From Microbacterium sp. ET2 (GTDB lineage: Bacteria; Actinomycetota; Actinomycetes; Actinomycetales; Microbacteriaceae), in the NCBI RefSeq assembly GCF_030347395.1, contig NZ_CP128170.1, positions 1,612,001 to 1,676,000 of the forward strand: 64,000 nucleotides of DNA, read 5' to 3'. The position numbers were made by a program, and so were the translations under genes. Below, one piece after another: positions 1 through 64,000 of this stretch (positions are counted from its first letter, which is position 1; each line of letters opens with the position of its first letter). A model generated the notes under the pieces. The model had not been told where the DNA came from. It saw nothing but the letters and a program-made list of their open reading frames with translations, and searched no databases.

Positions 1-1959
1 GGTTGTGCCGTTGACGGCGAGCTGTGTAGCGCTGAAGCCGCCGGTTCCATTGGCGTAGTGAATCAGGAGCCGCTGCTCACCGGCCTGGGTAGCGCTCACA
101 GCGAACTGGACGTAGTTCCCTGCGGCGTCGAGCCCTCCCACGTATTCGCCGCCGGAGGCAGAGCCTCCAGTCCGCACATCTCCACCGGCGATCGAGGCGT
201 CTTCCGCTTCGTAGGTGACGGGGGTTTGTGAGACCCGGAACAGCTTCACATCGTCGATCGCGGCATACCCGTTGTTGGGGGAGGAGGGCATGTGGAGCCC
301 GATCCGCGCGGTGCTCGTCCCGCTGACGAACTCGACGGACCGGAGCACCCATTCGCGGTCCTCGATCAGGGTGGAACCGACCACGTCAGCGAACAGCTCG
401 CTTCCGCCGTTGGTGTCCAGGAACAGCCGCGCTGCGACGTCGGACTGCACGAACGCCTCGAGCCGATACCGTTGCCCGGGAACCAGTCCGCTCACCGTGG
501 TGGCGAGCCTGACTTCGTCCACGCTGCTGTCGGTGAAGACGGTGCCCTTCCACTGACCTGACAAGGCCGTGCCGTTGTCCTCGGCGAAGGCGTTGGGTGA
601 TCCCGTGTCGGTACCGACGGTCGTCTTCGTCCAGCCGGCGAGAGTGCCGTGCTCGAAATCGTAGTTGTTGATCAGGATGTCGACGGGCGGGGCGATGTCC
701 TGACCGTTGATCGTGTAGGTGGTGGCGCCGACACTTCCGCCGCGTGCGATGATCTGGTCTTCGGCGTTGGCTTGGTAGAGCGCCGCGAGGGAGTCCCAGG
801 ACTGGCTGGTCGGGTAGTTGGCGGCGATGAACGGATCGAATCCGGTCACGGTGTCGTTGATGTAGCGCCCGTTGCCGTTCTGGTAGATGCGGTCCTTGAA
901 GGCTTGGGGCGTCCCGGCCATTCCCTTGATGATTCCCATGAGACCGCCGACGGTGGCCGCGGTGCAGTCGGCGTCATTTCCGCTGAGGGAGGCGATCTTG
1001 ATGGTCTCCACGTAATCGTTGCCGCCGTAGAGGATCGCGATCATGGCGGCGCCGTTGTTGCGATCCGGGAGCGCCAGGTTGTTGTCGTTCTGGTAGACAT
1101 TGCGCACGAATTGCATCAGCTGCCCTTGGGCCCACCGCCAGTCCGAAGGGTTCTGGGCATGCAGGGCGACGACCTTGTCGTAGATGGCGCGCGGCCATCC
1201 TCCTCGTGGCAGGACCTTGACCGCCTCGTGAAGGACGTCCCGCGCGTCGGTGGCGAAGTACCCCAGTGAGTACATCGTCGTGAACAGGGAGGCCCATTCC
1301 ACGCTGTCGAACTCAGTGGTGATCTGCCCGAAGCGGTCGCCGAGCGCGCGGGCGGTTTCCGGCATCCCCGGAGCGACCATACCCAGCGTTTCGGTTTCGA
1401 TATAGCCCTCGGTGAGCCAGAAGAACCGGTTGTACTCAGCCTGCCCGGTAGCCGGGGCGTAGAAGTTGTCCTGCCGCATCGTGTCGTTGGCGATCTTCCC
1501 GGGGCCGAAGTCGCGGACGTCGTGCTCGACCCATTCCCGCTTGATGTCCCCGAATGACACGTCCGGGCCGCTGGCGTCCAGGACATGCTGGAGGAAGAAG
1601 TCCACGTGGTAATCGTCGTCGCTGCCCAGCTCGTTGGATGCGAAGTTGGGCGCTCCGAGCCGGTCGTAGCCCGGGTATCCGTTCGGTGTCCAACATGACG
1701 CGGGCGCGTCGCCGGAGTATGGGCCTTTGGTGAGTTCGAAGCAGGAGTCCGGCATCGGGTTGGCCCCGTAGGTGGGGTGGAACTCGTACCCGGAGAGGAA
1801 GCCCCCGACCTGCCCGATGATGCCGGCGAGCGTCTTGTCGGCGTAGGACGCCTTTGTGATAGTCAGGGTGGCGGCGTCTGCTGGCTGGGCGGCTGGGGCC
1901 GCCACCAGCAACGCAATGCTGGCGGCGGCCGTGGCGGCGACGGCGATGGGCTTCTTCAT
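1..1959 (-). CDS. secreted ADP-ribosylglycohydrolase-family protein with C-terminal carbohydrate-binding modules (3' end outside window)
   Basis: The frame is open from ATG at 1959 to the window edge (653 codons seen, C-terminus missing). Residues 1 to about 29 form a Sec signal peptide with a hydrophobic alanine-rich core, so the protein is exported. The body resembles the ADP-ribosylglycohydrolase fold: an acidic GSDDDYHVDFF segment near residue 110 and SGNDADCTAATVGGLMG near residue 328 match the two metal-binding motifs of the family. From about residue 428 a jelly-roll carbohydrate-binding module is likely (NNYDFEHGTLAGWT start), followed from about 578 by a second CBM6/CBM35-like module (VTYEAEDA start). 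The gene lies 20 bases after the glycosidase-like gene and belongs to the sugar-uptake operon. Family members in such loci probably act on glycosidic substrates rather than ADP-ribosyl proteins. That substrate is inference. Confidence 0.72.
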   Translation of the reverse strand, partial: MKKPIAVAATAAASIALLVAAPAAQPADAATLTITKASYADKTLAGIIGQVGGFLSGYEFHPTYGANPMPDSCFELTKGPYSGDAPASCWTPNGYPGYDRLGAPNFASNELGSDDDYHVDFFLQHVLDASGPDVSFGDIKREWVEHDVRDFGPGKIANDTMRQDNFYAPATGQAEYNRFFWLTEGYIETETLGMVAPGMPETARALGDRFGQITTEFDSVEWASLFTTMYSLGYFATDARDVLHEAVKVLPRGGWPRAIYDKVVALHAQNPSDWRWAQGQLMQFVRNVYQNDNNLALPDRNNGAAMIAILYGGNDYVETIKIASLSGNDADCTAATVGGLMGIIKGMAGTPQAFKDRIYQNGNGRYINDTVTGFDPFIAANYPTSQSWDSLAALYQANAEDQIIARGGSVGATTYTINGQDIAPPVDILINNYDFEHGTLAGWTKTTVGTDTGSPNAFAEDNGTALSGQWKGTVFTDSSVDEVRLATTVSGLVPGQRYRLEAFVQSDVAARLFLDTNGGSELFADVVGSTLIEDREWVLRSVEFVSGTSTARIGLHMPSSPNNGYAAIDDVKLFRVSQTPVTYEAEDASIAGGDVRTGGSASGGEYVGGLDAAGNYVQFAVSATQAGEQRLLIHYANGTGGFSATQLAVNGTT

Positions 1960-1979
1960 TGAGGCTCTCCTTCGAGCGT

Positions 1980-3638
1980 CTAGTGGGGATCGGTGAGGAA
2001 CTCGTTGGTGCGCTTGCCTGCGAACAGGTCTGCGTAGGTGCGGGCGTCCTCGAGGATGCGCTGCACCTTGTCGGGTGCGGCGCTGATGGAGTCCCGCACG
2101 AGGTTGAGCGTGGGGATGACTCCCTCGCGCACAGGGAGCCGCCAGGCGTCGACCCATCCGGCTTCGTGTACGCCGCTGGAGCCGAACGCAGGGTCGCCCA
2201 TGCTGACGTGCCCGAACATCCGGTTGGTGCGGGTGAACAGGTCCGCGTCGGGTTCGTCGTGCAGGGTGGGCACGTAGTGGCGGTGGCCGGCTTGCACGAG
2301 GGGGATGTGGTCGGCGATCGCGTCGAACCACCCCTCGCCGCCGATCATGAGGCCCGGGATGGCGGCATGGATTCCGTCAACGAGAGCGCGCAGCCCTTCG
2401 GTGGTGTCTCCTGCGGGGTCGTTGCCGTGCATGGCGGAGATGTCGAGGAAGGCGGCGTCGAATCCGAACTGCTGGTGATTGCTGCTGATCTGGTCGATGA
2501 GGTGAGCGCGCCACGGCGCGTAGGCGGGGTTGATGAGCGCGCCGCCAGCGAAGTCGTAGGTGCGGGCGGAGTCCCAGTCCACTGATCCGACGGCGGGGAA
2601 CCCGCCCGCCGTGCGCAGGATGCCCGGCTCGCCCCAGCGTTCGAATCCTGGGAGGTCGCGGGCGGCGATGTTGGCGCCATACATCGGCATGATGTGGACG
2701 CCGAGCTCGTGGGCGCCGTCGATGAGGCGCTGGTACCCGTCGTCGCCGCCGAGTCGAGGGTCGGCGCCGTATCGCCCGTACCAGCGGTAGTAGCGTCCCT
2801 CCCAGCCGGGAAGGTATGCCAGGACGCGGCTTCCGCCGATTTGCGCGCTGATGTCGCTGAGGCGGTCGAGCATCTCGGCGTAGTCGTGGAACACGTACCC
2901 GGTGAAATGACGGCCGTGCAGTCCCACGACCAGCGACACCTCATGCATCCAGTCAGGGACGTCGGCTCGCTCGCCCCATTCCGTCGCCGCGTATGCGGTC
3001 TGAATGTGGATTCGGTGCCGTTCCATCAGGGTGTCCAGCGACTGGCCTGCGGAGATGCGCCACGCAGGAGCGTCGAAGGCGGACGCCGCTGTCTGCGCGT
3101 CCGCTTCAACGTGCAGCTCGACGTTCATGCGGGTGGTGTCGCGGAAGTCCGGGATGAAGGCGAACCGTTTGATGCGGGGATGATCATCCAGTGAGCGCAC
3201 GGCGAGGGAGCCGGGTGCATCGATCGCGAACAGCGGGCTGGCTAGGTCGAACCATCCGTCGGGGTACTTCAGCAGCCGGCCGCTGTCCGGGATTGAGAGG
3301 CGGCCTTCGCGGACGCCGATGATGTCTCCGACTGGCTGGTCGTGGATGGTGACGGCGATCGAGCGGATGGCGTCGGAGTGTGTGGCGCTCACCCGTACGT
3401 CGAGCTCACCCTCGAGGGGGGTGAGCAGCACCTTGAGGGTGCCGGGGGCAGTTTCCTGCCCGCCTGCCCAGCTCAGACGGTCCGCAGTGATCCGGGTCCC
3501 CTCGTCATCGGTCGTGGTGACCCGGACACTGTCGGGGTCGATGCCGAAGACGTTGTCGAACGTGTGCAGGCGCACGCTGATCTTTCCGACGGGTGTGTCG
3601 AAGAGAGGGTGGGGCCAGGGGAAGCTGAGGTCCATCAT
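1980..3638 (-). CDS. putative cytoplasmic TIM-barrel glycoside hydrolase (DUF6259-like)
   Basis: A 552-residue protein without signal peptide or membrane segment. The N-terminal ~200 residues look like a beta-sandwich. The central part looks like a glycosidase barrel: a strand ending LAYLPGWEGRYYRW (about 280), then VHIMPMYGAN, then FDAAFLDISAMHG (about 400), then IGGEGWFDAI (about 435). The Asp of FLDIS and the Glu of GGEGW are candidate catalytic residues by position, as in retaining barrel glycosidases; this is inference. The start is ambiguous between ATG 3638 and ATG 3635. The gene is 42 bases downstream of the substrate-binding protein gene and co-directional with the transporter, so it likely hydrolyses the imported oligosaccharide. 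I do not recognise the exact family with certainty. Confidence 0.6.
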   Translation of the reverse strand: MMDLSFPWPHPLFDTPVGKISVRLHTFDNVFGIDPDSVRVTTTDDEGTRITADRLSWAGGQETAPGTLKVLLTPLEGELDVRVSATHSDAIRSIAVTIHDQPVGDIIGVREGRLSIPDSGRLLKYPDGWFDLASPLFAIDAPGSLAVRSLDDHPRIKRFAFIPDFRDTTRMNVELHVEADAQTAASAFDAPAWRISAGQSLDTLMERHRIHIQTAYAATEWGERADVPDWMHEVSLVVGLHGRHFTGYVFHDYAEMLDRLSDISAQIGGSRVLAYLPGWEGRYYRWYGRYGADPRLGGDDGYQRLIDGAHELGVHIMPMYGANIAARDLPGFERWGEPGILRTAGGFPAVGSVDWDSARTYDFAGGALINPAYAPWRAHLIDQISSNHQQFGFDAAFLDISAMHGNDPAGDTTEGLRALVDGIHAAIPGLMIGGEGWFDAIADHIPLVQAGHRHYVPTLHDEPDADLFTRTNRMFGHVSMGDPAFGSSGVHEAGWVDAWRLPVREGVIPTLNLVRDSISAAPDKVQRILEDARTYADLFAGKRTNEFLTDPH

Positions 3639-3680
3639 GAGCTGGGCAGGTTCTTTCGTTTCGGGTAGGGCGGGTGAAGG

Positions 3681-4968
3681 TCAGCCGCCGAGGCGGGAGT
3701 CGAACGCGGACTGGGTGGAGCCGATCGCGCCGTCACCCTCTCCGTCGATCACCCACGAGCGGATCAGCTGCAGGAAGGGACCGGTCGGGTCGATGAACAC
3801 GGCGTTGTAGTACGGCGTGTTCGGGACGTCCGCGATGGCGATGAGCTCGTTGGCGATGACCCGCCGCGGGTCGGCGGCCGTGTTCGGGTTGTCGATCAGG
3901 TCGGAGCGGACGACAAGGCTTCCCGCCTCCGCGACGATGTCCGTCTGCACTTCTTCGCTCATGCTCCATTCGATGAAGTCCCAGGCCGTGCCGGCGTTCT
4001 TAGCGCCCACCGGGATGCCGACGACGTCACCGCCGACGAATGCTGCCTGGCCGCCGTCTTCACCGGGGATCGGGGTGACGCCGAAGTCGGGCCCGTCGGC
4101 GCCGAACAGTCCGATGCCGAAGCTGCCGAGGGACACCATGCCGATCTTGTTGGACTGGAACGAGGTCACCCAGGTGGCGCCGTTGTCGTCCTTGGCGCTG
4201 GGCGGGATGAGGCCCTCGTCCCACATCTGCTGGTAGAAGTCGAACGTTGTCGCGACGGCAGGGTCGTCGAGCGTCGCCTCGGTGCCGTCCTCGTTGAGAA
4301 CGTTGCCGTCGTTGGCCCAGACCCACGGCAATGTGCCGTACGCGTTGCAGCCTGCGCAGTTACCGGCGAAGTAGAAGCCGTAGGTCTCATCTCCGAGAGC
4401 CGTGATGGCCCGTGCGGCCTCGAGCACCTCGTCATAGGTGGTCGGGGGTGCTTCGGGGTCGAGACCGGCCGCTTCGAACAGCTCCTTGTTGTAGTACAGA
4501 AGCGAGACATCCAGTTGGTGGGGCACGCCATAGACGGCGTCGCCCGCGCTCGAGATCTCGACCGCGGCAGGGGCGAGCCTCGTCGCGGTATTCAAGACCG
4601 TCCACCTGAGCGGTGATGTCCTGCAGCAGGTTCTCTGTGACGAGCGCCTGCGCGTTGGCGATGTCGACGACGGCGATGTCTGGGACGTCGCCGGAGCGGA
4701 CGGCCTGAATGAATTTCTGCACGTACTGTGCGTCGGGGATCGCGACCAGTTCGATCTCCCGGTCAGGGTTCTCGGCGTTCCAGGCTTCGACGAGCTTCTC
4801 GTCGAGAGGGGCGTCGGCGGCGCGCACCCACAGTGTCGCGGGGCCGTCACCCTCAGGCTCCGTTGCTGCAGGGGCGGGCGTGGCCCCACCGGCGCATGCA
4901 GTCAGCAGTCCGAGTGCCGTGAGGGTTGCCGCAACGGCGAAGATGCGGCGGGTGCTGTGTGTTCTCAT
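3681..4968 (-). pseudogene. carbohydrate ABC transporter substrate-binding lipoprotein, frameshifted
   Basis: The N-terminal part starts at ATG 4968 (AAAGGA upstream) with a lipoprotein signal peptide, lipobox LLTAC and Cys25. The reading frame follows a family 1 sugar-binding protein to LEYRDE near 4580. The rest, from LAPAAVEISSAGDAV to the stop at 3681, continues in another frame and includes typical segments such as DVSLLYYNKELFEAAGLDP and the C-terminal PTGPFLQLIRSW. The total span of 1288 bases is one base over a multiple of three, so one extra base in the CC at 4578-4579 explains everything. Restoring it gives about 428 residues, the normal length. This is either a sequencing error or a recent inactivation of the receptor of the neighbouring transporter. 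Confidence 0.85.
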
Positions 4969-5004
4969 TGGTGTTCCTTTCGGGTGGGGTGGGTGACTGC
5001 GGTG

Positions 5005-5904
5005 TCAGCCCTTCACCGCGCCGGCGGTCAGACCGGCGACGTAGTAGCGCTGCAGGATGAGGAAGACGATGATGCAGGGGACAGCCGAGACGATCGCGCC
5101 GGCTTCGAGGACGCCCCAATTCAGCGTCCCGAATGCGCCCGACTGAAGGTTTGCAAGTGCGACTGGGAGGGTGAAGGCGTCCTGCCGGGTGGTGAAGATC
5201 AGCGCGGCGAGGAACTCGTTCCAGGCGTTGAAGAATGCGTAGATCGCGACCGTGGCGATTCCGGGGACGACCATGGGGGCCATCACCCGCACGAGGGTCG
5301 TCCATGTGGACGCGCCGTCCATGATCGCGGCTTCCTCGATGCCGTCGGGGATCGCCGAGAACGCGGCACGCATCGTGAAGACCCCGAACGGGAGGATGAA
5401 CGACGTGTAGACCAGCACCAGCCCGAAGATCGAGTTAGTGAGGGAGAGCTGGTCGAGGATCGCGTAGAGGGCGGGAATGATCGACTGGAACGGGATCATC
5501 AGCGTGCTGAGCAGCACGATGAACTGCACGCCTGCTCCGCGGAAGCGGAACCTGGCGAATCCGAATCCGGCGAGAACGCTCAGCAGGGTGCCCAATAGGA
5601 CGGTGCCCAGTGATGCTCCGACGCTGTTGAGGACGTAGCCCCACATTCCCGCGTCCGCCAAGAGCTGGTAGTTCTCGAGGCTCGGCCGTTCAGGCAGATA
5701 GGTGGGCGGCACCTGGGCGAACTCCGCGGTGCCCTTGAACGAGCTGATGAACAGCCACAGCAAGGGGGATGCGAACAGCAGCGCGACGATCGAGGCGACA
5801 ACGTAGAAGCTCGCGGACCGAAGGAAGTGACGCGGTCGAGGCGAGCGCTTCGACGCTGGCGCAGTCACGGGCGGTGCGGCCTCTCGGGTGAGGGTGGCGG
5901 TCAT
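5005..5904 (-). CDS. carbohydrate ABC transporter permease, MalG type
   Basis: A 299-residue inner-membrane permease of the CUT1 sugar ABC family. It has a basic N-terminus, a first membrane helix around residues 35-55 and about six helices in all. The cytoplasmic EAA loop that contacts the ATPase reads EEAAIMDGASTWTTLVRVMA near residue 195. The start ATG 5904 overlaps the stop of the upstream permease by 4 bases (ATGA), which implies translational coupling; in-frame sequence further upstream is a shadow of that gene. No ATPase gene lies in the locus, so a shared MsmK-like ATPase encoded elsewhere probably energises it, as is common for actinobacterial sugar importers. Confidence 0.92.
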   Translation of the reverse strand: MTATLTREAAPPVTAPASKRSPRPRHFLRSASFYVVASIVALLFASPLLWLFISSFKGTAEFAQVPPTYLPERPSLENYQLLADAGMWGYVLNSVGASLGTVLLGTLLSVLAGFGFARFRFRGAGVQFIVLLSTLMIPFQSIIPALYAILDQLSLTNSIFGLVLVYTSFILPFGVFTMRAAFSAIPDGIEEAAIMDGASTWTTLVRVMAPMVVPGIATVAIYAFFNAWNEFLAALIFTTRQDAFTLPVALANLQSGAFGTLNWGVLEAGAIVSAVPCIIVFLILQRYYVAGLTAGAVKG

Positions 5905-6836
5905 CGGTCGTCTCCCTGGCGAAGGATGCGGAACTGGACGATGGTCAGAAGCAGAAGGATCACCATCAGCACCACAGACAGGGCGGCCGCGTAGCCCAAG
6001 TCGAAGTCGATGAACCCGGCCCGGTAGATCAGATAGACGACGGTGACGGTGGAGGAGTCCGGGCCGCCCTGGGTAAGGATGAAGAACTGATCGAAAGCCA
6101 GATAGCTGCTGATGACGGTGAGGATGAGCACCAGGGCGATCGTGGGCTTCAACAGCGGCAGAGTGATCGACCCCAGCCGACGCCACCAACCTGCCCCGTC
6201 GAGCTGCGCGGCCTCGTAGATGTCCTCCGAGATGGCGTTCATCCCGGACATCAGCAGCAGCATCGTCAGCCCGACCGTCTTCCAGACCACGAGGATGATC
6301 ACGATGGTGAAGGCCAGGCCGAAGTCGCTGAACCATGAGATCGGTGACTCGATGAGGGCAAGATCTCCCAGCGCCGCGTTGACTACGCCGATCCGGCCGT
6401 CCAGGATCCACAGCGTCATGTAGCTGGCGGTGGCAAACCCGATCACCACGGGAACCACATAGACGGTGCGGAACACCGACACGCCGCGCCGAGGAGTCGA
6501 GACAAGCAGTGCCAAAGCGAACCCGACGATCAAGAGCACGACAGTGACGACGACGGTGTACAGCGTTGTGAAGCCGATCGCCTGGTACAAGCCTGCATCC
6601 GCGAAGGCCCTGGCGTAGTTGTCGACGCCGATGAAGGTGAGCTCACCGAGTAGGGAGTAGTCGAAAAACGAGATCACAACCGTCCAGATCGTCGGCGCGA
6701 CGAAAAGCACGACAACCAAAGCCATTGCCGGGGCCACGAACAGCCACCCGGCCCGCTGCCTGCGTCGCAAAGGGTTGGTCGCTTTCGGCGTGCGCCGAGG
6801 ACGAAGGATGCCCGGAACATAGGGCGTCGTTGCCAT
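5901..6836 (-). CDS. carbohydrate ABC transporter permease, MalF type
   Basis: A 311-residue CUT1 permease and the first gene of the sugar operon. About six membrane helices are visible, the first near residues 30-52. The EAA loop reads EAAQLDGAGWWRRLGSITLP near residue 215. It pairs with the MalG-type subunit encoded next, with a 4-base overlap. The gene begins 96 bases from the divergent lacI start, directly behind the promoter and two operators described separately, so the whole operon should be repressed by the LacI-type protein in the absence of its sugar ligand. Confidence 0.92.
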   Translation of the reverse strand: MATTPYVPGILRPRRTPKATNPLRRRQRAGWLFVAPAMALVVVLFVAPTIWTVVISFFDYSLLGELTFIGVDNYARAFADAGLYQAIGFTTLYTVVVTVVLLIVGFALALLVSTPRRGVSVFRTVYVVPVVIGFATASYMTLWILDGRIGVVNAALGDLALIESPISWFSDFGLAFTIVIILVVWKTVGLTMLLLMSGMNAISEDIYEAAQLDGAGWWRRLGSITLPLLKPTIALVLILTVISSYLAFDQFFILTQGGPDSSTVTVVYLIYRAGFIDFDLGYAAALSVVLMVILLLLTIVQFRILRQGDDR

Positions 6837-6860
6837 GGATGACTCGCTTCAGAAGGATTT

Positions 6861-6876
6861 ACGAAATCGTTGTCGT
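6861..6876. promoter_or_regulatory. LacI-type operator O1
   Basis: ACGAAATCGTTGTCGT is an imperfect palindrome of pattern ACGAnAnCGnTnTCGT with the central CG typical of LacI-family operators. Flanking bases extend the symmetry to TTACGAAATCGTTGTCGTAA (6859-6878). It lies just downstream of the inferred start point of the minus-strand operon. Confidence 0.8.
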
Positions 6877-6891
6877 AAGATGGACATGACA

Positions 6892-6920
6892 AGTAAGCCA
6901 CGAAATCGTTATCGTGTCAA
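6892..6920 (-). promoter_or_regulatory. promoter of the sugar transport operon
   Basis: On the minus strand a consensus -35 box TTGACA (6915-6920) is followed after exactly 17 bases by CTTACT (6892-6897) as -10. Operator O2 fills the spacer, so repressor binding would exclude RNA polymerase. Confidence 0.6.
6900..6915. promoter_or_regulatory. LacI-type operator O2
   Basis: ACGAAATCGTTATCGT differs from O1 at one position and has the same ACGAnAnCGnTnTCGT symmetry. It is 39 bases from O1 centre to centre and sits between the -35 and -10 boxes of the operon promoter, 18 bases upstream of the lacI start. This suggests operon repression plus autoregulation. Confidence 0.82.
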
Positions 6921-6932
6921 GCGGAGGTACGA

Positions 6933-7964
6933 ATGCCCGAACAATTGTCAGCCGCCGCGCCGAGAAGAGTGACGCTGAAGGATGTCGCCCGCGCCTCGGG
7001 AGTCACGGCCTCGACGGTCTCGAAAGTGGTTAACGGTCGCCGGGACGTTGGTCCGGAGGCAAGGCAGAGGGTTCTCGACACGATCGATCGTCTCGGATTT
7101 CATCCGAACTCGGTCGCCCGGGGACTGCGCATGCAGCGAAGCGACACTCTTGCGATCGTGACCGACGACCTAGAGGGCATCTTCACCAATGCAATGATGC
7201 GCGGTGTTGAGGACGCCGCTTCCTCGGCCGGCTTCGGGGTCTTCCTCTGCAACTCGTACGGAGACCGGGACCGCGAGCAGCTTCAGCTTCAACGACTGCT
7301 GGACAAACGAGTGGACGCACTGATTTTCATGTCCGGCAACCGCGTCGGTCGCCGGCCCGAACCTGCGCTGCCCCTCCAGGGGACCCCCTACGTGTACCTC
7401 TACGAATACGGCGACGCCCAAGTCTCCACTGTCTTGCCAGACGACGTCGGAGGAGGAGCACTGGCCGCCACTCACCTCGTCGACGCGGGCGCGAGCAGAA
7501 TCGCCTTCATCAATGGTCCGCGCGAGTGGGAAGCTACCGCCGACCGGCTGCACGGGTTCACGCGAGAGCTCACAGCGCTCGGCCACCCTTTCGACAGATC
7601 GCTCCTGCGATGGTCGCCCAGCTGGAACGCCGAGGACGGGTATTTCCTTGCGAACGAACTCATGGACATCGTTCCGGACCTCGACGCGATCTTCTGCGGA
7701 AGTGACGATCTCGCCACCGGCGCGATGGCGGCTGTCCATGACCGCGGGCTATCGATCCCCGATGACGTTCAGATCGTTGGCTTCGACGACCGGTCGCTCG
7801 CCGAACATCAACGGCCCCCGCTGACGACGATCGCCCTTCCTCTGCACCAGATGGGCCACCTGGCCGGCGAGCAGGCCCTTGCTTCCCTGGAGCGCACCAC
7901 AGCGCCTGCCGTGTTCCGAGTTCCGTGCGAACTCGTCGTGCGCAAGTCGACGCGCGGCGGCTGA
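6933..7964 (+). CDS. LacI-family transcriptional regulator
   Basis: A 343-residue repressor of normal family length. The N-terminal helix-turn-helix reads TLKDVARASGVTASTVSKVV (residues 14-33) and is followed by the hinge helix region ending SVARGLRMQRSDTLAIV. The rest is the periplasmic-binding-protein-like ligand domain, with the typical late segment IVGFDDRSLAEHQRPPLTTI. The start ATG 6933 has GGAGG at 6923-6927. It is divergent from the sugar transporter operon, and the two matching palindromes between them are its likely operators. The inducer is unknown but should be the sugar imported by this locus. Confidence 0.93.
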   Translation: MPEQLSAAAPRRVTLKDVARASGVTASTVSKVVNGRRDVGPEARQRVLDTIDRLGFHPNSVARGLRMQRSDTLAIVTDDLEGIFTNAMMRGVEDAASSAGFGVFLCNSYGDRDREQLQLQRLLDKRVDALIFMSGNRVGRRPEPALPLQGTPYVYLYEYGDAQVSTVLPDDVGGGALAATHLVDAGASRIAFINGPREWEATADRLHGFTRELTALGHPFDRSLLRWSPSWNAEDGYFLANELMDIVPDLDAIFCGSDDLATGAMAAVHDRGLSIPDDVQIVGFDDRSLAEHQRPPLTTIALPLHQMGHLAGEQALASLERTTAPAVFRVPCELVVRKSTRGG

Positions 7965-8487
7965 GCGACGCGACACGCGCGCTGTCACGGTGAGCGCGGC
8001 GGGTTAGCTGCGGCGGCAGATCCGGCCCACCCAGGAGGACCGTATGGCGCACGGTCGTTCCCGCTTCTGACTGACCACCGCACGTGGACGCCTCCCGGAA
8101 ACCAAGACTTTGGCAGCAGGACAAACGCATCCTCACCCGCGTCGCAGTCGGCCTCGAAAGCGAACACTCGTAATCGAGAAGCGCCGTGCAGGCTGTCCGG
8201 GAATGAATGACCGGGGGTTCAGATGCCCGTGCACGGTGGGGATTGTGTGCGCATACCGGCCCCCAGGCGGCACGCCCATCCGATGCGGCATCGGCGGCCG
8301 ATCGACGCGATCACCACGAATGCGCGACGGGCGTCCCCAATCGGGCCCAGGCCCGCAAGGGGATGCCAACCGCGGCCGCTCAGGCCGGCTCGCGACCCGC
8401 CCCGTACGGGCATTGCACGGATGGGGATCCTCGGTGCGGCACGTAGCGGGAGGCAGAGCAAGCCACCGAATCCGCGGTGCGTGCGGT
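7965..8487. other. intergenic stretch without recognisable gene
   Basis: About 520 bases between the convergent lacI and nucleotidyltransferase genes. The short reading frames here overlap each other in every frame and have arginine/proline-rich low-complexity translations, so I see no gene. It is a plausible place for the left end of the integrative element, but I found no clear copy of the tRNA-Ser 3' end. Confidence 0.5.
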
Positions 8488-9153
8488 CTAGCGTGCGGGG
8501 ATCGCGCCGGGGTCGTCGCCGATTGAATAGACGATGCCGTGCAGATCGGTGAGCGCGTCGATGTCTTCCTGTGTGATGTTCACCGCGGCCGAACGGTTCC
8601 GCAGGAACTGGATCAGTTCATGGTCTGCCCACGTGAGCCTGTCGAGGTATGTGCTGAAGCTGCGTCCGCTGGCGCGGGCATAGGCGAGGGACGACTCCGT
8701 GACGTCCCCAGGCCTACGGCCGATGACTACCTCGAGGTCGATGTCACCGAGTTCTTGAACGTCGGGGTCTAGGTAACTGCCGAACACGCGGAGCCGTTCG
8801 ATGAAGCGAATCCGCTGCGGGTCGGCGTTGTACGTCTTCGCGCGCTCGATCACTCCGCTGAGCAGCCGCTCGGCCGTTGCTCGCTTGATCGGTTTCCCGA
8901 AGCTCGCCATGCTCAGAGCGTTGCCTTTGAGTGTCGTCGTCCACCACATGCGGTTGTCGTTGTGGCTGGCGACTGGCTCGAGGAATCCTTCAGCGGCGAG
9001 GCCTTGGACGGCCGTTTCCGCATCGATGTCGAGGCCTTCGAGGTACGACGCGGCGGAGGCGGCGGTGCGTTCGACGAGGCGATAGCGACGCACGACGTCG
9101 CGGGCGATCGACGCTGGCAGCCCACCAATGATGTCGGACTTCTGAACCCGCAT
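8488..9153 (-). CDS. nucleotidyltransferase-fold domain protein
   Basis: A 221-residue soluble protein. The segment FGSYLDPDVQELGDIDLEVV (about 123-142) has the GS...DxD signature of the minimal nucleotidyltransferase (polymerase beta) fold, as in MNT antitoxins and related enzymes. The N-terminal ~110 residues (SIARDVVRRYRL; GLAAEGFLEPV) look like a winged-helix module, so this may be a DNA-bound transferase. No HEPN partner gene is adjacent. It lies at the left side of the integrative element and has less GC-rich codon use than the chromosomal genes to the right. The target of transfer is unknown. Confidence 0.6.
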   Translation of the reverse strand: MRVQKSDIIGGLPASIARDVVRRYRLVERTAASAASYLEGLDIDAETAVQGLAAEGFLEPVASHNDNRMWWTTTLKGNALSMASFGKPIKRATAERLLSGVIERAKTYNADPQRIRFIERLRVFGSYLDPDVQELGDIDLEVVIGRRPGDVTESSLAYARASGRSFSTYLDRLTWADHELIQFLRNRSAAVNITQEDIDALTDLHGIVYSIGDDPGAIPAR

Positions 9154-9425
9154 CAGTACTCCTTCAACACGTCGTTGCGTCTACTGCAAAGGCGCGACCA
9201 TGTTCTCATCTCACACCTTCGCCAGCAGCGTTCAGGTTCGCCAAGTCCGAAGACTGAACAGCGCCCGTCGCACCTAGAGCCTCACGACCGCGGATGCGCG
9301 AGAGCGGCACCTCTTCCGTTCGTTGCCCGATTAGTGGATGGGCTTGCGGCCGCGCGGATCCGGATCGCGGCTCTCCGAGATCACGAACTCCGGCGGAAGA
9401 GTGGCTCGCGCTTACACTTGGGGCC

Positions 9426-9671
9426 ATGCGTCCGCCCGCCATACCATCCGGCTGGCTCTTGAGCACCATTGCGCAGTTCGACGCACTCACCGACCTCGCC
9501 AACCTCGTGATCGCGCGCCTAGCGGAGGCTGCCGCGGACGGCAACTCGGCCGCGTCGAATGAGATCATCTGGCTGCGTGGCGGGTTGAGGGAAGTCGATC
9601 CGCGAGATGCGACCTCCATCACAACGCTTGCTTCTTCGTTGTCTCAACGCGCTGCCGAGTTGGGACCATGA
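9426..9671 (+). CDS. small protein preceding zeta-toxin-like gene, candidate antitoxin
   Basis: An 81-residue, mostly helical acidic protein from ATG 9426 (MRPPAIPSGW...). Its stop overlaps the start of the zeta-like gene by 4 bases (ATGA at 9668-9671), as in toxin-antitoxin operons. Epsilon-type antitoxins of zeta toxins are about this size, and many actinobacterial zeta toxins have such a short partner. I see no convincing sequence signature, so the antitoxin role rests on position and size. Confidence 0.55.
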   Translation: MRPPAIPSGWLLSTIAQFDALTDLANLVIARLAEAAADGNSAASNEIIWLRGGLREVDPRDATSITTLASSLSQRAAELGP

Positions 9672-10642
9672 GCGGCATCAACCCGGTCCCGTTGATCTTC
9701 GCCGGTACCGAACCGAGCCCCGCGCCGGAGCTCATGCTCGTCGTCGGACAACCGGGCGCGGGAGCACAGAGTCTGATTTACGCCCTACTCAGCGAGCACG
9801 CCCCCCGTTTTGCCAGCGTCGCCGCCGAGGACTTTGCCGCGTTTTATCCGGACTTTCTCGAGCTCGCCACTTGGCGCCCACTGGACGCCCCTGCGGCTAT
9901 GGCCCCGCGAGTGGCTGAGTGGATCGGCGCGACCCTCGACTACGCGCGCACTGCTCGGCGGTCGCTGCAGTTCACAACGAGCGTGAGCACCCCGGCGCCT
10001 GCGATCGGCACGGCCGCGGCTTTCAAGGCGGACGGGTTCTCAACGCACCTTGTAGTTGTCGCCACTCCACGTCACGAAAGTCTGTTGTCAACAGCCTCCC
10101 GCTACCTGAACGCTCGCCGTCTGCGACTACCGGCCCGGTTCACGGATCGCGCCGCGCATGACCGCGGCTTCGCCGGCACCCAAGCGCTTGCCCGGGCAGC
10201 CGACGATTCCGCTGACCTGGACCGAGTGACTGTGCTCGATCAGACCGGCCGGCGACTATTCGACGCCACCCATCCGGATGGGCTGGCCGGCGTCGCTGAG
10301 GTGGTCAAGGTGGCACACGCTGCACCGGTTTCGGTCCTCGAGGGTGCCCGATGGTTCGGGGAGCTACGCGCGATCACCGACTTCGCGAGGCGCGCGCGTG
10401 AACTCGCGCCTCCCGTGGCTGAAGTGCTCATCGAGCTGCACGAACTCGCGCGGACAGAGGTCCTACCGCGCATGCCCGTGCCACCCGATTCGTCCTTTGT
10501 GGTCGAACAGGTGATGCGTTTGCGCTCCGAGATCGACGCGCTCTCGCGCGAGCTACCAGAATCCGCTCGATCGATCGAGCGGATGCAAGAGGCCGGGCCA
10601 GTGGTGTCGCCCGCACCGTCGCGGGGTGGGCCGTCGCTGTAG
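9668..10642 (+). CDS. zeta-toxin-like P-loop protein with altered Walker A
   Basis: A 324-residue protein resembling zeta toxins, kinases that phosphorylate UDP-N-acetylglucosamine. The P-loop region reads VVGQPGAGAQSLIY (about 25-38). The lysine expected in GxxGxGKS/T is missing, replaced by Ala-Gln. The following VAAEDFAAFYPDF aligns with the zeta substrate-binding DxxR..HP region, although the usual His is also absent. A basic region near ARRLRLPARFTDRAAHDRG fits the lid. Without the lysine, kinase activity is doubtful; the protein may be inactive, immunity-like or repurposed. It is translationally coupled to the small gene before it. The next 281 bases hold no gene I can support. Confidence 0.68.
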   Translation: MSGINPVPLIFAGTEPSPAPELMLVVGQPGAGAQSLIYALLSEHAPRFASVAAEDFAAFYPDFLELATWRPLDAPAAMAPRVAEWIGATLDYARTARRSLQFTTSVSTPAPAIGTAAAFKADGFSTHLVVVATPRHESLLSTASRYLNARRLRLPARFTDRAAHDRGFAGTQALARAADDSADLDRVTVLDQTGRRLFDATHPDGLAGVAEVVKVAHAAPVSVLEGARWFGELRAITDFARRARELAPPVAEVLIELHELARTEVLPRMPVPPDSSFVVEQVMRLRSEIDALSRELPESARSIERMQEAGPVVSPAPSRGGPSL

Positions 10643-10923
10643 GCACCGTTGCTCAGTCGTCCCCCTCGCTCCGATAACCAGCTCGCCTAGCGGTCGGGCG
10701 GGGCGCAGTGCCCGAGAGCGCACGGTTGCTAAGCGGAGCCGGCGCGCAGCGTCGCGCGGAGTCTGCAAAGAGTGAGCGTCGGGAACGGAGCCGTGCGCGA
10801 CCGCTACAGTCTCGCGTTCGGAGCGATGGTCGTAACGGGCACATCGGGTCGATGGCTCCGGCCCTTATCTGCGCCTGGCTATTCTCCTGCACTAGCGAAC
10901 GCGGCCGCAGACGCCGACCCGCG

Positions 10924-11175
10924 CTACTGCGACCGACTCTCCCACTCCTCGATGAACGCGCGTCGGTCGGCGGTCGGGTTAGTGATCAGAAGCTGGATTC
11001 TGCGGGCCAGCGCCTCGGCATCAACTCCCTCTTTACTCGACAGCGGCTCGACGCACCACGCGACGTCCTCTTCTACGGTGTACCCGGGTTCAGTAGCCGA
11101 CCGGGAAGGGTGGTAGCGGAAGGCGCATTCGGCGACGCGAAAGATGAGTTCCTCGACATCTGCGCGGTCGATCAT
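10924..11175 (-). CDS. hypothetical protein in integrative element
   Basis: An 83-residue acidic protein starting MIDRADVEEL at ATG 11175. This start is chosen because AAAGGAG lies five bases upstream. A longer version from ATG 11199 would overlap the preceding stop by 4 bases but has no good ribosome site. The sequence (FRVAECAFRYHPSR, ALARRIQLLITNPTADRRA) looks helical and matches no family I know. It ends the minus-strand run of element genes. Confidence 0.5.
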   Translation of the reverse strand: MIDRADVEELIFRVAECAFRYHPSRSATEPGYTVEEDVAWCVEPLSSKEGVDAEALARRIQLLITNPTADRRAFIEEWESRSQ

Positions 11176-11195
11176 GCAGGCTCCTTTGGTCGTTG

Positions 11196-12143
11196 TCATC
11201 GTCCCATCTCCCGAGTCTGCGCGTGACTGCGTGTGGGACGCGGAGCGTCGTCGCTCGCCCGGGGAGCGCTGCGCGACGAGTGGCGAAGCTGGTCGTTAAT
11301 CGCACGCGCGATGGCGTCGAGTCGCTCGTCTTCTCGTTCGCGAGCAACGCTGGCGTCGGAGCGTGCTGTGGGTTTCGAACGCCCCGGAGCGGTGGAATGA
11401 CGATACTCGGCGCGGGCGCGCGCGCAGTCTCGTTGAAAAGCGGCAAGCAGCTCGACTGGCGTCCCCAACTCCCCAAGCATCGTCTCAATCTCGGCGGTTG
11501 TCCGTGATCGCGTGAAAAACATCGTCGCGGCGAAGCGATTGGCGTCGCGTTCAGCCTTCGCGGTGCGATGAACGCGGTAGGCGGGAAGTCCCGCGTCGAG
11601 ACGTCGCTTCTCTCTCGCTCGCCACACCCGCTGCTTCTCCAACTGCGCGTCACGGTTGCGGGCGTAGTACTCCCGGCGACGTGCTTTGACCTGCTCCGCG
11701 TGGTTCTCGTAGTAGCGGGCGGCACCGACGCGCTTCTGCTCCGGGTCGGCGCGGTACTTCTCGCGCAGCTTGGCATTCTCCCGATCCCGGTGCCCGTCGC
11801 GCCATCGCTTGTTCCGCTCCCGCTTCGCTAACCGGAAGCTATCGGGGTCCGCCGCGCGCTGTGCCGCCCGGTACTGACGCTGCGCCTCGAGGTGGCGTTC
11901 GCGGTTTTCCGCGTACCAATCGCGGGCCCGTGCGCGGGCTGCCGCGCGGCGCTCCTCATCAGCGCGTTCCTTGTCACGCCTGGCCCGGTCTCGTTCGCGA
12001 CGCCGGGCCTTGCTTGCCTCGCTCCCGCGGTCATCGCGATACCGCTTGACCTTGTCGGGGTTGGCTTGCTTCCACTGCTTGAGTCGTTTAGCTTTGCGAC
12101 GGGCGCGGGCCGCAGCATCTGAGTCACTGGCTTCCGTCGCCAT
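11196..12143 (-). CDS. highly charged Arg/Lys/Glu-rich element protein
   Basis: A 315-residue protein whose first ~190 residues are dominated by Arg, Lys, Glu, Asp and Ala, with degenerate repeats of the form YxxNRxxxLExQRxYRA (DWYAENRERHLEAQRQYRAA, YYARNRDAQLEKQRVWRA). These should form long charged single helices or coiled coil. The last ~120 residues contain FTRSRTTAEIETMLGELG and are less charged. Similar repeats occur in phage and mobile-element proteins near HNH nucleases, but no HNH motif is present. The gene follows the NrdH-like gene by 6 bases. Function unknown; nucleic-acid binding is a guess from charge. Confidence 0.5.
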   Translation of the reverse strand: MATEASDSDAAARARRKAKRLKQWKQANPDKVKRYRDDRGSEASKARRRERDRARRDKERADEERRAAARARARDWYAENRERHLEAQRQYRAAQRAADPDSFRLAKRERNKRWRDGHRDRENAKLREKYRADPEQKRVGAARYYENHAEQVKARRREYYARNRDAQLEKQRVWRAREKRRLDAGLPAYRVHRTAKAERDANRFAATMFFTRSRTTAEIETMLGELGTPVELLAAFQRDCARARAEYRHSTAPGRSKPTARSDASVAREREDERLDAIARAINDQLRHSSRSAPRASDDAPRPTRSHAQTREMGR

Positions 12144-12149
12144 GACGTG

Positions 12150-12452
12150 TCACACCCGCCCGATTGGCGAGCCCGTTGTCGGGCCGCAGTCCGGCTCGCC
12201 GTCGATACGAGCGGCGAGCTGAGTGAACAGGTCAGGCCGAAACCCCGACCAGTGCATGTCGGGATGCTGACCGACGACTACTACGGGCGCCTGTGAATAG
12301 CCGAGTGTTCGAGTCACCAGCTCCACCGCCGCAGGATCGGTTGAGAGGTTGACAACTTGGAAGTCGATTCCCAGTGCCGCCAATGCCCGACACGTCAGGG
12401 TGCAACGAATGCAGCCAGGACCAGTCGTGTACACGGTGACGGTTGCCATCAT
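12150..12452 (-). CDS. NrdH/glutaredoxin-like redoxin
   Basis: A 100-residue thioredoxin-fold protein starting at ATGATG (12452/12449). The redox motif CIRC is in VYTTGPGCIRCTLTCRAL (residues 7-24), and the cis-Pro segment LGYSQAPVVVVG plus HWSGFRPDLF match NrdH redoxins, which reduce class Ib ribonucleotide reductase. It is encoded inside the integrative element rather than next to nrdIEF, and its start overlaps the stop of the HTH gene before it. Actinophages and mobile elements often carry such redoxins. Confidence 0.8.
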   Translation of the reverse strand: MMATVTVYTTGPGCIRCTLTCRALAALGIDFQVVNLSTDPAAVELVTRTLGYSQAPVVVVGQHPDMHWSGFRPDLFTQLAARIDGEPDCGPTTGSPIGRV

Positions 12453-12691
12453 CGCCGCCGAAGGTTGCGGATGTCGTGCCGACAGATTTGAGCGTTGTCT
12501 TCCTTGAACTGCTCAACCTCCAATGCGTCATAGCGCACCGCTCGCCCAAGCTTGAAGAAGTTCGGGCCCCGTCGGTAGTAGCGCCAGATCGCGAGTGCAT
12601 TCTCGGTCACCCCGAGCTTGGCAGCGACCTCAGCGGGGGTGAGTAGCCGACGCTCGTCTGCACTGGCCTTCCCCGTTGATGTGTTCGTCAT
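12449..12691 (-). CDS. excisionase-type helix-turn-helix protein
   Basis: An 80-residue DNA-binding protein. LLTPAEVAAKLGVTENALAI followed by WRYYRRGPNFFKLGRAVRYD is the winged helix of the MerR/Xis (helix_turn_helix_17) family: recognition helix, wing, then arginine-rich strand. Divergent from the integrase-side genes and in the same element, it is a good candidate recombination directionality factor or small repressor. Its stop overlaps the redoxin start by 4 bases. Confidence 0.72.
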   Translation of the reverse strand: MTNTSTGKASADERRLLTPAEVAAKLGVTENALAIWRYYRRGPNFFKLGRAVRYDALEVEQFKEDNAQICRHDIRNLRRR

Positions 12692-12722
12692 TTCCAGCCT
12701 CCTTGCATACCCTTTCCAATGT

Positions 12723-12753
12723 TTGACATGAGTAGAGCATTATTTGCTATAGT
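12723..12753 (+). promoter_or_regulatory. candidate promoter of the integrase-side operon
   Basis: TTGACA (12723-12728) is followed by TTGCTATAGT, giving -10 candidates GCTATA (17-base spacer) or TATAGT (19-base spacer, 12748-12753). The stretch is AT-rich compared with its surroundings and lies between the divergent HTH genes. It likely drives the genes at 12816 and 13399. Confidence 0.45.
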
Positions 12754-12815
12754 CAGTCAAGGGCAATCTGCGTATGAACGACGCGGTCTGACAGACTGAG
12801 GAGGTGAAGGTCGAT

Positions 12816-13406
12816 GTGCGCACACCTGACGGAGCGCCCATTACATGGGAAGATGCGACACTGCCCGTCGGTTCCGCGTTGCGGATTGCTCCTGCGTTTC
12901 GCGCAAGCGCCACTGACGAAGCTGTTGGTATCGAGACAACGTTGCACGCCCGATACCAGGCATCCGAGGGTCGCTACCTGGTCAGCGAGGTCAACAATCG
13001 TGCCCTCCGTGCCGACGTCGAGGTGAACAACCTCGCGCTTCGGCAGGTGCCGATCCAGGGCCTGATTCAGGCGGCGGCACCGCACTGCATCGCGCTCACT
13101 CTCGACAACGATGCTGATCCGACGGCGACGTGGACCACTGCCGCGGAATTGAGTAGCACCACCGGACGGATCATCCCCGAATGGCTAGCGAAGGACCTCG
13201 TCAAGCTAGCCAACAAGGATGCCCGGATGGACGCCATCGAGATCCTCTATGGCACCGCAGCCCTTGCCGGGCTGCCACCCGTGAGGGCCGTGCAGCACGA
13301 ACTCGGAGTACCCCATCGCACCGCTTCTGACTGGATCAAGAAGGCTCGTGCCGCTGGGCGCCTGGAGGGCATGAACTACATCGTCGGCCGACAGGCGGAT
13401 GGGTAG
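12816..13406 (+). CDS. HTH-containing protein upstream of integrase
   Basis: A 196-residue protein. I chose GTG 12816 because GAGGAGG (12798-12804) is 11 bases upstream; an earlier GTG at 12804 overlaps that site. The N-terminal ~110 residues (DVEVNNLALRQVPIQGLIQA) are beta-rich and unrecognised. The C-terminus, LPPVRAVQHELGVPHRTASD followed by WIKKARAAGRLEG, is a clear helix-turn-helix. The stop lies 8 bases inside the integrase gene, so the two are co-translated. Many actinobacterial elements have a small HTH protein of this kind directly before int. It may regulate integration. Confidence 0.6.
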   Translation: MRTPDGAPITWEDATLPVGSALRIAPAFRASATDEAVGIETTLHARYQASEGRYLVSEVNNRALRADVEVNNLALRQVPIQGLIQAAAPHCIALTLDNDADPTATWTTAAELSSTTGRIIPEWLAKDLVKLANKDARMDAIEILYGTAALAGLPPVRAVQHELGVPHRTASDWIKKARAAGRLEGMNYIVGRQADG

Positions 13407-14565
13407 CATCCAGTCCTATTCCACGAAGGACGGCAAACGATACCTCGTCCGATACAAGAAGCCAGATCGCACTCACGGGGCGAAGCGAGGCTTCCGGACA
13501 AAGCGCGACGCCGAGGAGTTCCTGGCCAGCGTCACGGTCGCAATTAGGCAGCAGGAGTACGTCGACCCGAGCGACTCCCGCATCACTATCGGCGAACTGG
13601 GCGAGATCTGGCTCCAGGACCAGCAGGCGGTTCTCAAACCCTCGTCGATGCATCCCCTCGAGTCATGCTGGCGCGTTCACGTGCAGCCGAGATGGGGATC
13701 CATCCGTGTCAACGCCGTCCGCTACAGCGATGCCCGGAGCTGGGTCACTGAACTGAGCGAAAGACGCGGCGCATCCACCGTGATCCGCGCATATGGCATC
13801 CTCGCGTCGATTCTCGACGTGGCCGTGCGGGACCGTCGGCTCAGAGAGAACCCGGTGCGGGGGATCAAGCTGCCCCGCAAACAGCCCAAACGACGCGTGT
13901 ACTTGACCCATCGACAGGTCGAGCTGCTCGCCAGCGAATCTCGATACCCAGACATCATCCTCTTTCTCGCGTACACCGGGTTGCGGTGGGGAGAAGCCAC
14001 GGGGCTCCGCGTCCGCGATGTCGACCCGATGCGCCGGCGCGTGCACGTGCAAGAGAACGCCGTCATGGTCAACGGCACCGTTCACACCGGCACACCCAAG
14101 ACTCACGCGGCCAGGTCCGTGCCCTACCCTGACTTCCTCGACCCGGCCATCCGCGCAGACATGCGGGGGAAGGCAGCTGAGCATCTCCTCTTCGGCGACG
14201 GCGACGAACACCTCCGGCTCCCCAGCTCCCAAGATGGCTGGTTCGCTGCCGCCGTCCGCCGCGCACGAGAGATCGACCCCGATTTCCCCTACATCTCCCC
14301 TCACGATCTCCGGCACACCGCTGCGAGCCTCGCTATCAGCGCCGGCGCAAACGTCAAAGCAGTACAGCGGATGCTCGGTCACGCCAGCGCGGCGATGACA
14401 CTTGACACGTACGCCGATCTCTTTGACGACGACCTGGATTACGTCGCACAGGCGCTCAGCCGCGCTCGCGACACCCAGCGCACGATCACCGTTCCGGAGA
14501 GTTCGCACGCAGGACCCGCCGGTTATCGCGGGCCCGGGCGCAGCTACGGTCAACTCGATCGCTGA
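13399..14565 (+). CDS. tyrosine recombinase / phage-type integrase
   Basis: A 388-residue site-specific recombinase. Residues 1-60 form an arm-binding domain (SIQSYSTKDGKRYLVRYKK) and about 65-160 a SAM-like core-binding domain. The catalytic domain follows, with Arg in AYTGLRWGEATGLRV, HxxR in SPHDLRHTAASLAIS, and the final His/Tyr in MLGHASAAMTLDTYADLFDD. All catalytic residues are present, so it should be active. The gene points towards tRNA-Ser(CGA), whose 3' end is the likely attachment site. Confidence 0.93.
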   Translation: MGSIQSYSTKDGKRYLVRYKKPDRTHGAKRGFRTKRDAEEFLASVTVAIRQQEYVDPSDSRITIGELGEIWLQDQQAVLKPSSMHPLESCWRVHVQPRWGSIRVNAVRYSDARSWVTELSERRGASTVIRAYGILASILDVAVRDRRLRENPVRGIKLPRKQPKRRVYLTHRQVELLASESRYPDIILFLAYTGLRWGEATGLRVRDVDPMRRRVHVQENAVMVNGTVHTGTPKTHAARSVPYPDFLDPAIRADMRGKAAEHLLFGDGDEHLRLPSSQDGWFAAAVRRAREIDPDFPYISPHDLRHTAASLAISAGANVKAVQRMLGHASAAMTLDTYADLFDDDLDYVAQALSRARDTQRTITVPESSHAGPAGYRGPGRSYGQLDR

Positions 14566-14692
14566 CCATCGCGACGCGCAAGGCGCGCTGCGACGGAGAA
14601 CCACGGCAGTTGGCAGAGCTCCCAGCGTCGAGCGCGCTGCGAACATACTTTTACCCATTCTTTACCCGCCTGCCCGGCGAAGGGTAAGACGA

Positions 14693-14732
14693 AAGCCCCG
14701 CGATCCCAGTGTTTACAAGGGTTCGCGGGGCT
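14693..14732. terminator. bidirectional hairpin between integrase and tRNA-Ser
   Basis: AAGCCCCGCGA (14693-14703) pairs perfectly with TCGCGGGGCTT (14722-14732). The stem extends through CCC/GGG with one mismatch. It lies between the convergent integrase and tRNA genes. Confidence 0.7.
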
Positions 14733-14739
14733 TCGACAA

Positions 14740-14830
14740 TGGCGGTGACGGTGGGATTTGAACCCACGGTAGGGGGTTACCCTACACAACTTTTCGAGAG
14801 TTGCACCTTCGGCCGCTCGGACACGTCACC
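14740..14830 (-). tRNA. tRNA-Ser(CGA)
   Basis: The minus strand folds as a serine tRNA with a long variable arm. The acceptor stem is GGTGACG/CGTCACC, the discriminator base is G and CCA is encoded (complement of 14740-14742). The anticodon loop CTCGAAA gives anticodon CGA, reading UCG. The T-arm is GTGGGTTCAAATCCCAC. Its 3' end faces the integrase gene, so it is the probable insertion site of the element to the left. Confidence 0.93.
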
Positions 14831-14885
14831 GCCGATGAGTCTACGACACGCCGCGGTCGGTCGCGAATCGCGGCATCCGATCCCT

Positions 14886-14996
14886 TCGCCTGGCGACAAT
14901 GGTCGGGGCTTGCAGCGGATCGCGCCAGGCGAGCCGCGCGGGTACCTGCTCGCCTGTCACGGTGTGCGCCAGCCCGCAGCACACCGTGACAGGCGA
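14886..14996. repeat. nested inverted repeats upstream of lactate dehydrogenase
   Basis: TCGCCTGGCG (14886-14895) is inverted at 14923-14932 after a 27-base gap. Next, TCGCCTGTCACGGTGTGC (14950-14967) is perfectly inverted at 14979-14996 with an 11-base loop. The spacing and motifs recur near 32697-32781, so this looks like a dispersed intergenic repeat rather than a single operator. Confidence 0.7.
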
Positions 14997-15114
14997 ACGG
15001 CCGAAGACGAGAACCGAAGGACGGATGCCGCGGGCCGACGACCACGGCCGCACCACTTACTCGGCGGCGAGACATCGGACCACACCCGCGCACCCGCGCT
15101 GGGAGACTGAGCGC

Positions 15115-16065
15115 ATGGCGGTCATCGAGAACTCCAAGGTCACCATCGTCGGCGCCGGAAGCGTGGGCGCGAGCACCGCGTACGCCGCGCTGATCCGCGG
15201 CTCAGCCCGCCACGTCGCCCTCTACGACATCGCCACGGCGAAGGTCGACGCCGAAGTGCTCGACCTCGCCCACGGCACCCAGTTCACCGGTCGGAGCGAC
15301 ATCACCGGCGGCAGCGACATCGGCGTCGCCGAGGGGTCGCACGTCGTCGTCATCACCGCCGGCGCGAAACAGGACCCCGGGCAGACGCGGATCGACCTGG
15401 CGGGAGTCAACGCCGGCATCCTCCAACGCATGCTGCCCGAGCTCCTCGACGTCGCCCCAAACGCGATCTACGTCATCGTGACGAACCCCTGTGACGTGCT
15501 GACGGTCCGCGCGCAGCAGGAGACCGGACTCCCTCCCGAGCGCATCTTCGCCTCGGGCACCGTGCTCGACACCTCGCGCCTGCGATGGAAGCTCGCGCAG
15601 CGCGCCGGGGTCTCGACCTCGAGCGTGCACGCCTACATCGTCGGCGAGCACGGCGACACCGAGTTCCCGCTGTGGTCTCGGGCGACGATCGGCACCGTGC
15701 CGATCCGCGAGTGGCAGGCCGCGGGCCATCCGCCGATGACGCAGACCGAACTCGACGAGATCGCCGTGGATGTGCGGGATGCCGCGTACAAGGTCATCCA
15801 GGGGAAGGGCGCGACGAACCACGCCATCGGCCTCTCCAGTGCCCGCATCATCGAGGCGATCCTCGGCGATGAGCACGCGGTGATGCCGGTCTCGACCGTG
15901 CTGCGCGACTTCCACGGCGTCGACGGCGTTGCCCTCTCGGTGCCGTCGATCGTCAGCGCGTCGGGTGCGACCCCGGTGCGTGAGACCGGCTTCTCCGATC
16001 ACGAGCTCGAGCTGTTCCAGCGTTCGGCCGAGGCGATCCACGACGTCGCGCGGTCGCTCCCCTGA
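15115..16065 (+). CDS. ldh: L-lactate dehydrogenase
   Basis: A 316-residue NAD-dependent L-lactate dehydrogenase that interconverts pyruvate and lactate in the cytoplasm. The Rossmann motif VTIVGAGSVGASTAYA is at residues 9-24. VIVTNPCDVLT follows, and the catalytic His is in YIVGEHGDTEFPLWS. The length is normal. Start ATG 15115 is chosen because in-frame sequence upstream has no LDH similarity and the N-terminus MAVIENSKVTIVG is typical. Upstream lie strong inverted repeats. The gene is convergent with the FadR-type gene and not obviously part of an operon. Confidence 0.95.
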   Translation: MAVIENSKVTIVGAGSVGASTAYAALIRGSARHVALYDIATAKVDAEVLDLAHGTQFTGRSDITGGSDIGVAEGSHVVVITAGAKQDPGQTRIDLAGVNAGILQRMLPELLDVAPNAIYVIVTNPCDVLTVRAQQETGLPPERIFASGTVLDTSRLRWKLAQRAGVSTSSVHAYIVGEHGDTEFPLWSRATIGTVPIREWQAAGHPPMTQTELDEIAVDVRDAAYKVIQGKGATNHAIGLSSARIIEAILGDEHAVMPVSTVLRDFHGVDGVALSVPSIVSASGATPVRETGFSDHELELFQRSAEAIHDVARSLP

Positions 16066-16097
16066 CCACGGCCTCTGACCCGAAGCCGCCCGCTCCC

Positions 16098-16814
16098 TCA
16101 GCCGAGGAACCCTCGCAGCAGGGCCTCGGAGCCGGCGAGGTGTTCGAGAGTGGCCGCCTCCGCGGCATCCGCTCGCCCGGCCAGAATCGCGGTGACGATC
16201 GCCTCGTGCTGGGCGTTGGAGTGCTCGATGTTGCGGGGAAGAAGCGGGAACGCGTCGAGCCAGACATTGACCTGCGCCCGGTTCTCGGCGATGAGGGCGA
16301 CCAGCGAAGGTACCGCGGCGAGCTCGGCGATCGTCAGGTGCAGCAGCGTGTCGAGCCGGCGGTAGTCGTCCGTGCCGGCGAGCGCCGCCTCCTCGTGCCG
16401 AGCCCACAGCTCCGCCCGCGCCTCGGGGTCGAGGGTACGCCCGGCGGCGGTGCGAGCTGCGCCCGCCTCGAGCACCCGTCGAAGCCCGAGGACGTCTTCG
16501 AGCTCGGCTGAACCCACGTCGACCGCGGCCGGCTGCGGCAGCGGGTCGGCCACGAACGTGCCGCCGTACCGGCCGCGCCGCCGCACGAGGTAGCCGGTGT
16601 CGGCGAGCTCGCGGATCGCCTCGCGCACGGTGTCGCGGCTCACCCCGTACAGCCCCGCGAGCTCGCGCTCTGGCGGGAGCGACTCCCCCGGCGCGACGAC
16701 GCCCAGCCGCACCGTCTGAATCAGGCGGGCGACCGTGTCTTCGAGGGCGTTCCCCCCGCGCACCGGCCGGTAGACCGCGCGCCGTACGGCGGGAAGGGGC
16801 ACCTCGACGGACAC
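16098..16814 (-). CDS. FadR/GntR-family regulator of the gamma-glutamyl amine cluster
   Basis: A 238-residue repressor. The winged helix spans residues 25-90 (ERELAGLYGVSRDTVREAIR is the HTH; RYGGTFV is in the wing). The C-terminal FCD ligand domain carries the metal-type histidines in LLHLTIAEL and SNAQHEAIV. It is the last gene of the minus-strand cluster, 9 bases after the SDR gene, so it is probably co-transcribed and controls the cluster according to an amine-derived metabolite. I could not identify a convincing operator in the 21152-21364 divergent promoter region. Confidence 0.88.
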   Translation of the reverse strand: MSVEVPLPAVRRAVYRPVRGGNALEDTVARLIQTVRLGVVAPGESLPPERELAGLYGVSRDTVREAIRELADTGYLVRRRGRYGGTFVADPLPQPAAVDVGSAELEDVLGLRRVLEAGAARTAAGRTLDPEARAELWARHEEAALAGTDDYRRLDTLLHLTIAELAAVPSLVALIAENRAQVNVWLDAFPLLPRNIEHSNAQHEAIVTAILAGRADAAEAATLEHLAGSEALLRGFLG

Positions 16815-16823
16815 GGCACTCGC

Positions 16824-17597
16824 CTACAGAGGTGTCACGTACGCGTTGGTGATGCCGCCGTCGACGACGAAGGCGGTGGCCGTGATGAACGAGGCGTCGT
16901 CGGAGGCGAGGAAGGCGACCGCCGCGGCCATCTCCTCAGGCTCGGCGAACCGGCCCATCGGCACGTGGATGAGGCGCCGCTGCGCGCGCTCGGGGTCTTT
17001 GGCGAAGAGGTCCCGCAGCAGCGGGGTGTTGACCGGTCCCGGGCAGAGCGCGTTCACGCGGATGCCCTGCCGTGCGAACTGGACACCGAGCTCGCGGGTC
17101 ATCGCGAGCACCCCGCCCTTGGACGCGGTGTACGAGATCTGCGAGGTCGCCGACCCCAGCAGTGCGACGAACGACGCGGTGTTGATGATCGATCCCCGTC
17201 CCGCGGGCACCATGTGCCGCAGCGCTGCGCGGGAGCACAGGTACACGCTCTTGAGGTTCACGTCCTGCACCCGGTCCCACGCGGGCAGCTCGGTCGCCTC
17301 GATCGAGTCGTCGTCGGCGGGTGAGATGCCGGCGTTGTTGAAGGCGATGTCGAGGCGCCCGAGATCGCCAGCGACCGAATCGAAGAGCTGATTGACGGAT
17401 GCCTCGTCGGCGACGTCGACCGGACGGAAGAGGCCGTCCACCTCGGCGGCCGCCCGCTCGCCCGCCGCGGGGTCGACGTCGGCGATCACGACGCGGGCGC
17501 CTTCGGCGGCGAAGCGGCGGGCGGTGGCGAGGCCGATGCCGCTCGCGCCGCCGGTGACGATGGCGACCCGGTCGGCGAGGCGCTGGGTGAGGTCCAT
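16824..17597 (-). CDS. short-chain dehydrogenase/reductase
   Basis: A 257-residue classical SDR. The cofactor motif TGGASGIGLA is at 15-24, with Asp in VVIADVD favouring NAD. NNAGIS follows. The catalytic Ser region is SIINTASFVALLG and the active site is SYTASKGG (YxxxK). It lies between the aldehyde dehydrogenase and the FadR regulator, all on the minus strand. In this context it could oxidise the alcohol of a gamma-glutamyl-amino-alcohol to the aldehyde that the next enzyme consumes. That role is inference; annotation by similarity alone would be 3-oxoacyl-ACP reductase-like. Confidence 0.88.
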   Translation of the reverse strand: MDLTQRLADRVAIVTGGASGIGLATARRFAAEGARVVIADVDPAAGERAAAEVDGLFRPVDVADEASVNQLFDSVAGDLGRLDIAFNNAGISPADDDSIEATELPAWDRVQDVNLKSVYLCSRAALRHMVPAGRGSIINTASFVALLGSATSQISYTASKGGVLAMTRELGVQFARQGIRVNALCPGPVNTPLLRDLFAKDPERAQRRLIHVPMGRFAEPEEMAAAVAFLASDDASFITATAFVVDGGITNAYVTPL

Positions 17598-17662
17598 GGG
17601 TGTTTCCTGTCTTGAATGTGGTGCGTTTCGTCTCGCTGCGCTCGCTCAACGACCGAAGCGGG

Positions 17663-19021
17663 TCAGTCGGTGGCGAAGAAGACGTTCTTGGTCTCGGTGA
17701 AATGCTCGGCGGCGTCGGGTCCGAGCTCTCGCCCGAGACCCGAGGCCTTCATCCCCCCGAAGGGCGTCGCGTACCGCACCGAGGAGTGGGAGTTCACCGA
17801 CAGCACGCCGCTCTTGACGCCACGCGCGACGCGCACGGCGCGGCCGAGGTTCTCGGTCCACAGCGACCCGGCGAGGCCGTAGATCGTGTCGTTGGCGAGG
17901 CGGATCGCGTCGGCCTCGTCGTCGAAGGGCAGCACCGCGACGACCGGGCCGAAGACCTCCTCCTGGGCGATGCGGTCGCCGGGGGATGCGAGCACAACCG
18001 TGGGCGCGAACCAGAACCCCTCGCCGGCCGGCGCTGCGCCACAGAAAGCGACGTCGGCGCCGTCGAGGAAGCCAGCGACGGTGTCGCGGTGCGCGGCGGA
18101 GATGAGCGGCCCCATGTCGGTGTCGGCCGATCCGGGGTCGCCCACACGCCAGGCCTGCACGGCGGGTTCGAGCAGCTCGAGGAAGCGGTCGTAGACCGAG
18201 CGTTCGACGAGGAGGCGGCTGCGGGCGCAGCAGTCCTGCCCGGCGTTGTCGAACACCGATCCGGGCGCACTCGCGGCGGCGCGTTCGAGGTCGGCGTCGG
18301 CGAAGACGATGTTGGCCGATTTGCCGCCCAGCTCCAGCGTCACCGGCTTCAGCATGCGGGCACAGCCCGCCGCGACATCCGTCCCCACCTCGGTGGAGCC
18401 GGTGAAGACGACCTTGCGCACATCGGGATGGCTGACGAACCGTTGCCCGACGACCGAACCCGACCCGGTGACGACCTGGAAGAGCCCTTCGGGGAGCCCC
18501 GCCTCGAGGGCGAGTTCGCCGAGACGGATGGCGGTGAGCGGCGTCAGCTCGGCCGGCTTCAGCACCACGGCGTTGCCGGCGGCGAGCGCCGGCGCGAACC
18601 CCCACGAGGCGATCGTCATCGGGAAGTTCCACGGCACAATGATGCCGATGACGCCGTACGGCTCGTGGAACGTCACGTCCAGGCCCCCGGCAACGGGGAT
18701 TTGCTGGCCGATCAGGCGCTCCGGGGCGCCCGCGTAGTAGTTCAGCACCTGGGCGACGTGCGAGGCCTCCCACCTCGCCGACCCGATCGGGTGGCCGGAG
18801 TTCTCCACCTCGAGGGCGGCGAGCTCGTCGACGTGCGCCTCGACCACGCGCGCGAAGCCGCGGAGCGCGTCGGCGCGGGCGCCCGGGGCCAGCGCGGCCC
18901 AGGTCCGCTGCGCCGCGACGGCGCCCGCGATGGCGGCGTCGACCTCGGCGAGCCCTGCGCGCGGGATCTCGCGGAACGCCCGTCCGGTGGCGGGGTTGAC
19001 CAGGGTGATCGTGTCGCTCAT
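17663..19021 (-). CDS. NAD(P)-dependent aldehyde dehydrogenase
   Basis: A 452-residue ALDH, slightly shorter than the usual 475-500. It has PWNFPMTIASWGFAPALAAG (substrate/cofactor channel), FTGSTEVG, LELGGKSANIV with the general base Glu, and NAGQDCCARSRLLVE with the nucleophilic Cys, plus the C-terminal EEVFGPVVAVLPF. Its start overlaps the stop of the C26 hydrolase by 4 bases. In the PuuC-type role it would oxidise a gamma-glutamyl aldehyde to the acid before hydrolysis by its neighbour. Confidence 0.92.
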   Translation of the reverse strand: MSDTITLVNPATGRAFREIPRAGLAEVDAAIAGAVAAQRTWAALAPGARADALRGFARVVEAHVDELAALEVENSGHPIGSARWEASHVAQVLNYYAGAPERLIGQQIPVAGGLDVTFHEPYGVIGIIVPWNFPMTIASWGFAPALAAGNAVVLKPAELTPLTAIRLGELALEAGLPEGLFQVVTGSGSVVGQRFVSHPDVRKVVFTGSTEVGTDVAAGCARMLKPVTLELGGKSANIVFADADLERAAASAPGSVFDNAGQDCCARSRLLVERSVYDRFLELLEPAVQAWRVGDPGSADTDMGPLISAAHRDTVAGFLDGADVAFCGAAPAGEGFWFAPTVVLASPGDRIAQEEVFGPVVAVLPFDDEADAIRLANDTIYGLAGSLWTENLGRAVRVARGVKSGVLSVNSHSSVRYATPFGGMKASGLGRELGPDAAEHFTETKNVFFATD

Positions 19022-19815
19022 GCCGACACCTCCTGAGCTGACTGCGCATCACGCGAGCGGGCGCGGTAGTCGGCGGCCTCGCGCACGAGCCCGGCGAACA
19101 ATCGGCGGTCATCGAGGTTCTGTTCGGGATGCCACTGCACGCCGAGCAGGTAGCCGTCGCCGGTGCCCTCCACGGCGTAGGCCAGTCCGTCTTCGGTGCG
19201 TGCGGTGACGGCGAGCCCCTCGCCGAGGCGGTCGATGCCCTGGTGGTGGTAGCTGTGCACGTGCTGCGTGCCGGCCCCGACGAGCTCGGCGAGGCGCGAA
19301 CCCGCCTCGACCTCGGCGGGGTTCGTCGCGAAGACCCCGCCGCCCAGCCGGTACCTCTCCGTGCCGAGCACGTCGGGAAGGTGCTGATGCAGGGTGCCGC
19401 CGCGTGTGACGTTGACCACCTGCATCCCCCGACAGATCGCCAGCACCGGCATCCGTCTCTCTTCCGCGCCCGCGAACAGCGCCAGCTCCCACGCGTCGCG
19501 GTCGGCGCGGGCGGGGTCAGTGAGCGGATGTCGCGGCGCGCCGTACAGCTCGGGCTGCACGTCGACCCCACCGGTGAGGATCAGTCCGTCGAGCCCGTCG
19601 AGGACCGCGGGCGCGGCGTCGTCGGGCGCGGGCTGCGGCGGCAGGAGCACCGCGATGCCGCCTGAGGCGGTCACGGCATCGAAGTACACCTCGGGCAGGA
19701 AGGCGGCCCGCACGTCCCACACGCCCTGTGCTGCCTGCTCGAGATACGTGGTGAGGCCGATGACGGGCCGCCTCGTTCGCGCGATGCCGATGCCATCAGA
19801 GCCGCTCGAAACCAC
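19018..19815 (-). CDS. class C26 gamma-glutamyl hydrolase (PuuD-like)
   Basis: A 265-residue glutamine-amidotransferase-fold hydrolase. The nucleophile Cys lies in VLAICRGMQVVNVTRGG, and the His-Glu pair in GVQWHPEQNL completes the triad. LILTGGVDVQPELYG is typical of gamma-glutamyl-gamma-aminobutyrate hydrolases. It would release glutamate from the oxidised gamma-glutamyl compound, the last step of the pathway. It overlaps the ligase gene by 20 bases and the aldehyde dehydrogenase gene by 4, so the set is tightly coupled. Confidence 0.9.
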   Translation of the reverse strand: MVSSGSDGIGIARTRRPVIGLTTYLEQAAQGVWDVRAAFLPEVYFDAVTASGGIAVLLPPQPAPDDAAPAVLDGLDGLILTGGVDVQPELYGAPRHPLTDPARADRDAWELALFAGAEERRMPVLAICRGMQVVNVTRGGTLHQHLPDVLGTERYRLGGGVFATNPAEVEAGSRLAELVGAGTQHVHSYHHQGIDRLGEGLAVTARTEDGLAYAVEGTGDGYLLGVQWHPEQNLDDRRLFAGLVREAADYRARSRDAQSAQEVSA

Positions 19816-21151
19816 GCACCCGCTCCCAATCGGTCACGGCGGCGTCGTAGGCCTCGACCTCGATGCGCGCCTGGTTGAGGTAGTGCTCGACGACCTCGTC
19901 GCCGAACGCCGCCCGCGCGATCGCCGACTCCTCGAAGAGCCGCGCCGCCTCGCGGAGGGTCGTCGGCAGATGGTCGACGCCGGCGGCGTAGGCGTTCCCG
20001 CGGAGCGGGTCGGGAAGCGGCAGGTCGTGCTCGAGCCCGTGGAGGCCACCGGCGATGATCGCGGAGATCGCCATGTAGGGGTTCACGTCACCGCCGGGCA
20101 CCCGGTTCTCCACGCGCAGCGACGAACCGTGCCCGACCACGCGCAGCGCACAGGTGCGGTTGTCCACGCCCCACGCGATGCCGGTCGGCGCGAAGCTGCC
20201 CTTGGCGAAGCGCTTGTACGAGTTGATCGTCGGCGCGTAGAGCAGGGTGAACTCGCGAAGCGTGGCGAGGATCCCGGCGATCCACGACTGCATGAGCGGG
20301 CTGAACCCGTGGGGGCCGTCACCGGACATCACCGGCTCCCCCGACTCCGAGCGCACCGAGAGGTGGATGTGGCAGCTGTTGCCCTCGCGCTCGTTGAACT
20401 TGGCCATGAAGGTGATCGCCTTGCCGTGCTGGTCGGCGATCTGCTTGGCGCCCGTCTTGTAGATCGTGTGCTGGTCGGCGGTCTCGAGCACCTCGGCGAA
20501 GCGGAACGCGATCTCCTGCTGCCCGAGGTTGCATTCGCCCTTGACGCCCTCGCAGTACATGCCCGCCCCGTCCATTCCCAGACGGATGTCACGCAGCAGC
20601 GGCTCCAGTCGGGTGGAGGCGAGGATGTCGTAGTCGACGTTGTAATCGGTGGAGGGTGCGAGATCGCGATACCCCTTGGCCCACGCGGAGCGATAGCTCT
20701 CATCGAAGACCATGAACTCCAGCTCGGTACCGCTGAACCCGACGAGTCCGCGCTCGGCGAGGCGGGCGCGCTGTGCCTGCAGGATGGCGCGAGGGGACTG
20801 CGAGACCGGCTCGCCGCCCTCCCACCCGAGGTCGGCCATGACCAGCGCGGTTCCCGGCTGCCAGGGGATGCGGCGCAAGGTCGCGACGTCGGGCAGCAGC
20901 ATCATGTCGCCGTACCCGGTCTCCCAGCTGGCCATGGTGTAGCCGTCGACGGTGTTCATGTCGACGTCGACCGACAGGAGGTAGTTGCAGGCCTCGGCCC
21001 CGTGGTGCAGCACTTCCTCCTGGAAGAGGCGCGCCGACACCCGCTTGCCGACCAGGCGACCCTGGGCATCGGCGAAACCGACGATGACCGTATCGACCTC
21101 GCCGGCCGCGATGGCGGCCGCCAACTCGGGCGGAGTCATGTTTCCCGGCAT
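19796..21151 (-). CDS. glutamine-synthetase-like gamma-glutamylamine ligase (PuuA/GlnA3/GlnA4 type)
   Basis: A 451-residue GS-fold ATP-dependent ligase, first gene of the catabolic operon. Metal and ATP motifs are recognisable: FSGTELEFMVFDE, GECNLGQQEIAFR, NSCHIHLS and NPYMAISAIIAG. The segment RRIPWQPGTALVMADL is that of PuuA-like enzymes, and the adenylylation tyrosine loop of true GlnA is not evident. It should join glutamate to an amine. The adjacent ethanolamine-permease-like gene points to ethanolamine (as GlnA4) or a small polyamine. The start may be ATG 21151 or the internal MTPPEL four codons on. Confidence 0.88.
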   Translation of the reverse strand: MPGNMTPPELAAAIAAGEVDTVIVGFADAQGRLVGKRVSARLFQEEVLHHGAEACNYLLSVDVDMNTVDGYTMASWETGYGDMMLLPDVATLRRIPWQPGTALVMADLGWEGGEPVSQSPRAILQAQRARLAERGLVGFSGTELEFMVFDESYRSAWAKGYRDLAPSTDYNVDYDILASTRLEPLLRDIRLGMDGAGMYCEGVKGECNLGQQEIAFRFAEVLETADQHTIYKTGAKQIADQHGKAITFMAKFNEREGNSCHIHLSVRSESGEPVMSGDGPHGFSPLMQSWIAGILATLREFTLLYAPTINSYKRFAKGSFAPTGIAWGVDNRTCALRVVGHGSSLRVENRVPGGDVNPYMAISAIIAGGLHGLEHDLPLPDPLRGNAYAAGVDHLPTTLREAARLFEESAIARAAFGDEVVEHYLNQARIEVEAYDAAVTDWERVRGFERL

Positions 21152-21364
21152 CCTTGCTCCTCACTGTGGTGCAGCGCTCCCCCGGCGTCAGGCGGCGGCG
21201 CCTTTGAACGATGGGCCTTTCGACCGATCGGTCGCCGACCGCTGGGGTCCGGTCGCGACCACTGTAACCGGGTCTGCCGAGATAAAGGTAGACACAGCCC
21301 ACCATTAGGTCCACAATCATCCGCAAGGCGCAGACCTCGCCGCACCCGAGCGCACGGAGGACGG

Positions 21365-22909
21365 ATGTCACAGTCGAGAAGCGAGTCGCAGAAGGTCGCT
21401 GGCGCGACCTATACCCGAGCCGGTCAGGAGTACTTCGAGAAGCGCGGACTCAAACGCGCCGCGGGAATCTGGGGCCTGTGGGGTCTCGCCGTCGCCGCGG
21501 TGATCTCGGGGGACTTCTCGGGGTGGAACTTCGGCATCGACTTCGCCGGCTTCGGCGGCATGCTGATCGCGTTCGCCGTACTGGTGCTCATGTACTACGG
21601 ACTGATCTTCTCCATCGGCGAGATGGCGGCGGCGATGCCGCACACCGGCGGCGCGTACTCGTTCGCCCGCTCGGCGATGGGCCCCTGGGGAGGGCTCGTC
21701 ACCGGCCTCGCGGAGACGATCGAGTACGTCGCCACCACCGCCGTCATCGTCTATTTCTCGGCGTCCTACGCCGACGCGATCACGAGCGAGCTGCTGGGGC
21801 TCTCGTTGCCGCCCTGGGTGTGGTGGCTCGTGCTGTACGTGGTGTTCATCGCCCTGAACTCCGCGGGAGCGGCGATCTCGTTCCGCTTCGCGATCGTCGT
21901 CTCCGTCATCTCGATCGGCATCATCCTCGTCTTCTCGCTCATGGCGGTCTTCTCGGGCGCGTTCCAGTGGGCGAACCTCTGGGACATCGCCCCCGACCCG
22001 GGCCAGTCCGCGTTCCTGCCCCACGGCGTACTGCCGATCCTGTTCGCCCTGCCGTTCGCGATGTGGTTCTTCCTCGGCATCGAGGAGCTGCCGCTGGCGG
22101 CGGAGGAGTCGCACAACCCGGTGCGCGACATCCCGAAGGCGGGCTTCTGGGCTCGCGGCACCCTCATCGTCACCGGGCTGCTCGTCCTCTTCCTCAACAC
22201 CGGCGTCATCGGCGCGGAGGCGACGGGTGTCGCCGGTGAACCGCTCCTCGACGGCTTCCGCGCCATCGTGGGCGATGAGGCGGCGGCGGTCCTCGCCCTC
22301 CTCGCCCTCGTCGGTCTCCTCGCGTCGCTGCAGGGGATCATGTTCGCCTACGGGCGCAACATGTACTCCCTCTCCCGCGCCGGGTACTACCCGCGCTTCC
22401 TCTCCCTGACCGGCAAGCGCAAGACCCCGTGGGTGGCGCTGACCGTCGGCGCGGCGATCGGCTTCGTGGCGCTGGCGATTCTCGACACCCTTGCCGCGGT
22501 GAACGAGGGCGCCGGCGCGGTCGCCGGCGCGATCGTGCTGAACATCGCGGTGTGGGGTGCGGTGCTGGCCTACTTCCTGCAGATGGTGTCGTTCGTGCTG
22601 CTGCGGCGGAAGTTCCCGAACGTCACCCGCCCCTACAGGAGCCCGTGGGGCGTGCCGGGCGCGGTCCTGGCAGCGGTGATCGCGGCGATCGTCTTCGTCG
22701 GGTTCCTCCTGAACCCCACCTTCCTTCCGGCGATCATCGCGATCGTGATCGTGTACGTCGTCATCCTGCTCGGATTCGGCCTGTTCTTCCGTCACCGTCT
22801 CGTGCTTTCGCCCGAGGAGGAATACGCTTTGTCCGGGGGGCGCCACGGCGACCCTCAGGCAGAGGGATACGACGCCATGGAGTCTCAGGTCTTCGGCAAG
22901 GACGCCTGA
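21365..22909 (+). CDS. APC-family amine permease, ethanolamine permease-like
   Basis: A 514-residue transporter with about 12 membrane helices. The N-terminal region (AAGIWGLWGLAVAAVISGDF, then GWNFG and MPHTGGAYSFARSAMGPWGG) closely follows the pattern of ethanolamine permeases of the APC superfamily. Downstream come FLGIEELPLAAEESHNPVRD and YRSPWG. It is divergent from the ligase operon across 213 bases that must hold both promoters, and would supply the amine. In-frame upstream sequence is antisense to the neighbouring genes, so ATG 21365 (MSQSRSES) is the start. Substrate assignment is by family only. Confidence 0.87.
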   Translation: MSQSRSESQKVAGATYTRAGQEYFEKRGLKRAAGIWGLWGLAVAAVISGDFSGWNFGIDFAGFGGMLIAFAVLVLMYYGLIFSIGEMAAAMPHTGGAYSFARSAMGPWGGLVTGLAETIEYVATTAVIVYFSASYADAITSELLGLSLPPWVWWLVLYVVFIALNSAGAAISFRFAIVVSVISIGIILVFSLMAVFSGAFQWANLWDIAPDPGQSAFLPHGVLPILFALPFAMWFFLGIEELPLAAEESHNPVRDIPKAGFWARGTLIVTGLLVLFLNTGVIGAEATGVAGEPLLDGFRAIVGDEAAAVLALLALVGLLASLQGIMFAYGRNMYSLSRAGYYPRFLSLTGKRKTPWVALTVGAAIGFVALAILDTLAAVNEGAGAVAGAIVLNIAVWGAVLAYFLQMVSFVLLRRKFPNVTRPYRSPWGVPGAVLAAVIAAIVFVGFLLNPTFLPAIIAIVIVYVVILLGFGLFFRHRLVLSPEEEYALSGGRHGDPQAEGYDAMESQVFGKDA

Positions 22910-22923
22910 CCATTTCTCACCGG

Positions 22924-22961
22924 GGCGAGGTGCTGCGACTGGGGGGTTGCAGCGCCTCGCC
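22924..22961 (+). terminator. terminator after the amine permease gene
   Basis: GGCGAGGTGCTGC (22924-22936) pairs with GCAGCGCCTCGCC (22949-22961) with one G-T pair, 15 bases after the permease stop. No U-tract follows, as is usual in high-GC actinobacteria. Confidence 0.65.
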
Positions 22962-23007
22962 GACGGAGAGCGGATGGGATGTCGCAGGCCCCGGCTAAGG
23001 TCGCAGC

Positions 23008-24369
23008 ATGCCCCGTCGCACCGCCACCACCGCGCCGTACCGGTGCACGGAGTGCGGGTGGACGACGGCCCGCTGGGTCGGGCGGTGCGGCGAGTGCCAG
23101 CAGTGGGGCACGGTCGTCGAAGCCGCGGAGCAGACCGGCATCACGACGCAGATCACGCCGGTCGCTCCGGGTGCGCAGCGCGCAGCGCGACCGATCACCG
23201 CGGTCGATACGCGGGATGCTCCGCGGCGGACGACGGGGGTCGGCGAGTTCGATCGCGTGCTCGGCGGGGGCCTCGTGCCCGGCGCCGCCATCCTCCTGTC
23301 CGGCGAGCCGGGAGTCGGCAAGTCGACGCTGCTGCTCGAGGTGGCGGTGCACGCGGCGCGCAGCGGCCAGCGCGTGCTGTACGCCAGCGCCGAGGAATCA
23401 CTCGCTCAGGTGCGCCTCCGCGCGGAGCGCACCGGCGCCCTCCACGACGAGCTGTATCTGGCCAGCGAGACCGACCTGGCCACCATCCTCGGTCACATCG
23501 ACGAAGTCGCTCCCGACCTGCTGATCGTCGACTCGGTGCAGACCGTGTCGTCCGCGCTGTCCGACGGTGCGGCCGGGCACCCGAGCCAGGTCCGCGAGGT
23601 CGCTTCGACTCTCATCCGCGTAGCCAAGGAGCGGGCCCTGCCGACGATCCTCGTCGGACATGTCACGAAAGACGGCACGATCGCGGGCCCCCGCATCCTC
23701 GAGCACCTCGTCGACGTCGTCTGCCAGTTCGAGGGCGACCGGCAGACCTCGCTCCGATTCGTCAGGGCCCTGAAGAACCGGTTCGGCCCCACAGACGAGG
23801 TCGGATGCTTCGACATGACCGGCGAGGGGATCGCCGAGGTCCCCGACCCCAGCGCCCTGTTCCTCGGCCACGGCGACCCGGTCCCCGGCACGTGCGTCAC
23901 CATCGCGCTCGAGGGTCGCCGGGCGATGCCGGTGGAGATCCAGGCGCTGACGATCCCCACGGCGTCGCCGAACGCACGCCGCGTCGTGAGCGGCGTGGAC
24001 GGCGCCCGGGTGGCGATGATCCTTGCGGTCATCGAGAAGCGCCTGAATCTGAAGGTCTCGGCGTGCGACGTCTACGTCTCCACCGTCGGCGGGGTGCGCC
24101 TGCTCGAACCCGCAGCAGATCTGGCCATCGCGGTCGCGGTGGTGAACTCGATGCGCGACCGCGCGCTGGCGCGCGGAGTCGCCGCGATCGGCGAACTCAC
24201 GCTCGCTGGCGAGGTCCGGCCGGTCACGCAAGCCGCGCAGCGGCGCTCCGAGGCGGGCCGCCTCGGCTACGCGACGGTCGTCGACGCGTCATCCGGTCAT
24301 CTCGCCGCGGCGCTCCGCGACCTCGTGCCCCACGCGTCGGGTCGCCTGCAGGACGTTCCCGACTTCTGA
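23008..24369 (+). CDS. radA: DNA repair protein RadA
   Basis: A 453-residue RadA/Sms, a RecA-like ATPase that promotes branch migration in recombinational repair. It has the N-terminal C4 zinc finger (YRCTECGW...WVGRCGEC), Walker A GEPGVGKST near 94, Walker B LLIVDSVQTV, the RadA-specific KNRFG motif near 251, and the C-terminal Lon-like domain (ACDVYVSTVGGVRL; IGELTLAGEVRPV). Length and motifs are complete. It is preceded by a terminator and is transcribed alone. Confidence 0.97.
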   Translation: MPRRTATTAPYRCTECGWTTARWVGRCGECQQWGTVVEAAEQTGITTQITPVAPGAQRAARPITAVDTRDAPRRTTGVGEFDRVLGGGLVPGAAILLSGEPGVGKSTLLLEVAVHAARSGQRVLYASAEESLAQVRLRAERTGALHDELYLASETDLATILGHIDEVAPDLLIVDSVQTVSSALSDGAAGHPSQVREVASTLIRVAKERALPTILVGHVTKDGTIAGPRILEHLVDVVCQFEGDRQTSLRFVRALKNRFGPTDEVGCFDMTGEGIAEVPDPSALFLGHGDPVPGTCVTIALEGRRAMPVEIQALTIPTASPNARRVVSGVDGARVAMILAVIEKRLNLKVSACDVYVSTVGGVRLLEPAADLAIAVAVVNSMRDRALARGVAAIGELTLAGEVRPVTQAAQRRSEAGRLGYATVVDASSGHLAAALRDLVPHASGRLQDVPDF

Positions 24370-24781
24370 GGGCGGCGCGGGACCAGGCCCCGTGCTCGAC
24401 GCGCTGCCCAGCGGGCCGCGGGCCGCCTCGCGCCCGCGCGTGAGACTTCGCCCGGCCGCGGGCCGCGTCAGGCGTCGAGCGCGGCGATCTGCCCAGCGGG
24501 CCGCGGGCCGCGTCGCGCCCGCGCGTGACACTACGCCCGGCCGCGGGCCGCGTCGCGCGCTCGCCGGCTCGTCGCCTGCCGGCCGTCCGGACGTTGCCCG
24601 GGCTCGTGCACGCATTTCGCCCGCACACGGGAGGAGATCGGCACACCGGAGGCACCCTCGCCGCGCAGCAACCTCGCTTGCGCCGTTCTCCTCCCGTGCG
24701 CGGCGGGGCGGGCCCTGCGCTCAACACGCTGCCAGGGCCGGCGTGACAGCTGTCACGCTGCCGCCTCCGGGCCAGGCCGCG
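24370..24781. repeat. repeat-rich intergenic region after radA
   Basis: Two 66-base direct copies starting CTGCCCAGCGGG lie at 24404-24469 and 24489-24554 with about three differences. Between them is GGCCGCGTCAGGCGTCGAGC plus eight more bases (24461-24488), an exact 28-base copy of 24775-24802, which includes the end of the next gene. GCGTGACAGCTGTCACGC at 24741-24758 is a perfect 18-base palindrome. Another inverted pair, around 24625-24645 and 24676-24697, has arms CACGGGAGGAGA/TCTCCTCCCGTG. No gene is visible. Confidence 0.7.
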
Positions 24782-25189
24782 TCAGGCGTCGAGCGCGGCG
24801 ATGAGATCGTCGGGTGACGCCTGCATCGGGTGCGGACCGGCTATGTCGAAGAACACTGTCTTGACCGCTTCGCGGTGGCGTCCGAGGAAGGCCCGCAGCC
24901 AGGCCGGCGACTGCAGCGCCACCGTGGGCGGCAGGCTCTCGGGCTTGTGAGCGGCATCGCTGAACAGCAGGAGGGCGAGGTCACCCGATTCGGGGTCGCG
25001 GTAGGTCCACACCTCGCCCGCGTCACGAGGGTCATCCCGCGCGCCGGCGCGCAACAGCGGGACGACGGTGGGTCCGTGCCGAAGGGCGAACGCCACCGCG
25101 GCGATGTCCTGCGTCTGGAGAGCGTCGCTGAGCGCGGTGTTGCGGAACTCCAGGTCGGGCGCTTGTCGAGCGCGCTTCTTCGCCGCCAT
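24782..25189 (-). CDS. conserved hypothetical protein, possibly SseB-like
   Basis: A 135-residue soluble protein with a basic N-terminus (MAAKKRARQAPDLEFRN). The middle, AAVAFALRHGPTVVPLLRAG followed by GDLALLLFSDAAHKP, resembles the N-terminal SseB-like domain found in actinobacteria, and the C-terminus ends PDDLIAALDA. Similarity is weak, so function is unknown. Its last 21 bases are part of a 28-base sequence duplicated about 314 bases downstream of the stop. Confidence 0.55.
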   Translation of the reverse strand: MAAKKRARQAPDLEFRNTALSDALQTQDIAAVAFALRHGPTVVPLLRAGARDDPRDAGEVWTYRDPESGDLALLLFSDAAHKPESLPPTVALQSPAWLRAFLGRHREAVKTVFFDIAGPHPMQASPDDLIAALDA

Positions 25190-25876
25190 CCGTCCAGCTT
25201 AAGGGAACGTCAATGGCCCTCCCGGAGAACCCCTGCGAGGAGAGGATCGGCGGAAGGGCCATGCCCATCGGGGCACGTCTGGACGCTCGCTGGGGACGAA
25301 CTCGCTGCTGGGGACAACGACGACCGCTCACCCGATGGACCCCTCCAGGATACGTCGATGCATCGGCATTTCGCTGTCCCCCAAATGGGGGACACGCCGA
25401 CGAAGAGACGTCGGGAGTCCCGCGAATTCCCTCGCCCGCGGAGAAGAAGAAAAATCTTGTCCCCCAAACGGTGGACAAGGCCGCTCGGCGGCGGCTAGTG
25501 TGATCACGGCGATCGAGCGGGGCTGGGGCTATCACAAGCCGCTCGATCCAACTGGGGAAGCTGGGAGCCGAGGGGGCATGGGGGCCGACTGATCGTTCAC
25601 AGCATGTGAGTCCCCTCGCATCGACCGCATCGATGCGAGGGGACCGCAATCCCGTCTGAAGCACGATGACCGACTGGGGATTCGGACGGGTCGGCTATTT
25701 GGGGGACGCCGACCCGGTGCTGGGGACACCGAACGCGCTTCTTAGTCCAGGGACCAGCCAACTCTAACCCGGCCGCGGCGCCCACACGCCGCGGCCGGGC
25801 CGGTATATCACCCGGTCAGACGATATATCGGTTCCGACTTCCTGGGCGCCGACCGTCGCTCGCCGAGGCGGACCGC
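25190..25876. other. structured non-coding stretch
   Basis: About 690 bases without a credible gene; the overlapping short frames have no family resemblance. It holds several strong hairpins: GATCGAGCGG 25511-25520 with its inverse at 25539-25548; TCCCCTCGCATCGA 25611-25624 with its inverse at 25630-25643 (5-base loop); CCCGGCCGCGGCG 25768-25780 with its inverse at 25787-25799; and CCGGTATATC with GATATATCGG just after. The motif GGGGAC or its complement recurs at least six times, including GTCCCCCAAATGGGGGAC near 25378-25395. The last GC hairpin could terminate the gene that ends at 25877. Confidence 0.5.
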
Positions 25877-26602
25877 TCAGAGGAGCAGGAACTGGGCGGT
25901 GTTCGTCGAGTTCACGCCGCCGATCGAGACGTACAGGTGGTACGACGCGCCTCCCGCGGGCGCAGCCTGGCGTTCAGTCGCGCCGCAGGTTTCCACCGAC
26001 GATCGCGTGCGGTCCCACGTGATCGGTGCCGCACTGGTGACGACCTGGTTCTCTTCGAGCAGCACCATCAGGTCGCTCGGCTCCGCCTGACAGTCGGTGG
26101 ACTTCCACCAGGTGTCGTTGCCGCTCATCACCGTGAACACCTGACCCGTCGTGCCGACATTCAGCGTGCACGCGTCGCCGTTGTTCGTGAGCCGGATCGA
26201 CAGCTGCGGGTTCTCCCCTGAGGCGTACTCGGTCTTGTCGGTGACGGCCTCGACGAGCAGATCTCCGGGTACGCACGGCTCTGCCGAGCTCGTCCCCGCA
26301 GCGTCATCCGGGGTCTCGGAGGTCTCGGCATCCGGTGCGGTCGTCGCGTCGCTCGGGCCCGGAGTCGGTGTTGCCGCGGATCCGTCGGACTCCAACGCGG
26401 GAAGGTCGCTGGCGACGGGGTCTCCCGTCGGCGTTGGAGATGCGACGGGTGCGGGACCATCAGCGGCCGAGCCGCGCCAGGGCGGTGCGACGACCAGCCA
26501 CACCACGAGGGCGATGACGGCGAGCAGACCGAGGAGCACCGCGAGGCGCCGCCGGCGATAGACCGCCGGGGAATGGCGCCGACGCGTGACGGTTTCGGTC
26601 AT
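25877..26602 (-). CDS. conserved membrane-anchored hypothetical protein
   Basis: A 241-residue protein: a short basic cytoplasmic tail, one membrane helix (LAVLLGLLAVIALVVWLVVA, about residues 19-38), a Pro/Thr/Ser/Ala-rich linker to about residue 110, then an extracytoplasmic beta-sandwich domain beginning CVPGDLLVEAVTDKTEY. Three further cysteines (GDACTL, STDCQAE, VETCGAT) could form two disulfides with the first. Such proteins are widespread in Micrococcales. Function unknown; the linker suggests it spans the cell wall. Confidence 0.7.
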   Translation of the reverse strand: MTETVTRRRHSPAVYRRRRLAVLLGLLAVIALVVWLVVAPPWRGSAADGPAPVASPTPTGDPVASDLPALESDGSAATPTPGPSDATTAPDAETSETPDDAAGTSSAEPCVPGDLLVEAVTDKTEYASGENPQLSIRLTNNGDACTLNVGTTGQVFTVMSGNDTWWKSTDCQAEPSDLMVLLEENQVVTSAAPITWDRTRSSVETCGATERQAAPAGGASYHLYVSIGGVNSTNTAQFLLL

Positions 26603-26669
26603 GCGACCAGGCTAGGTCGCGGTCGCCGCCCGCCCGGGACGGCACGCCCTGGAGCCCTGGGATACGACA

Positions 26670-26706
26670 GCGCCGGCGCGCCGCCGTGAGGCGGGCGCGC
26701 CGGCGC
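26670..26706 (-). terminator. terminator after the GlsB-like gene
   Basis: GCGCCGGCGCGCC (26670-26682) and GGCGCGCCGGCGC (26694-26706) form a perfect 13-bp stem with an 11-base loop, starting 11 bases beyond the stop of the minus-strand gene. Confidence 0.75.
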
Positions 26707-26717
26707 GGAGCCGTCGG

Positions 26718-26996
26718 TCAGCGGGTGACGCTGCGGTTGCGCGTGACGAGGACGTAGATCCCCAGCACGATGATGGCGCCGATGATCGAGCCGATGATGC
26801 CGGAGGGCTGCAGGAAGCCGCCCATGGGGTCAGCGCCGAAGATCAGGAATCCGAGGAATCCGCCGACGAACGAGCCGACGATGCCGAGCACGATGGTCAG
26901 CAGGATGCCCATGCTCTGCTTGCCGGGGATGACGGCGCGAGCGATGAGACCGGCGATGAGGCCGATGACGATGAGGCCGAGAATGGTCCAGAGCAT
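26718..26996 (-). CDS. GlsB/YeaQ/YmgE family membrane protein
   Basis: A 92-residue protein with three membrane helices. It carries the glycine-rich family pattern LIVIGLIAGLIARAVIPGKQ, then GIVGSFVGGFLGFLIFG and GIIGSIIGAIIVLGIYVLV. These transglycosylase-associated family proteins are linked to envelope stress. Monocistronic: it has its own terminator, and 138 bases without a gene separate it from argA. Confidence 0.9.
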   Translation of the reverse strand: MLWTILGLIVIGLIAGLIARAVIPGKQSMGILLTIVLGIVGSFVGGFLGFLIFGADPMGGFLQPSGIIGSIIGAIIVLGIYVLVTRNRSVTR

Positions 26997-27134
26997 GATC
27001 TCTCCTTGTGGGTTGGGCCATGGGGCCGTGTGGGCGCTCCGGGTGGGACGCTCTCCCTATCTGAGCAGACGCTGGACGATTCCCTCGGACGCTTGCCCCG
27101 CCACCCGAAGGGCGGTATAAGGGCTCGGTCGAGA

Positions 27135-27638
27135 TCAGAGACTCTTGAGCATTCGCGTGTTGCCGAGGGTGTTCGGTTTCACGTGTGCGAGATCGAGGAA
27201 CTCGGCGATGCCCTCGTCGGGGCTCCGCACCAGCTGCGAGTACACGTCGGGGTCCACGATCTGCTCGCCGATCTCGTCGAACCCCCGGCTGCGGAAGAAG
27301 TCGACCTCGAAGGTCAGGCAGAACAGCCGGGTGAGTCCCAGCGTGCGCGCGTTCTCCTCCAAGCGGTCGACGAGCGCGCGGCCGACGCCGTGATGCAGCC
27401 ACTCATCCGCGACGATGAGGGTGCGCACCTCACCGAGGTCCTCCCACATGACGTGCAGTGCGCCGCATCCGATCAGAACCCCGTCGGCACTCTCGGCGAC
27501 GACGAACTGCTGGGTCGACTCGTACAGCACCACGAGGTCCTTGCCGAGCAGGATGCGTTTCTGCACGTATGGCTCCAGAAGAGTCTGGATGCCGCGGATG
27601 TCGGCGGTGCGCGCGGGGCGGACGGTGTACTCGGACAT
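27135..27638 (-). CDS. argA: amino-acid N-acetyltransferase (short ArgA type)
   Basis: A 167-residue GNAT protein like the short N-acetylglutamate synthase of mycobacteria, which starts arginine synthesis by acetylating glutamate with acetyl-CoA. The core reads VRTLIVADEWLHHGVGRALV (acetyl-CoA loop) and LFCLTFEVDFFRSRGFDEIG. The start ATG 27638 (MSEYTVRPA) fits the family; in-frame sequence further upstream lies in the clpC terminator. No other arg gene is near. Confidence 0.85.
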   Translation of the reverse strand: MSEYTVRPARTADIRGIQTLLEPYVQKRILLGKDLVVLYESTQQFVVAESADGVLIGCGALHVMWEDLGEVRTLIVADEWLHHGVGRALVDRLEENARTLGLTRLFCLTFEVDFFRSRGFDEIGEQIVDPDVYSQLVRSPDEGIAEFLDLAHVKPNTLGNTRMLKSL

Positions 27639-27678
27639 CGGGTCCACGATACGCCCCGTTCTCGGCACTGACAGACGA

Positions 27679-27712
27679 AGGGGCGGGCGCCGGATCCCCG
27701 GCACCCGCCCCT
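27679..27712 (-). terminator. terminator after clpC
   Basis: AGGGGCGGGCGCCGG pairs with CCGGCACCCGCCCCT (one C-A mismatch) around a 4-base loop, 15 bases past the clpC stop. The stability is very high. Confidence 0.8.
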
Positions 27713-27727
27713 GTCGGTGTGACGCGC

Positions 27728-30253
27728 TCAGCCTCCGGCGACGATGTCCGGCGTCGCGGTGATCTCGCCGGCAGCACCGACACCCACGGCCACCTTGTCG
27801 CCGCGCGGGCCGTGCTCGAAGGCGAACTCGCCGTTCTCGACGTCGACCTTCACGTGGTCGCCGGGCTCGAGCTCGCCGTGGAGGATCTTCTCCGACAGAC
27901 GGTCCTCCACCTCGCGCTGCATGGCGCGGCGCAACGGCCGGGCGCCGAGCGCCGGGTCGAACCCGACCTCGATGAGCTTGTCCTTCGCGGCATCCGTCAG
28001 CTCCACCGACATGTCGCGGTCGAGCAGACGCTCGCCGAGGCGCTTGGTGAACAGCCCCACGATCTGACGCAGCTCGTCCTTGTTCAGCTGCGGGAAGACG
28101 ATGATGTCGTCGACACGGTTGAGGAACTCGGGCTTGAAGTTGCGCTTGAGCTCCTCGTTGACCTTGCCCTTCATCCGGTCGTAGGTCGTGCCCTGGTCGC
28201 CCTCCACCTGGAACCCGACGGGACCGCCTGCGATCGCCGAGGAACCGAGGTTCGTCGTCATGATGATGACGGTGTTCTTGAAGTCGATCACACGGCCCTG
28301 ACCGTCGGTGAGGCGACCTTCTTCGAGAATCTGCAGGAGCGAGTTGAAGATGTCGGGGTGAGCCTTCTCGATCTCGTCGAACAGGACGACCGAGAACGGC
28401 TTCCGCCGCACCTTCTCGGTCAGCTGGCCGCCCTCCTCGAAGCCGACGAACCCGGGAGGGGCGCCGAACAGCCGCGAGACGGTGTGCTTCTCACCGAACT
28501 CCGACATGTCGAGCGAGATCAGCGCCGACTCGTCGTCGAAGAGGAACTCGGCCAGGGCCTTGGCCAGCTCGGTCTTTCCGACGCCGGTGGGCCCGGCGAA
28601 GATGAACGAGCCCGACGGGCGCTTGGGGTCTTTCAGGCCCGCACGCTGACGACGGATCGTCTTCGACAGCGCGGCGATCGCCTCCTCCTGGCCGATGACC
28701 CGCTGGTGCAGGGCCTTCTCCATGAAGACGAGGCGGCTGGACTCCTCCTCGGTGAGCTTGAACACCGGGATGCCGGTGGCCTGCGCGAGCACCTCGGCGA
28801 TCAGACCTTCGTCGACGACCGCGTGCGACGCGACATCGCCGCTTCTCCACTGCTTCTCCAGGCGCAGCCGCTCGGCCAGAAGCGACTTCTCCTCGTCGCG
28901 CAGCGACGCCGCCTTCTCGAAGTCCTGTTCCTCGCTCGCGCGCTCCTTGTCCTCGCGGACCTTGGCGATCTTGTCGTCGAACTCGCGGAGCTCGGGAGGC
29001 GACGACAGGATCGACAGACGCAGGCGCGCGCCCGCCTCATCGATCAGGTCGATCGCCTTGTCGGGGAGGAACCGGTCGGAGATGTAGCGGTCGGCGAGGT
29101 TCGCGGCGGCGACGATCGCGCCATCCGTGATCTGCACCTTGTGGTGCGCCTCGTACCGGTCGCGGAGGCCCTTCAGGATGTTGATCGCGTGCGGCAGGCT
29201 CGGCTCCGCGACCTGGATCGGCTGGAAGCGACGCTCGAGCGCAGCATCCTTCTCGAAGTGCTTGCGGTACTCATCCAGCGTCGTGGCGCCGATCGTCTGC
29301 AGCTCGCCTCGCGCGAGCAGGGGCTTGAGGATGGATGCCGCGTCGATCGCGCCCTCGGCAGCACCCGCGCCCACCAGCGTGTGGATCTCGTCGATGAAGA
29401 CGATGATGTCGCCGCGGGTTCGGATCTCCTTCGTGACCTTCTTCAGACGCTCCTCGAAGTCACCGCGGTAGCGGGAACCGGCGATGAGCGAGCCGAGGTC
29501 GAGGGAGTACAGCTGCTTGTCCTTGAGCGTCTCCGGCACATCGCCCTTGACGATCGCCTGGGCGAGGCCCTCGACGACGGCCGTCTTGCCGACACCGGGC
29601 TCACCGATGAGGACGGGGTTGTTCTTGGAGCGGCGCGAGAGGATCTGCATGACCCGCTCGATCTCCTTCTCCCGGCCGATCACGGGGTCGAGCTTGTTGT
29701 CGCGCGCAGCCTGCGTGAGGTTTCGTCCGAACTGGTCGAGCACCTGCGATCCGCCCTGAGGGCCCGAGGTCTGCTGCTCGCCGGCACCGGTGGACACGCC
29801 GGCGGGCTCCTTGCCCTGGTAGCCCGAGAGCAGCTGGATGACCTGCTGGCGCACCTTGTTCAGGTCGGCGCCGAGCTTGACGAGCACCTGGGCTGCGACG
29901 CCCTCGCCCTCGCGGATGAGGCCGAGGAGGATGTGCTCGGTGCCGATGTAGTTGTGGCCGAGCTGCAGCGCTTCGCGCAGCGACAGCTCGAGCACCTTCT
30001 TCGCGCGAGGCGTGAAGGGGATGTGGCCGGTGGGCTGCTGCTGCCCCTGTCCGATGATGTCCTGCACCTGCTCGCGCACGGCGTCGAGCGAGATGCCGAG
30101 GGACTCGAGCGCCTTCGCGGCAACGCCCTCACCCTCGTGGATCAGCCCGAGCAGGATGTGCTCGGTGCCGATGTAGTTGTGGTTGAGCATCTTCGCCTCT
30201 TCTTGGGCGAGCACAACCACACGACGGGCTCGGTCGGTGAATCTCTCGAACAT
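27728..30253 (-). CDS. clpC: ATP-dependent Clp protease ATPase subunit ClpC
   Basis: An 841-residue class I AAA+ unfoldase that feeds ClpP. It begins [20 protein letters not shown] with two ClpN repeats (to about 145). The first AAA module has Walker [10 protein letters not shown] near 218, a UVR/coiled middle domain is near 420-460, and the second AAA module has GPTGVGKTE near 556. A C-terminal D2-small domain follows. This N-terminus and the UVR region separate it from ClpB and ClpA. It is monocistronic with a strong terminator. The 210 bases upstream hold no gene. Confidence 0.97.
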
Positions 30254-30422
30254 CGTTCACTCTCCTCCAGGACGCTTCGGGTCGACTCTCCCCCTGCGTC
30301 TTACATCGAGGGTAGCCAGCGGGCCCCGGGCGGACGCCCGTGTTCGCCGTGGGCATAGCGTCGTCGCGATGGCGCTCGCCCACCGTCGGCGTACGAGGGT
30401 TGCGTCGCGACATCCTCTGTCT

Positions 30423-30453
30423 TATCGTTTTTCGATATTAACGTTTATCGATA
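30423..30453. promoter_or_regulatory. palindromic operator before DUF2975/XRE operon
   Basis: TATCG (30423-30427) and CGATA (30433-30437) form one palindrome, TATCG (30446-30450) and CGATA (30449-30453) a second. The AT-rich repeats overlap the likely promoter 11 bases before the start codon, so autoregulation by the XRE protein is likely. Confidence 0.6.
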
Positions 30454-30463
30454 GGATGCTGTG

Positions 30464-31204
30464 ATGGCGGTGACCGCCCTTCTGACCTGGACACTCATTC
30501 CCCTGGCGACCATATGCTTCGCGATCGTCGTCATGTTCCGTGCACGACGAAGCGCCCCGCGCAACGGTGATCTCACGCGGGCCGAAAGGACGGTGGTCTC
30601 CGTGATCGCCACCGGCGCGATACTCCTCGGGGGGTTCGCGGTCCTCGGCCTCGTCGTGAGCGCGATCGATGTCTTCGGGTCCGACGAACGACGGGTCACC
30701 GACATGCCGGTCACGAGGGGTGAGCTGCCGGACTTCGTGTCCGGGGTTCCGGGGGTGGTGGCCGGAAGCTACGAGTCCGCTTGGATCGAAGTGATCGGAT
30801 TGCCCTCCTCGACTCGCTGGCTGCTGTATCTGGAGGGTGCGCTCCCGGCGATCGCGACCCTCGCCATCGTCGTCGCGGTCGGGTGGATCGCTATGGCGCT
30901 GCTGGCCGGACGGCCCTTCACCCCGGCGCTGGCGAACGCGATCTCGGTCGCCGCGATCGGCGTCATGATCGGGGGCCTCGGATCGCAGATCGCCGGCGCC
31001 TTCGCCCGCGCATCGGTGGTCGATTTCCTGGGCTCCCGAGAAGTCACCGGCGGCGCCGATTCCGCGGGTCCGCGTGACGGCTTCGCCTTCCTGAGCTTGA
31101 ACCTCGACCTCGCCTCGGTCGGGTGGGCTTTCGCCCTGCTCCTCATCGCGGCCGCATTCCAGACCGGCGCGCGCCTCCAGCGAGACACCGAGGGACTCGT
31201 GTGA
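30464..31204 (+). CDS. DUF2975 membrane protein
   Basis: A 246-residue protein with four membrane helices (about 4-24, 44-66, 125-145 and 215-235) and a large extracytoplasmic segment after the second. The pairing with a tiny XRE regulator is typical of DUF2975 proteins. ATG 30464 is preferred to GTG 30461. The stop overlaps the regulator start by 4 bases. Function unknown. Confidence 0.82.
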   Translation: MAVTALLTWTLIPLATICFAIVVMFRARRSAPRNGDLTRAERTVVSVIATGAILLGGFAVLGLVVSAIDVFGSDERRVTDMPVTRGELPDFVSGVPGVVAGSYESAWIEVIGLPSSTRWLLYLEGALPAIATLAIVVAVGWIAMALLAGRPFTPALANAISVAAIGVMIGGLGSQIAGAFARASVVDFLGSREVTGGADSAGPRDGFAFLSLNLDLASVGWAFALLLIAAAFQTGARLQRDTEGLV

Positions 31205-31431
31205 CCCCGGCTGAGGACGAGGGCCCCACCGGGGTCCACTGCCGCCTCGACGAGCTGCTCGAGGCCCGAGGGATGACGCTGACCCGCCTGTCGGAACTGG
31301 TGGGGGTGTCGGTGGTGAACCTGTCGGTGCTGAAGAACGACCGGGCTCGCGCCATCCGCTATTCCACTCTGTCGGCGATCTGCCGCGTGCTGGACTGCGA
31401 GATCGGCGAACTGCTGGTGCGCGCCGACTGA
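31201..31431 (+). CDS. XRE-family small regulator (YozG-like)
   Basis: A 76-residue protein starting at GTG 31201, which overlaps the DUF2975 stop (GTGA). It is almost all helix-turn-helix: LDELLEARGMTLTRLSELVG, VSVVNLSVLKNDRARAIRYS and LSAICRVLDCEIGELL. It probably represses its own operon through the TATCG/CGATA palindromes upstream. Confidence 0.88.
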   Translation: MTPAEDEGPTGVHCRLDELLEARGMTLTRLSELVGVSVVNLSVLKNDRARAIRYSTLSAICRVLDCEIGELLVRAD

Positions 31432-31503
31432 TCCGCGCGCGAGCGCCGCGCGCACCCGGCCCGCGAATCCGGTTGTCGCATTCGGCTGTCGCCCGCGACA
31501 ACG

Positions 31504-31544
31504 TGCGTCCAGTGAACGAGCGTGCCCGCCGTTCGCTGGACGCA
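31504..31544. terminator. convergent hairpin
   Basis: TGCGTCCAGTGAACG (31504-31518) and CGTTCGCTGGACGCA (31530-31544) pair with one mismatch and an 11-base loop between the convergent XRE and DUF559 genes. TTGTCGC/GCGACAA copies flank it (31473-31479, 31495-31501, 31569-31575). Confidence 0.6.
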
Positions 31545-31584
31545 AACGGCGAGCGACCGCGTCACTTTGCGACAAGCGAAGGGC

Positions 31585-32547
31585 TCATCCCTGGGCCCGA
31601 GCGGTGATGGCCCTCCGCACACGGGCGACAAGCTCTGCGGGGTCGGAGAACAGCTGCGTTTTCGTCACCCGGACGATGATCCAGCCGGCGGCGGTGAGGC
31701 GCTCGTATCTCGCGATGTCTCGGGCCCACTGGTCCGGATCGAGAAGGTGGTGCTCCCCCTCGTATTCCAGGCCGATCTTCAGCCGCGGGTATGCCAGATC
31801 GAGTGCGCCGAGGTACATCCCTGCGTCGAAGACCTCGTAGTTCAGCTCCGGCTCGGACAATCCGGCGTCGACGACGACGAGGCGCAGATGGGTCTCCGGC
31901 CGTGACGCCGACCGGGTTCGGATCTGAGGGAGCGCCTCTCGCAGACGCGCCACCCCCACCCGCCGTCCGGCGCCGGCTGCGGCAGTCAGTTCATGCAGCT
32001 GGGCGAGGGGCGTGGTCCTCCAGCTGCGAACAGCCGCGTCGCCGACGGCGACGACGTCGCGCACGTTCGGCAATACGGCTGCCAGTGCGGCCCACGTGGT
32101 CGCGGGACTCGTCACGAGAAGGCCGGTCGCCGGGTGCCGCCGGACGTGCGCCAGCGCCTCGTGGGCTTGATGCCCCCGCACACCTCGACCGCGCGGCGCC
32201 CGTCCCGGGGCCCACACGGAGACATCGATCGTGTCATCCCGCAGGAGTTTCGGAGGGAGCGGCAACCCCCATATCGCCGCTGCGGTGACGTGGCTGAAGA
32301 AAGCGCCTTCGGCAGCGACCGCGGCATAGGCACGCGCCCTGTCGATGTGAGCATCCTCGGGCGCACCCCGCGCACCGAAGATCGAGTCGGGCCACGGCGA
32401 GCCCCGGCCGGGATCGAGGGAGCGGACGCCATGGAACGGACGCCGAAGAGACGGGTGACGAAGGCGAGCACGGCTCACACCGGCGCGCAGCGCGTCCCTC
32501 ACGTGGAAGTATGGTCCGAGTTCTGCGGGGAGGGATTCTCGAGGCAT
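31585..32547 (-). CDS. DUF559 (Vsr-like fold) protein with AbiEi-like N-terminus
   Basis: A 320-residue protein from ATG 32547 (MPRESLPAEL). The C-terminal domain, IGLEYEGEHHLLDPDQWARD followed by ERLTAAGWIIVRVTKTQLF, is DUF559, related to very-short-patch repair endonucleases with the E-x-G-x-H...D and R-x-T pattern. The N-terminal half (FHVRDALRAGVSRARLRHP, FHGVRSLDP, FFSHVTAAAIWGLPLP) resembles the AbiEi-type winged-helix domain seen in many actinobacterial proteins of this build. Often labelled type IV toxin-antitoxin AbiEi; no AbiEii partner is adjacent. In-frame sequence upstream of 32547 is intergenic repeat. Confidence 0.75.
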   Translation of the reverse strand: MPRESLPAELGPYFHVRDALRAGVSRARLRHPSLRRPFHGVRSLDPGRGSPWPDSIFGARGAPEDAHIDRARAYAAVAAEGAFFSHVTAAAIWGLPLPPKLLRDDTIDVSVWAPGRAPRGRGVRGHQAHEALAHVRRHPATGLLVTSPATTWAALAAVLPNVRDVVAVGDAAVRSWRTTPLAQLHELTAAAGAGRRVGVARLREALPQIRTRSASRPETHLRLVVVDAGLSEPELNYEVFDAGMYLGALDLAYPRLKIGLEYEGEHHLLDPDQWARDIARYERLTAAGWIIVRVTKTQLFSDPAELVARVRRAITARAQG

Positions 32548-32863
32548 GCCGCAACGCTGTCCGAGAGGCGCGGCCACCGGCATCGCGTGCGCTGGATCTG
32601 TGGGCGACTTTGTCGCCGCCTCGCCTGTGCAGGAGCGGACGGCGACCTCGCCTCCCCTCTTCGCTGGTCGCAATCGGCGTGTCCCCGTCGCGCTTTGCGC
32701 CAGGCGAAACCACGTCGACAGACACAGCGGACGTTCGCCTGGCCGAAAGTGCCGCGGGGATGCGCAAGATGTGACAGGCGAGCGCGGGGAGCGCAGGGCG
32801 CGGCGACAGGCGAAGCGCGCGGGCGCGAAGCGCGGGCGCGAAGCGCGCGGCGAAGCGCGGCGG
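32548..32863. repeat. intergenic repeats between DUF559 gene and lipoprotein gene
   Basis: GCGCCAGGCGA (32697-32707) is inverted as TCGCCTGGC at 32735-32743 after 27 bases, and GTGACAGGCGA follows at 32771-32781: the same motifs and first spacing as near 14886-14996. Next, GCGAAGCGCG occurs four times (32810, 32825, 32838, 32850) up to the lipoprotein stop codon. No gene is visible. Confidence 0.65.
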
Positions 32864-33621
32864 CTAGGGGTTCCCGAGGACCGGGACCCGGATGTCGGCG
32901 AAATCGCCGCCCGACAGCACGGCCGTGACGGCCGCATCGTCGTCGACGTCTCCGGTGACCGCGACGACGGTGACCCGCGGCGCCATGTCGGCGGTGCACA
33001 CCTGGTCGGCGACCGGCTCGGCGAATCGCACGAGCACCTCGGCGCCCGCAGCCTCGGCGGACTCCAGCACCGGAGGGCAGGTCGACGAGCCCCAACTGAG
33101 GATCAGCATCATGTCGTCATCGGCCCATCCGGCGCTGGGAGCGAACTCCTCGGGCACCGCGATGTCGCCCTCGAGGCCGTCGAGGTCGGTGTCGTCGGCA
33201 TACGTGCCCGTGACGACGATCTCGAGCTCGCGGGTCGGGTCGACTCCCTCCGGCAACCCCACGTATGACCCGCGCGGCACGAGATCGCGGGTGCAGGCCT
33301 CACCGTCGGGGTCGCTGATGTCGACCGTGAGCACCCCGTCGGCGTACGTCGGCTCGCCGACCACCGGAAGGCAGGACGACGAGCCATACGTGACGAGCCC
33401 CACGCCGCGCCCGCCGTCGAGCCATGCGGCCTCCACGTCGTCCGTCCCCACGACTCCCCCGACGACGCCTCCGGCGACGGAGACGCGGATCCAGACGGCG
33501 CCGGCTCCGCAGATCCCGACCCGGCGCCGGCCCCGCCACCGGACGGGGTCGCGCAGCCGGCGAGCATCATCGCCCCCGCTCCGAGAACAGCGAGGGCGAG
33601 AACCAGGCGAGGTCGTGTCAT
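32864..33621 (-). pseudogene. lipoprotein, frameshifted
   Basis: From ATG 33621 a lipoprotein signal peptide (MTRPRLVLALAVLGAGAMML, lipobox LAGC, Cys23) and a Ser/Pro/Gly-rich linker run to PSPEASS. The folded part, from VGTDDVEAAWLDGGRGVGLV to the stop at 32864, is in another frame. It holds two similar blocks (YGSSSCLPVVGEPTY and WGSSTCPPVLESAEA). The span is one base short of a multiple of three. Adding one base to the five-C run at 33456-33460 would restore a 252-residue protein. This is a homopolymer error or true inactivation. Function unknown. Confidence 0.75.
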
Positions 33622-33673
33622 GTCCACATCATGCCGCGAACGGCGGCCCGCGTCATCCGTCTTCGCTCGCACG

Positions 33674-35140
33674 CTACTGCAGCGCCGACGTGAGGCGCGC
33701 GATGTTGTCGAGCACGGTCGAGCGCAGCGGCTGCTTCTGCCACTCCTCGAGGGTGAGTTCGCGGGAGAGCGAACGGTACTTGTCCTCGACCTCGCGCATC
33801 TCCCGCACGAACTCCTCGCCGCGCACGAGCATCGAGATCTCCATGTTCAGACCGAACGAGCGCATGTCCATGTTGCTCGATCCGATGACGGCGATCTCAT
33901 CGTCGATCGTCATGCACTTGGAGTGCAGGATGTAGGGCTTGCGGTACATCCAGATCTTCACGCCGGCGCGCAGCAGCGCCTCGTAGTAGCTGCGCTGGGC
34001 GTGGTAGACCATCGCCTGATCGCCCTCCTCCGAGACGAACAGCTCCACCTCGAGTCCGCGCTGGCAGGCGGTCGTGATGGCCAGCAGCAGCGCCTCGTCG
34101 GGCACGAAGTACGGGCTGACGATGATGATGCGGCGCTGGGCGTAGTACAGCAGCGCCGCGAACAGGCGCAGGTTGTTCTCGGAGTCGAAGCCGGGCCCGG
34201 AGGGCACGATCTGGCAGTCGAGGTCGCCGTGGCTGGAATCGACCTTGAACAGGTCGATCTCGTCGGTGAGGATCTCGTCGGTCTCGCTGTACCAGTCGCT
34301 GAGGAAGACGGCATTGATGGATGCCACGACGGGGCCGTGCAGCCGCACCATGAGGTCGACCCAGTGCAGCCCCCGCTTGATGTTCTTGCGCAGGTTGTAG
34401 GTGGAGTCGGTGACGTTCTGCGAGCCCATGTAGCCGACCTTGCCGTCGATGACGAGGAGCTTGCGGTGGTTGCGCAGGTCAGGGCGCTGATACTTCCCCT
34501 TCAGCGGCTGCACCGGGAGCATCAGACGCCAGTGGGCGCCCATCGCATCGAGGCGGCGGAGTGTCTGCCTGTAGAACGGCTTGCCGCGGTTGGCCCAGTG
34601 ATCCAGCAGGACGCGGACGACGACCCCTCGGGCGCACGCCTCCTCGAGGGCGGCGAAGAACTTCTCGGTCGAGGCGTCGGTTTGGAGGATGTAGAACTCC
34701 ACGTGCACGTACCGCTCCGCGGCACGGATGGCCTCGCCCATCTCGTCGAGGCTCTTCTGGTAGTCGGAGATCAGGTGTGCGTCGTTGTCCCCGGCGAGGG
34801 GCATCGCGCCGAGGGCGCGGTTCATCGTCACCAGCGACTGGAACCACTGCGGCGCGTGCGGGCGCAGCGTGCCGAAGTCGAGGCCCGCGCTGGTGTCGCG
34901 GATGTACTGGTTGATGGCGTCCTGCTGGCGACGGCGCTTGCGCGGCAGCCGCGGGTTGCCGATCAGCAGGAAGAGGAAGACGCCGATGAGCGGGATGAAG
35001 TAGATCGCCAGAAGCCACGCCATCGCGGCGGTGGGCCGGCGATTGCGCGGAACGTAGATGACCGCGAGGATGCGCACGATGATGTCGAAGACGAACACCA
35101 GGATGAGCCACCAGGACGCATCCAGTGTGATCTCGATCAC
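33674..35140 (-). CDS. cls: cardiolipin synthase
   Basis: A 488-residue phospholipase-D superfamily enzyme that makes cardiolipin from phosphatidylglycerol in the membrane. GTG 35140 starts VIEITLDASWW after GGGGGA. Two membrane helices come first (about 8-30 and 38-58). The two HKD motifs are HRKLLVIDGKVGYMGSQN and HSKCMTIDDEIAVIGSSNMD, both complete. In-frame sequence further upstream belongs to the next gene. Likely transcribed with the small membrane gene 52 bases upstream. Confidence 0.93.
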   Translation of the reverse strand: MIEITLDASWWLILVFVFDIIVRILAVIYVPRNRRPTAAMAWLLAIYFIPLIGVFLFLLIGNPRLPRKRRRQQDAINQYIRDTSAGLDFGTLRPHAPQWFQSLVTMNRALGAMPLAGDNDAHLISDYQKSLDEMGEAIRAAERYVHVEFYILQTDASTEKFFAALEEACARGVVVRVLLDHWANRGKPFYRQTLRRLDAMGAHWRLMLPVQPLKGKYQRPDLRNHRKLLVIDGKVGYMGSQNVTDSTYNLRKNIKRGLHWVDLMVRLHGPVVASINAVFLSDWYSETDEILTDEIDLFKVDSSHGDLDCQIVPSGPGFDSENNLRLFAALLYYAQRRIIIVSPYFVPDEALLLAITTACQRGLEVELFVSEEGDQAMVYHAQRSYYEALLRAGVKIWMYRKPYILHSKCMTIDDEIAVIGSSNMDMRSFGLNMEISMLVRGEEFVREMREVEDKYRSLSRELTLEEWQKQPLRSTVLDNIARLTSALQ

Positions 35141-35192
35141 GGCTCCCCCGTTTCGCCCCGCCCGCCCAGAGCCAGCGTAGCGGGCCGAGCGA

Positions 35193-35402
35193 TCAGCGCC
35201 CGGCGGGGGCCGGGGGTGCGTCGGGCGCTGCCGACGCAGGGGGAAGCCCGCGCTTGGCGCGCTCCTGCGCTTCGATGCGCGTGTAGGCACGCCGCTCGTT
35301 GCGGTCGGCGTGCAGGATGCTGCGCAGGATCCAGAAGAAGAGGGCGCTGACCACCACGGTGGGGAGGAGCGTCCACGCCGCTGCGATCCAAAAGCCATCC
35401 AT
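35193..35402 (-). CDS. small membrane protein
   Basis: A 69-residue protein: MDGFWIAAAWTLLPTVVVSA with one N-terminal membrane helix (about 5-28), then a charged helix HADRNERRAYTRIEAQERAK and a Pro/Ala-rich tail. ATG 35402 is the likely start because the helix begins there. The same arrangement before cardiolipin synthase is common in Microbacteriaceae. Function unknown. Confidence 0.65.
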   Translation of the reverse strand: MDGFWIAAAWTLLPTVVVSALFFWILRSILHADRNERRAYTRIEAQERAKRGLPPASAAPDAPPAPAGR

Positions 35403-35557
35403 GCCTTCCAGGATACGCGGGGCGGCCCTGGGCACGGCCCGGGAGAGGACGGATGCGGCGGCGCAACCTCTCCTGCACAACGGGCGGAGAGGGCGAGTTG
35501 ACCACAGAGTGTGCTGACGAGCTCCCGCGCCCGGACGCCGACGACGAAGGTCGGGGC

Positions 35558-36715
35558 ATGACCACGATCGTGAAGGCCGCCACCGCGGCCGAGTTCCTCT
35601 CCTTCGTCCCCCGCATGCTGGGCTACGTGCCGACCGACAGCGTCGTGCTCATCCCTTTCCAGGGCACGCGCACTCTCGGCGCGATGCGCATCGACCTTCC
35701 GGCGGTCGCCGACACCGACGCGGCGGCGGCGACCTACGTGGGGCTCGTATGCCGGATCGAGGCGGCCGATGCGCTCGCGGTGGTGGTGTTCACCGATGAG
35801 CGTTTCGATGGCGGCAGCGCTCCCGCGAGGGCGCTGGCCGAGGGCATCCGAGCGCGGGCCGATTCAAGCGGCCTGCGTGTGGTCGACATGCTCTGCCGCG
35901 CCTCCGACGGCTGGGCGTCGTACCTCGACGCCGACACCCCGCCCGGCGGCCGGCCGCTGCCTGAGATCCTCGATGCCGACGCGTCGCCCGCCGACCGCGC
36001 CGGGCTTCCCCTCGCGGACGGCGATCAGTGGACCGGAGCCGCGCTCCCCGCGGTCGACCTCGCCGAGAAGGAGAGGGTAGGGAACGCGCTGCAGGCGATC
36101 CGCGTCGCGATCGGGGGGTTCGGGTCGAGCGCGACCGGATCGACCGCCCGTATCGACCCGCGCGGACTCGAAGCGGTGTGCCTGCTCGACGACCTCCCGG
36201 CCCTGTTCGAAGAGGCGCTGAGCTGGAACCCCGAGATGCTCGATCCGTTCGATGCGGCCCTGCTGCTGTGGTGCCTCGAGCGGCCGGCGACCCGGGATGT
36301 GGCGCTGGTTCAGTGGTGCGACGACATCGACCGTGGCGATGAGGCGATGGCTGCGCAGCTGCGGTGGGAAGCGGGAGAGCCGTACCCCGCCGAGGTCGCC
36401 AAGCGCATGTGGGGTGAGGGTGCGCAGCCCTCGGCCGAACGCCTCCGCGGCGCGCTCGAGGTCACTCGCCGGGTGGCCGCCGCAGCGCCCCGAGCCACCC
36501 GGCCCGGACCCCTCGCGGTCTGCGCGTGGCTCTCGTGGGCGCTCGGCCGATCGACCCACGCGGAGTGGTTCGTCGGACAGGCCGCCGCGATCGACCCGAC
36601 CCATGGCCTCACCGGGATCGTCCAGGCGATGGTGCGCAGCGGCCACCTGCCGGAGTGGGCCTTCGCCCGCACCGGGGTGTGGCGCCCGGAGGATGCGATG
36701 GGGGCTGCGGGGTGA
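35558..36715 (+). CDS. DUF4192 domain protein
   Basis: A 385-residue soluble protein of the actinobacterial DUF4192 family: TAAEFLSFVPRMLGYVPTDS near the N-terminus, the strand SVVLIPFQG, and the C-terminal segment ARPGPLAVCAWLSWALGR type (here RATRPGPLAVCAWLSWALGR). Start ATG 35558 (MTTIVKAAT) is chosen by family. It is convergent with lysS, only 4 bases between stops. Function unknown. Confidence 0.88.
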   Translation: MTTIVKAATAAEFLSFVPRMLGYVPTDSVVLIPFQGTRTLGAMRIDLPAVADTDAAAATYVGLVCRIEAADALAVVVFTDERFDGGSAPARALAEGIRARADSSGLRVVDMLCRASDGWASYLDADTPPGGRPLPEILDADASPADRAGLPLADGDQWTGAALPAVDLAEKERVGNALQAIRVAIGGFGSSATGSTARIDPRGLEAVCLLDDLPALFEEALSWNPEMLDPFDAALLLWCLERPATRDVALVQWCDDIDRGDEAMAAQLRWEAGEPYPAEVAKRMWGEGAQPSAERLRGALEVTRRVAAAAPRATRPGPLAVCAWLSWALGRSTHAEWFVGQAAAIDPTHGLTGIVQAMVRSGHLPEWAFARTGVWRPEDAMGAAG

Positions 36716-36719
36716 CCGG

Positions 36720-38258
36720 CTATTTCACGAGCGGGAAGAGGATCGTCTCGCGGATGCCGAGCCCCGTGATCGCCATGAGGAGCCGGTCGATCCCCATGCC
36801 CATGCCGCCCGTGGGCGGCATGCCGTGCTCGAGGGCGCGGAGGAACTCCTCGTCGATGCGCATGGCCTCGACGTCGCCGCGCGCGGCGAGCTTCGCCTGC
36901 TCGACGAACCGCTCACGCTGGATGACGGGGTCCACGAGCTCGGAGTACCCGGTGGCGAGCTCGAAGCCGCGGGCGTACAGGTCCCACTTCTCCACCAGTC
37001 CCGGAACCGACCGGTGCTCGCGCACGAGTGGACTGGTGTCGACGGGGAAGTCCATCACGAAGGTGGGGCGCGTCAGGCCCGGCTTGACGAAGTGCTCCCA
37101 CAGCTCCTCGACGAGCTTGCCGTGGGTGGCATGCGGCGGCGCTTCGACGCCGACTTCGGCGGCGAAGGTCAGCAGATCGTCCAGCGACGTGTCGGGGGTG
37201 ATCGCTCGGCCCGCGGCATCCGAAAGAGAGTCGTACATCGACAGCCTCTCCCACTGCCCGCCCAGGTCGTACACCGTGCCGTCGGCCCAGGTGACCGTCG
37301 TCGACCCGGCGACCGCGACGGCGGCGTTCTGGATGAGCTCCTGGGTGAGGTCGGCGATTCCGTGGTAGTCGGTGTAGGCCTGGTAGGCCTCGAGCATCGC
37401 GAACTCGGGGCTGTGCGTGGAGTCGGCGCCTTCGTTGCGGAAGTTCCGGTTGATCTCGAAGACCCTGTCGAGCCCCCCGACCACCGCGCGCTTGAGGAAC
37501 AGCTCCGGCGCGATGCGCAGGTAGAGCTCGGTGTCGAAGGCGTTGGAGTGCGTGACGAAGGGGCGCGCGGATGCGCCGCCGTGCTGCACCTGGAGCATCG
37601 GGGTCTCGACCTCGATGAAGTCGTGAGCGGTGAAGGTCTGCCGGAGGCTTGCGTTCACCGCGGCGCGTGCGCGCACGGTCGCGCGGGCCTGATCGCGGAC
37701 GATGAGGTCGAGGAAGCGGCTTCGCACCCGGCCCTCTTCGCTCAGCTCGCCGTAGACGTTGGGAAGGGGCAGCACGGCCTTCGCGGCGATCTCCCACGAA
37801 GCGGCCATGATCGACAGCTCTCCGCGACGGCTGGAGATGACCTCGCCCGAGACGAAGACGTGATCGCCGAGGTCGACCAGTTCCTTCCACCGCTGAAGGG
37901 ACTCCTCGCCTACGGCGGCGAGGGAGATCATGGCCTGGATGCGACTGCCGTCGCCCGACTGCAGGGTGGCGAAGCACAGCTTGCCGGTGTTGCGACTGAA
38001 GACGACCCGTCCGGCGACCCCCGCTGTCACGCCCGTCTCGGCGCCTGCCTCGAGGTCGCCGAACCGCGCGCGGAGCGCGGGGATGGTGTCGGTCAGCGGC
38101 ACCGCCACGGGGTAGGCGCCACCGGCGGCATCCGTCCGCTCGGAGATGAGCCGCTCCCGCTTGGCCAGACGCACCGCCTTCTGCTCGAAGACCTCTTCGT
38201 CGCTGGGCTCGGAAGCGTCGGTGTCGTCAACGGCGCCGGGCGCGGTCGAATCAGTCAT
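36720..38258 (-). CDS. lysS: lysyl-tRNA synthetase, class II
   Basis: A 512-residue enzyme that charges tRNA-Lys. ATG 38258 follows GAGGAG at a good distance and gives MTDSTAPGAV. The OB-fold anticodon domain is around 60-170 (VAGRVVFSRNTGKLCFATLQ). Motif 2 is in NRNFRNEGADSTHSPEFAML and motif 3 in MGMGIDRLLMAITGLG. Complete. It lies 116 bases downstream of panC, as in related genomes, though an intergenic promoter is possible. Confidence 0.97.
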   Translation of the reverse strand: MTDSTAPGAVDDTDASEPSDEEVFEQKAVRLAKRERLISERTDAAGGAYPVAVPLTDTIPALRARFGDLEAGAETGVTAGVAGRVVFSRNTGKLCFATLQSGDGSRIQAMISLAAVGEESLQRWKELVDLGDHVFVSGEVISSRRGELSIMAASWEIAAKAVLPLPNVYGELSEEGRVRSRFLDLIVRDQARATVRARAAVNASLRQTFTAHDFIEVETPMLQVQHGGASARPFVTHSNAFDTELYLRIAPELFLKRAVVGGLDRVFEINRNFRNEGADSTHSPEFAMLEAYQAYTDYHGIADLTQELIQNAAVAVAGSTTVTWADGTVYDLGGQWERLSMYDSLSDAAGRAITPDTSLDDLLTFAAEVGVEAPPHATHGKLVEELWEHFVKPGLTRPTFVMDFPVDTSPLVREHRSVPGLVEKWDLYARGFELATGYSELVDPVIQRERFVEQAKLAARGDVEAMRIDEEFLRALEHGMPPTGGMGMGIDRLLMAITGLGIRETILFPLVK

Positions 38259-38374
38259 GAACAGGCTCCTCGGGGTCGCCGTCAAGTGTATCGACGGGCA
38301 CCGGCGCGCCCGTCGCTCGCGTCCGGCCCCGGCGGACGGTCACACCGGCGGTCGCGCGGGCGTGAGCGCGGCGA

Positions 38375-39220
38375 TCACTGCAGCGAGATCTCGGTGTTGT
38401 CGATGAAGCGCTGCCCGGCGACGGTCGCGGCGATCAGCGCCAATGCCCGCCCGCGATGGCCCTCGTCGACGGGAAGGAAGGTGGCCGGGTCCACCACGGT
38501 GAGGTACTCGAGGTTGATCCGCGGCTCGCCCATCAGCGAGGACTGGGCCGCGGCGATGCACGCGTCGACCCCGCGGTCGGCGTTCGAGGCCGCGGCGTCG
38601 AGGGCCTTCGTCAGCTTTCCGGCGGCCTGGCGATCGCGGTCTTCGAGCAGTGACGCACGGGTCGAGACGGGCAGCCCGTCATCGCCGCGTACGGTCTCGA
38701 CGGTGGCGACGTCGACGTCGATGAAGAGGTCGCGGATCATCCGTTCGACCAGGAAGATCCGCTGCCGGTCGCGGAGCCCGTAGACGGCGACATCGGGCTC
38801 GACGAGGTGGAAGAGCTTCGCCTCGACGGTGAGCAGGCCGTCGAAGTAGTACGGCCGGAACCGCCCCTCGTACCGCAGACCCAGGTCGCCGGCGCTGATC
38901 TTCGTCGTCGCCGTGCCGTGCGGCAGGAGGTCGGCGGTCTCGGGGGCGAACACCACGTCGACGCCGAGTGACTCCAGCAGCAGACGGTCGGCGTCGGGGG
39001 TGCGCGGATACGCCTCGAAGTCGGCCGTCGTGCCGAAGCGCAGCGGGTTGACGAACGTCGAGACCACGACGATCTCCGCACGCTCACGGGCGGTGTCGAT
39101 GAGATCGATGTGACCGTCGTGGAGCGAGCCGATCGTGGACACGAGCGCCACCGTCGAGCCCGGGGCGTCGCGGCGGGCCTCAGCCAGGCGGCTGCGCAGC
39201 GCCTCGGGGGTGCGGATCAT
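38375..39220 (-). CDS. panC: pantothenate synthetase, divergent
   Basis: A 281-residue protein of the PanC family, which joins pantoate and beta-alanine. VSTIGSLHDGHIDLID is the HIGH region (usually PTMGALHEGH), and VFAPETADLLPHG plus the YYFDGLLTVEAKLFHLVEPD segment match well. The second signature, normally SSRN, reads PVSTRASLL here. Length is normal. The divergence suggests altered kinetics or loss of canonical activity, but position upstream of lysS matches panC of related genera. ATG 39220 is chosen; the region upstream is intergenic. Confidence 0.85.
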   Translation of the reverse strand: MIRTPEALRSRLAEARRDAPGSTVALVSTIGSLHDGHIDLIDTARERAEIVVVSTFVNPLRFGTTADFEAYPRTPDADRLLLESLGVDVVFAPETADLLPHGTATTKISAGDLGLRYEGRFRPYYFDGLLTVEAKLFHLVEPDVAVYGLRDRQRIFLVERMIRDLFIDVDVATVETVRGDDGLPVSTRASLLEDRDRQAAGKLTKALDAAASNADRGVDACIAAAQSSLMGEPRINLEYLTVVDPATFLPVDEGHRGRALALIAATVAGQRFIDNTEISLQ

Positions 39221-39291
39221 CCGTCGATCGTATCGGCGGTGCGAGCTCCACCCGTCCGCGGGCCGTGACAGCGACAGGATCGTCGTGTCCA

Positions 39292-40563
39292 ATGGACACC
39301 ATGCCCCAGCGACAGGACGCCGACGTCGCGCTCGCCGAGGTCCACCGTGCGGAATGGGGCCGGATCGTCGCGGGGCTCGCCCGCCGCTTCGGCGACCTCG
39401 ATCTCGCCGAAGAGGTCGCGGCCGAAGCGTTCGCCGTCGCCGTGGAGCGGTGGGCCGTCGACGGTGTGCCTCCGAATCCGGGTGCCTGGATCACCACGAC
39501 GGCGCATCGGAGGGCCATCGACCGCCTCCGGCGCGAGGCCCGGCGTGACGACAAGCACCGGGAGGCCCTGCTCCTCGCAGACGACTCCCCCGCCGAACCG
39601 GTGGGCGCGGTCGCGGACGATCGCCTGCGGCTGCTCTTCGCGTGCTGTCATCCGGTCCTCGGCCTCGAGACCCAGGTGGCTCTGACCCTCCGTGTCATCG
39701 TCGGTCTCACCGTCGAGCAGATCGCGCGGATGTTCCTCGTGCCGCCGACGACGATTGCGCAGCGGATCACCCGGGGGAAGGCGAAGATCGGCGCGGCGCG
39801 CGTCCCGTTCCGGGTTCCCGAGGCGAGCGACCTTCCTGATCGCGCGGCCGCCGTGGTGGCCGTGCTCTCGCTGATGTACACGCAGGGCTACACGGCCACC
39901 GGCGACGCCACCGACCGGCTGCGGCTCGACCTCCTCGCCGAGGCGCTCCGGCTCGCACGCGAACTGCACGCGCTGCTTCCCGGCGACGGCGACGTCACCG
40001 GGCTCCTCGCCCTCCTCCTCGCCTCGATCGCCCGCACCCCCGCCCGGATCAGCGACGACGGCGCACTCGTGACCCTCGCCGAGCAAGACCGCGGCGCGTG
40101 GGACCGCGACCTCATCGAGGAGGCCGACGCGCTCCTCGGCGAGCGGAAGCGACAAGCCCGCGCCAGCGGCATCCCCCTCGGCCGTTTCGAGCTGCTCGCC
40201 GCCATCCATCTCGTCCACGCGCACGCCACCGATGCCGGAAGCACCGACTGGTCGCAGATCGTCACGCTCTACGAGATGCTCGAGCGGGTCGACCCGAGCC
40301 CCATGGTGGGCGTCAATCACGCCCTCGCCGTCGCCGAGGCCGACTCCCCCGAGGCGGGCTTGGTCGTCCTCGCGCGGCACGACGACGCCCTCGCCGGGCA
40401 CTACGCCCTCCACTCGGTCCGGGCCCACCTCCTGGCGTCGAGCGGCGCACCTTTCGAGGCCCTCGACGCGTACGAACGTGCGATCTCGCTCGCGCCGACG
40501 CCCGCGATGGCGGAGCTGTTGACCGCGCGCCGCGACGGTGTCGATGTGACGACGCGCGGATGA
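39292..40563 (+). CDS. ECF42-type RNA polymerase sigma factor
   Basis: A 423-residue sigma-70 family protein. Region 2 covers about 12-85 (EVAAEAFAVAVERW; PGAWITTTAHRRAIDRLRRE). Region 4 follows (LTLRVIVGLTVEQIARMFLV, PPTTIAQRITRGKAKI). A long C-terminal helical TPR-like extension runs from about 180 to the end. This build, plus a DGPF protein immediately downstream, defines group ECF42, whose members lack an anti-sigma factor and use the C-terminal extension for control. Starts at ATG 39292 or 39301. Confidence 0.9.
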   Translation: MDTMPQRQDADVALAEVHRAEWGRIVAGLARRFGDLDLAEEVAAEAFAVAVERWAVDGVPPNPGAWITTTAHRRAIDRLRREARRDDKHREALLLADDSPAEPVGAVADDRLRLLFACCHPVLGLETQVALTLRVIVGLTVEQIARMFLVPPTTIAQRITRGKAKIGAARVPFRVPEASDLPDRAAAVVAVLSLMYTQGYTATGDATDRLRLDLLAEALRLARELHALLPGDGDVTGLLALLLASIARTPARISDDGALVTLAEQDRGAWDRDLIEEADALLGERKRQARASGIPLGRFELLAAIHLVHAHATDAGSTDWSQIVTLYEMLERVDPSPMVGVNHALAVAEADSPEAGLVVLARHDDALAGHYALHSVRAHLLASSGAPFEALDAYERAISLAPTPAMAELLTARRDGVDVTTRG

Positions 40564-40657
40564 ATCATCCACCGGGTGTCGTATCCGACGCTCCCCGATC
40601 GTCGCTTGTTCGACAGAGGCCGTTCAGGCCCCGCATCATCACACGAGAGAGAAGCAG

Positions 40658-41014
40658 ATGAGCAACAGGTACCTGGTCATCCACATGACCGACCCCAGCG
40701 GCACCGATGTCCCCCGCGAGGAAGACCAGCGCATGCTCGAGGGCTGGCTCGCCGACGGCGAAGCGAAGGGGATGCTGCAGAGCGGCGCGCCGACAGCGCC
40801 GGCCGATCAGGCGAAGTCGGTGGTCGTCCGCGACGGCCGCGCCCTCATCACCGACGGACCCTTCCCGGAGTTCACCGAATGGTTCGCCGGGTACGACATC
40901 ATCACCGCGGAGTCGATCGACGACGTCGCGGGCCTCATGACCAAGCATCCGACCGCCATCGCGGGACGGGTGTACGTGCTGCCGCTGGTGAAGCTCCCCT
41001 GGGACGAGGAGTGA
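40658..41014 (+). CDS. YCII-related DGPF-domain protein
   Basis: A 118-residue protein of the YciI-like fold with the hallmark RALITDGPFPEFTEWFAGYD (DGPF). It lies 94 bases after the ECF42 sigma gene, its usual partner, and is probably the main target or accessory of that factor. A strong terminator follows the stop. The biochemical role is unknown. Confidence 0.9.
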   Translation: MSNRYLVIHMTDPSGTDVPREEDQRMLEGWLADGEAKGMLQSGAPTAPADQAKSVVVRDGRALITDGPFPEFTEWFAGYDIITAESIDDVAGLMTKHPTAIAGRVYVLPLVKLPWDEE

Positions 41015-41020
41015 GCGCCG

Positions 41021-41052
41021 CCGCGGCGCCCGGGAATGCTCGGGCGCCGCGG
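41021..41052 (+). terminator. terminator after the DGPF gene
   Basis: CCGCGGCGCCCG (41021-41032) and CGGGCGCCGCGG (41041-41052) form a perfect 12-bp stem with an 8-base loop, 6 bases after the stop. Confidence 0.75.
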
Positions 41053-41068
41053 AGCGCTTGACCCCTCC

Positions 41069-41938
41069 ATGACGAACATCACGCAGCCTGCACAGTCATC
41101 CGGCACCTTCCGCATCGGCGGCGACCTCGAGGTCAACCGCCTCGGCTACGGGACCATGCAGCTCACCGGGCCCGGGGTCTGGGGACCGCCGAAGGACCAC
41201 GACGAGGCGATCCGCGTCCTGCGCCGGGCGGTCGAGCTCGGCGTGAACTTCTTCGACACCGCCGAGTCCTACGGCCCCTACGTCGCCGAGGAGCTTCTGA
41301 AGGAGGCGCTTCACCCCTACGCCGACGACATCCTCATCGCGACCAAATCGGGCCTGACCCGCACGGCCCCCAACGTCTGGCCGCCGCTCGGTCGCCCCGA
41401 GTTCCTGCGCCAGGGTGCGGAGATGAGCCTCCGCCGGCTCGGGCTCGAGCGCATCGACCTCTTCCAGCTGCACCGCATCGACCCGAAGGTGCCGCTCGAA
41501 GACCAGGTCGGCGAGCTGAAGGCGCTCCAGGACGAGGGCAAGATCCGCCACATCGGCCTGTCGGAGGTCACGATCGACGAGGTGAAGGAGGCGCAGAAGA
41601 TCGCAGAGATCGTCACCGTCCAGAACCTCTACAACCTGCAGACGCGCGACGCGGAAGACCTTCTCGACTGGTCCGAGGAGCAGGGCATCGGGTTCATCCC
41701 GTGGTTCCCGCTCGCGACCGGTGGTCTCACCGGAGCCGACTCGCCGCTCACCGACATCGCTGCGCAGAAGAACGCGACCCCCGCGCAGATCGCTCTCGCG
41801 TGGCTGCTGAGGCGCTCGCCCGTCATGCTCCCGATTCCCGGCACGTCCAGCGTCGCTCACCTCGAGGACAACATGCAGGGCGGCGCCCTCGAGCTCACCG
41901 CCGAGGAGTTCGCCGAGCTGTCCGCGCTCCGCGGCTGA
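41069..41938 (+). CDS. aldo/keto reductase
   Basis: A 289-residue NADPH-dependent oxidoreductase of the AKR barrel family. Catalytic residues: Asp and Tyr in FFDTAESYGPYV, Lys in ILIATKSGL, His in DLFQLHRIDP. The C-terminal cofactor loop is PIPGTSSVAHLEDN. Start ATG 41069 (MTNITQPAQ). It follows the DGPF terminator by 16 bases and is convergent with the DUF2520 gene. Substrate unknown. Confidence 0.92.
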   Translation: MTNITQPAQSSGTFRIGGDLEVNRLGYGTMQLTGPGVWGPPKDHDEAIRVLRRAVELGVNFFDTAESYGPYVAEELLKEALHPYADDILIATKSGLTRTAPNVWPPLGRPEFLRQGAEMSLRRLGLERIDLFQLHRIDPKVPLEDQVGELKALQDEGKIRHIGLSEVTIDEVKEAQKIAEIVTVQNLYNLQTRDAEDLLDWSEEQGIGFIPWFPLATGGLTGADSPLTDIAAQKNATPAQIALAWLLRRSPVMLPIPGTSSVAHLEDNMQGGALELTAEEFAELSALRG

Positions 41939-41950
41939 CCTTGCGCCGGG

Positions 41951-42667
41951 TCAGGCGTCGGGCGACGACGCCCCGGGTGGCTCGATCACCGGGGCGTCGG
42001 CCCGCGTCAGCGCGTGGTCGATCGTCGTGTGCACGAGGTTCGAGAGGTAGAGTCCGGGATCCTCGACCCCGGCGCGGGAGAGCAGGTCGGCCGCCTGGGC
42101 GATGATCGAGCGGGAGAACTCCGTCGCGGTCGAGATCGCCTCGGCGTACAGCGGTCGCTGGTCCTCGGCCACCTCGACCGGCTCGCAGCCGAGCTCGACC
42201 GCGAGCGCCTGCGCGATCGGGAGAACCGGCGCCGGCGCGGTGACCGCCGCGTAGGCGTGGGTCAGCTGCCGCAGATCGATGGATGACCCGGTGAAGGCGA
42301 TCGCGGGATGAATTGCCAGCGGGATGGCGCCGCGCGCCGTCGCCGGCTGGAGCACCTCGATCCCGTACGAGGCGTCGGTGTGCAGCACCAGCTGGCCCGG
42401 CCGCCAGGCGTCCAGCGCGGCGAGGCCCGCGACGAGGCCCGGAAGCTCGGTTCTCGGGACCGCGATCACGACCAGGTCGCTCCCCGCGATGAGCTCGACC
42501 GGGTCGAGCACCGGCACATCGGGCAGCACCGCGTCGACGCGGTCGCGGTCGGAGCCGGCGGTGATGCCGACGATCGCGTGACCGGCGCCGCGGAGAGCGG
42601 CGCCCATCACGGGACCGACCCGACCCGCTCCGATGATGCCCACGCCGAGTCGTCCGTCACGCCTCAC
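41951..42667 (-). CDS. DUF2520/Rossmann-fold protein
   Basis: A 238-residue NAD(P)-binding protein: GVGIIGAGRVGPVMGAALRG near the N-terminus, VIAVPRTELPGLV, PLAIHPAIAFTGSSIDL, then the all-helical DUF2520 dimerisation part. GTG 42667 overlaps the stop of the PH-domain gene (GTGA). In related genomes it lies just before panC in the folate-pantothenate neighbourhood; here the sigma/AKR module separates them. Reaction unknown; a ketopantoate-reductase-like role is possible but unproven. Confidence 0.82.
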   Translation of the reverse strand: MRRDGRLGVGIIGAGRVGPVMGAALRGAGHAIVGITAGSDRDRVDAVLPDVPVLDPVELIAGSDLVVIAVPRTELPGLVAGLAALDAWRPGQLVLHTDASYGIEVLQPATARGAIPLAIHPAIAFTGSSIDLRQLTHAYAAVTAPAPVLPIAQALAVELGCEPVEVAEDQRPLYAEAISTATEFSRSIIAQAADLLSRAGVEDPGLYLSNLVHTTIDHALTRADAPVIEPPGASSPDA

Positions 42668-44328
42668 CGCGACACCTCCTCCGTGCGGCCCGGGTCCGTC
42701 GATGCGACCGGTCCAGGCACCTCCGGCGGCGGGGCCGCAGCTCCGACGGTCACCGCGACCTCATCTGGCGCCTCGTCCCCCGCCCACCGGTGGCTGCGGT
42801 CGTTCGCAGCCGCCACGATCGCCGCCGCCTCGGTGCGCTCGAACAGCGACACCGCGTCATCCCGATCGATGATGCCGAGCGATCCGCTCACCCGACCGAC
42901 GACGGTGTGCACCTGCAGATTCGCGACACCGAGTGCGCGGTCGACGGGCCCCTGCGCGATCGCGAGACTCTGCATGCGCGCGAGCGGGAAGAGGGCGAGC
43001 TTGCGCCAGATGAACCCTCGGCGCACGAACAGCACGTCGGGCGTGACGAAGGCGCCGTTGCGCCGCCAGCTGGTGGGCCGGAGCCAGGCGGCGCGGCGCG
43101 GCGTGGTCACGTAGGGGTCGCCGTCCTCCGGCCCGAGCACGCCGTGCCGGAACACCAGCGGCCACTCCTCGCGCGGCAGGTGCGGCAGCAGAAGCTGCAG
43201 GACGCGCTCCACGTCGGTGCGATTTCCCACCGGGAGGACCGTGGCGAACTGGTCGGTCCCCGCAGCCTCGAGACCTCGTCCGGACAGCCGATTGACGGTG
43301 ATCGCCCACCATCCGGCCGGCCGCCACAGGATCGGCTGGCTGATCTCAAGGGCATGGATGCGACCCGGCGGCAGCGTCTCGGTGACGGTGGTGAACAGGC
43401 CGAAGGTGATGCGCACGCCGCTCGAGGTGGGGGCGATCGAGTAGCGCAGCGACCTCGTGATCGTGCGCACCCAGTACGCCCCGAAACCGAGAAGAGCGGG
43501 GATGGCGGTCAGCAGCAGCCACGGCGTTCCGAGAATCGAGGCCACCACGATCGCCGCGACGAGCACGATGAGGAACAGCAGCGAACCGTCGAGCAGGTGC
43601 GAGGCGATAAGGCGCCCGACCGGGATGTTCACCACCGAGTCGGGCTCGTCGGCGGGATCCTCCGCCCCCTCGATCATCTCGGTGAGCCCGGCCGCGACGG
43701 TCGACGCCGCCGCCGACACCCGGCCGCCGCCCGCCGCCGCGGCCGCCTGGCGGGCTTCGGCGAGGCGTCGTCCTGAGGCGAGCCGCAGGATGTCGGCCCG
43801 CACCGCCTCGGCGTTGGCGGTGGAGAGGTACTCGAGCTTGACGTTCCCGTCGGTGCCGGCGCCGACGACCTCGAGCTTGGCCATACCCATGAGCCGGGCG
43901 ATCATGGGCCTGGTGAGGTTGACCCCCTGCACCCGATCCAGCGGGGCGCGCCGCTGGGTGCGGAACAGCACACCGCTGCGCACCTCGACATCGTCGCCGG
44001 TGATCCGGAAGGTGTGGAACCGCCACGACAGGTAGAAGACGCCGACGAGCACGACGACAACGACGATCACCGCGCCGAGAGCGGCGAGGATGAGCCCGCG
44101 CTCGAAGATGAAGTCCAGCGGATCACCGGTCTCGAAGTCGCCCGGGTCGACTTCGGGGACGAAGATCGGCACGACCCCCTGGATGAGACGGTCGCGGAAG
44201 TTCGCGATGAGGATGCCGGCGATGATGACGAGTGTCAGCCCGCCCCGCAGCAGCGGAGTGAACGGATGCAGGCGGTGCCAGTCGCCGTCGCTGAGCGGCG
44301 AGCGCGTCGGCGCGGGAGCGCTCGTCAC
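42664..44328 (-). CDS. bacterial PH-domain (YdbT-like) membrane protein
   Basis: A 554-residue protein from GTG 44328 (VTSAPAPTRS), which overlaps the previous stop by 4 bases. It has four membrane helices in two pairs (near 30-50/80-110 and 230-275) and bPH2 domains following each pair; TFRITGDDVEVRSGVLFRTQ followed by RRAPLDRVQGVNLTRP is characteristic. A third PH-like block begins FIWRKLALFPLARMQSLAIA. The usual partner is the short PH protein encoded directly upstream. The pair probably forms a membrane complex of unknown role. Confidence 0.87.
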   Translation of the reverse strand: MTSAPAPTRSPLSDGDWHRLHPFTPLLRGGLTLVIIAGILIANFRDRLIQGVVPIFVPEVDPGDFETGDPLDFIFERGLILAALGAVIVVVVVLVGVFYLSWRFHTFRITGDDVEVRSGVLFRTQRRAPLDRVQGVNLTRPMIARLMGMAKLEVVGAGTDGNVKLEYLSTANAEAVRADILRLASGRRLAEARQAAAAAGGGRVSAAASTVAAGLTEMIEGAEDPADEPDSVVNIPVGRLIASHLLDGSLLFLIVLVAAIVVASILGTPWLLLTAIPALLGFGAYWVRTITRSLRYSIAPTSSGVRITFGLFTTVTETLPPGRIHALEISQPILWRPAGWWAITVNRLSGRGLEAAGTDQFATVLPVGNRTDVERVLQLLLPHLPREEWPLVFRHGVLGPEDGDPYVTTPRRAAWLRPTSWRRNGAFVTPDVLFVRRGFIWRKLALFPLARMQSLAIAQGPVDRALGVANLQVHTVVGRVSGSLGIIDRDDAVSLFERTEAAAIVAAANDRSHRWAGDEAPDEVAVTVGAAAPPPEVPGPVASTDPGRTEEVSR

Positions 44329-44999
44329 AGTCCCGTCCGGCGGGTCTCGGCGACATCGATGAGAGTGTCGCGCAGCTGCTCGGCTGCTTCCTGCGTGAGT
44401 CCGGGGAGCGTCACTCCCGACACGGCCGCCGCGGTGACGATCTTCAGCTGGGCGATGCCGAAGCCGCGATCCAGGGGGCCATGGGTGATGTCGACCAGCT
44501 GCATCCGGCCGTAGGGAACGGCGACGATGCGCTGCCACAGGATGCCGCGGCGGAACACGAGATCGTCGCGGCGGAGCTGGTAGCCGTACGAGCGCGCCTG
44601 CCGGGGTGTCACGACGAGCACCGCGGCAAGGATGACGAGGAGGATCCCGGCGGGGATCATCAGCCAGCGGATGTCGAACGCGAACACCGCGACGAGGCCG
44701 GCGACGAGCACGAGCAGGAAGAAGAACCCGGTCGTGATGAGCTGCACCCGCACATAGGCCTTCGCCAGCTGGTACCAGGTGCCGTCCCCGAGGGGGAGAC
44801 GGTTCTCCGAGCGCGGCTCGACGATGCGATCGAAGGCACCCCCGGTGAACACCGCAGGATCGTGGTCATCCTGGCGGACCTGATCCGCTTCGAGCGGCGC
44901 GGCCGCCGGCGGGGTCGGCGCGGCGTCGAAGGCCACGGCGGCCCGCTCAGTGTCCGCCGGGTTCGAGTCCGGGGTCGGAGCCTCCGGGCTGTTCGTCAT
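44325..44999 (-). CDS. bacterial PH-domain (YdbS-like) membrane protein
   Basis: A 224-residue protein: an acidic disordered N-terminus to about residue 75, two membrane helices (about 88-108 and 112-130), then one bPH2 domain with RRGILWQRIVAVPYGRMQLV and DITHGPLDRGFGIAQLKIVT. It overlaps the DUF3180 gene by 53 bases and is coupled to the larger PH gene. Confidence 0.87.
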   Translation of the reverse strand: MTNSPEAPTPDSNPADTERAAVAFDAAPTPPAAAPLEADQVRQDDHDPAVFTGGAFDRIVEPRSENRLPLGDGTWYQLAKAYVRVQLITTGFFFLLVLVAGLVAVFAFDIRWLMIPAGILLVILAAVLVVTPRQARSYGYQLRRDDLVFRRGILWQRIVAVPYGRMQLVDITHGPLDRGFGIAQLKIVTAAAVSGVTLPGLTQEAAEQLRDTLIDVAETRRTGL

Positions 45000-45435
45000 C
45001 GTCGTCCTTCCGGATCGTGCAGAACTGCTCTGCGACCAGGCCCGCGACCACCAGCAGCACCGCGCACAGGGCCGTCGCGATGACAGCCCCCAATGAGCCT
45101 ATCGAGGGCGGAACGGGCCGGGTGAGCAGGAACAGCGCCAGGCCGCCCGCGATTCCCGTCACGATCGCCCCGACCAGGCTCGACGCCTTCGCGAGCACCG
45201 CGATGCGCAGCGCCCGGAACGGATCCACCGGGGCAGCGGCTCCCCGCGTCGCGCGGCGGATCGGCACCGCGAGGGCGACGATCACGGCGGCCAGCAGCAC
45301 CAGGAGGATCGGCAGGGACACGGCGGGAGTGAAAGTCGCCCGTCCGGCCGCGGTGAGTGCCTGGTCGATCGCGAACCCGACCGCGACGCCCAGGACGGCG
45401 ACGATGACGAGGACGAGCGGGCGCGTGCGCCTCAC
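44947..45435 (-). CDS. DUF3180 membrane protein
   Basis: A 162-residue protein with four membrane helices (about 7-27, 40-58, 87-107 and 114-134). DUF3180 proteins occur next to folK in actinobacteria. GTG 45435 overlaps the folK stop (GTGA). Its last 53 bases are shared with the N-terminal disordered part of the next gene in another frame, an unusually long overlap. Function unknown. Confidence 0.86.
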   Translation of the reverse strand: MRRTRPLVLVIVAVLGVAVGFAIDQALTAAGRATFTPAVSLPILLVLLAAVIVALAVPIRRATRGAAAPVDPFRALRIAVLAKASSLVGAIVTGIAGGLALFLLTRPVPPSIGSLGAVIATALCAVLLVVAGLVAEQFCTIRKDDDDEQPGGSDPGLEPGGH

Positions 45436-45965
45436 GAGGGTCCCCGCAGGCGGGCGAGGATGTCGGCGACAGGGCCGACCCCCGGGAGCACCGCATCGGG
45501 GTCGACCTGCAGCCAGGGCTCGAGGACGAAGTCCCGCTCCGCCGCGCGGGGGTGCGGGAGGATCAGCACGGGCCCGTCGCTGGTGACCTCGCCGTAGGCG
45601 ATGAGGTCGAGGTCGAGCGTGCGGTCGGCCCAGCGGGCCCCCCGCTCACGGCCGTGCCGCGCTTCGATGGCGTGCAGGTAGCCGAGCAGCACGGTGGGTG
45701 CGAGGCGCGTGGTGAGCAGTGCCACCGAGTTGAGGTAGGCGGGGGCCTCGGTGTCGGGCCCGTCCGGCGTCAGGGCCACCGACTCGATCGGCGTCGCGGT
45801 CTTCACGTGGGTGACGAGCGGCAGCCGGGCGAGGTCGGTCAGCGCCGCGTCGAGGATGCCCGCGCGATCGCCCAGGTTCGACCCGAGCGCGACGACGGCG
45901 ATCGCCTCGTCGCGACGCCGGGGCGTCGCATCCGTCTTCAGACCCTCAGCCAGTCGACGACTCAT
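45432..45965 (-). CDS. folK: 6-hydroxymethyl-dihydropterin pyrophosphokinase
   Basis: A 177-residue HPPK that transfers pyrophosphate from ATP to the pterin before folP acts. IAVVALGSNLGDRAGILDAA near the N-terminus and GARWADRTLDLDLIAYG plus LILPHPRAAERDFVLEPW are diagnostic. ATG 45965 is chosen because GGAGG stands 8-9 bases upstream; two earlier ATGs are too close to or before it. It overlaps folB by 20 bases. Confidence 0.95.
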   Translation of the reverse strand: MSRRLAEGLKTDATPRRRDEAIAVVALGSNLGDRAGILDAALTDLARLPLVTHVKTATPIESVALTPDGPDTEAPAYLNSVALLTTRLAPTVLLGYLHAIEARHGRERGARWADRTLDLDLIAYGEVTSDGPVLILPHPRAAERDFVLEPWLQVDPDAVLPGVGPVADILARLRGPS

Positions 45966-46347
45966 GGGCATGCCCTCCTTCATCGGGTCGCACACGCGTG
46001 ATCGTCACCGACACGTCGGCGAAGGTCAGCGGGATCGGCGCCTGCGGCTTGTGGACGGTGACGCGCACGGCCGAGACGAGGGGACGCCCGAGCACCGCGC
46101 GGGCGATCCGATGGGCGAGCGTCTCGAGCAGGTTCACCGGATCGCCCGCGACGATCGCGGCGACCTCTTCGGCGAGCTCGCCGTAGTGCACGGTGTCGGA
46201 GACGTCGTCGCTGCTCGCTGCGGGGCGGGTGTCGAGCGTCAGAGCAAGGTCGATGACGAAGTCCTGACCGTCACGCCGCTCGTCGTCGTAGACGCCGTGG
46301 TATCCGAAGACCCGCAGGCCCGTCAGCGTGATCGTGTCGCCGTCCAC
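45946..46347 (-). CDS. folB: dihydroneopterin aldolase
   Basis: A 133-residue enzyme that converts dihydroneopterin to hydroxymethyl-dihydropterin. It has GLRVFGYHGVYDDERRDGQD with the catalytic region, TVHYGELAEEV and LETLAHRIARAVL, and the C-terminal VTVHKPQAPIPLTFADVSV. GTG 46347 is chosen by family and lies within folP (25-base overlap). Confidence 0.95.
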   Translation of the reverse strand: MDGDTITLTGLRVFGYHGVYDDERRDGQDFVIDLALTLDTRPAASSDDVSDTVHYGELAEEVAAIVAGDPVNLLETLAHRIARAVLGRPLVSAVRVTVHKPQAPIPLTFADVSVTITRVRPDEGGHAHESSTG

Positions 46348-47180
46348 CGGCGGTCTCCCTCCCACGCCTCCGCGATGAGCAGCGCATCTCGGGTGGCGCG
46401 GACGTCGTGCACGCGAACGCCCCACACCCCCTCACGCGCAGCGAGCGCGCTCGTGACGGCCGTCGCGAGGTCGCGCCGTTCTTCGGATGCGTCGTCGAGC
46501 GTCGCGGTCGGCGCACCTGCGGCGCCGCCGGAGACGAGCGTCTCGGCGAGGAATCGCTTGCGGCTCGTTCCGATGAGCACCCGGGGGCCGATGCCGAGGA
46601 TGCGCGGGAGCCCGCTCAGCACCGACCAGTTCTGATCGCCGCGTTTGCCGAACCCGATGCCCGGATCGAGGATGACGCGGGACGGCGCGATGCCGGCGAT
46701 CGCCGCGGCCTCCAGGCGCGCCGACAGTTCGGTGACCACCTCGCGGACGACGTCGCCGTACTCGGCGCGGGCGTACATGTCGCTCGAGGGACCCCGCCAG
46801 TGGCCGACGACGAACTCGGCGCCCGACCCGGCGACGGCCGGGAGCATCGCGGGATCGGCGAGGCCACCCGAGACGTCGTTGACGATCGCAGCCCCCGCCT
46901 CGACGGCGGCCACGGCGGTGGAGGCGTTCATGGTGTCGATGCTCACCGTCGCGCCCTCGGCCGCCAGCGCGCTGATGACGGGGAGCACGCGCTCCTGCTC
47001 GACACCCGGGTCGACCCGATGGGCACCGGGCCGGGTCGATTCGCCGCCGATGTCGAGGATGTCGGCGCCGGCGGCCCGGAGGACGCGGCCGCGTGCGATC
47101 GCGGCGTCCTGCGCGAAGTAGCGTCCGCCGTCGCTGAAGGAGTCGGGCGTGACGTTGACGATGCCCATGACGACGGTCAT
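46323..47180 (-). CDS. folP: dihydropteroate synthase
   Basis: A 285-residue barrel enzyme that condenses the pterin pyrophosphate with p-aminobenzoate, the sulfonamide target. Signatures: MGIVNVTPDSFSDGGRY at the N-terminus, ADILDIGGESTRPGA, ILDPGIGFGK and GTSRKRFL. ATG 47180 overlaps the folE stop by 4 bases. Confidence 0.96.
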   Translation of the reverse strand: MTVVMGIVNVTPDSFSDGGRYFAQDAAIARGRVLRAAGADILDIGGESTRPGAHRVDPGVEQERVLPVISALAAEGATVSIDTMNASTAVAAVEAGAAIVNDVSGGLADPAMLPAVAGSGAEFVVGHWRGPSSDMYARAEYGDVVREVVTELSARLEAAAIAGIAPSRVILDPGIGFGKRGDQNWSVLSGLPRILGIGPRVLIGTSRKRFLAETLVSGGAAGAPTATLDDASEERRDLATAVTSALAAREGVWGVRVHDVRATRDALLIAEAWEGDRRWTATRSR

Positions 47181-47767
47181 TCGCGCGGCGCCCCCATGAG
47201 CAGCATCAGCTCGGTCCGTGAGATCGGGTCGGTGAACTCGCCCCGCGCGGCGATCGTCACCGTGGAGGCGTCGCGCTGGCGCTCTCCGCGGAAGGTGACG
47301 CACCCGTGGGTTGCCTCGAGCACGACGAGCACGCCTCGGGTGTCGAGCGCGTCCCAGATGGTGTCGGCGATCTGCTCGCCCAGGCGCTCCTGCACCTGCG
47401 GGCGCGAGGCGAGCACGTCGACGACCTTCGGCAGCGCGCCGAGACCCACCACCTGCTCCCCCGGCAGGTAGGCGATGTGGGCCTTGCCGCGGAAGAGCAG
47501 CAGGTGATGCTCGCAGACGGAGCGGAAGTGGATGTCGCGGAGCATCACCGCCCCCGAGGGCAGCGTGTCAGGGGCAGGACCTCGGCTGACCGAGATGGTG
47601 TGCGAGAGCGGCTCGGCGGGGTCCTCCCCCACCCCGGAGAAGAACTCGGCGTATGCGTCGGCGACGCGCTGCGGCGTGAGCTTCAGCCCCGGACGGTCGG
47701 GATCCTCCCCGATCGCCGACAGAAGCTCGGTCACGAGCGCGGCGACGCGCTCTCGATCAACGGCCAC
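47177..47767 (-). CDS. folE: GTP cyclohydrolase I
   Basis: A 196-residue enzyme that opens the folate pathway by converting GTP to dihydroneopterin triphosphate. GLKLTPQRVADAYAEFFSG, the zinc site VCEHHLLLFRGKAHIAYLP and HGCVTFRGERQ carry the conserved Cys/His ligands. GTG 47767 is the start, 9 bases after the ftsH stop, so it is probably co-transcribed with ftsH. Confidence 0.96.
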   Translation of the reverse strand: MAVDRERVAALVTELLSAIGEDPDRPGLKLTPQRVADAYAEFFSGVGEDPAEPLSHTISVSRGPAPDTLPSGAVMLRDIHFRSVCEHHLLLFRGKAHIAYLPGEQVVGLGALPKVVDVLASRPQVQERLGEQIADTIWDALDTRGVLVVLEATHGCVTFRGERQRDASTVTIAARGEFTDPISRTELMLLMGAPRE

Positions 47768-47776
47768 AGGCCGAGC

Positions 47777-49783
<2,007 letters not shown>

Positions 49784-49927
49784 GGTGCGGGCGGGGCCCG
49801 ATCCCTTCCTCGACGAGCCGTGAGCGCGGCGGGAGCCGCGGTGACGGTGAACTCAGGGTAACGCGGGGTCTCTATGCCCGGCCTGTGCGTTCGTCGTGGG
49901 CGGAATCGACGCGTGACCTGCCGGCGG

Positions 49928-50479
<552 letters not shown>

Positions 50480-50548
50480 GCGCTCCAGCTTACGGCGCTG
50501 CGTGTCGCGCGCCGAGCGCCGGCATCCCCGGCGCCGCGCCCGACGCGG

Positions 50549-51541
50549 TCAGCGTGCGGTGAAGACCACGCGGCCGCCGACGCGCGCAGCGCGGCACGCG
50601 GGCAGGTCGAGGGGCCCCTGCCCCGACCAGGCGGTGACCAGGCGCGCGACCTCGAGCGTCTGCGCGCGGGTGAGGCTCTCGCCGAACTCGGCGGCCACGA
50701 CGTGGCGGATGATCCGGTGCCGGAGCGCGGGCGGATTGGCGGCGAGCGCCGCGATCGACACGGCGATGCCCGCCTCGGCGTGCTCGACGATGTCCTCGAT
50801 CGTCTCGTCGATCATCTCGTCGAAGGCTGCCGCATCCTCGCGCAGCTGCTCGGCAGTGCGCGCGAGCGCCTCGGCGATGCCCGGGCCGAGCTCGGCTTCG
50901 AGCACCGGCAGCACGCGTTCGCGCACCCGCACGCGCGCGAAGCGCGCGTCGGCGTTGTGCGGGTCGTCCCATGGGGTGAGCCCCTCGGCTGCGCAGGCGG
51001 CCCGGGTGGTCTCGCGCCGCAGGCCCAGCAGCGGCCGCAGCAGCGGTACGCCGTCGAGATCGGATGCTGCGGCCATGCCCTGCAGGCTCGCCGCGCCCGA
51101 GCCGCGGGCAAGGCCCAGCAGCACGGTCTCGGCCTGATCGTCGAGGGTGTGACCGGTGAGGATCGCCGCGGCGCCCTCCTCCCGCGCCGTGTCCCGAAGC
51201 GCCCGGTAGCGCGCATCGCGCGCCGCGGCCTCCGGCCCGCCCGCGGCGCCCACCTCCACCCGCACCACGCGGGCCGTGGCCCCGAGGGTCTCCGCGGCGC
51301 GGCGGGCCGCGTCCGCGGCATCCACCGACCCCTCCTGCAGACCGTGATCGACCGTGACCGCGACCACCGTGATCCGACGTCGCGCAGCCTCGAACACGGT
51401 CGCGGCGGTGAGCGCAAGCGAGTCGGCACCACCCGAGAGTCCGACGATCACAGAGTCGCCGTCGGTCACCGCATCGAGGCCGCCGCGCACAGCCAGCCGC
51501 ACGGCGGCGACCGCCGGCTGGAGCGAGGGTCGATACGTCAC
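50549..51541 (-). CDS. tilS: tRNA(Ile)-lysidine synthase
   Basis: A 330-residue N-type ATP pyrophosphatase that converts C34 of tRNA-Ile(CAU) to lysidine. The PP-loop is VIVGLSGGADSLALTAATVF, followed by VTVDHGLQ, ILTGHTLDDQAETVLLGLAR and RPLLGLRRETTRAAC. GTG 51541 is the start. First gene of the minus-strand block. Confidence 0.95.
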   Translation of the reverse strand: MTYRPSLQPAVAAVRLAVRGGLDAVTDGDSVIVGLSGGADSLALTAATVFEAARRRITVVAVTVDHGLQEGSVDAADAARRAAETLGATARVVRVEVGAAGGPEAAARDARYRALRDTAREEGAAAILTGHTLDDQAETVLLGLARGSGAASLQGMAAASDLDGVPLLRPLLGLRRETTRAACAAEGLTPWDDPHNADARFARVRVRERVLPVLEAELGPGIAEALARTAEQLREDAAAFDEMIDETIEDIVEHAEAGIAVSIAALAANPPALRHRIIRHVVAAEFGESLTRAQTLEVARLVTAWSGQGPLDLPACRAARVGGRVVFTAR

Positions 51542-51610
51542 GCCCTCACGCTACCCACCGACGGCGTGGCGACCGTCGACAGCGCGCACGCGGGGCTCTA
51601 CGTTGTGGCC

Positions 51611-51805
51611 ATGGAATCCGAATCCGAGATGGGTCGCACCCGCTACCGGCTCTACATGATCATCGGTCTCGTCATCTCGCTGCTCTTCGCCGCCGCCGGC
51701 GTCGGCGCTCTCCTGACGAATGGCGGACCGGTGCTCGGCTGGCTCATGATCGTCGCCGGCCTCGCCATCGCCGTCGTCTCGGTCGTGCAGCTGCGACGAT
51801 CCTGA
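51611..51805 (+). CDS. small two-helix membrane protein
   Basis: A 64-residue protein, MESESEMGRTRYRLYMIIGL, with two membrane helices (about 14-34 and 40-59). ATG 51611 is used; the longer in-frame extension upstream is antisense to tilS. It precedes ppa by 62 bases. Unknown function. Confidence 0.65.
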   Translation: MESESEMGRTRYRLYMIIGLVISLLFAAAGVGALLTNGGPVLGWLMIVAGLAIAVVSVVQLRRS

Positions 51806-51867
51806 GCGCGGAGGGCGCCGCGACTAGGCTGGTCGCCGGCCACCCACCGTTCTGAAGGAGCACAGGC

Positions 51868-52404
51868 ATGGGCGCATACGACGCCGTCATCGAGATCCCG
51901 CGCAACAGCAAGATCAAGTACGAGGTCGACCACGGCACCGGACGGGTCTTCCTCGACCGCATCCTCTTCACCCCGATGGGGTACCCGACCAACTACGGGT
52001 TCTTCGAGAACACTCTCGGCGAAGACGGCGACCCGCTGGACGTGCTGGTGCTGCTCGACCAGGACCTCATGCCCGGCATCCTCGCGAAGGTGCGCCCCGT
52101 CGGCGTGCTGAAGATGGTCGACGAGGCCGGCGGCGACGACAAGGTCGTCGCGGTGCTCGCGAAGGATCCCCGCTGGTCGCACATCCAGGACGTCGACGAC
52201 ATCCCCGAGTACACCAGGAACGAGATCGGGCACTTCTTCGAGCACTACAAGGACCTCGAGCCGAACAAGTGGGTCAAGGTCGACCAGTGGGCGGGTGCGG
52301 CCGAGGCCGAGCGCCTGGTGAGCGAAGCCTTCGTCCGCTTCGAAGAGCACGAGGGCGAGACCCGCACCCAGGGTGAGGGCGAATCGCCGAGCACGCGAGA
52401 CTGA
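51868..52404 (+). CDS. ppa: inorganic pyrophosphatase
   Basis: A 178-residue soluble family I pyrophosphatase. Metal ligands lie in NTLGEDGDPLDVLVLLDQDL, with YPTNYGFFENTLG before it and the basic KYEVDHGTGRVFLDRILF at the N-terminus. AAGGAG precedes ATG 51868. The C-terminus has an extra acidic tail to EGESPSTRD. Confidence 0.96.
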   Translation: MGAYDAVIEIPRNSKIKYEVDHGTGRVFLDRILFTPMGYPTNYGFFENTLGEDGDPLDVLVLLDQDLMPGILAKVRPVGVLKMVDEAGGDDKVVAVLAKDPRWSHIQDVDDIPEYTRNEIGHFFEHYKDLEPNKWVKVDQWAGAAEAERLVSEAFVRFEEHEGETRTQGEGESPSTRD

Positions 52405-52417
52405 GGCTGGGGCGACG

Positions 52418-53749
52418 GTGGCGCGGAACGGGTTCGGGCCACGCGCCGCCGCGCTCTCCGAAGCCATCGCCTCGCGGCTGTGGCCGATCCCGCTCGCCGC
52501 GACCGTGGTCGCCGTCCTTCTCGGCGTCGCGCTGCCCGAGGTGGACCGGGCGATCGACGAAGACCTGCCGGCCACCTTCACCGCGCTGCTGTTCGGAGGC
52601 GGCGTGGAAGCGGCGCGTGCCGTGCTCTCGGCGATCGCAGGATCGGTCATCACCGTCACGTCACTGACGTTCTCGTTGACCGTCGTCGCCCTGCAGCTCG
52701 CCAGCAGCCAGGGCTCGCCGCGACTGCTGCGCATGTTCGCCGCCGACCGGATGGTGCACGCGACCCTCGCGATCTTCATCGGCACGTTCGCCTACGCATT
52801 GACGGTGCTGCGCACGGTCGAAGACGCCACCGAGGATGCGGGAGCCTTCGTCCCTCGGATCGCGGTCACCGTGGCATCCGTCCTGACGCTCACCAGCGTG
52901 GTGATGCTGACCTTCTTCCTCGGGCATCTGGCTCGGCAGCTTCGGCTCGAGACGATGATGCGCGACGCCCACCGCGAGGCGTCGCGCACGATCAAGATGG
53001 TGTGGGATGCCGCGCCGGGGCGCCCTGCTGCCGTCGCCCCCCGCACGCCGCAGGAGGCACGGGAGGTGCGCGCGGAGTCCTCGGGGTTCCTCACCGAGGT
53101 CGATCGGTCCGGGCTGGTGGAGATCGCCCGCGAGCACGACATCCTCGTCGAGGAGATCTCACCGACGGGCACGAACGTGGTGACCGGATCGCCGTTGCTC
53201 CGGTGGTGGCCGCGCTCGGGTGAACCGACGCGCGCCGATGCCGGCCTCGACGGCCGCCTGCGCGAAGAGTTCAGCCTGTCGTACGAGCCCACTCCCTCAC
53301 AGGATGTGAGCTTCGGTATCCGTCAGATCACCGACGTCGCGATGAAGGCCCTCTCCCCCGGGGTCAACGACCCGACGACGGCCGAGTACGCGGTGGGGCA
53401 TCTGGCCGACCTCCTCGCGGACATCGCCGCGCGCGGCCCCCTGCCGGCGTCGTTCGCGGATGACACAGGTGCGGTCCGTCTCGTTCCGGCGCACGACTCG
53501 TTCGAGTCGCTCGTCGCGCTCAGCCTCGGCCGTGTCCGCCACTACGGATCCGGCGATCCACTCGTCGCCGGCCGGCTGCTCCGCGCCTACGGCGAGGTGG
53601 GCCGTCGCACCGTCGATGACGGCCAGCGCGAGGTGCTGCGGGCCGAGCTCGCACGCACGCTGCGCGCGATCGACGCTCACGCCGCCGATGACACGGACAT
53701 CCGGGCGGCCCGGCGCATCGCGGACGAGGTGCGGCCGGCACTCGGCTGA
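52418..53749 (+). CDS. DUF2254 membrane protein
   Basis: A 443-residue protein from GTG 52418, 13 bases after ppa. Four N-terminal membrane helices (about 18-38, 63-85, 110-130, 145-170) with the family segments SVITVTSLTFSLTVVALQLA and SSQGSPRLLRMF. The cytoplasmic part has DVSFGIRQITDVAMKALSPG and VNDPTTAEYAVGHLADLL. Family function is unknown. Co-transcription with ppa is plausible. Confidence 0.87.
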   Translation: MARNGFGPRAAALSEAIASRLWPIPLAATVVAVLLGVALPEVDRAIDEDLPATFTALLFGGGVEAARAVLSAIAGSVITVTSLTFSLTVVALQLASSQGSPRLLRMFAADRMVHATLAIFIGTFAYALTVLRTVEDATEDAGAFVPRIAVTVASVLTLTSVVMLTFFLGHLARQLRLETMMRDAHREASRTIKMVWDAAPGRPAAVAPRTPQEAREVRAESSGFLTEVDRSGLVEIAREHDILVEEISPTGTNVVTGSPLLRWWPRSGEPTRADAGLDGRLREEFSLSYEPTPSQDVSFGIRQITDVAMKALSPGVNDPTTAEYAVGHLADLLADIAARGPLPASFADDTGAVRLVPAHDSFESLVALSLGRVRHYGSGDPLVAGRLLRAYGEVGRRTVDDGQREVLRAELARTLRAIDAHAADDTDIRAARRIADEVRPALG

Positions 53750-53775
53750 CCGCGCGACGACGGCGCCCGGGTGTG

Positions 53776-55206
53776 TCAGACGCCGATTCCCCGAGCGGCC
53801 ATGAAGTCGATCGGGTTCGTCGTGCCGCCGTTGACATAGCACTCGAAGTGGAGATGGCAGCCGAACGAGCGCCCGGTGTTGCCTTCCGCGCCGATCAGCT
53901 GGCCGGCGTTGACCCACTGGCCGTAGCCGACGTAGATCGCCGACATGTGCCCGTAGCCGGTGCCGATACCGCCGCCGTGATCGATGCGGACGTAATTGCC
54001 GTACCCGCCGTTGTATCCGGAGTACGTCACCCGGCCCGCTGATGCGGCGAAGATCCCTGCGCCGCACCCGGCGGCGAGGTCGACCCCGGCGTGGAACGAG
54101 CTTGCACATCCCTGCGGGCCGCACTGACTGGTGCGCCACCCGTAGCCGGAGGACCGCCAGCCCGACGACGGACGAGCCCAGCCGGTTCCGACGACGCCGC
54201 CGCCGTTACCGCCGCCACCTCCGCCGCCGCCGCCACCGCCGCCACCGCCGCCTCCGCCGCCACCCCCGCTGTTCTGCTGGGCTTCGCGGCGTTTGCGCTC
54301 CTCCTCAGCCAGGCGGGCGGCCTCGGCCGCGCGGGCGCGGGCCTCTTCCTCTTCACGGCGCTTGCGCTCTTCCTCGGCCTTGCGACGCGCCTCGACGCCG
54401 GCCTGGTAGTCGGCGATCGTCTTGGCGGTCGTGTCGCGAAGGGCTGCCAGCTGAGCCTCGAGCTCGACGCGGTGCGTCTGCTGTGCAGCGAGCGCCGCCT
54501 CAGCGGCAGCGGCCGCTTCCTGGGCGGCCACCATCTTCTGCTCCGCCTCCTTCTGCAGACGGTCGCGCTCCGCGCGCTGTACGGCGGCCTGGTCGCTGAG
54601 GCTCTGCGCCGAGTCGCGAGCGGTGATCGCCTCGGCGTAGACCCCGCGGTTGCGCTCGACGAGCTTGTCCATCGTGCCGAGCTTGGCGAGGAGGTCGTCG
54701 GCCGTAGCGGCGGAGCCGGCGAAGAACAGCTCGAGCGAGGTGTCGTCACCGCCGTTCCGATACAGCTCGGCGGCCACGCGGCCGGCCTTGTTGGCGGCAT
54801 CCGCGGCCTTCTCGGCCTGCTCGTCCGCCTGTCGCTGCAGCTCATCGGCGCGGTAGGCGGCCTCGAAGAAGGCCTGCTGCGCCTCGTAGTACTCGTCGCC
54901 TGCGCGGACCGCCTCGGCCTGCTTGGCGGCGACATCCGCAGCGAGACCGGCGATGAGCCCCTCGATACGGGTGATCTCCGCAGCCTTCGCGCCCTCGTTC
55001 TGCTTGGCGCGCTCGACGTCGTCCCACGAGGGGTAGTCGACGGCGAAGGCCGGAGCGAGGGTGGGACCGGCCAGCGCACTCGCCGCGGCGAGGCCGACGA
55101 TTCCGAGCCCGAGCAGGCCGCGACGGCTGAGGTCGGGCCAGAGCATCGCCTTCTCGCGCGCGGTGGGCGCGCAGCCGCAGTCGTCATGCATAGCGTCGGA
55201 GTCCAC
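53776..55206 (-). CDS. Tat-exported M23 metallopeptidase with coiled coil and polyglycine linker
   Basis: A 476-residue cell-wall hydrolase. GTG 55206 (or ATG 55191) leads to a twin-arginine signal, LSRRGLLGLGIVGLAAASAL with Arg28-Arg29. Residues about 60-310 form a long coiled coil rich in Glu, Arg and Ala. A run of about 20 glycines follows (DNA 54208-54267). The C-terminal M23 domain has HAGVDLAAGCGAG and GCHLHFECYVNG, with the zinc ligands H...D and HxH. Such EnvC/NlpD-like proteins cut peptidoglycan cross-links during division. Monocistronic. Confidence 0.9.
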   Translation of the reverse strand: MDSDAMHDDCGCAPTAREKAMLWPDLSRRGLLGLGIVGLAAASALAGPTLAPAFAVDYPSWDDVERAKQNEGAKAAEITRIEGLIAGLAADVAAKQAEAVRAGDEYYEAQQAFFEAAYRADELQRQADEQAEKAADAANKAGRVAAELYRNGGDDTSLELFFAGSAATADDLLAKLGTMDKLVERNRGVYAEAITARDSAQSLSDQAAVQRAERDRLQKEAEQKMVAAQEAAAAAEAALAAQQTHRVELEAQLAALRDTTAKTIADYQAGVEARRKAEEERKRREEEEARARAAEAARLAEEERKRREAQQNSGGGGGGGGGGGGGGGGGGGGNGGGVVGTGWARPSSGWRSSGYGWRTSQCGPQGCASSFHAGVDLAAGCGAGIFAASAGRVTYSGYNGGYGNYVRIDHGGGIGTGYGHMSAIYVGYGQWVNAGQLIGAEGNTGRSFGCHLHFECYVNGGTTNPIDFMAARGIGV

Positions 55207-55458
55207 AGGCCCTCTCCTTCGCGCACAGGCAGAAGTAGACGTGCATCACATTAGCAACATCAGTCACAATCGCAACGGTGATCACCGGAACCGTGCCCGT
55301 CGATTCCGGTCTGTCTCTCGGCTCAGTGTCGCCGTCACCCCCGCCTCCCGTGCGCGCGACGCGCGGGTCGGGGCCGCATCCGAGAGCTCGATTGGCGCAA
55401 GCGCCGGGGATTGCGTATGCTTGGGCGTCGGCGAGTGAGCCTCCGGGTTCGTTCATCC

Positions 55459-55531
55459 GGCCCCATCGTTTAGCGGCCTAGGACGCCGCCCTTTCACGGC
55501 GGTAGCACGGGTTCGAATCCCGTTGGGGTCA
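55459..55531 (+). tRNA. tRNA-Glu(UUC)
   Basis: Cloverleaf with acceptor GGCCCCA/TGGGGTC (one G-U) and A discriminator. The anticodon stem-loop is CCGCC-CTTTCAC-GGCGG with anticodon TTC, and the T-arm contains GGTTCGAATCC. CCA is not encoded. Confidence 0.95.
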
Positions 55532-55558
55532 CTCCGTACGGCACAATTGAATAAGCAT

Positions 55559-55632
55559 GGCCCTGTAGCGCAGTTGGTTAGCGTGCCGCCCTGTCACGGC
55601 GGAGGTCGCGGGTTCAAGTCCCGTCAGGGTCG
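55559..55632 (+). tRNA. tRNA-Asp(GUC)
   Basis: Acceptor GGCCCTG/CAGGGTC with G discriminator. The anticodon stem-loop is CCGCC-CTGTCAC-GGCGG, anticodon GTC, and the T-loop is TTCAAGT. It lies 27 bases after tRNA-Glu. Confidence 0.95.
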
Positions 55633-55712
55633 CTCCAAGCGGCGGGCCTTCTTTCGAGAGGGCCTTTCGTCTAGGACGTGGCATCGCGTCGTTCGCGATA
55701 CGGATGCCGCGC

Positions 55713-55785
55713 GGCTCTGTAGCTCAGTTGGTAGAGCGCACGACTGAAAATCGTGAGGTCACGGGATCGACGCCCGTCGGAGCCA
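55713..55785 (+). tRNA. tRNA-Phe(GAA)
   Basis: Acceptor GGCTCTG/CGGAGCC with A discriminator. The anticodon stem-loop is CACGA-CTGAAAA-TCGTG, anticodon GAA. The T-loop reads ATCGACG, slightly unusual at its first base. Third gene of a Glu-Asp-Phe cluster. Confidence 0.94.
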
Positions 55786-56025
55786 CTGGGACCCTCGTGT
55801 GGCTTCTACGCACGGGGGTTTCTTCTTTTCCCAGCGAGCCCCTTGCGACGCCGCCTCGCCTGGCTGCCCATACCCCACTGGCGCAGAGGGTCAACCCCGT
55901 GTGCAGTCTGTCGACCCCTGTCCTAGCGTGCAGCGACGCACTCGAACCGCCATCCGCCGGCGGACCCAGGGCGGTCGAAACCCGACACCCACACGGCACC
56001 GCGCGATTCCCGAATCGGAGACGTC

Positions 56026-56646
56026 ATGACCTCGAACGACCACCCGAACACCGAGCGGAACAACAGCAACTCACCATCCGAAGAGCACGGCCGGCCCGAG
56101 TCTTCCAAGTCCTGGAGGATGTATCTACGGTTCGGGGCGATGATCCTCACGGGAATGGTCGTCATGTACTGGGTGATGTTCGTCGGCTCCTGGGAATGGA
56201 GCCACGTCCGCTTCAGCGAAAGTCGCGTCTTCATGGCCCTCACCATGGGCGGCGCCATGGGGCTGGTGATGCTCGCGTGGATGCTCAACATGTACAAGAG
56301 CGTCACGGCGAACATCGCCGTGACCACCGTCAGCCTTCTGCTCCTCGGCGGTGGAATCGCCCTTGACCGCAGCCAGATCACCGTGGGCGATACCGACTGG
56401 ATGAGCGCCATGATCCCTCATCACTCCCTCGCCATCACGCGTTCCGAACGCGCTCAGATCCTCGATGTCCGCGTCTGCGAACTCGCCGCCGAGATCAGCG
56501 CCGCACAGCGCAACGAGATCCTCGAGATGGACTGGCTGATCGATGACATCCAGCGCAACGGAGTCGCCGACACCTCCGAGGAAGCACGCGCTCGCCCTGC
56601 GCCCTCCTTCGATCAGTCTGCCCTGCGCGAATGCCCAGGCGAGTAG
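56026..56646 (+). CDS. DUF305-like membrane protein
   Basis: A 206-residue protein with a hydrophilic N-terminus, then three or four membrane helices between about 33 and 115 (MILTGMVVMYWVMFVG, ALTMGGAMGLVMLAWML, TTVSLLLLGGGIALD). The tail has MIPHHSLAITRSERAQI and AEISAAQRNEILEMDWLI, the metal-binding DUF305 pattern. Such proteins are linked to copper or other metal handling. ATG 56026. It stands alone after the tRNA cluster. Confidence 0.8.
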   Translation: MTSNDHPNTERNNSNSPSEEHGRPESSKSWRMYLRFGAMILTGMVVMYWVMFVGSWEWSHVRFSESRVFMALTMGGAMGLVMLAWMLNMYKSVTANIAVTTVSLLLLGGGIALDRSQITVGDTDWMSAMIPHHSLAITRSERAQILDVRVCELAAEISAAQRNEILEMDWLIDDIQRNGVADTSEEARARPAPSFDQSALRECPGE

Positions 56647-56805
56647 TGGAACGGGCCGGTCACGGCCGGCGTACCGCCACTGTGAACGGCGAACTGCCGC
56701 GCTTCGATGAGTGCGCCGGCCGTCGCTCTCGGCTCGGAGCGGGTCCGCGTCGCCGGATGCGGTCAGAGAGCGCCCCGTCGCACCGCACCGCCTAACGTGG
56801 CACGC

Positions 56806-57897
56806 ATGCCCGACGTGGACACCCCCGGCGACGACCGCGAGCCGACGCGCGCGACGCGCCTGCGTTCCCCTACTTGGCGTTACCTCCTCCGCCGCACGAT
56901 CAGCGAGTTCATCCGGGATGAGTGCCTGGATGCCGCGGGGTCGCTGACCTTCTTCGGCGTGCTGGCTGTCTTCCCCGCGGGCTTGGCCATCATGGCGGTC
57001 GTCGGCATCGTCGGCGACAGCGACGCCGTTCGAGACCGGTTGCTGACGCTCCTCGGCCAGGTCGCGCCCGGCGCCGTCACCGACACCGCGGACGCCATCC
57101 TCACGAACGTCACCGGCTCATCCAGCGCCGACGTCACCCTCATCGTCAGTGTCGCCATCGCCCTGTGGTCCTCCTCGATCTACGTGACTGCCTTCGGAAG
57201 ATCCGTCAATCGGATCTATGGCGTGGCGGAAGGTCGCCCCTACTGGAAGCGGAAGCCGATCCAGCTCCTCGTGACCGTCGTGCTTCTCACGAGCGTCACG
57301 ATCATGATCGCCATCGTGATGGTGTCCGGACCTGTGCTTCGTCTCGTCGGAGACGTGCTCGGCATCGGCGATGCGACCGTCGAGGCGTGGAACGTCTTCC
57401 GGTGGCCGATCTTCGCGGTGGCGCTCGTCGTCGTGATCGCGATCCTCTACAAGGGCACCGGGAATGTCCGACTGCCGAAGTTCCGATGGTTGGGACTGGG
57501 CGCGCTTCTGGCGATGATGGTGATGGGAGCAGCGTCGCTCGGTTTCGGCTTCTACGTCTCGAACTTCGCCCGATACAACGAGACGTTCGGCGCCTTCGCC
57601 GGCGTCACGATCTTCCTGATCTGGCTCTTCCTGGTCAACGTCGCCCTCCTGCTCGGAGTAGAGCTGAACGCCGAGATCGAGAGGGGACGGGAGCTGCAGG
57701 CGGGGGTGCCCGCTGAGGAGCACATCCGCATTCCCCTCCGCGACACCACGGCGATAGAGAGTCGAGAGCGTGCGAGGGAAATCACTCGCGACCACGGCTC
57801 GATGCTGCGTCGGGGTGAGGTCCCCCCTCCCCGACCCGACTCGTTCGTCACGCGCGTCCGGGAGTGGCTCCGACGACGCTCCCCGCACAAGGAATGA
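56806..57897 (+). CDS. YihY/UPF0761 family membrane protein
   Basis: A 363-residue protein with about six membrane helices. Family features: FIRDECLDAAGSLTFFGVLA, ALWSSSIYVTAFGRSVNRIY, then GFYVSNFARYNETFGAFAGV and LIWLFLVNVALLLGVELNAE. ATG 56806 (MPDVDTPGD). A basic tail of ~70 residues follows the last helix. Often misnamed ribonuclease BN; function unknown. Confidence 0.9.
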   Translation: MPDVDTPGDDREPTRATRLRSPTWRYLLRRTISEFIRDECLDAAGSLTFFGVLAVFPAGLAIMAVVGIVGDSDAVRDRLLTLLGQVAPGAVTDTADAILTNVTGSSSADVTLIVSVAIALWSSSIYVTAFGRSVNRIYGVAEGRPYWKRKPIQLLVTVVLLTSVTIMIAIVMVSGPVLRLVGDVLGIGDATVEAWNVFRWPIFAVALVVVIAILYKGTGNVRLPKFRWLGLGALLAMMVMGAASLGFGFYVSNFARYNETFGAFAGVTIFLIWLFLVNVALLLGVELNAEIERGRELQAGVPAEEHIRIPLRDTTAIESRERAREITRDHGSMLRRGEVPPPRPDSFVTRVREWLRRRSPHKE

Positions 57898-57997
57898 TGT
57901 TCTGCGCCAGAAATTCGCCGCTCCGCTGCGACTTCGACGGATTTTGTGCAACGCCGCGGCACGACGTGACGCATAATCCAGATAGCGCGTCCTCCGA

Positions 57998-58363
57998 ATG
58001 ATCGGTTTCCCCATGCCCTTCCGCAATGCTGCCACCCTCCAGGGGTGGTTGGAGGAGTTCCTCGCCTCGGGCGATCACGCCGGCTTCGCGGGCACGGTGC
58101 GCGTGCTTCCGCAGGACGGGGCGGACGGCGCGGACACCGGGCTCGTGGGAGTGCAGTTCGAGCGGCTCTCCACGACGACCGCGATCCGACCCGAGCAACC
58201 CGGCTCCTCGCGGTGGCTGGTGAGCTTCGAACCGCGCGAGACCCCCGTGTCGATGCCACCCGAACAGGTCAGCGCCCTGGCCGAGGATCTCGCCTACATC
58301 GCGCGGCTCTGCCAGTTCCTCGAGCGCAAGTCCGCGGAGTATCTGGGAGGCGACCAGCCCTAG
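57998..58363 (+). CDS. hypothetical protein
   Basis: A 121-residue soluble protein, start ATG 57998 or 58013 (MPFRNAATLQGWLEEFLASG). It reads as beta strands (GTVRVLPQ, LVGVQFERLS, RWLVSFEP) followed by a C-terminal helix pair (EQVSALAEDLAYIARLCQFL). No family recognised. Convergent with the MarR gene, 15 bases between stops. Confidence 0.55.
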   Translation: MIGFPMPFRNAATLQGWLEEFLASGDHAGFAGTVRVLPQDGADGADTGLVGVQFERLSTTTAIRPEQPGSSRWLVSFEPRETPVSMPPEQVSALAEDLAYIARLCQFLERKSAEYLGGDQP

Positions 58364-58378
58364 CCGGACCCCCGGGTC

Positions 58379-58822
58379 TCAGCGAGATGAGACGGCAGCC
58401 GTGAGGTCGTCGAGGAGCGTCGACAGCTCCTCGATGCGCGCCACGTCGCGACCTGCCACGGCCTCGTCGAAGTCGTCGTCGAAGCGGCAGAGCGATGACC
58501 ACGGGTCATCCGAGAGATCGATGGCGGGTTGGATCCGGATGGCGCGGCGATCGTCAGGGTCGTATTCACGGGTCGCGACGCCTCGCTCGACCAGTCGGTC
58601 GATGAGCGCCGTGGTCCCGGCCGCCGTGATGCCGAGGCACGCCGCGATGTCGGCTGCACGAACGCCCGGACGCTCGCAGATGAACATCAGCGCGCGCGCA
58701 TCGCCGTCGCCCATGTTGAGCTCGCGGCGAGCCCGCGAGAAAGCGGCGGAGCGCGCGTCGGCATAGCCGGAAAGCGCCCGCCGCAGAGCGGATGGTTGTC
58801 GTGCGATCGTCATCGCCTCCAT
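58379..58822 (-). CDS. MarR-family regulator
   Basis: A 147-residue winged-helix repressor: VRAADIAACLGITAAGTTAL, IDRLVERGVATREYDPDDRR and AIRIQP form the helix-turn-helix and wing. It is divergent from the DUF7882 gene, and an AT-rich palindrome lies between them. Ligand unknown. Confidence 0.88.
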   Translation of the reverse strand: MEAMTIARQPSALRRALSGYADARSAAFSRARRELNMGDGDARALMFICERPGVRAADIAACLGITAAGTTALIDRLVERGVATREYDPDDRRAIRIQPAIDLSDDPWSSLCRFDDDFDEAVAGRDVARIEELSTLLDDLTAAVSSR

Positions 58823-58871
58823 CCTGCTGCCCGCACTCGTACGGTGGGGTTCGCTCCCTGAGTATTACACA

Positions 58872-58885
58872 AATTTAACTAAATT
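58872..58885. promoter_or_regulatory. candidate MarR operator
   Basis: AATTTA-AC-TAAATT has perfect 6-base inverted arms in an unusually AT-rich patch, flanked by ACACAA (58867-58872) and TTGTGT (58895-58900). It sits between the divergent MarR and DUF7882 genes. Confidence 0.55.
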
Positions 58886-58984
58886 GGTGAAGCATTGTGT
58901 TAGCGTGGTCGCATCGCCACTGGCTCGCTCCCGGTGTCGACACCTCGATCCCAAGCGCTGGGCTCGCCTGGCGAAGGAGTGGAC

Positions 58985-59335
58985 ATGGGTTACTTGTACT
59001 ACGGTAGCGACACGCAGGCCATCTCGATGCCTGACCGCATGCTCGCACACGTGAAGGTGCTGGCGGCGACGAAGCTCAGGCGGAACGAATCCTTCACGAT
59101 CACGTGGCGCCATACCGACGATGAAGCCCCGGGCCGGACGACGCTGTGGCTACATCCTGCGATCCCGCTTCGCTTCACCTTCAGCACGGTCGACGCCGAG
59201 AAGATCGACGGACCGCTCCTCCAGCGGCTCGCGGCAGAGGCCAGCTCCTCTGGCGGCCTCAATCTCGACGCGCGCATGTTCGAGGCTTCCGCGGATCCCG
59301 TTGCAGTACCGGTACGGGAACTCGCCCACGCCTGA
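58985..59335 (+). CDS. DUF7882 family protein
   Basis: A 116-residue protein beginning MGYLYYGSDTQAISMPDRML, the hallmark of a small family abundant in Microbacteriaceae and sometimes mislabelled ATP-dependent DNA ligase. KVLAATKLRRNESFTITWRH and TLWLHPAIPLRFTF follow. ATG 58985 has GGAG at 58976-58979. Divergent from the MarR regulator, which may control it. Function unknown. Confidence 0.82.
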   Translation: MGYLYYGSDTQAISMPDRMLAHVKVLAATKLRRNESFTITWRHTDDEAPGRTTLWLHPAIPLRFTFSTVDAEKIDGPLLQRLAAEASSSGGLNLDARMFEASADPVAVPVRELAHA

Positions 59336-59390
59336 CGCCGCAACGGTCAAGAAGGCGAGACCGCTGGCGTCGCGCGCCCTGAAGGCGGGC

Positions 59391-60131
59391 ATGCGCAGCA
59401 TCTCCTTGGCCGTCGGCCAGCTTCTCAGCAGAGTCTTCGCGGGCATCCTGGTGTTTCGGCATCCGCGACCGATCCACCCGCACGGCGTGGCATTGTTTGG
59501 TCAGTCGCACTGGATCGGATCGTCTGGAAGCGGCATCCGATGGATCGATGAGCCTCCCGCCGAGCCGCAGGTGGTGACTGCCCGCGCGTCGCGCTCCCTC
59601 GGGGTTCCTGCGCCGCTGCCTGACATCGTCGGGTTGGCAATACGGTTCCACACTCCGGAAGGCTTCGCCGATCTGGAGTTGGCCTCCACCGGGCTCGGCG
59701 TCCCCGCCCGCTTCGCGCTGCGCGCCCACGGCTCGCCGTCACGCGCACGCCTCACCACCCTTCTGCCCCACCACGGCGCCCACGGCAGCGTGCTCATCGC
59801 AGCCGTCACTGTTTCGCCCGGCGATCTTCCCGTCGACCTCGGGGAGCTCGCTGCCGCGGTGCAACAGACGCCATGGCGCCTGCGCCTGCTCGTCGCGCGA
59901 CCCGCAGGCCGCTGGCACCCGTTCGCCGAGTTGGAGTTGCGGAGCGCGGAAAGCGGCGGCGACTCCCCCATCCACTTCGACGCAGGCCAGCACATGCTTC
60001 CCGGGGCTACGATGCCGACGTGGGTCCGAAACGCCAGAGAACCGTCCTACCGACTCACGCGTCGCCACAGGTCGACGTTCACCTCCCCGCCCGTTCCCCG
60101 CGCCGGCCCGGCCCCTTCCCCGCCGCCGTAG
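59391..60131 (+). CDS. conserved hypothetical protein
   Basis: A 246-residue protein from ATG 59391 (MRSISLAVGQLLSRVFAGIL), chosen because GAAGG precedes it and upstream in-frame sequence overlaps the DUF7882 gene. Recognisable conserved segments are HPHGVALFGQ, SRSLGVPAPLPDIVGLAIRF, LLPHHGAHGSVLIAA and WRLRLLVARPAGRWHPFAEL. A catalase-like fold is possible but the heme ligands are not evident. Homologous proteins are frequent in actinobacteria. Function unknown. Confidence 0.6.
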   Translation: MRSISLAVGQLLSRVFAGILVFRHPRPIHPHGVALFGQSHWIGSSGSGIRWIDEPPAEPQVVTARASRSLGVPAPLPDIVGLAIRFHTPEGFADLELASTGLGVPARFALRAHGSPSRARLTTLLPHHGAHGSVLIAAVTVSPGDLPVDLGELAAAVQQTPWRLRLLVARPAGRWHPFAELELRSAESGGDSPIHFDAGQHMLPGATMPTWVRNAREPSYRLTRRHRSTFTSPPVPRAGPAPSPPP

Positions 60132-60140
60132 GCTGACGGC

Positions 60141-60971
60141 ATGGAGGACGGTCCACGACGGGGCACCGCACCGCTGGACGCCGGCGAGGCCGAAGAACTC
60201 CGCTCTCTCCGCCGACGCGCTTTCAGCCCCGACGCCGATATCCACCTCGACGCCCGAGCACTGGCACGCCTCGACGAGCTCGAAGCCCGCGCGCTGCCGA
60301 GCCCGCCTCCTCCCCCGCCCGCACCTGCGCCGGCGCCACTTGCCGGCCCGGGCGTTTCGCCGCCGCATCCCTCCGCGACGGGTGCGGCCACCGACATCCT
60401 GCTGATCCCCATCGATGAGGATGTCGCGGACGCGACCGGTAACGCCGAGCCCCGACACCCGCGGCGACCTCGGCCGGCCGTCACCTGGGCGGCCTCGCTG
60501 ATCGGCGCCCTCGTCATCGGCGCGGTCGTCACGGCGGGGGTGATGGGCGCCGCCGCCGAGAGCGGCGAGATCCGCCAGGTCGCGACTTTGGCCGTGGTCG
60601 AGGACTTCCAGGCGCCGTTGTTCATGGATCCCGAAGCGTCCTCGGTGCGCGGCTACGAGGACTTCTACGGAATGGTCGTGATGGCCAGCGACCAGAAGTG
60701 GCTCGGGCCGGGATCGGACCAGTGCCTGGTCATCACCGCCGGCGGAGACATCAGCTCGCAGTCGCAGGCATTCCAGGGACGACTGTTCGTGGGGTGCGGG
60801 GCGGGCGAATTCCCCGCTTCCGCTCAGTTCACGGTCTCGCCGGGCCTGCCCCGCGACCTCATCGCGGCGTTCCCCGTCGGCACGCCGCTCCAATTCGTGC
60901 TCGACGGGTCGCGCGTGGGGGTGTTCGTCGGACAGGAGACGTCCGTCCAAGCAAGCGGAGCCGGCGGATGA
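60141..60971 (+). CDS. membrane-anchored hypothetical protein, paralog A
   Basis: A 276-residue protein: a helical N-terminus (EAEELRSLRRRAFSPDADIH), a Pro/Ala-rich linker, one membrane helix (VTWAASLIGALVIGAVVTAG, about 114-133), and an extracytoplasmic domain with VRGYEDFYGMVVMASDQKWL and two cysteines (SDQCLVI, FVGCGAG). The following gene has the same architecture and motifs, so the two are tandem duplicates. Stop overlaps its start (ATGA). Confidence 0.72.
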   Translation: MEDGPRRGTAPLDAGEAEELRSLRRRAFSPDADIHLDARALARLDELEARALPSPPPPPPAPAPAPLAGPGVSPPHPSATGAATDILLIPIDEDVADATGNAEPRHPRRPRPAVTWAASLIGALVIGAVVTAGVMGAAAESGEIRQVATLAVVEDFQAPLFMDPEASSVRGYEDFYGMVVMASDQKWLGPGSDQCLVITAGGDISSQSQAFQGRLFVGCGAGEFPASAQFTVSPGLPRDLIAAFPVGTPLQFVLDGSRVGVFVGQETSVQASGAGG

Positions 60972-61762
60972 CGCCCGACGCCACTCACGAAGAGCTCCGA
61001 CGCCTGCGGGAGCGGGCGTGGGGTCCCGACGCCGACCTCGCCGACGATGCGGCCGCCCTGGCACGGCTGCGCGCCCTCGAGGCCGCCGTCCACGGAGAGG
61101 TCGAGCGGACGGAAGACCCGGGGCCACCGGCTCACGGATCCGCCGCAGACGCAGCCGCGCCCGCTGCCACGCCCGAGGCGCCCGCGACGCCCGCGACGCC
61201 CGGCCCGGAGTCCGAGAACCGCCCCACGACCGAGGGCGTCGAGCTCGCGGCATCCGACCTCCTCCCGGAGGCGGAACGACCGCCGATCCGCGCCTGGTTC
61301 CCCCGGCGACGCGCACCCTGGGCCGCTTCGCTCATCGCGGCGGCGGCGATCGGCGCCGTCATCGTCGTCGCCGGCGCGACCACCGTCGAGCGCACCGGCG
61401 GCGGTCGGCAGATCGGCACCCTCGCCCCAGACCCCGGCTTCACTCCGCCGGACTTCCTCGGCATCCCGGCGGACTCGCTGCGCGGGTTCGACGAGTTCTA
61501 CGGCCTCACCGTCTTCAGCAGCAACGAGGAGTGGATCGGGGGCGGCACCGACGAATGCCTCCTGGTGGTCGGCGACGGCGGCGGCGAGGCGCAGCGACAG
61601 GTCTTCCTCGGCTGCGGCGTGGGCGCCTTCGCCGCGTCGGTGTCGTTCCGTGTGCAGCCGAGGATGCCCGCCGAACTCCTCGAGCGCTTCCCCGAGGGCA
61701 CGCCGCTGAAGTTCGTGCGTCAGGGCTCCGACGTGCGGGTGCTCGCCGGCGATACGCCCTGA
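60968..61762 (+). CDS. membrane-anchored hypothetical protein, paralog B
   Basis: A 264-residue protein of the same build as paralog A: LRRLRERAWGPDADLADDAA at the N-terminus, a Pro/Ala/Thr linker, the helix PWAASLIAAAAIGAVIVVAG (about 117-136), then LRGFDEFYGLTVFSSNEEWI with cysteines in TDECLLV and FLGCGVG. Starts at ATG 60968 in a 4-base overlap. Its 3' end overlaps the opposing ABC permease gene by 43 bases. Confidence 0.72.
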   Translation: MTPDATHEELRRLRERAWGPDADLADDAAALARLRALEAAVHGEVERTEDPGPPAHGSAADAAAPAATPEAPATPATPGPESENRPTTEGVELAASDLLPEAERPPIRAWFPRRRAPWAASLIAAAAIGAVIVVAGATTVERTGGGRQIGTLAPDPGFTPPDFLGIPADSLRGFDEFYGLTVFSSNEEWIGGGTDECLLVVGDGGGEAQRQVFLGCGVGAFAASVSFRVQPRMPAELLERFPEGTPLKFVRQGSDVRVLAGDTP

Positions 61763-62637
61763 CCGCCCGGCGCGGCGGCTTCGCGGCTCGTTCGACGTGC
61801 CGCGATCCGACGCCCGATGATGCCCTGCCGCGGCGCGAACAGGTAGGCCAGCGTGAAGAACATCCCCTGAACCAGGACGATGAGCCCCCCGGATGCCGCA
61901 TCGAACCAGTAGCTCAGATAGATGCCGATGACCGACGCGGCCGCTGAGACCACCGGCGCGATGACGAGCATGCGCCCGAACCGGTCGGTGAGGAGGTACG
62001 CCGTCGCGCCCGGGATGATGAGCATCGCCACGACGAGGATCACGCCGACCACCTGGAGAGCGACGACGGCGGTCAGGGCGAGCACCCCGAGAAGGAGAGC
62101 GCCGAGCATGCGCGGCGACAGCCCGATTGCGAACGCGTGCGTCGGGTCGAAGGCGTAGAGCGTGAGGTCGCGACGCTTGACGATGAGCACCGCGAAGGCG
62201 ACGACCGCGAGGATGAGGATCTGCACGAACTCGGCGTCGGAGATGCCGAGGATGTTGCCGAAGATGATGTGGCTGAGATCGGTCTGGCTGGGTGTGACCG
62301 AGATCAGGACCAGGCCGAGGGCGAAGAGCGTGGTGAAGACGATGCCGATCGCGGCATCCTCTTTGACCCGGCTGGTGCCGCGGATGAGTCCGATGAGCGC
62401 GACCGCGAGGAGTCCGAACACCAGCGCCCCGAGCGCGAAGGGCGCGCCGAAGACGTAGGCGAGCACCACCCCGGGGAGCACGGCGTGCGAGACCGCGTCA
62501 CCCATGAGCGACCAGCCCACGAGCACCAGCCAGCACGACAGCAGCGCGCACACGATCGCGGCGACGACGGTGGTCGCGAGCGCGCGCACCATGAAGTCGT
62601 ACTGCAGGGGCTCGAGGAGGATGTCGAGGGGAGTCAC
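61720..62637 (-). CDS. metal ABC transporter permease (ZnuB/MntB family)
   Basis: A 305-residue ABC-3 family permease with about eight helices: LVGWSLMGDAVSHAVLPGVV near the N-terminus, FGNILGISDAEFV, YAFDPTHAFAIGLSPRML and VVGVILVVAMLIIPGATAYL. It imports Mn, Zn or Fe with the neighbouring ATPase and binding protein. GTG 62637 overlaps the ATPase stop (GTGA). Confidence 0.92.
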   Translation of the reverse strand: MTPLDILLEPLQYDFMVRALATTVVAAIVCALLSCWLVLVGWSLMGDAVSHAVLPGVVLAYVFGAPFALGALVFGLLAVALIGLIRGTSRVKEDAAIGIVFTTLFALGLVLISVTPSQTDLSHIIFGNILGISDAEFVQILILAVVAFAVLIVKRRDLTLYAFDPTHAFAIGLSPRMLGALLLGVLALTAVVALQVVGVILVVAMLIIPGATAYLLTDRFGRMLVIAPVVSAAASVIGIYLSYWFDAASGGLIVLVQGMFFTLAYLFAPRQGIIGRRIAARRTSREAAAPGGQGVSPASTRTSEP

Positions 62638-63395
62638 GGCGAGTCCTCCTCCGCGCGGGGCTGCCGCTGGCGGGGCTGGTCCTCGAGACCGAACGCGCGT
62701 GCCAGGGTCGCGGGTTCGAGGGCCTCGGCGACGGGTCCGTGGAAGAGGACGCGATTCATCAGCAGCACGGCCTCGTCGGCGAGATCGGGAAGCGCGTGGA
62801 GGTCGTGGGTCGAGACGAGGACCGTGCGGCCCGCCGCGGCGAGGTCGCGGAGGAGGCTGACGATCGTCGCCTCGGAGCGCTTGTCGACGCCGGCGAACGG
62901 TTCGTCCAGAAGCAGGATGCCGGCATCCTGCGCGATGGCCCGCGCGACGAACGCGCGCTTGCGCTGGCCGCCGGACAGGCGGCCGATCTGCCGGTCGGCG
63001 AGCTGGTCGAGCTCGACCCGGGCGAGGGCGTCGTCGACCGCGCGGCGATCGGCTCCGCCGGCGCGGCGCATCGGACCCAACCGGCCGTAGCGGCCCATCA
63101 TCACGACGTCGCGCACCGACACCGGGAACGACCAGTCGACAGCCTCCGACTGCGGGACGTAGCCGACCAGCCCGCGACGGCGGGCGCGCGCCGGGTCGGC
63201 ACCGTCGATGCGCACCGAGCCGCTGTCGGGGCGAAGGCGCCCCACGATCGCGGCGAAGAGGGTCGACTTGCCTGACCCGTTCATGCCGATCAGTCCGGTG
63301 ACCCGGCCGGCGGCGACCTCGAGCGAGACACCGCGGAGCGCGACGACGTCACCGTAGCGGACGGTGACGTCGGAGACCTCGATAGGATGCGTCAT
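62634..63395 (-). CDS. metal ABC transporter ATP-binding protein
   Basis: A 253-residue ATPase: Walker A GLIGMNGSGKSTLFAA near 39, Q-loop GYVPQSEAVDW, signature RLSGGQRKRAFVARAI, Walker B ILLLDEPFAGVD and H-loop STHDLH. SEAVDWSFPVSVRDVVMMGR is typical of manganese/iron importers. ATG 63395 overlaps the binding-protein stop by 4 bases. Confidence 0.94.
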   Translation of the reverse strand: MTHPIEVSDVTVRYGDVVALRGVSLEVAAGRVTGLIGMNGSGKSTLFAAIVGRLRPDSGSVRIDGADPARARRRGLVGYVPQSEAVDWSFPVSVRDVVMMGRYGRLGPMRRAGGADRRAVDDALARVELDQLADRQIGRLSGGQRKRAFVARAIAQDAGILLLDEPFAGVDKRSEATIVSLLRDLAAAGRTVLVSTHDLHALPDLADEAVLLMNRVLFHGPVAEALEPATLARAFGLEDQPRQRQPRAEEDSP

Positions 63396-64000
63396 CCGCT
63401 TTCCCCTCGCAGACCCGCGGCGACCACCTCGGCGTCGTAACGGAGGAGATCGAGGTAGGTCGGCACGGGCCCGTCGGGTTCGGAGAGCGAATCGACGTAG
63501 AGGGTGCCGCCGAAGGCGGCCCCGGTCGCTTCGACGACCTGCTGCATCGGACGATCGGACACCGTGGATTCGCAGAAGACCGCGGGGAGGCGATCGTCCT
63601 CGACCCGCTCGATGACGGCGGCGATGCGCTGCGGTGTCGCCTGCTGCTCGGCGTTGACCGGCCAGATGTAGGCCTCCTCGAGCCCGGCGTCGCGCGCGAG
63701 GTACGAGAACGCTCCCTCGCAGGTGACGAGCACGCGCTCCGCCGGGGGGACGGCATCGATCTCGTTGACGAGGTCGTCGTAGACCTCCTGCAGCTCGGCC
63801 TTGTACGCCTCGCCGTTCGCGGCGTAGTCGTCGGCGTTCTCGGGATCGAGTTCGCCGAAGGCGACGACCATGTTGTCGACGTAGATCGCAGCGTTCAGCG
63901 GACTCATCCACGCGTGCGGATTCGGCAGGCCCGCGTAGGCGTCACCGGAGATGTCGATCGGCTCGACACCCTCGGAGACGACGACGTGGGGCACGTCGAC
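63392..64000 (-). CDS. metal ABC transporter substrate-binding protein (5' end outside window)
   Basis: The C-terminal 202 residues of a cluster A-I metal-binding lipoprotein of the ZnuA/MntA type. Seen here are NPHAWMSPLNAAIYVDNMVV with the metal His, VLVTCEGAFSYLARDAGLEE (region usually carrying the second His, here Glu-Gly-Ala), VFCESTVSDRPMQQV with Glu, and YVDSLSEPDGPVPTYLDLL with Asp. The start and signal peptide lie beyond the right edge. First gene of the operon visible here. Confidence 0.9.
   Translation of the reverse strand, partial: VDVPHVVVSEGVEPIDISGDAYAGLPNPHAWMSPLNAAIYVDNMVVAFGELDPENADDYAANGEAYKAELQEVYDDLVNEIDAVPPAERVLVTCEGAFSYLARDAGLEEAYIWPVNAEQQATPQRIAAVIERVEDDRLPAVFCESTVSDRPMQQVVEATGAAFGGTLYVDSLSEPDGPVPTYLDLLRYDAEVVAAGLRGESG

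Follow-up and report, generated by a model that had tools for sequence, protein, structure and literature searches.

Which amine is broken down by a gene cluster that pairs a glutamine synthetase (GS)-like ligase with an aldehyde dehydrogenase (ALDH), an SDR, and a hydrolase, and that holds no FAD oxidase, is the question raised by a locus of Microbacterium sp. ET2. The locus lies in the window, the stretch of 64,000 nucleotides of contig NZ_CP128170.1 that was analyzed. Open reading frames and profile searches place the ligase, ALDH, SDR, class C26 hydrolase, FadR-type regulator, and permease all together (Table 1), confirming the composition given in an earlier, sequence-only reading of the DNA. 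The five minus-strand genes form a tight run, and the permease gene is divergent. By frame coordinates, the ligase and C26 genes overlap by 20 bp and the C26 and ALDH genes by 4 bp, with gaps of 65 bp between ALDH and SDR and 9 bp between SDR and regulator. The start codon of the permease is most likely the ATG at 21365, which follows GGAGGA, and the longer frame (19394-22909) is an upstream extension.

Table 1. Genes and control block of the locus, in window coordinates.
Feature	Coordinates	Strand	Basis or remark
FCD-domain GntR (FadR-type) regulator, 238 aa	16098..16814	-	PF00392 + PF07729
SDR, predicted gamma-glutamylethanolamide dehydrogenase, 257 aa	16824..17597	-	NF004713, 475 bits
ALDH, predicted gamma-glutamylglycine former, 452 aa	17663..19021	-	PF00171, 517.9 bits
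Class C26 hydrolase, predicted gamma-glutamylglycine hydrolase, 265 aa	19018..19815	-	PF07722, 210.8 bits
Probable GlnA4-type gamma-glutamylethanolamide synthetase (GS-like ligase), 451 aa	19796..21151	-	PF00120 (Gln-synt_C)
APC-family permease, ethanolamine-permease-like, 514 aa	21365..22909	+	TIGR00908, 329.7 bits
Conserved divergent control block (AAAGGTAGACAC ... CACAATC)	21284..21318	+	Probable permease promoter and predicted operator region

The ligase falls below the curated cut-offs of the models for glutamine synthetase type I (TIGR00653, 218.3 bits against 429.15) and glutamate-ammonia ligase type III (TIGR03105, 228.8 bits against 469.6). All 13 of the fixed GlnA4 active-site residues (metal, glutamate, ADP, and the F that stands for E327) whose positions are given in PMC6529630 are identical in the ligase; in that numbering, ligase E256 corresponds to GlnA4 E269 and ligase F320 to GlnA4 F331, where an ammonia GS has E327. 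This comparison uses the published residue numbers and other Streptomyces ligases, in place of the SCO1613 sequence itself. The pocket positions D81/D69 and V189/D186 of GlnA4 depend on a model, according to the same text (PMC6529630), and by the same offset, D186 is kept (D173), V189 is I176, and D81/D69 are V68/N56. The full GlnA4 residue pattern is seen in 62 of 78 aligned rows. The other 16, which deviate at the E269 and/or F331 column, are ammonia GS, GMAS, Proteobacterial, Thermomicrobium, Allomeiothermus, Rhodococcus, and Paenarthrobacter rows, as well as PDB 5dm3 and 11zs. F331 alone is not specific, as Proteobacterial rows have it too.

One could consider the ligase an ordinary ammonia-assimilating glutamine synthetase next to unrelated genes, since its Gln-synt_C domain conserves the metal, glutamate, and ATP residues. 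However, this reading deserves next to no credence with F at the E327 position, the curated GS cut-offs missed, a conserved operon around the gene, and two further GS proteins in the genome, both of which carry E at the E327 column. A phylogeny against GlnA4 had been proposed as a check, and the tree, built without SCO1613 and without a named IpuC, PauA, or GlnA3 reference, puts the ligase inside a 63-row actinobacterial clade with the ligases of the Streptomyces-family clusters (support 100/96). The stretches CNYLL..DMNTVDGY and YNxDY are common to these proteins. On sequence grounds, the best-supported assignment is a GlnA4-type ligase that groups with the Streptomyces-type GlnA4 ligases. 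Belonging to this clade is not enough to assign a function, because a Paenarthrobacter ligase of the same 63-row clade (L134) has residues A and Y and an aminotransferase neighbor, and L093, L109, and L110 have the GlnA4 residues on stretches without ALDH or SDR.

The profile search found no FAD oxidase domain among the six genes that fill 16098-22909, so the reported absence of PuuB is true of the locus. It is a statement about the locus only because DAO-family (PF01266) matches occur at 48 places genome-wide. These matches, along with the place of the C26 hydrolase in the PuuD superfamily, would fit a putrescine or polyamine (Puu-type) route whose FAD oxidase is encoded elsewhere in the genome. 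Against it, the ligase scores 181.5 bits where the curated cut-off for gamma-glutamylputrescine synthetase (PuuA; NF045547, GGputSyn) is 650, the route has no step for an alcohol dehydrogenase, and no PuuB-named family is among the best 25 listed for six scanned DAO segments of the 48 places. The scan took match segments, not whole proteins, from six of eight fetched loci. Among the families listed, one segment was over a curated cut-off, as L-2-hydroxyglutarate oxidase, and for the rest the matches were generic or incomplete, to glycine and sarcosine oxidase, aminophosphonate oxidoreductase, glycerol-3-phosphate dehydrogenase, and malate:quinone oxidoreductase models. With the ligase under its cut-off and the locus without an oxidase, the Puu-type route was rejected as very improbable.

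The sequence-only reading had the SDR replace the oxidase. The SDR scores over the curated cut-off of 404 bits for NF004713, a family named 3-oxoacyl-ACP reductase, and also passes a broader subfamily model (NF005559, glucose 1-dehydrogenase, 238.3 against 215). Across 148 class genomes, 54 SDRs exceed the NF004713 cut-off, and 53 of them are encoded at most 2.3 kb downstream of a ligase match and on its strand; none of the 18 matches below the cut-off is placed that way. Nine of the 62 ligase-bearing class genomes have no over-cut-off SDR; two of these nine, G023 and G054, have their ligase close to a contig end. The linkage fits the proposed dehydrogenase role and suggests that the family is the dehydrogenase of the gamma-glutamylethanolamide pathway, which would give a better name to proteins that automatic annotation now labels “3-oxoacyl-ACP reductase.” The comparison with PuuB did not hold up as well, for the SDR corresponds more closely to the iron-containing alcohol dehydrogenase of Proteobacterial clusters.

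The ALDH passes no curated cut-off among the 25 of 43 NCBIfam families listed, and 57 of the 60 fetched loci have an ALDH next to the ligase. The C26 hydrolase matches the C26 domain itself and stays below the cut-off of the PuuD model (NF008471, 109.3 bits against 266); its translation contains AICRGMQ, with a Cys, and QWHPEQ, with His and Glu, the putative catalytic residues. At E <= 1e-60, the permease matches a single NCBIfam family, TIGR00908 (ethanolamine permease), and since its score is under the cut-off of 381.75, the protein is named only ethanolamine-permease-like. Identity with the permeases of the Streptomyces-family loci is about 40-42%, and the two of those that were scored both exceed the TIGR00908 cut-off. 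In L117, L118, and L125, the permease identity to the window is down to 60-68%, while the ligase is still at 83-86%. This divergence and the low score could indicate that the locus handles a primary amino alcohol other than ethanolamine, such as 3-aminopropanol, with the same chemistry and the permease setting the substrate. In a wider form, the Microbacterium cluster would have shifted to another primary amino alcohol or a lipid-derived amine, the cassette being retuned by transporter exchange. Both forms are unlikely: the 13 fixed residues and the two common stretches are held jointly with the Streptomyces-family ligases, and the permease matches no family strongly except ethanolamine permease.

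The locus thus very probably serves ethanolamine catabolism of the GlnA4 type in Microbacterium. Its gene content, orthology, active-site residues, and synteny, and the missing EutB match, can be read from the sequence, and the substrate, step order, and repression are carried over from work on Streptomyces and Proteobacteria. The permease would import ethanolamine, which the ligase would couple to glutamate through the gamma-carboxyl group in an ATP-consuming reaction, giving gamma-glutamylethanolamide. The SDR would oxidize the free alcohol of this intermediate to an aldehyde with NAD(P) as cofactor, the ALDH would convert the aldehyde to gamma-glutamylglycine, and the C26 hydrolase would split the latter into glycine and recovered glutamate. 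This is the route that had been proposed from the letters alone, and it is supported by the orthology, the active-site residues, the gene partners, the lack of an EutB match, and the published Streptomyces gene set. A search of the 3.6 Mb genome for EutB gave nothing at E <= 0.001, and the E. coli control was matched (one of 14 control genomes). A monoalkylamine route, for isopropylamine (Ipu type) or for methylamine or ethylamine, would likewise start with a GS-like gamma-glutamyl ligase. It is extremely unlikely here, as there is no monooxygenase among the six genes and the glutamate-methylamine ligase 9qur falls outside the clade of the ligase in a comparison from which IpuC is absent.

In the GlnA4-type scheme, the FCD-GntR protein would repress the divergent promoters until the substrate arrives. 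A regulator homologue is present in 45 of the 60 fetched loci and adjoins the ligase in all 80 named loci listed. In PMC9397018, sco1614 is described as a negative regulator, and the window regulator, in the matching position, is a putative repressor of the cluster. Its candidate target is the intergenic block. AAAGGTAGAC is found in all 18 aligned Microbacterium intergenic regions, AAAGGTAGACAC in 16, and CACAATC in 15. A 12-mer of the block occurs only once in the genome, and a sigma-70-like match (TAGACA-17-CACAAT, 21289-21317) is the only one in 16000-23100, where 0.3 are expected. The block is probably the permease promoter plus a predicted operator region and offers a regulatory site open to testing. 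It looks like a Microbacterium feature because, in other families (L071-L110), GTAGAC/GTCTAC with flanks was upstream of the ligase in only five of 40 loci, with no common context.

The cluster is common in the class, not rare. A ligase match is found in 62 of 148 class genomes and 104 of 198 genus genomes, own genome counted in each, and for 17 of the 104 the match reaches no more than 37-61% identity. These counts and the Proteobacterial form described in PMC10132767 qualify the claim that the pathway is rarely described outside Streptomyces. The grouping of the genes is more than chance, since the six-gene order is kept in all 17 fetched main-clade Microbacterium loci (L111-L127) and ligase, ALDH, and SDR occur together in 56 of the 60 fetched loci. 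The 80 named loci listed, a lower bound of such loci (79 titled Streptomyces and one “Actinobacteria bacterium”), have regulator-ligase-ALDH-SDR in 79 cases, C26 in 76, and permease in 42.

An integrase and a tRNA-Ser adjoin the window locus. Cargo of a genomic island was considered and rejected, as 16 of the 17 main-clade loci are flanked by counterparts of the window's LDH, RadA, GNAT, or ClpC genes and a single one (L112) shows an integrase homologue; L127 has none of these flanks within its stretch. The flanks vary in detail: in the window, L111, and L112, RadA lies toward the permease, and in L113-L125 it lies toward the regulator.

Among the known systems, the putrescine (Puu) pathway of E. 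coli has the same ligase-ALDH-C26 hydrolase logic. It uses the FAD oxidase PuuB in place of an alcohol dehydrogenase, and the ligase here is outside its GGputSyn family. The EutBC ethanolamine ammonia-lyase pathway acts on the same substrate with a B12-dependent lyase, whereas EutB is unmatched in this genome. In M. tuberculosis, glnA4, an amidotransferase, aldC, and an SDR presumably lie in a row. GlnA4 is Rv2860c there, its function called unclear in PMC11841054, and a literature search found no paper naming at least three of the four Rv locus tags together.

The Streptomyces glnA4 cluster (SCO1610-SCO1615) was assigned to ethanolamine use in 2019, and the ATP-dependent glutamylation of ethanolamine by S. 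coelicolor GlnA4 was shown in vitro by HPLC/MS (PMC6529630). The ligase, ALDH, SDR, amidotransferase-like (C26) hydrolase, regulator, and probable chemistry are the same, as is the APC permease in part of the Streptomyces species. In Microbacterium, however, the C26 gene lies between ligase and ALDH, the regulator is at the operon end, and the permease belongs to a subfamily with lower scores. S. coelicolor itself has no such permease gene (PMC6529630). The ethanolamine operon of Phaeobacter MED193, said to be closely related to genes of Chromohalobacter salexigens and Agrobacterium (PMC10132767), has a homologous ligase, an ALDH, and the same overall scheme, and Paracoccus shows this gene order too. 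The Proteobacterial operon differs in that an annotated iron-containing alcohol dehydrogenase replaces the SDR, an N-formylglutamate amidohydrolase replaces C26, and a TRAP transporter replaces the APC permease.

Since the Streptomyces gene set and the Proteobacterial version are in print, the locus would be a member of a known pathway, not a new one. New here are the NF004713 evidence, the conserved divergent promoter block, and a permease below the ethanolamine-permease cut-off. A literature search found no paper linking Microbacterium with ethanolamine and glutamylethanolamide, and a pathway worked out in Streptomyces would now extend to Microbacterium and be frequent in the class. The comparison points to a modular route, in which the homologous ligase and the ALDH are constant and the alcohol dehydrogenase, the hydrolase, and the transporter vary between phyla.

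Open frames and domain searches place five closely packed genes on one strand of the host genome (3.6 Mb, a single contig), with an APC permease gene divergent from them. The ligase and C26 frames overlap, as do those of the C26 hydrolase and the aldehyde dehydrogenase (ALDH), and the remaining gaps are 65 and 9 bp, a spacing as in one operon. The translations carry what we take to be catalytic signatures: YTASK in the SDR, GQDCC in the ALDH, and AICRG and QWHPE in the C26 hydrolase. Frames and domain matches thus confirm the locus of ligase, SDR, ALDH, C26 hydrolase, regulator and permease that the sequence-only reading had described. An integrase and a tRNA gene lie on one side; they probably mark an integrated element that adjoins the cluster without including it.

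Features of the cluster and its neighborhood (window positions)
Feature	Position	Strand	Remark
GS-like ligase, class C26 hydrolase, ALDH, SDR, GntR regulator with FCD domain	21151 down to 16098	minus	in this order
SDR	16824-17597	minus	
APC permease	start about 21365		divergent from the five-gene run
Sigma-70-like match	21289-21317		
Tyrosine integrase	13399-14565		
tRNA-Ser	14740-14830		beside the integrase
Zeta-toxin-domain frame	9668-10642		further off

From its sequence, the window ligase is predicted to be of the non-ammonia kind. Its profile scores are 218 bits for GS type I (cut-off 429), 229 for GS type III (470) and 182 for gamma-glutamylputrescine synthetase (650). The two best-scoring solved structures are 11zs (414 bits) and 5dm3 (386 bits), with the third far lower at 174. 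The database title of 5dm3 is "L-glutamine synthetase"; presumably it is the Chromohalobacter salexigens enzyme from an ethanolamine operon. All 13 fixed residues listed for S. coelicolor GlnA4 in PMC6529630 are identical in the window ligase, with a numbering offset of 13 through H276 and 11 beyond. At four further positions, which that paper calls model-dependent, D186 is kept, V is replaced by I once, and two are not D at the same offset. The complete 13-residue pattern occurs in 62 of 78 aligned rows, namely the window, all 60 fetched loci (L071-L130) and one Arthrobacter plasmid. In the column of window F320, the two other GS proteins of the host and an archaeal GS have E; the Proteobacterial rows have F as in the window, but lack E256. 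All organism names given among the best 120 ligase relatives are Microbacterium.

In a ligase tree of 77 rows, the window ligase falls within a 63-row actinobacterial clade (support 100/96), together with Streptomyces-family rows. Next to this clade, in no settled mutual order, stand Thermomicrobium, one Rhodococcus ligase and a group in which Allomeiothermus joins 5dm3, 11zs and four Proteobacterial rows. Ammonia GS and the methylamine ligase branch outside. The deep branching order is unsure because long branches were flagged for a second Rhodococcus ligase and the host's own GS. One member of the 63-row clade, from Paenarthrobacter plasmid pYJN5-2, has other active-site residues and an aminotransferase neighbor, and the clade is therefore functionally non-uniform. 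On this plasmid, an ALDH-aminotransferase-ligase unit is present in two inverted copies, with PxpA and an FCD regulator close by, and the ligase looks like it serves a different pathway.

Sixty stretches were fetched: 40 from a search of the class, which matched in 62 genomes including the host, and 20 from a search of the genus, which matched in 104. ALDH is present in 57 of the stretches and ALDH with SDR in 56; 53 contain C26, 45 contain the regulator and 29 contain the permease. Main-clade Microbacterium loci have all six genes in the window's order (17/17). ALDH and SDR are both absent from three stretches (L093, L109 and L110), and L086 lacks the SDR close to a contig end.

Other arrangements were also seen. 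The ligases of L109 and L110 (genomes G072 and G038), 52-55% identical and with the same residue fingerprint, have no ALDH or SDR nearby; in both, an MMPL-family transporter gene lies immediately downstream on the opposite strand. The enzyme may have another use there. A second Microbacterium cluster type (12 of the 104 matching genomes; L128-L130 in G282, G260 and G300) has a 55-61% identical ligase; its genes are ordered differently, and the genes that flank the window cluster are absent. Thirteen Microbacterium relatives in the genus search form a third group at 36-39% identity (e.g., G267:C11:376182-377501), and some of their genomes also carry the main type.

The SDR belongs to NCBIfam NF004713, named 3-oxoacyl-ACP reductase; among solved structures, 4wec, titled "Short chain dehydrogenase," comes nearest (437 bits). 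Among the 148 class genomes, 53 of 54 members above cut-off lie 1.4-2.3 kb downstream of a ligase match and on its strand, whereas the 18 weaker hits all lie elsewhere. Full scoring was limited to 16 candidates per genome, and the count of more distant SDRs is therefore too low. The one member found apart is a second copy in G073, 17 kb from a ligase. Since almost all above-cut-off hits of the family occur in GlnA4-type ligase operons, its name looks wrong, and the simplest reading is that its members would be gamma-glutamylethanolamide dehydrogenases.

The window permease scores 329.7 bits against the ethanolamine-permease model, under the cut-off of 381.75. The permeases of L071, L073, L103, L107 and L118 also stay under it (334 to 373.5), and the two Streptomyces-family permeases tested reach 494 and 500, and that of Thermomicrobium 436. 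The identity of the substrate thus rests on the enzymes and the published Streptomyces work, which support the proposed route from ethanolamine via gamma-glutamylation. No match to EutB was found in the host genome.

Of 18 aligned Microbacterium ligase-permease intergenic regions, all contain AAAGGTAGAC, 16 contain AAAGGTAGACAC and 15 contain CACAATC; a 12-mer of this block occurs once genome-wide. The block contains the only sigma-70-like match within 16000-23100, TAGACA-17-CACAAT, fitting a candidate permease promoter; the hexamers are 17 bp apart in 5/18 regions and 18 bp in 10/18. We infer that the FCD regulator binds this block. In Streptomyces, the regulator SCO1614 is reported to act negatively (PMC9397018).

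On Ruegeria, Paracoccus and Aminobacter plasmids, a homologous ligase and ALDH adjoin genes annotated as iron-containing alcohol dehydrogenase and N-formylglutamate amidohydrolase, with a TRAP transporter added in Paracoccus; in the fetched stretch of Paraburkholderia, the fourth Proteobacterial row, neither an ALDH nor an alcohol dehydrogenase is listed. Paracoccus has its genes in the same order as the Phaeobacter operon described in PMC10132767. There, the TRAP binding protein (ethanolamine Kd 7.9 uM) and four enzymes increase on phosphorylethanolamine. Compared to this operon, the window has an SDR in place of the iron alcohol dehydrogenase and a C26 hydrolase in place of a different amidohydrolase, and thus the two occupy those places. 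By this analogy, the scheme would be complete without a FAD oxidase. The SDR is better regarded as the equivalent of the iron alcohol dehydrogenase than, as in the earlier idea, as a replacement for such an oxidase; DAO-family proteins are encoded elsewhere in the genome. On Thermomicrobium and Allomeiothermus plasmids, an SDR annotated as glucose 1-dehydrogenase adjoins the ligase.

Some plasmids carry additional genes. In Arthrobacter sp. U41 and Ruegeria conchae, the ligase gene has an inositol-monophosphatase-family gene a short way upstream, whose product could dephosphorylate phosphoethanolamine. On pAA03 of Aminobacter aminovorans, the beta-hydroxyaspartate cycle genes bhcR-bhcABCD come after the ethanolamine-type operon and are a possible glycine/glyoxylate outlet.

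The closest known system is that of Streptomyces. A scan of named genomes gave at least 590 relatives, of which the best 80 were kept; 79 of them carry Streptomyces in the title, and the remaining one is an "Actinobacteria bacterium." Regulator, ligase, ALDH and SDR occur together in 79 of these 80 loci, C26 in 76 and the permease in 42; residue spacing identical to the published GlnA4 numbers was counted in 15, with the counting motifs not detected in 10. Their gene content is the same as the set for ethanolamine use in PMC6529630 and PMC9397018, and the order is equal for SCO1611-SCO1615. The window cluster adds modestly to an already known type.
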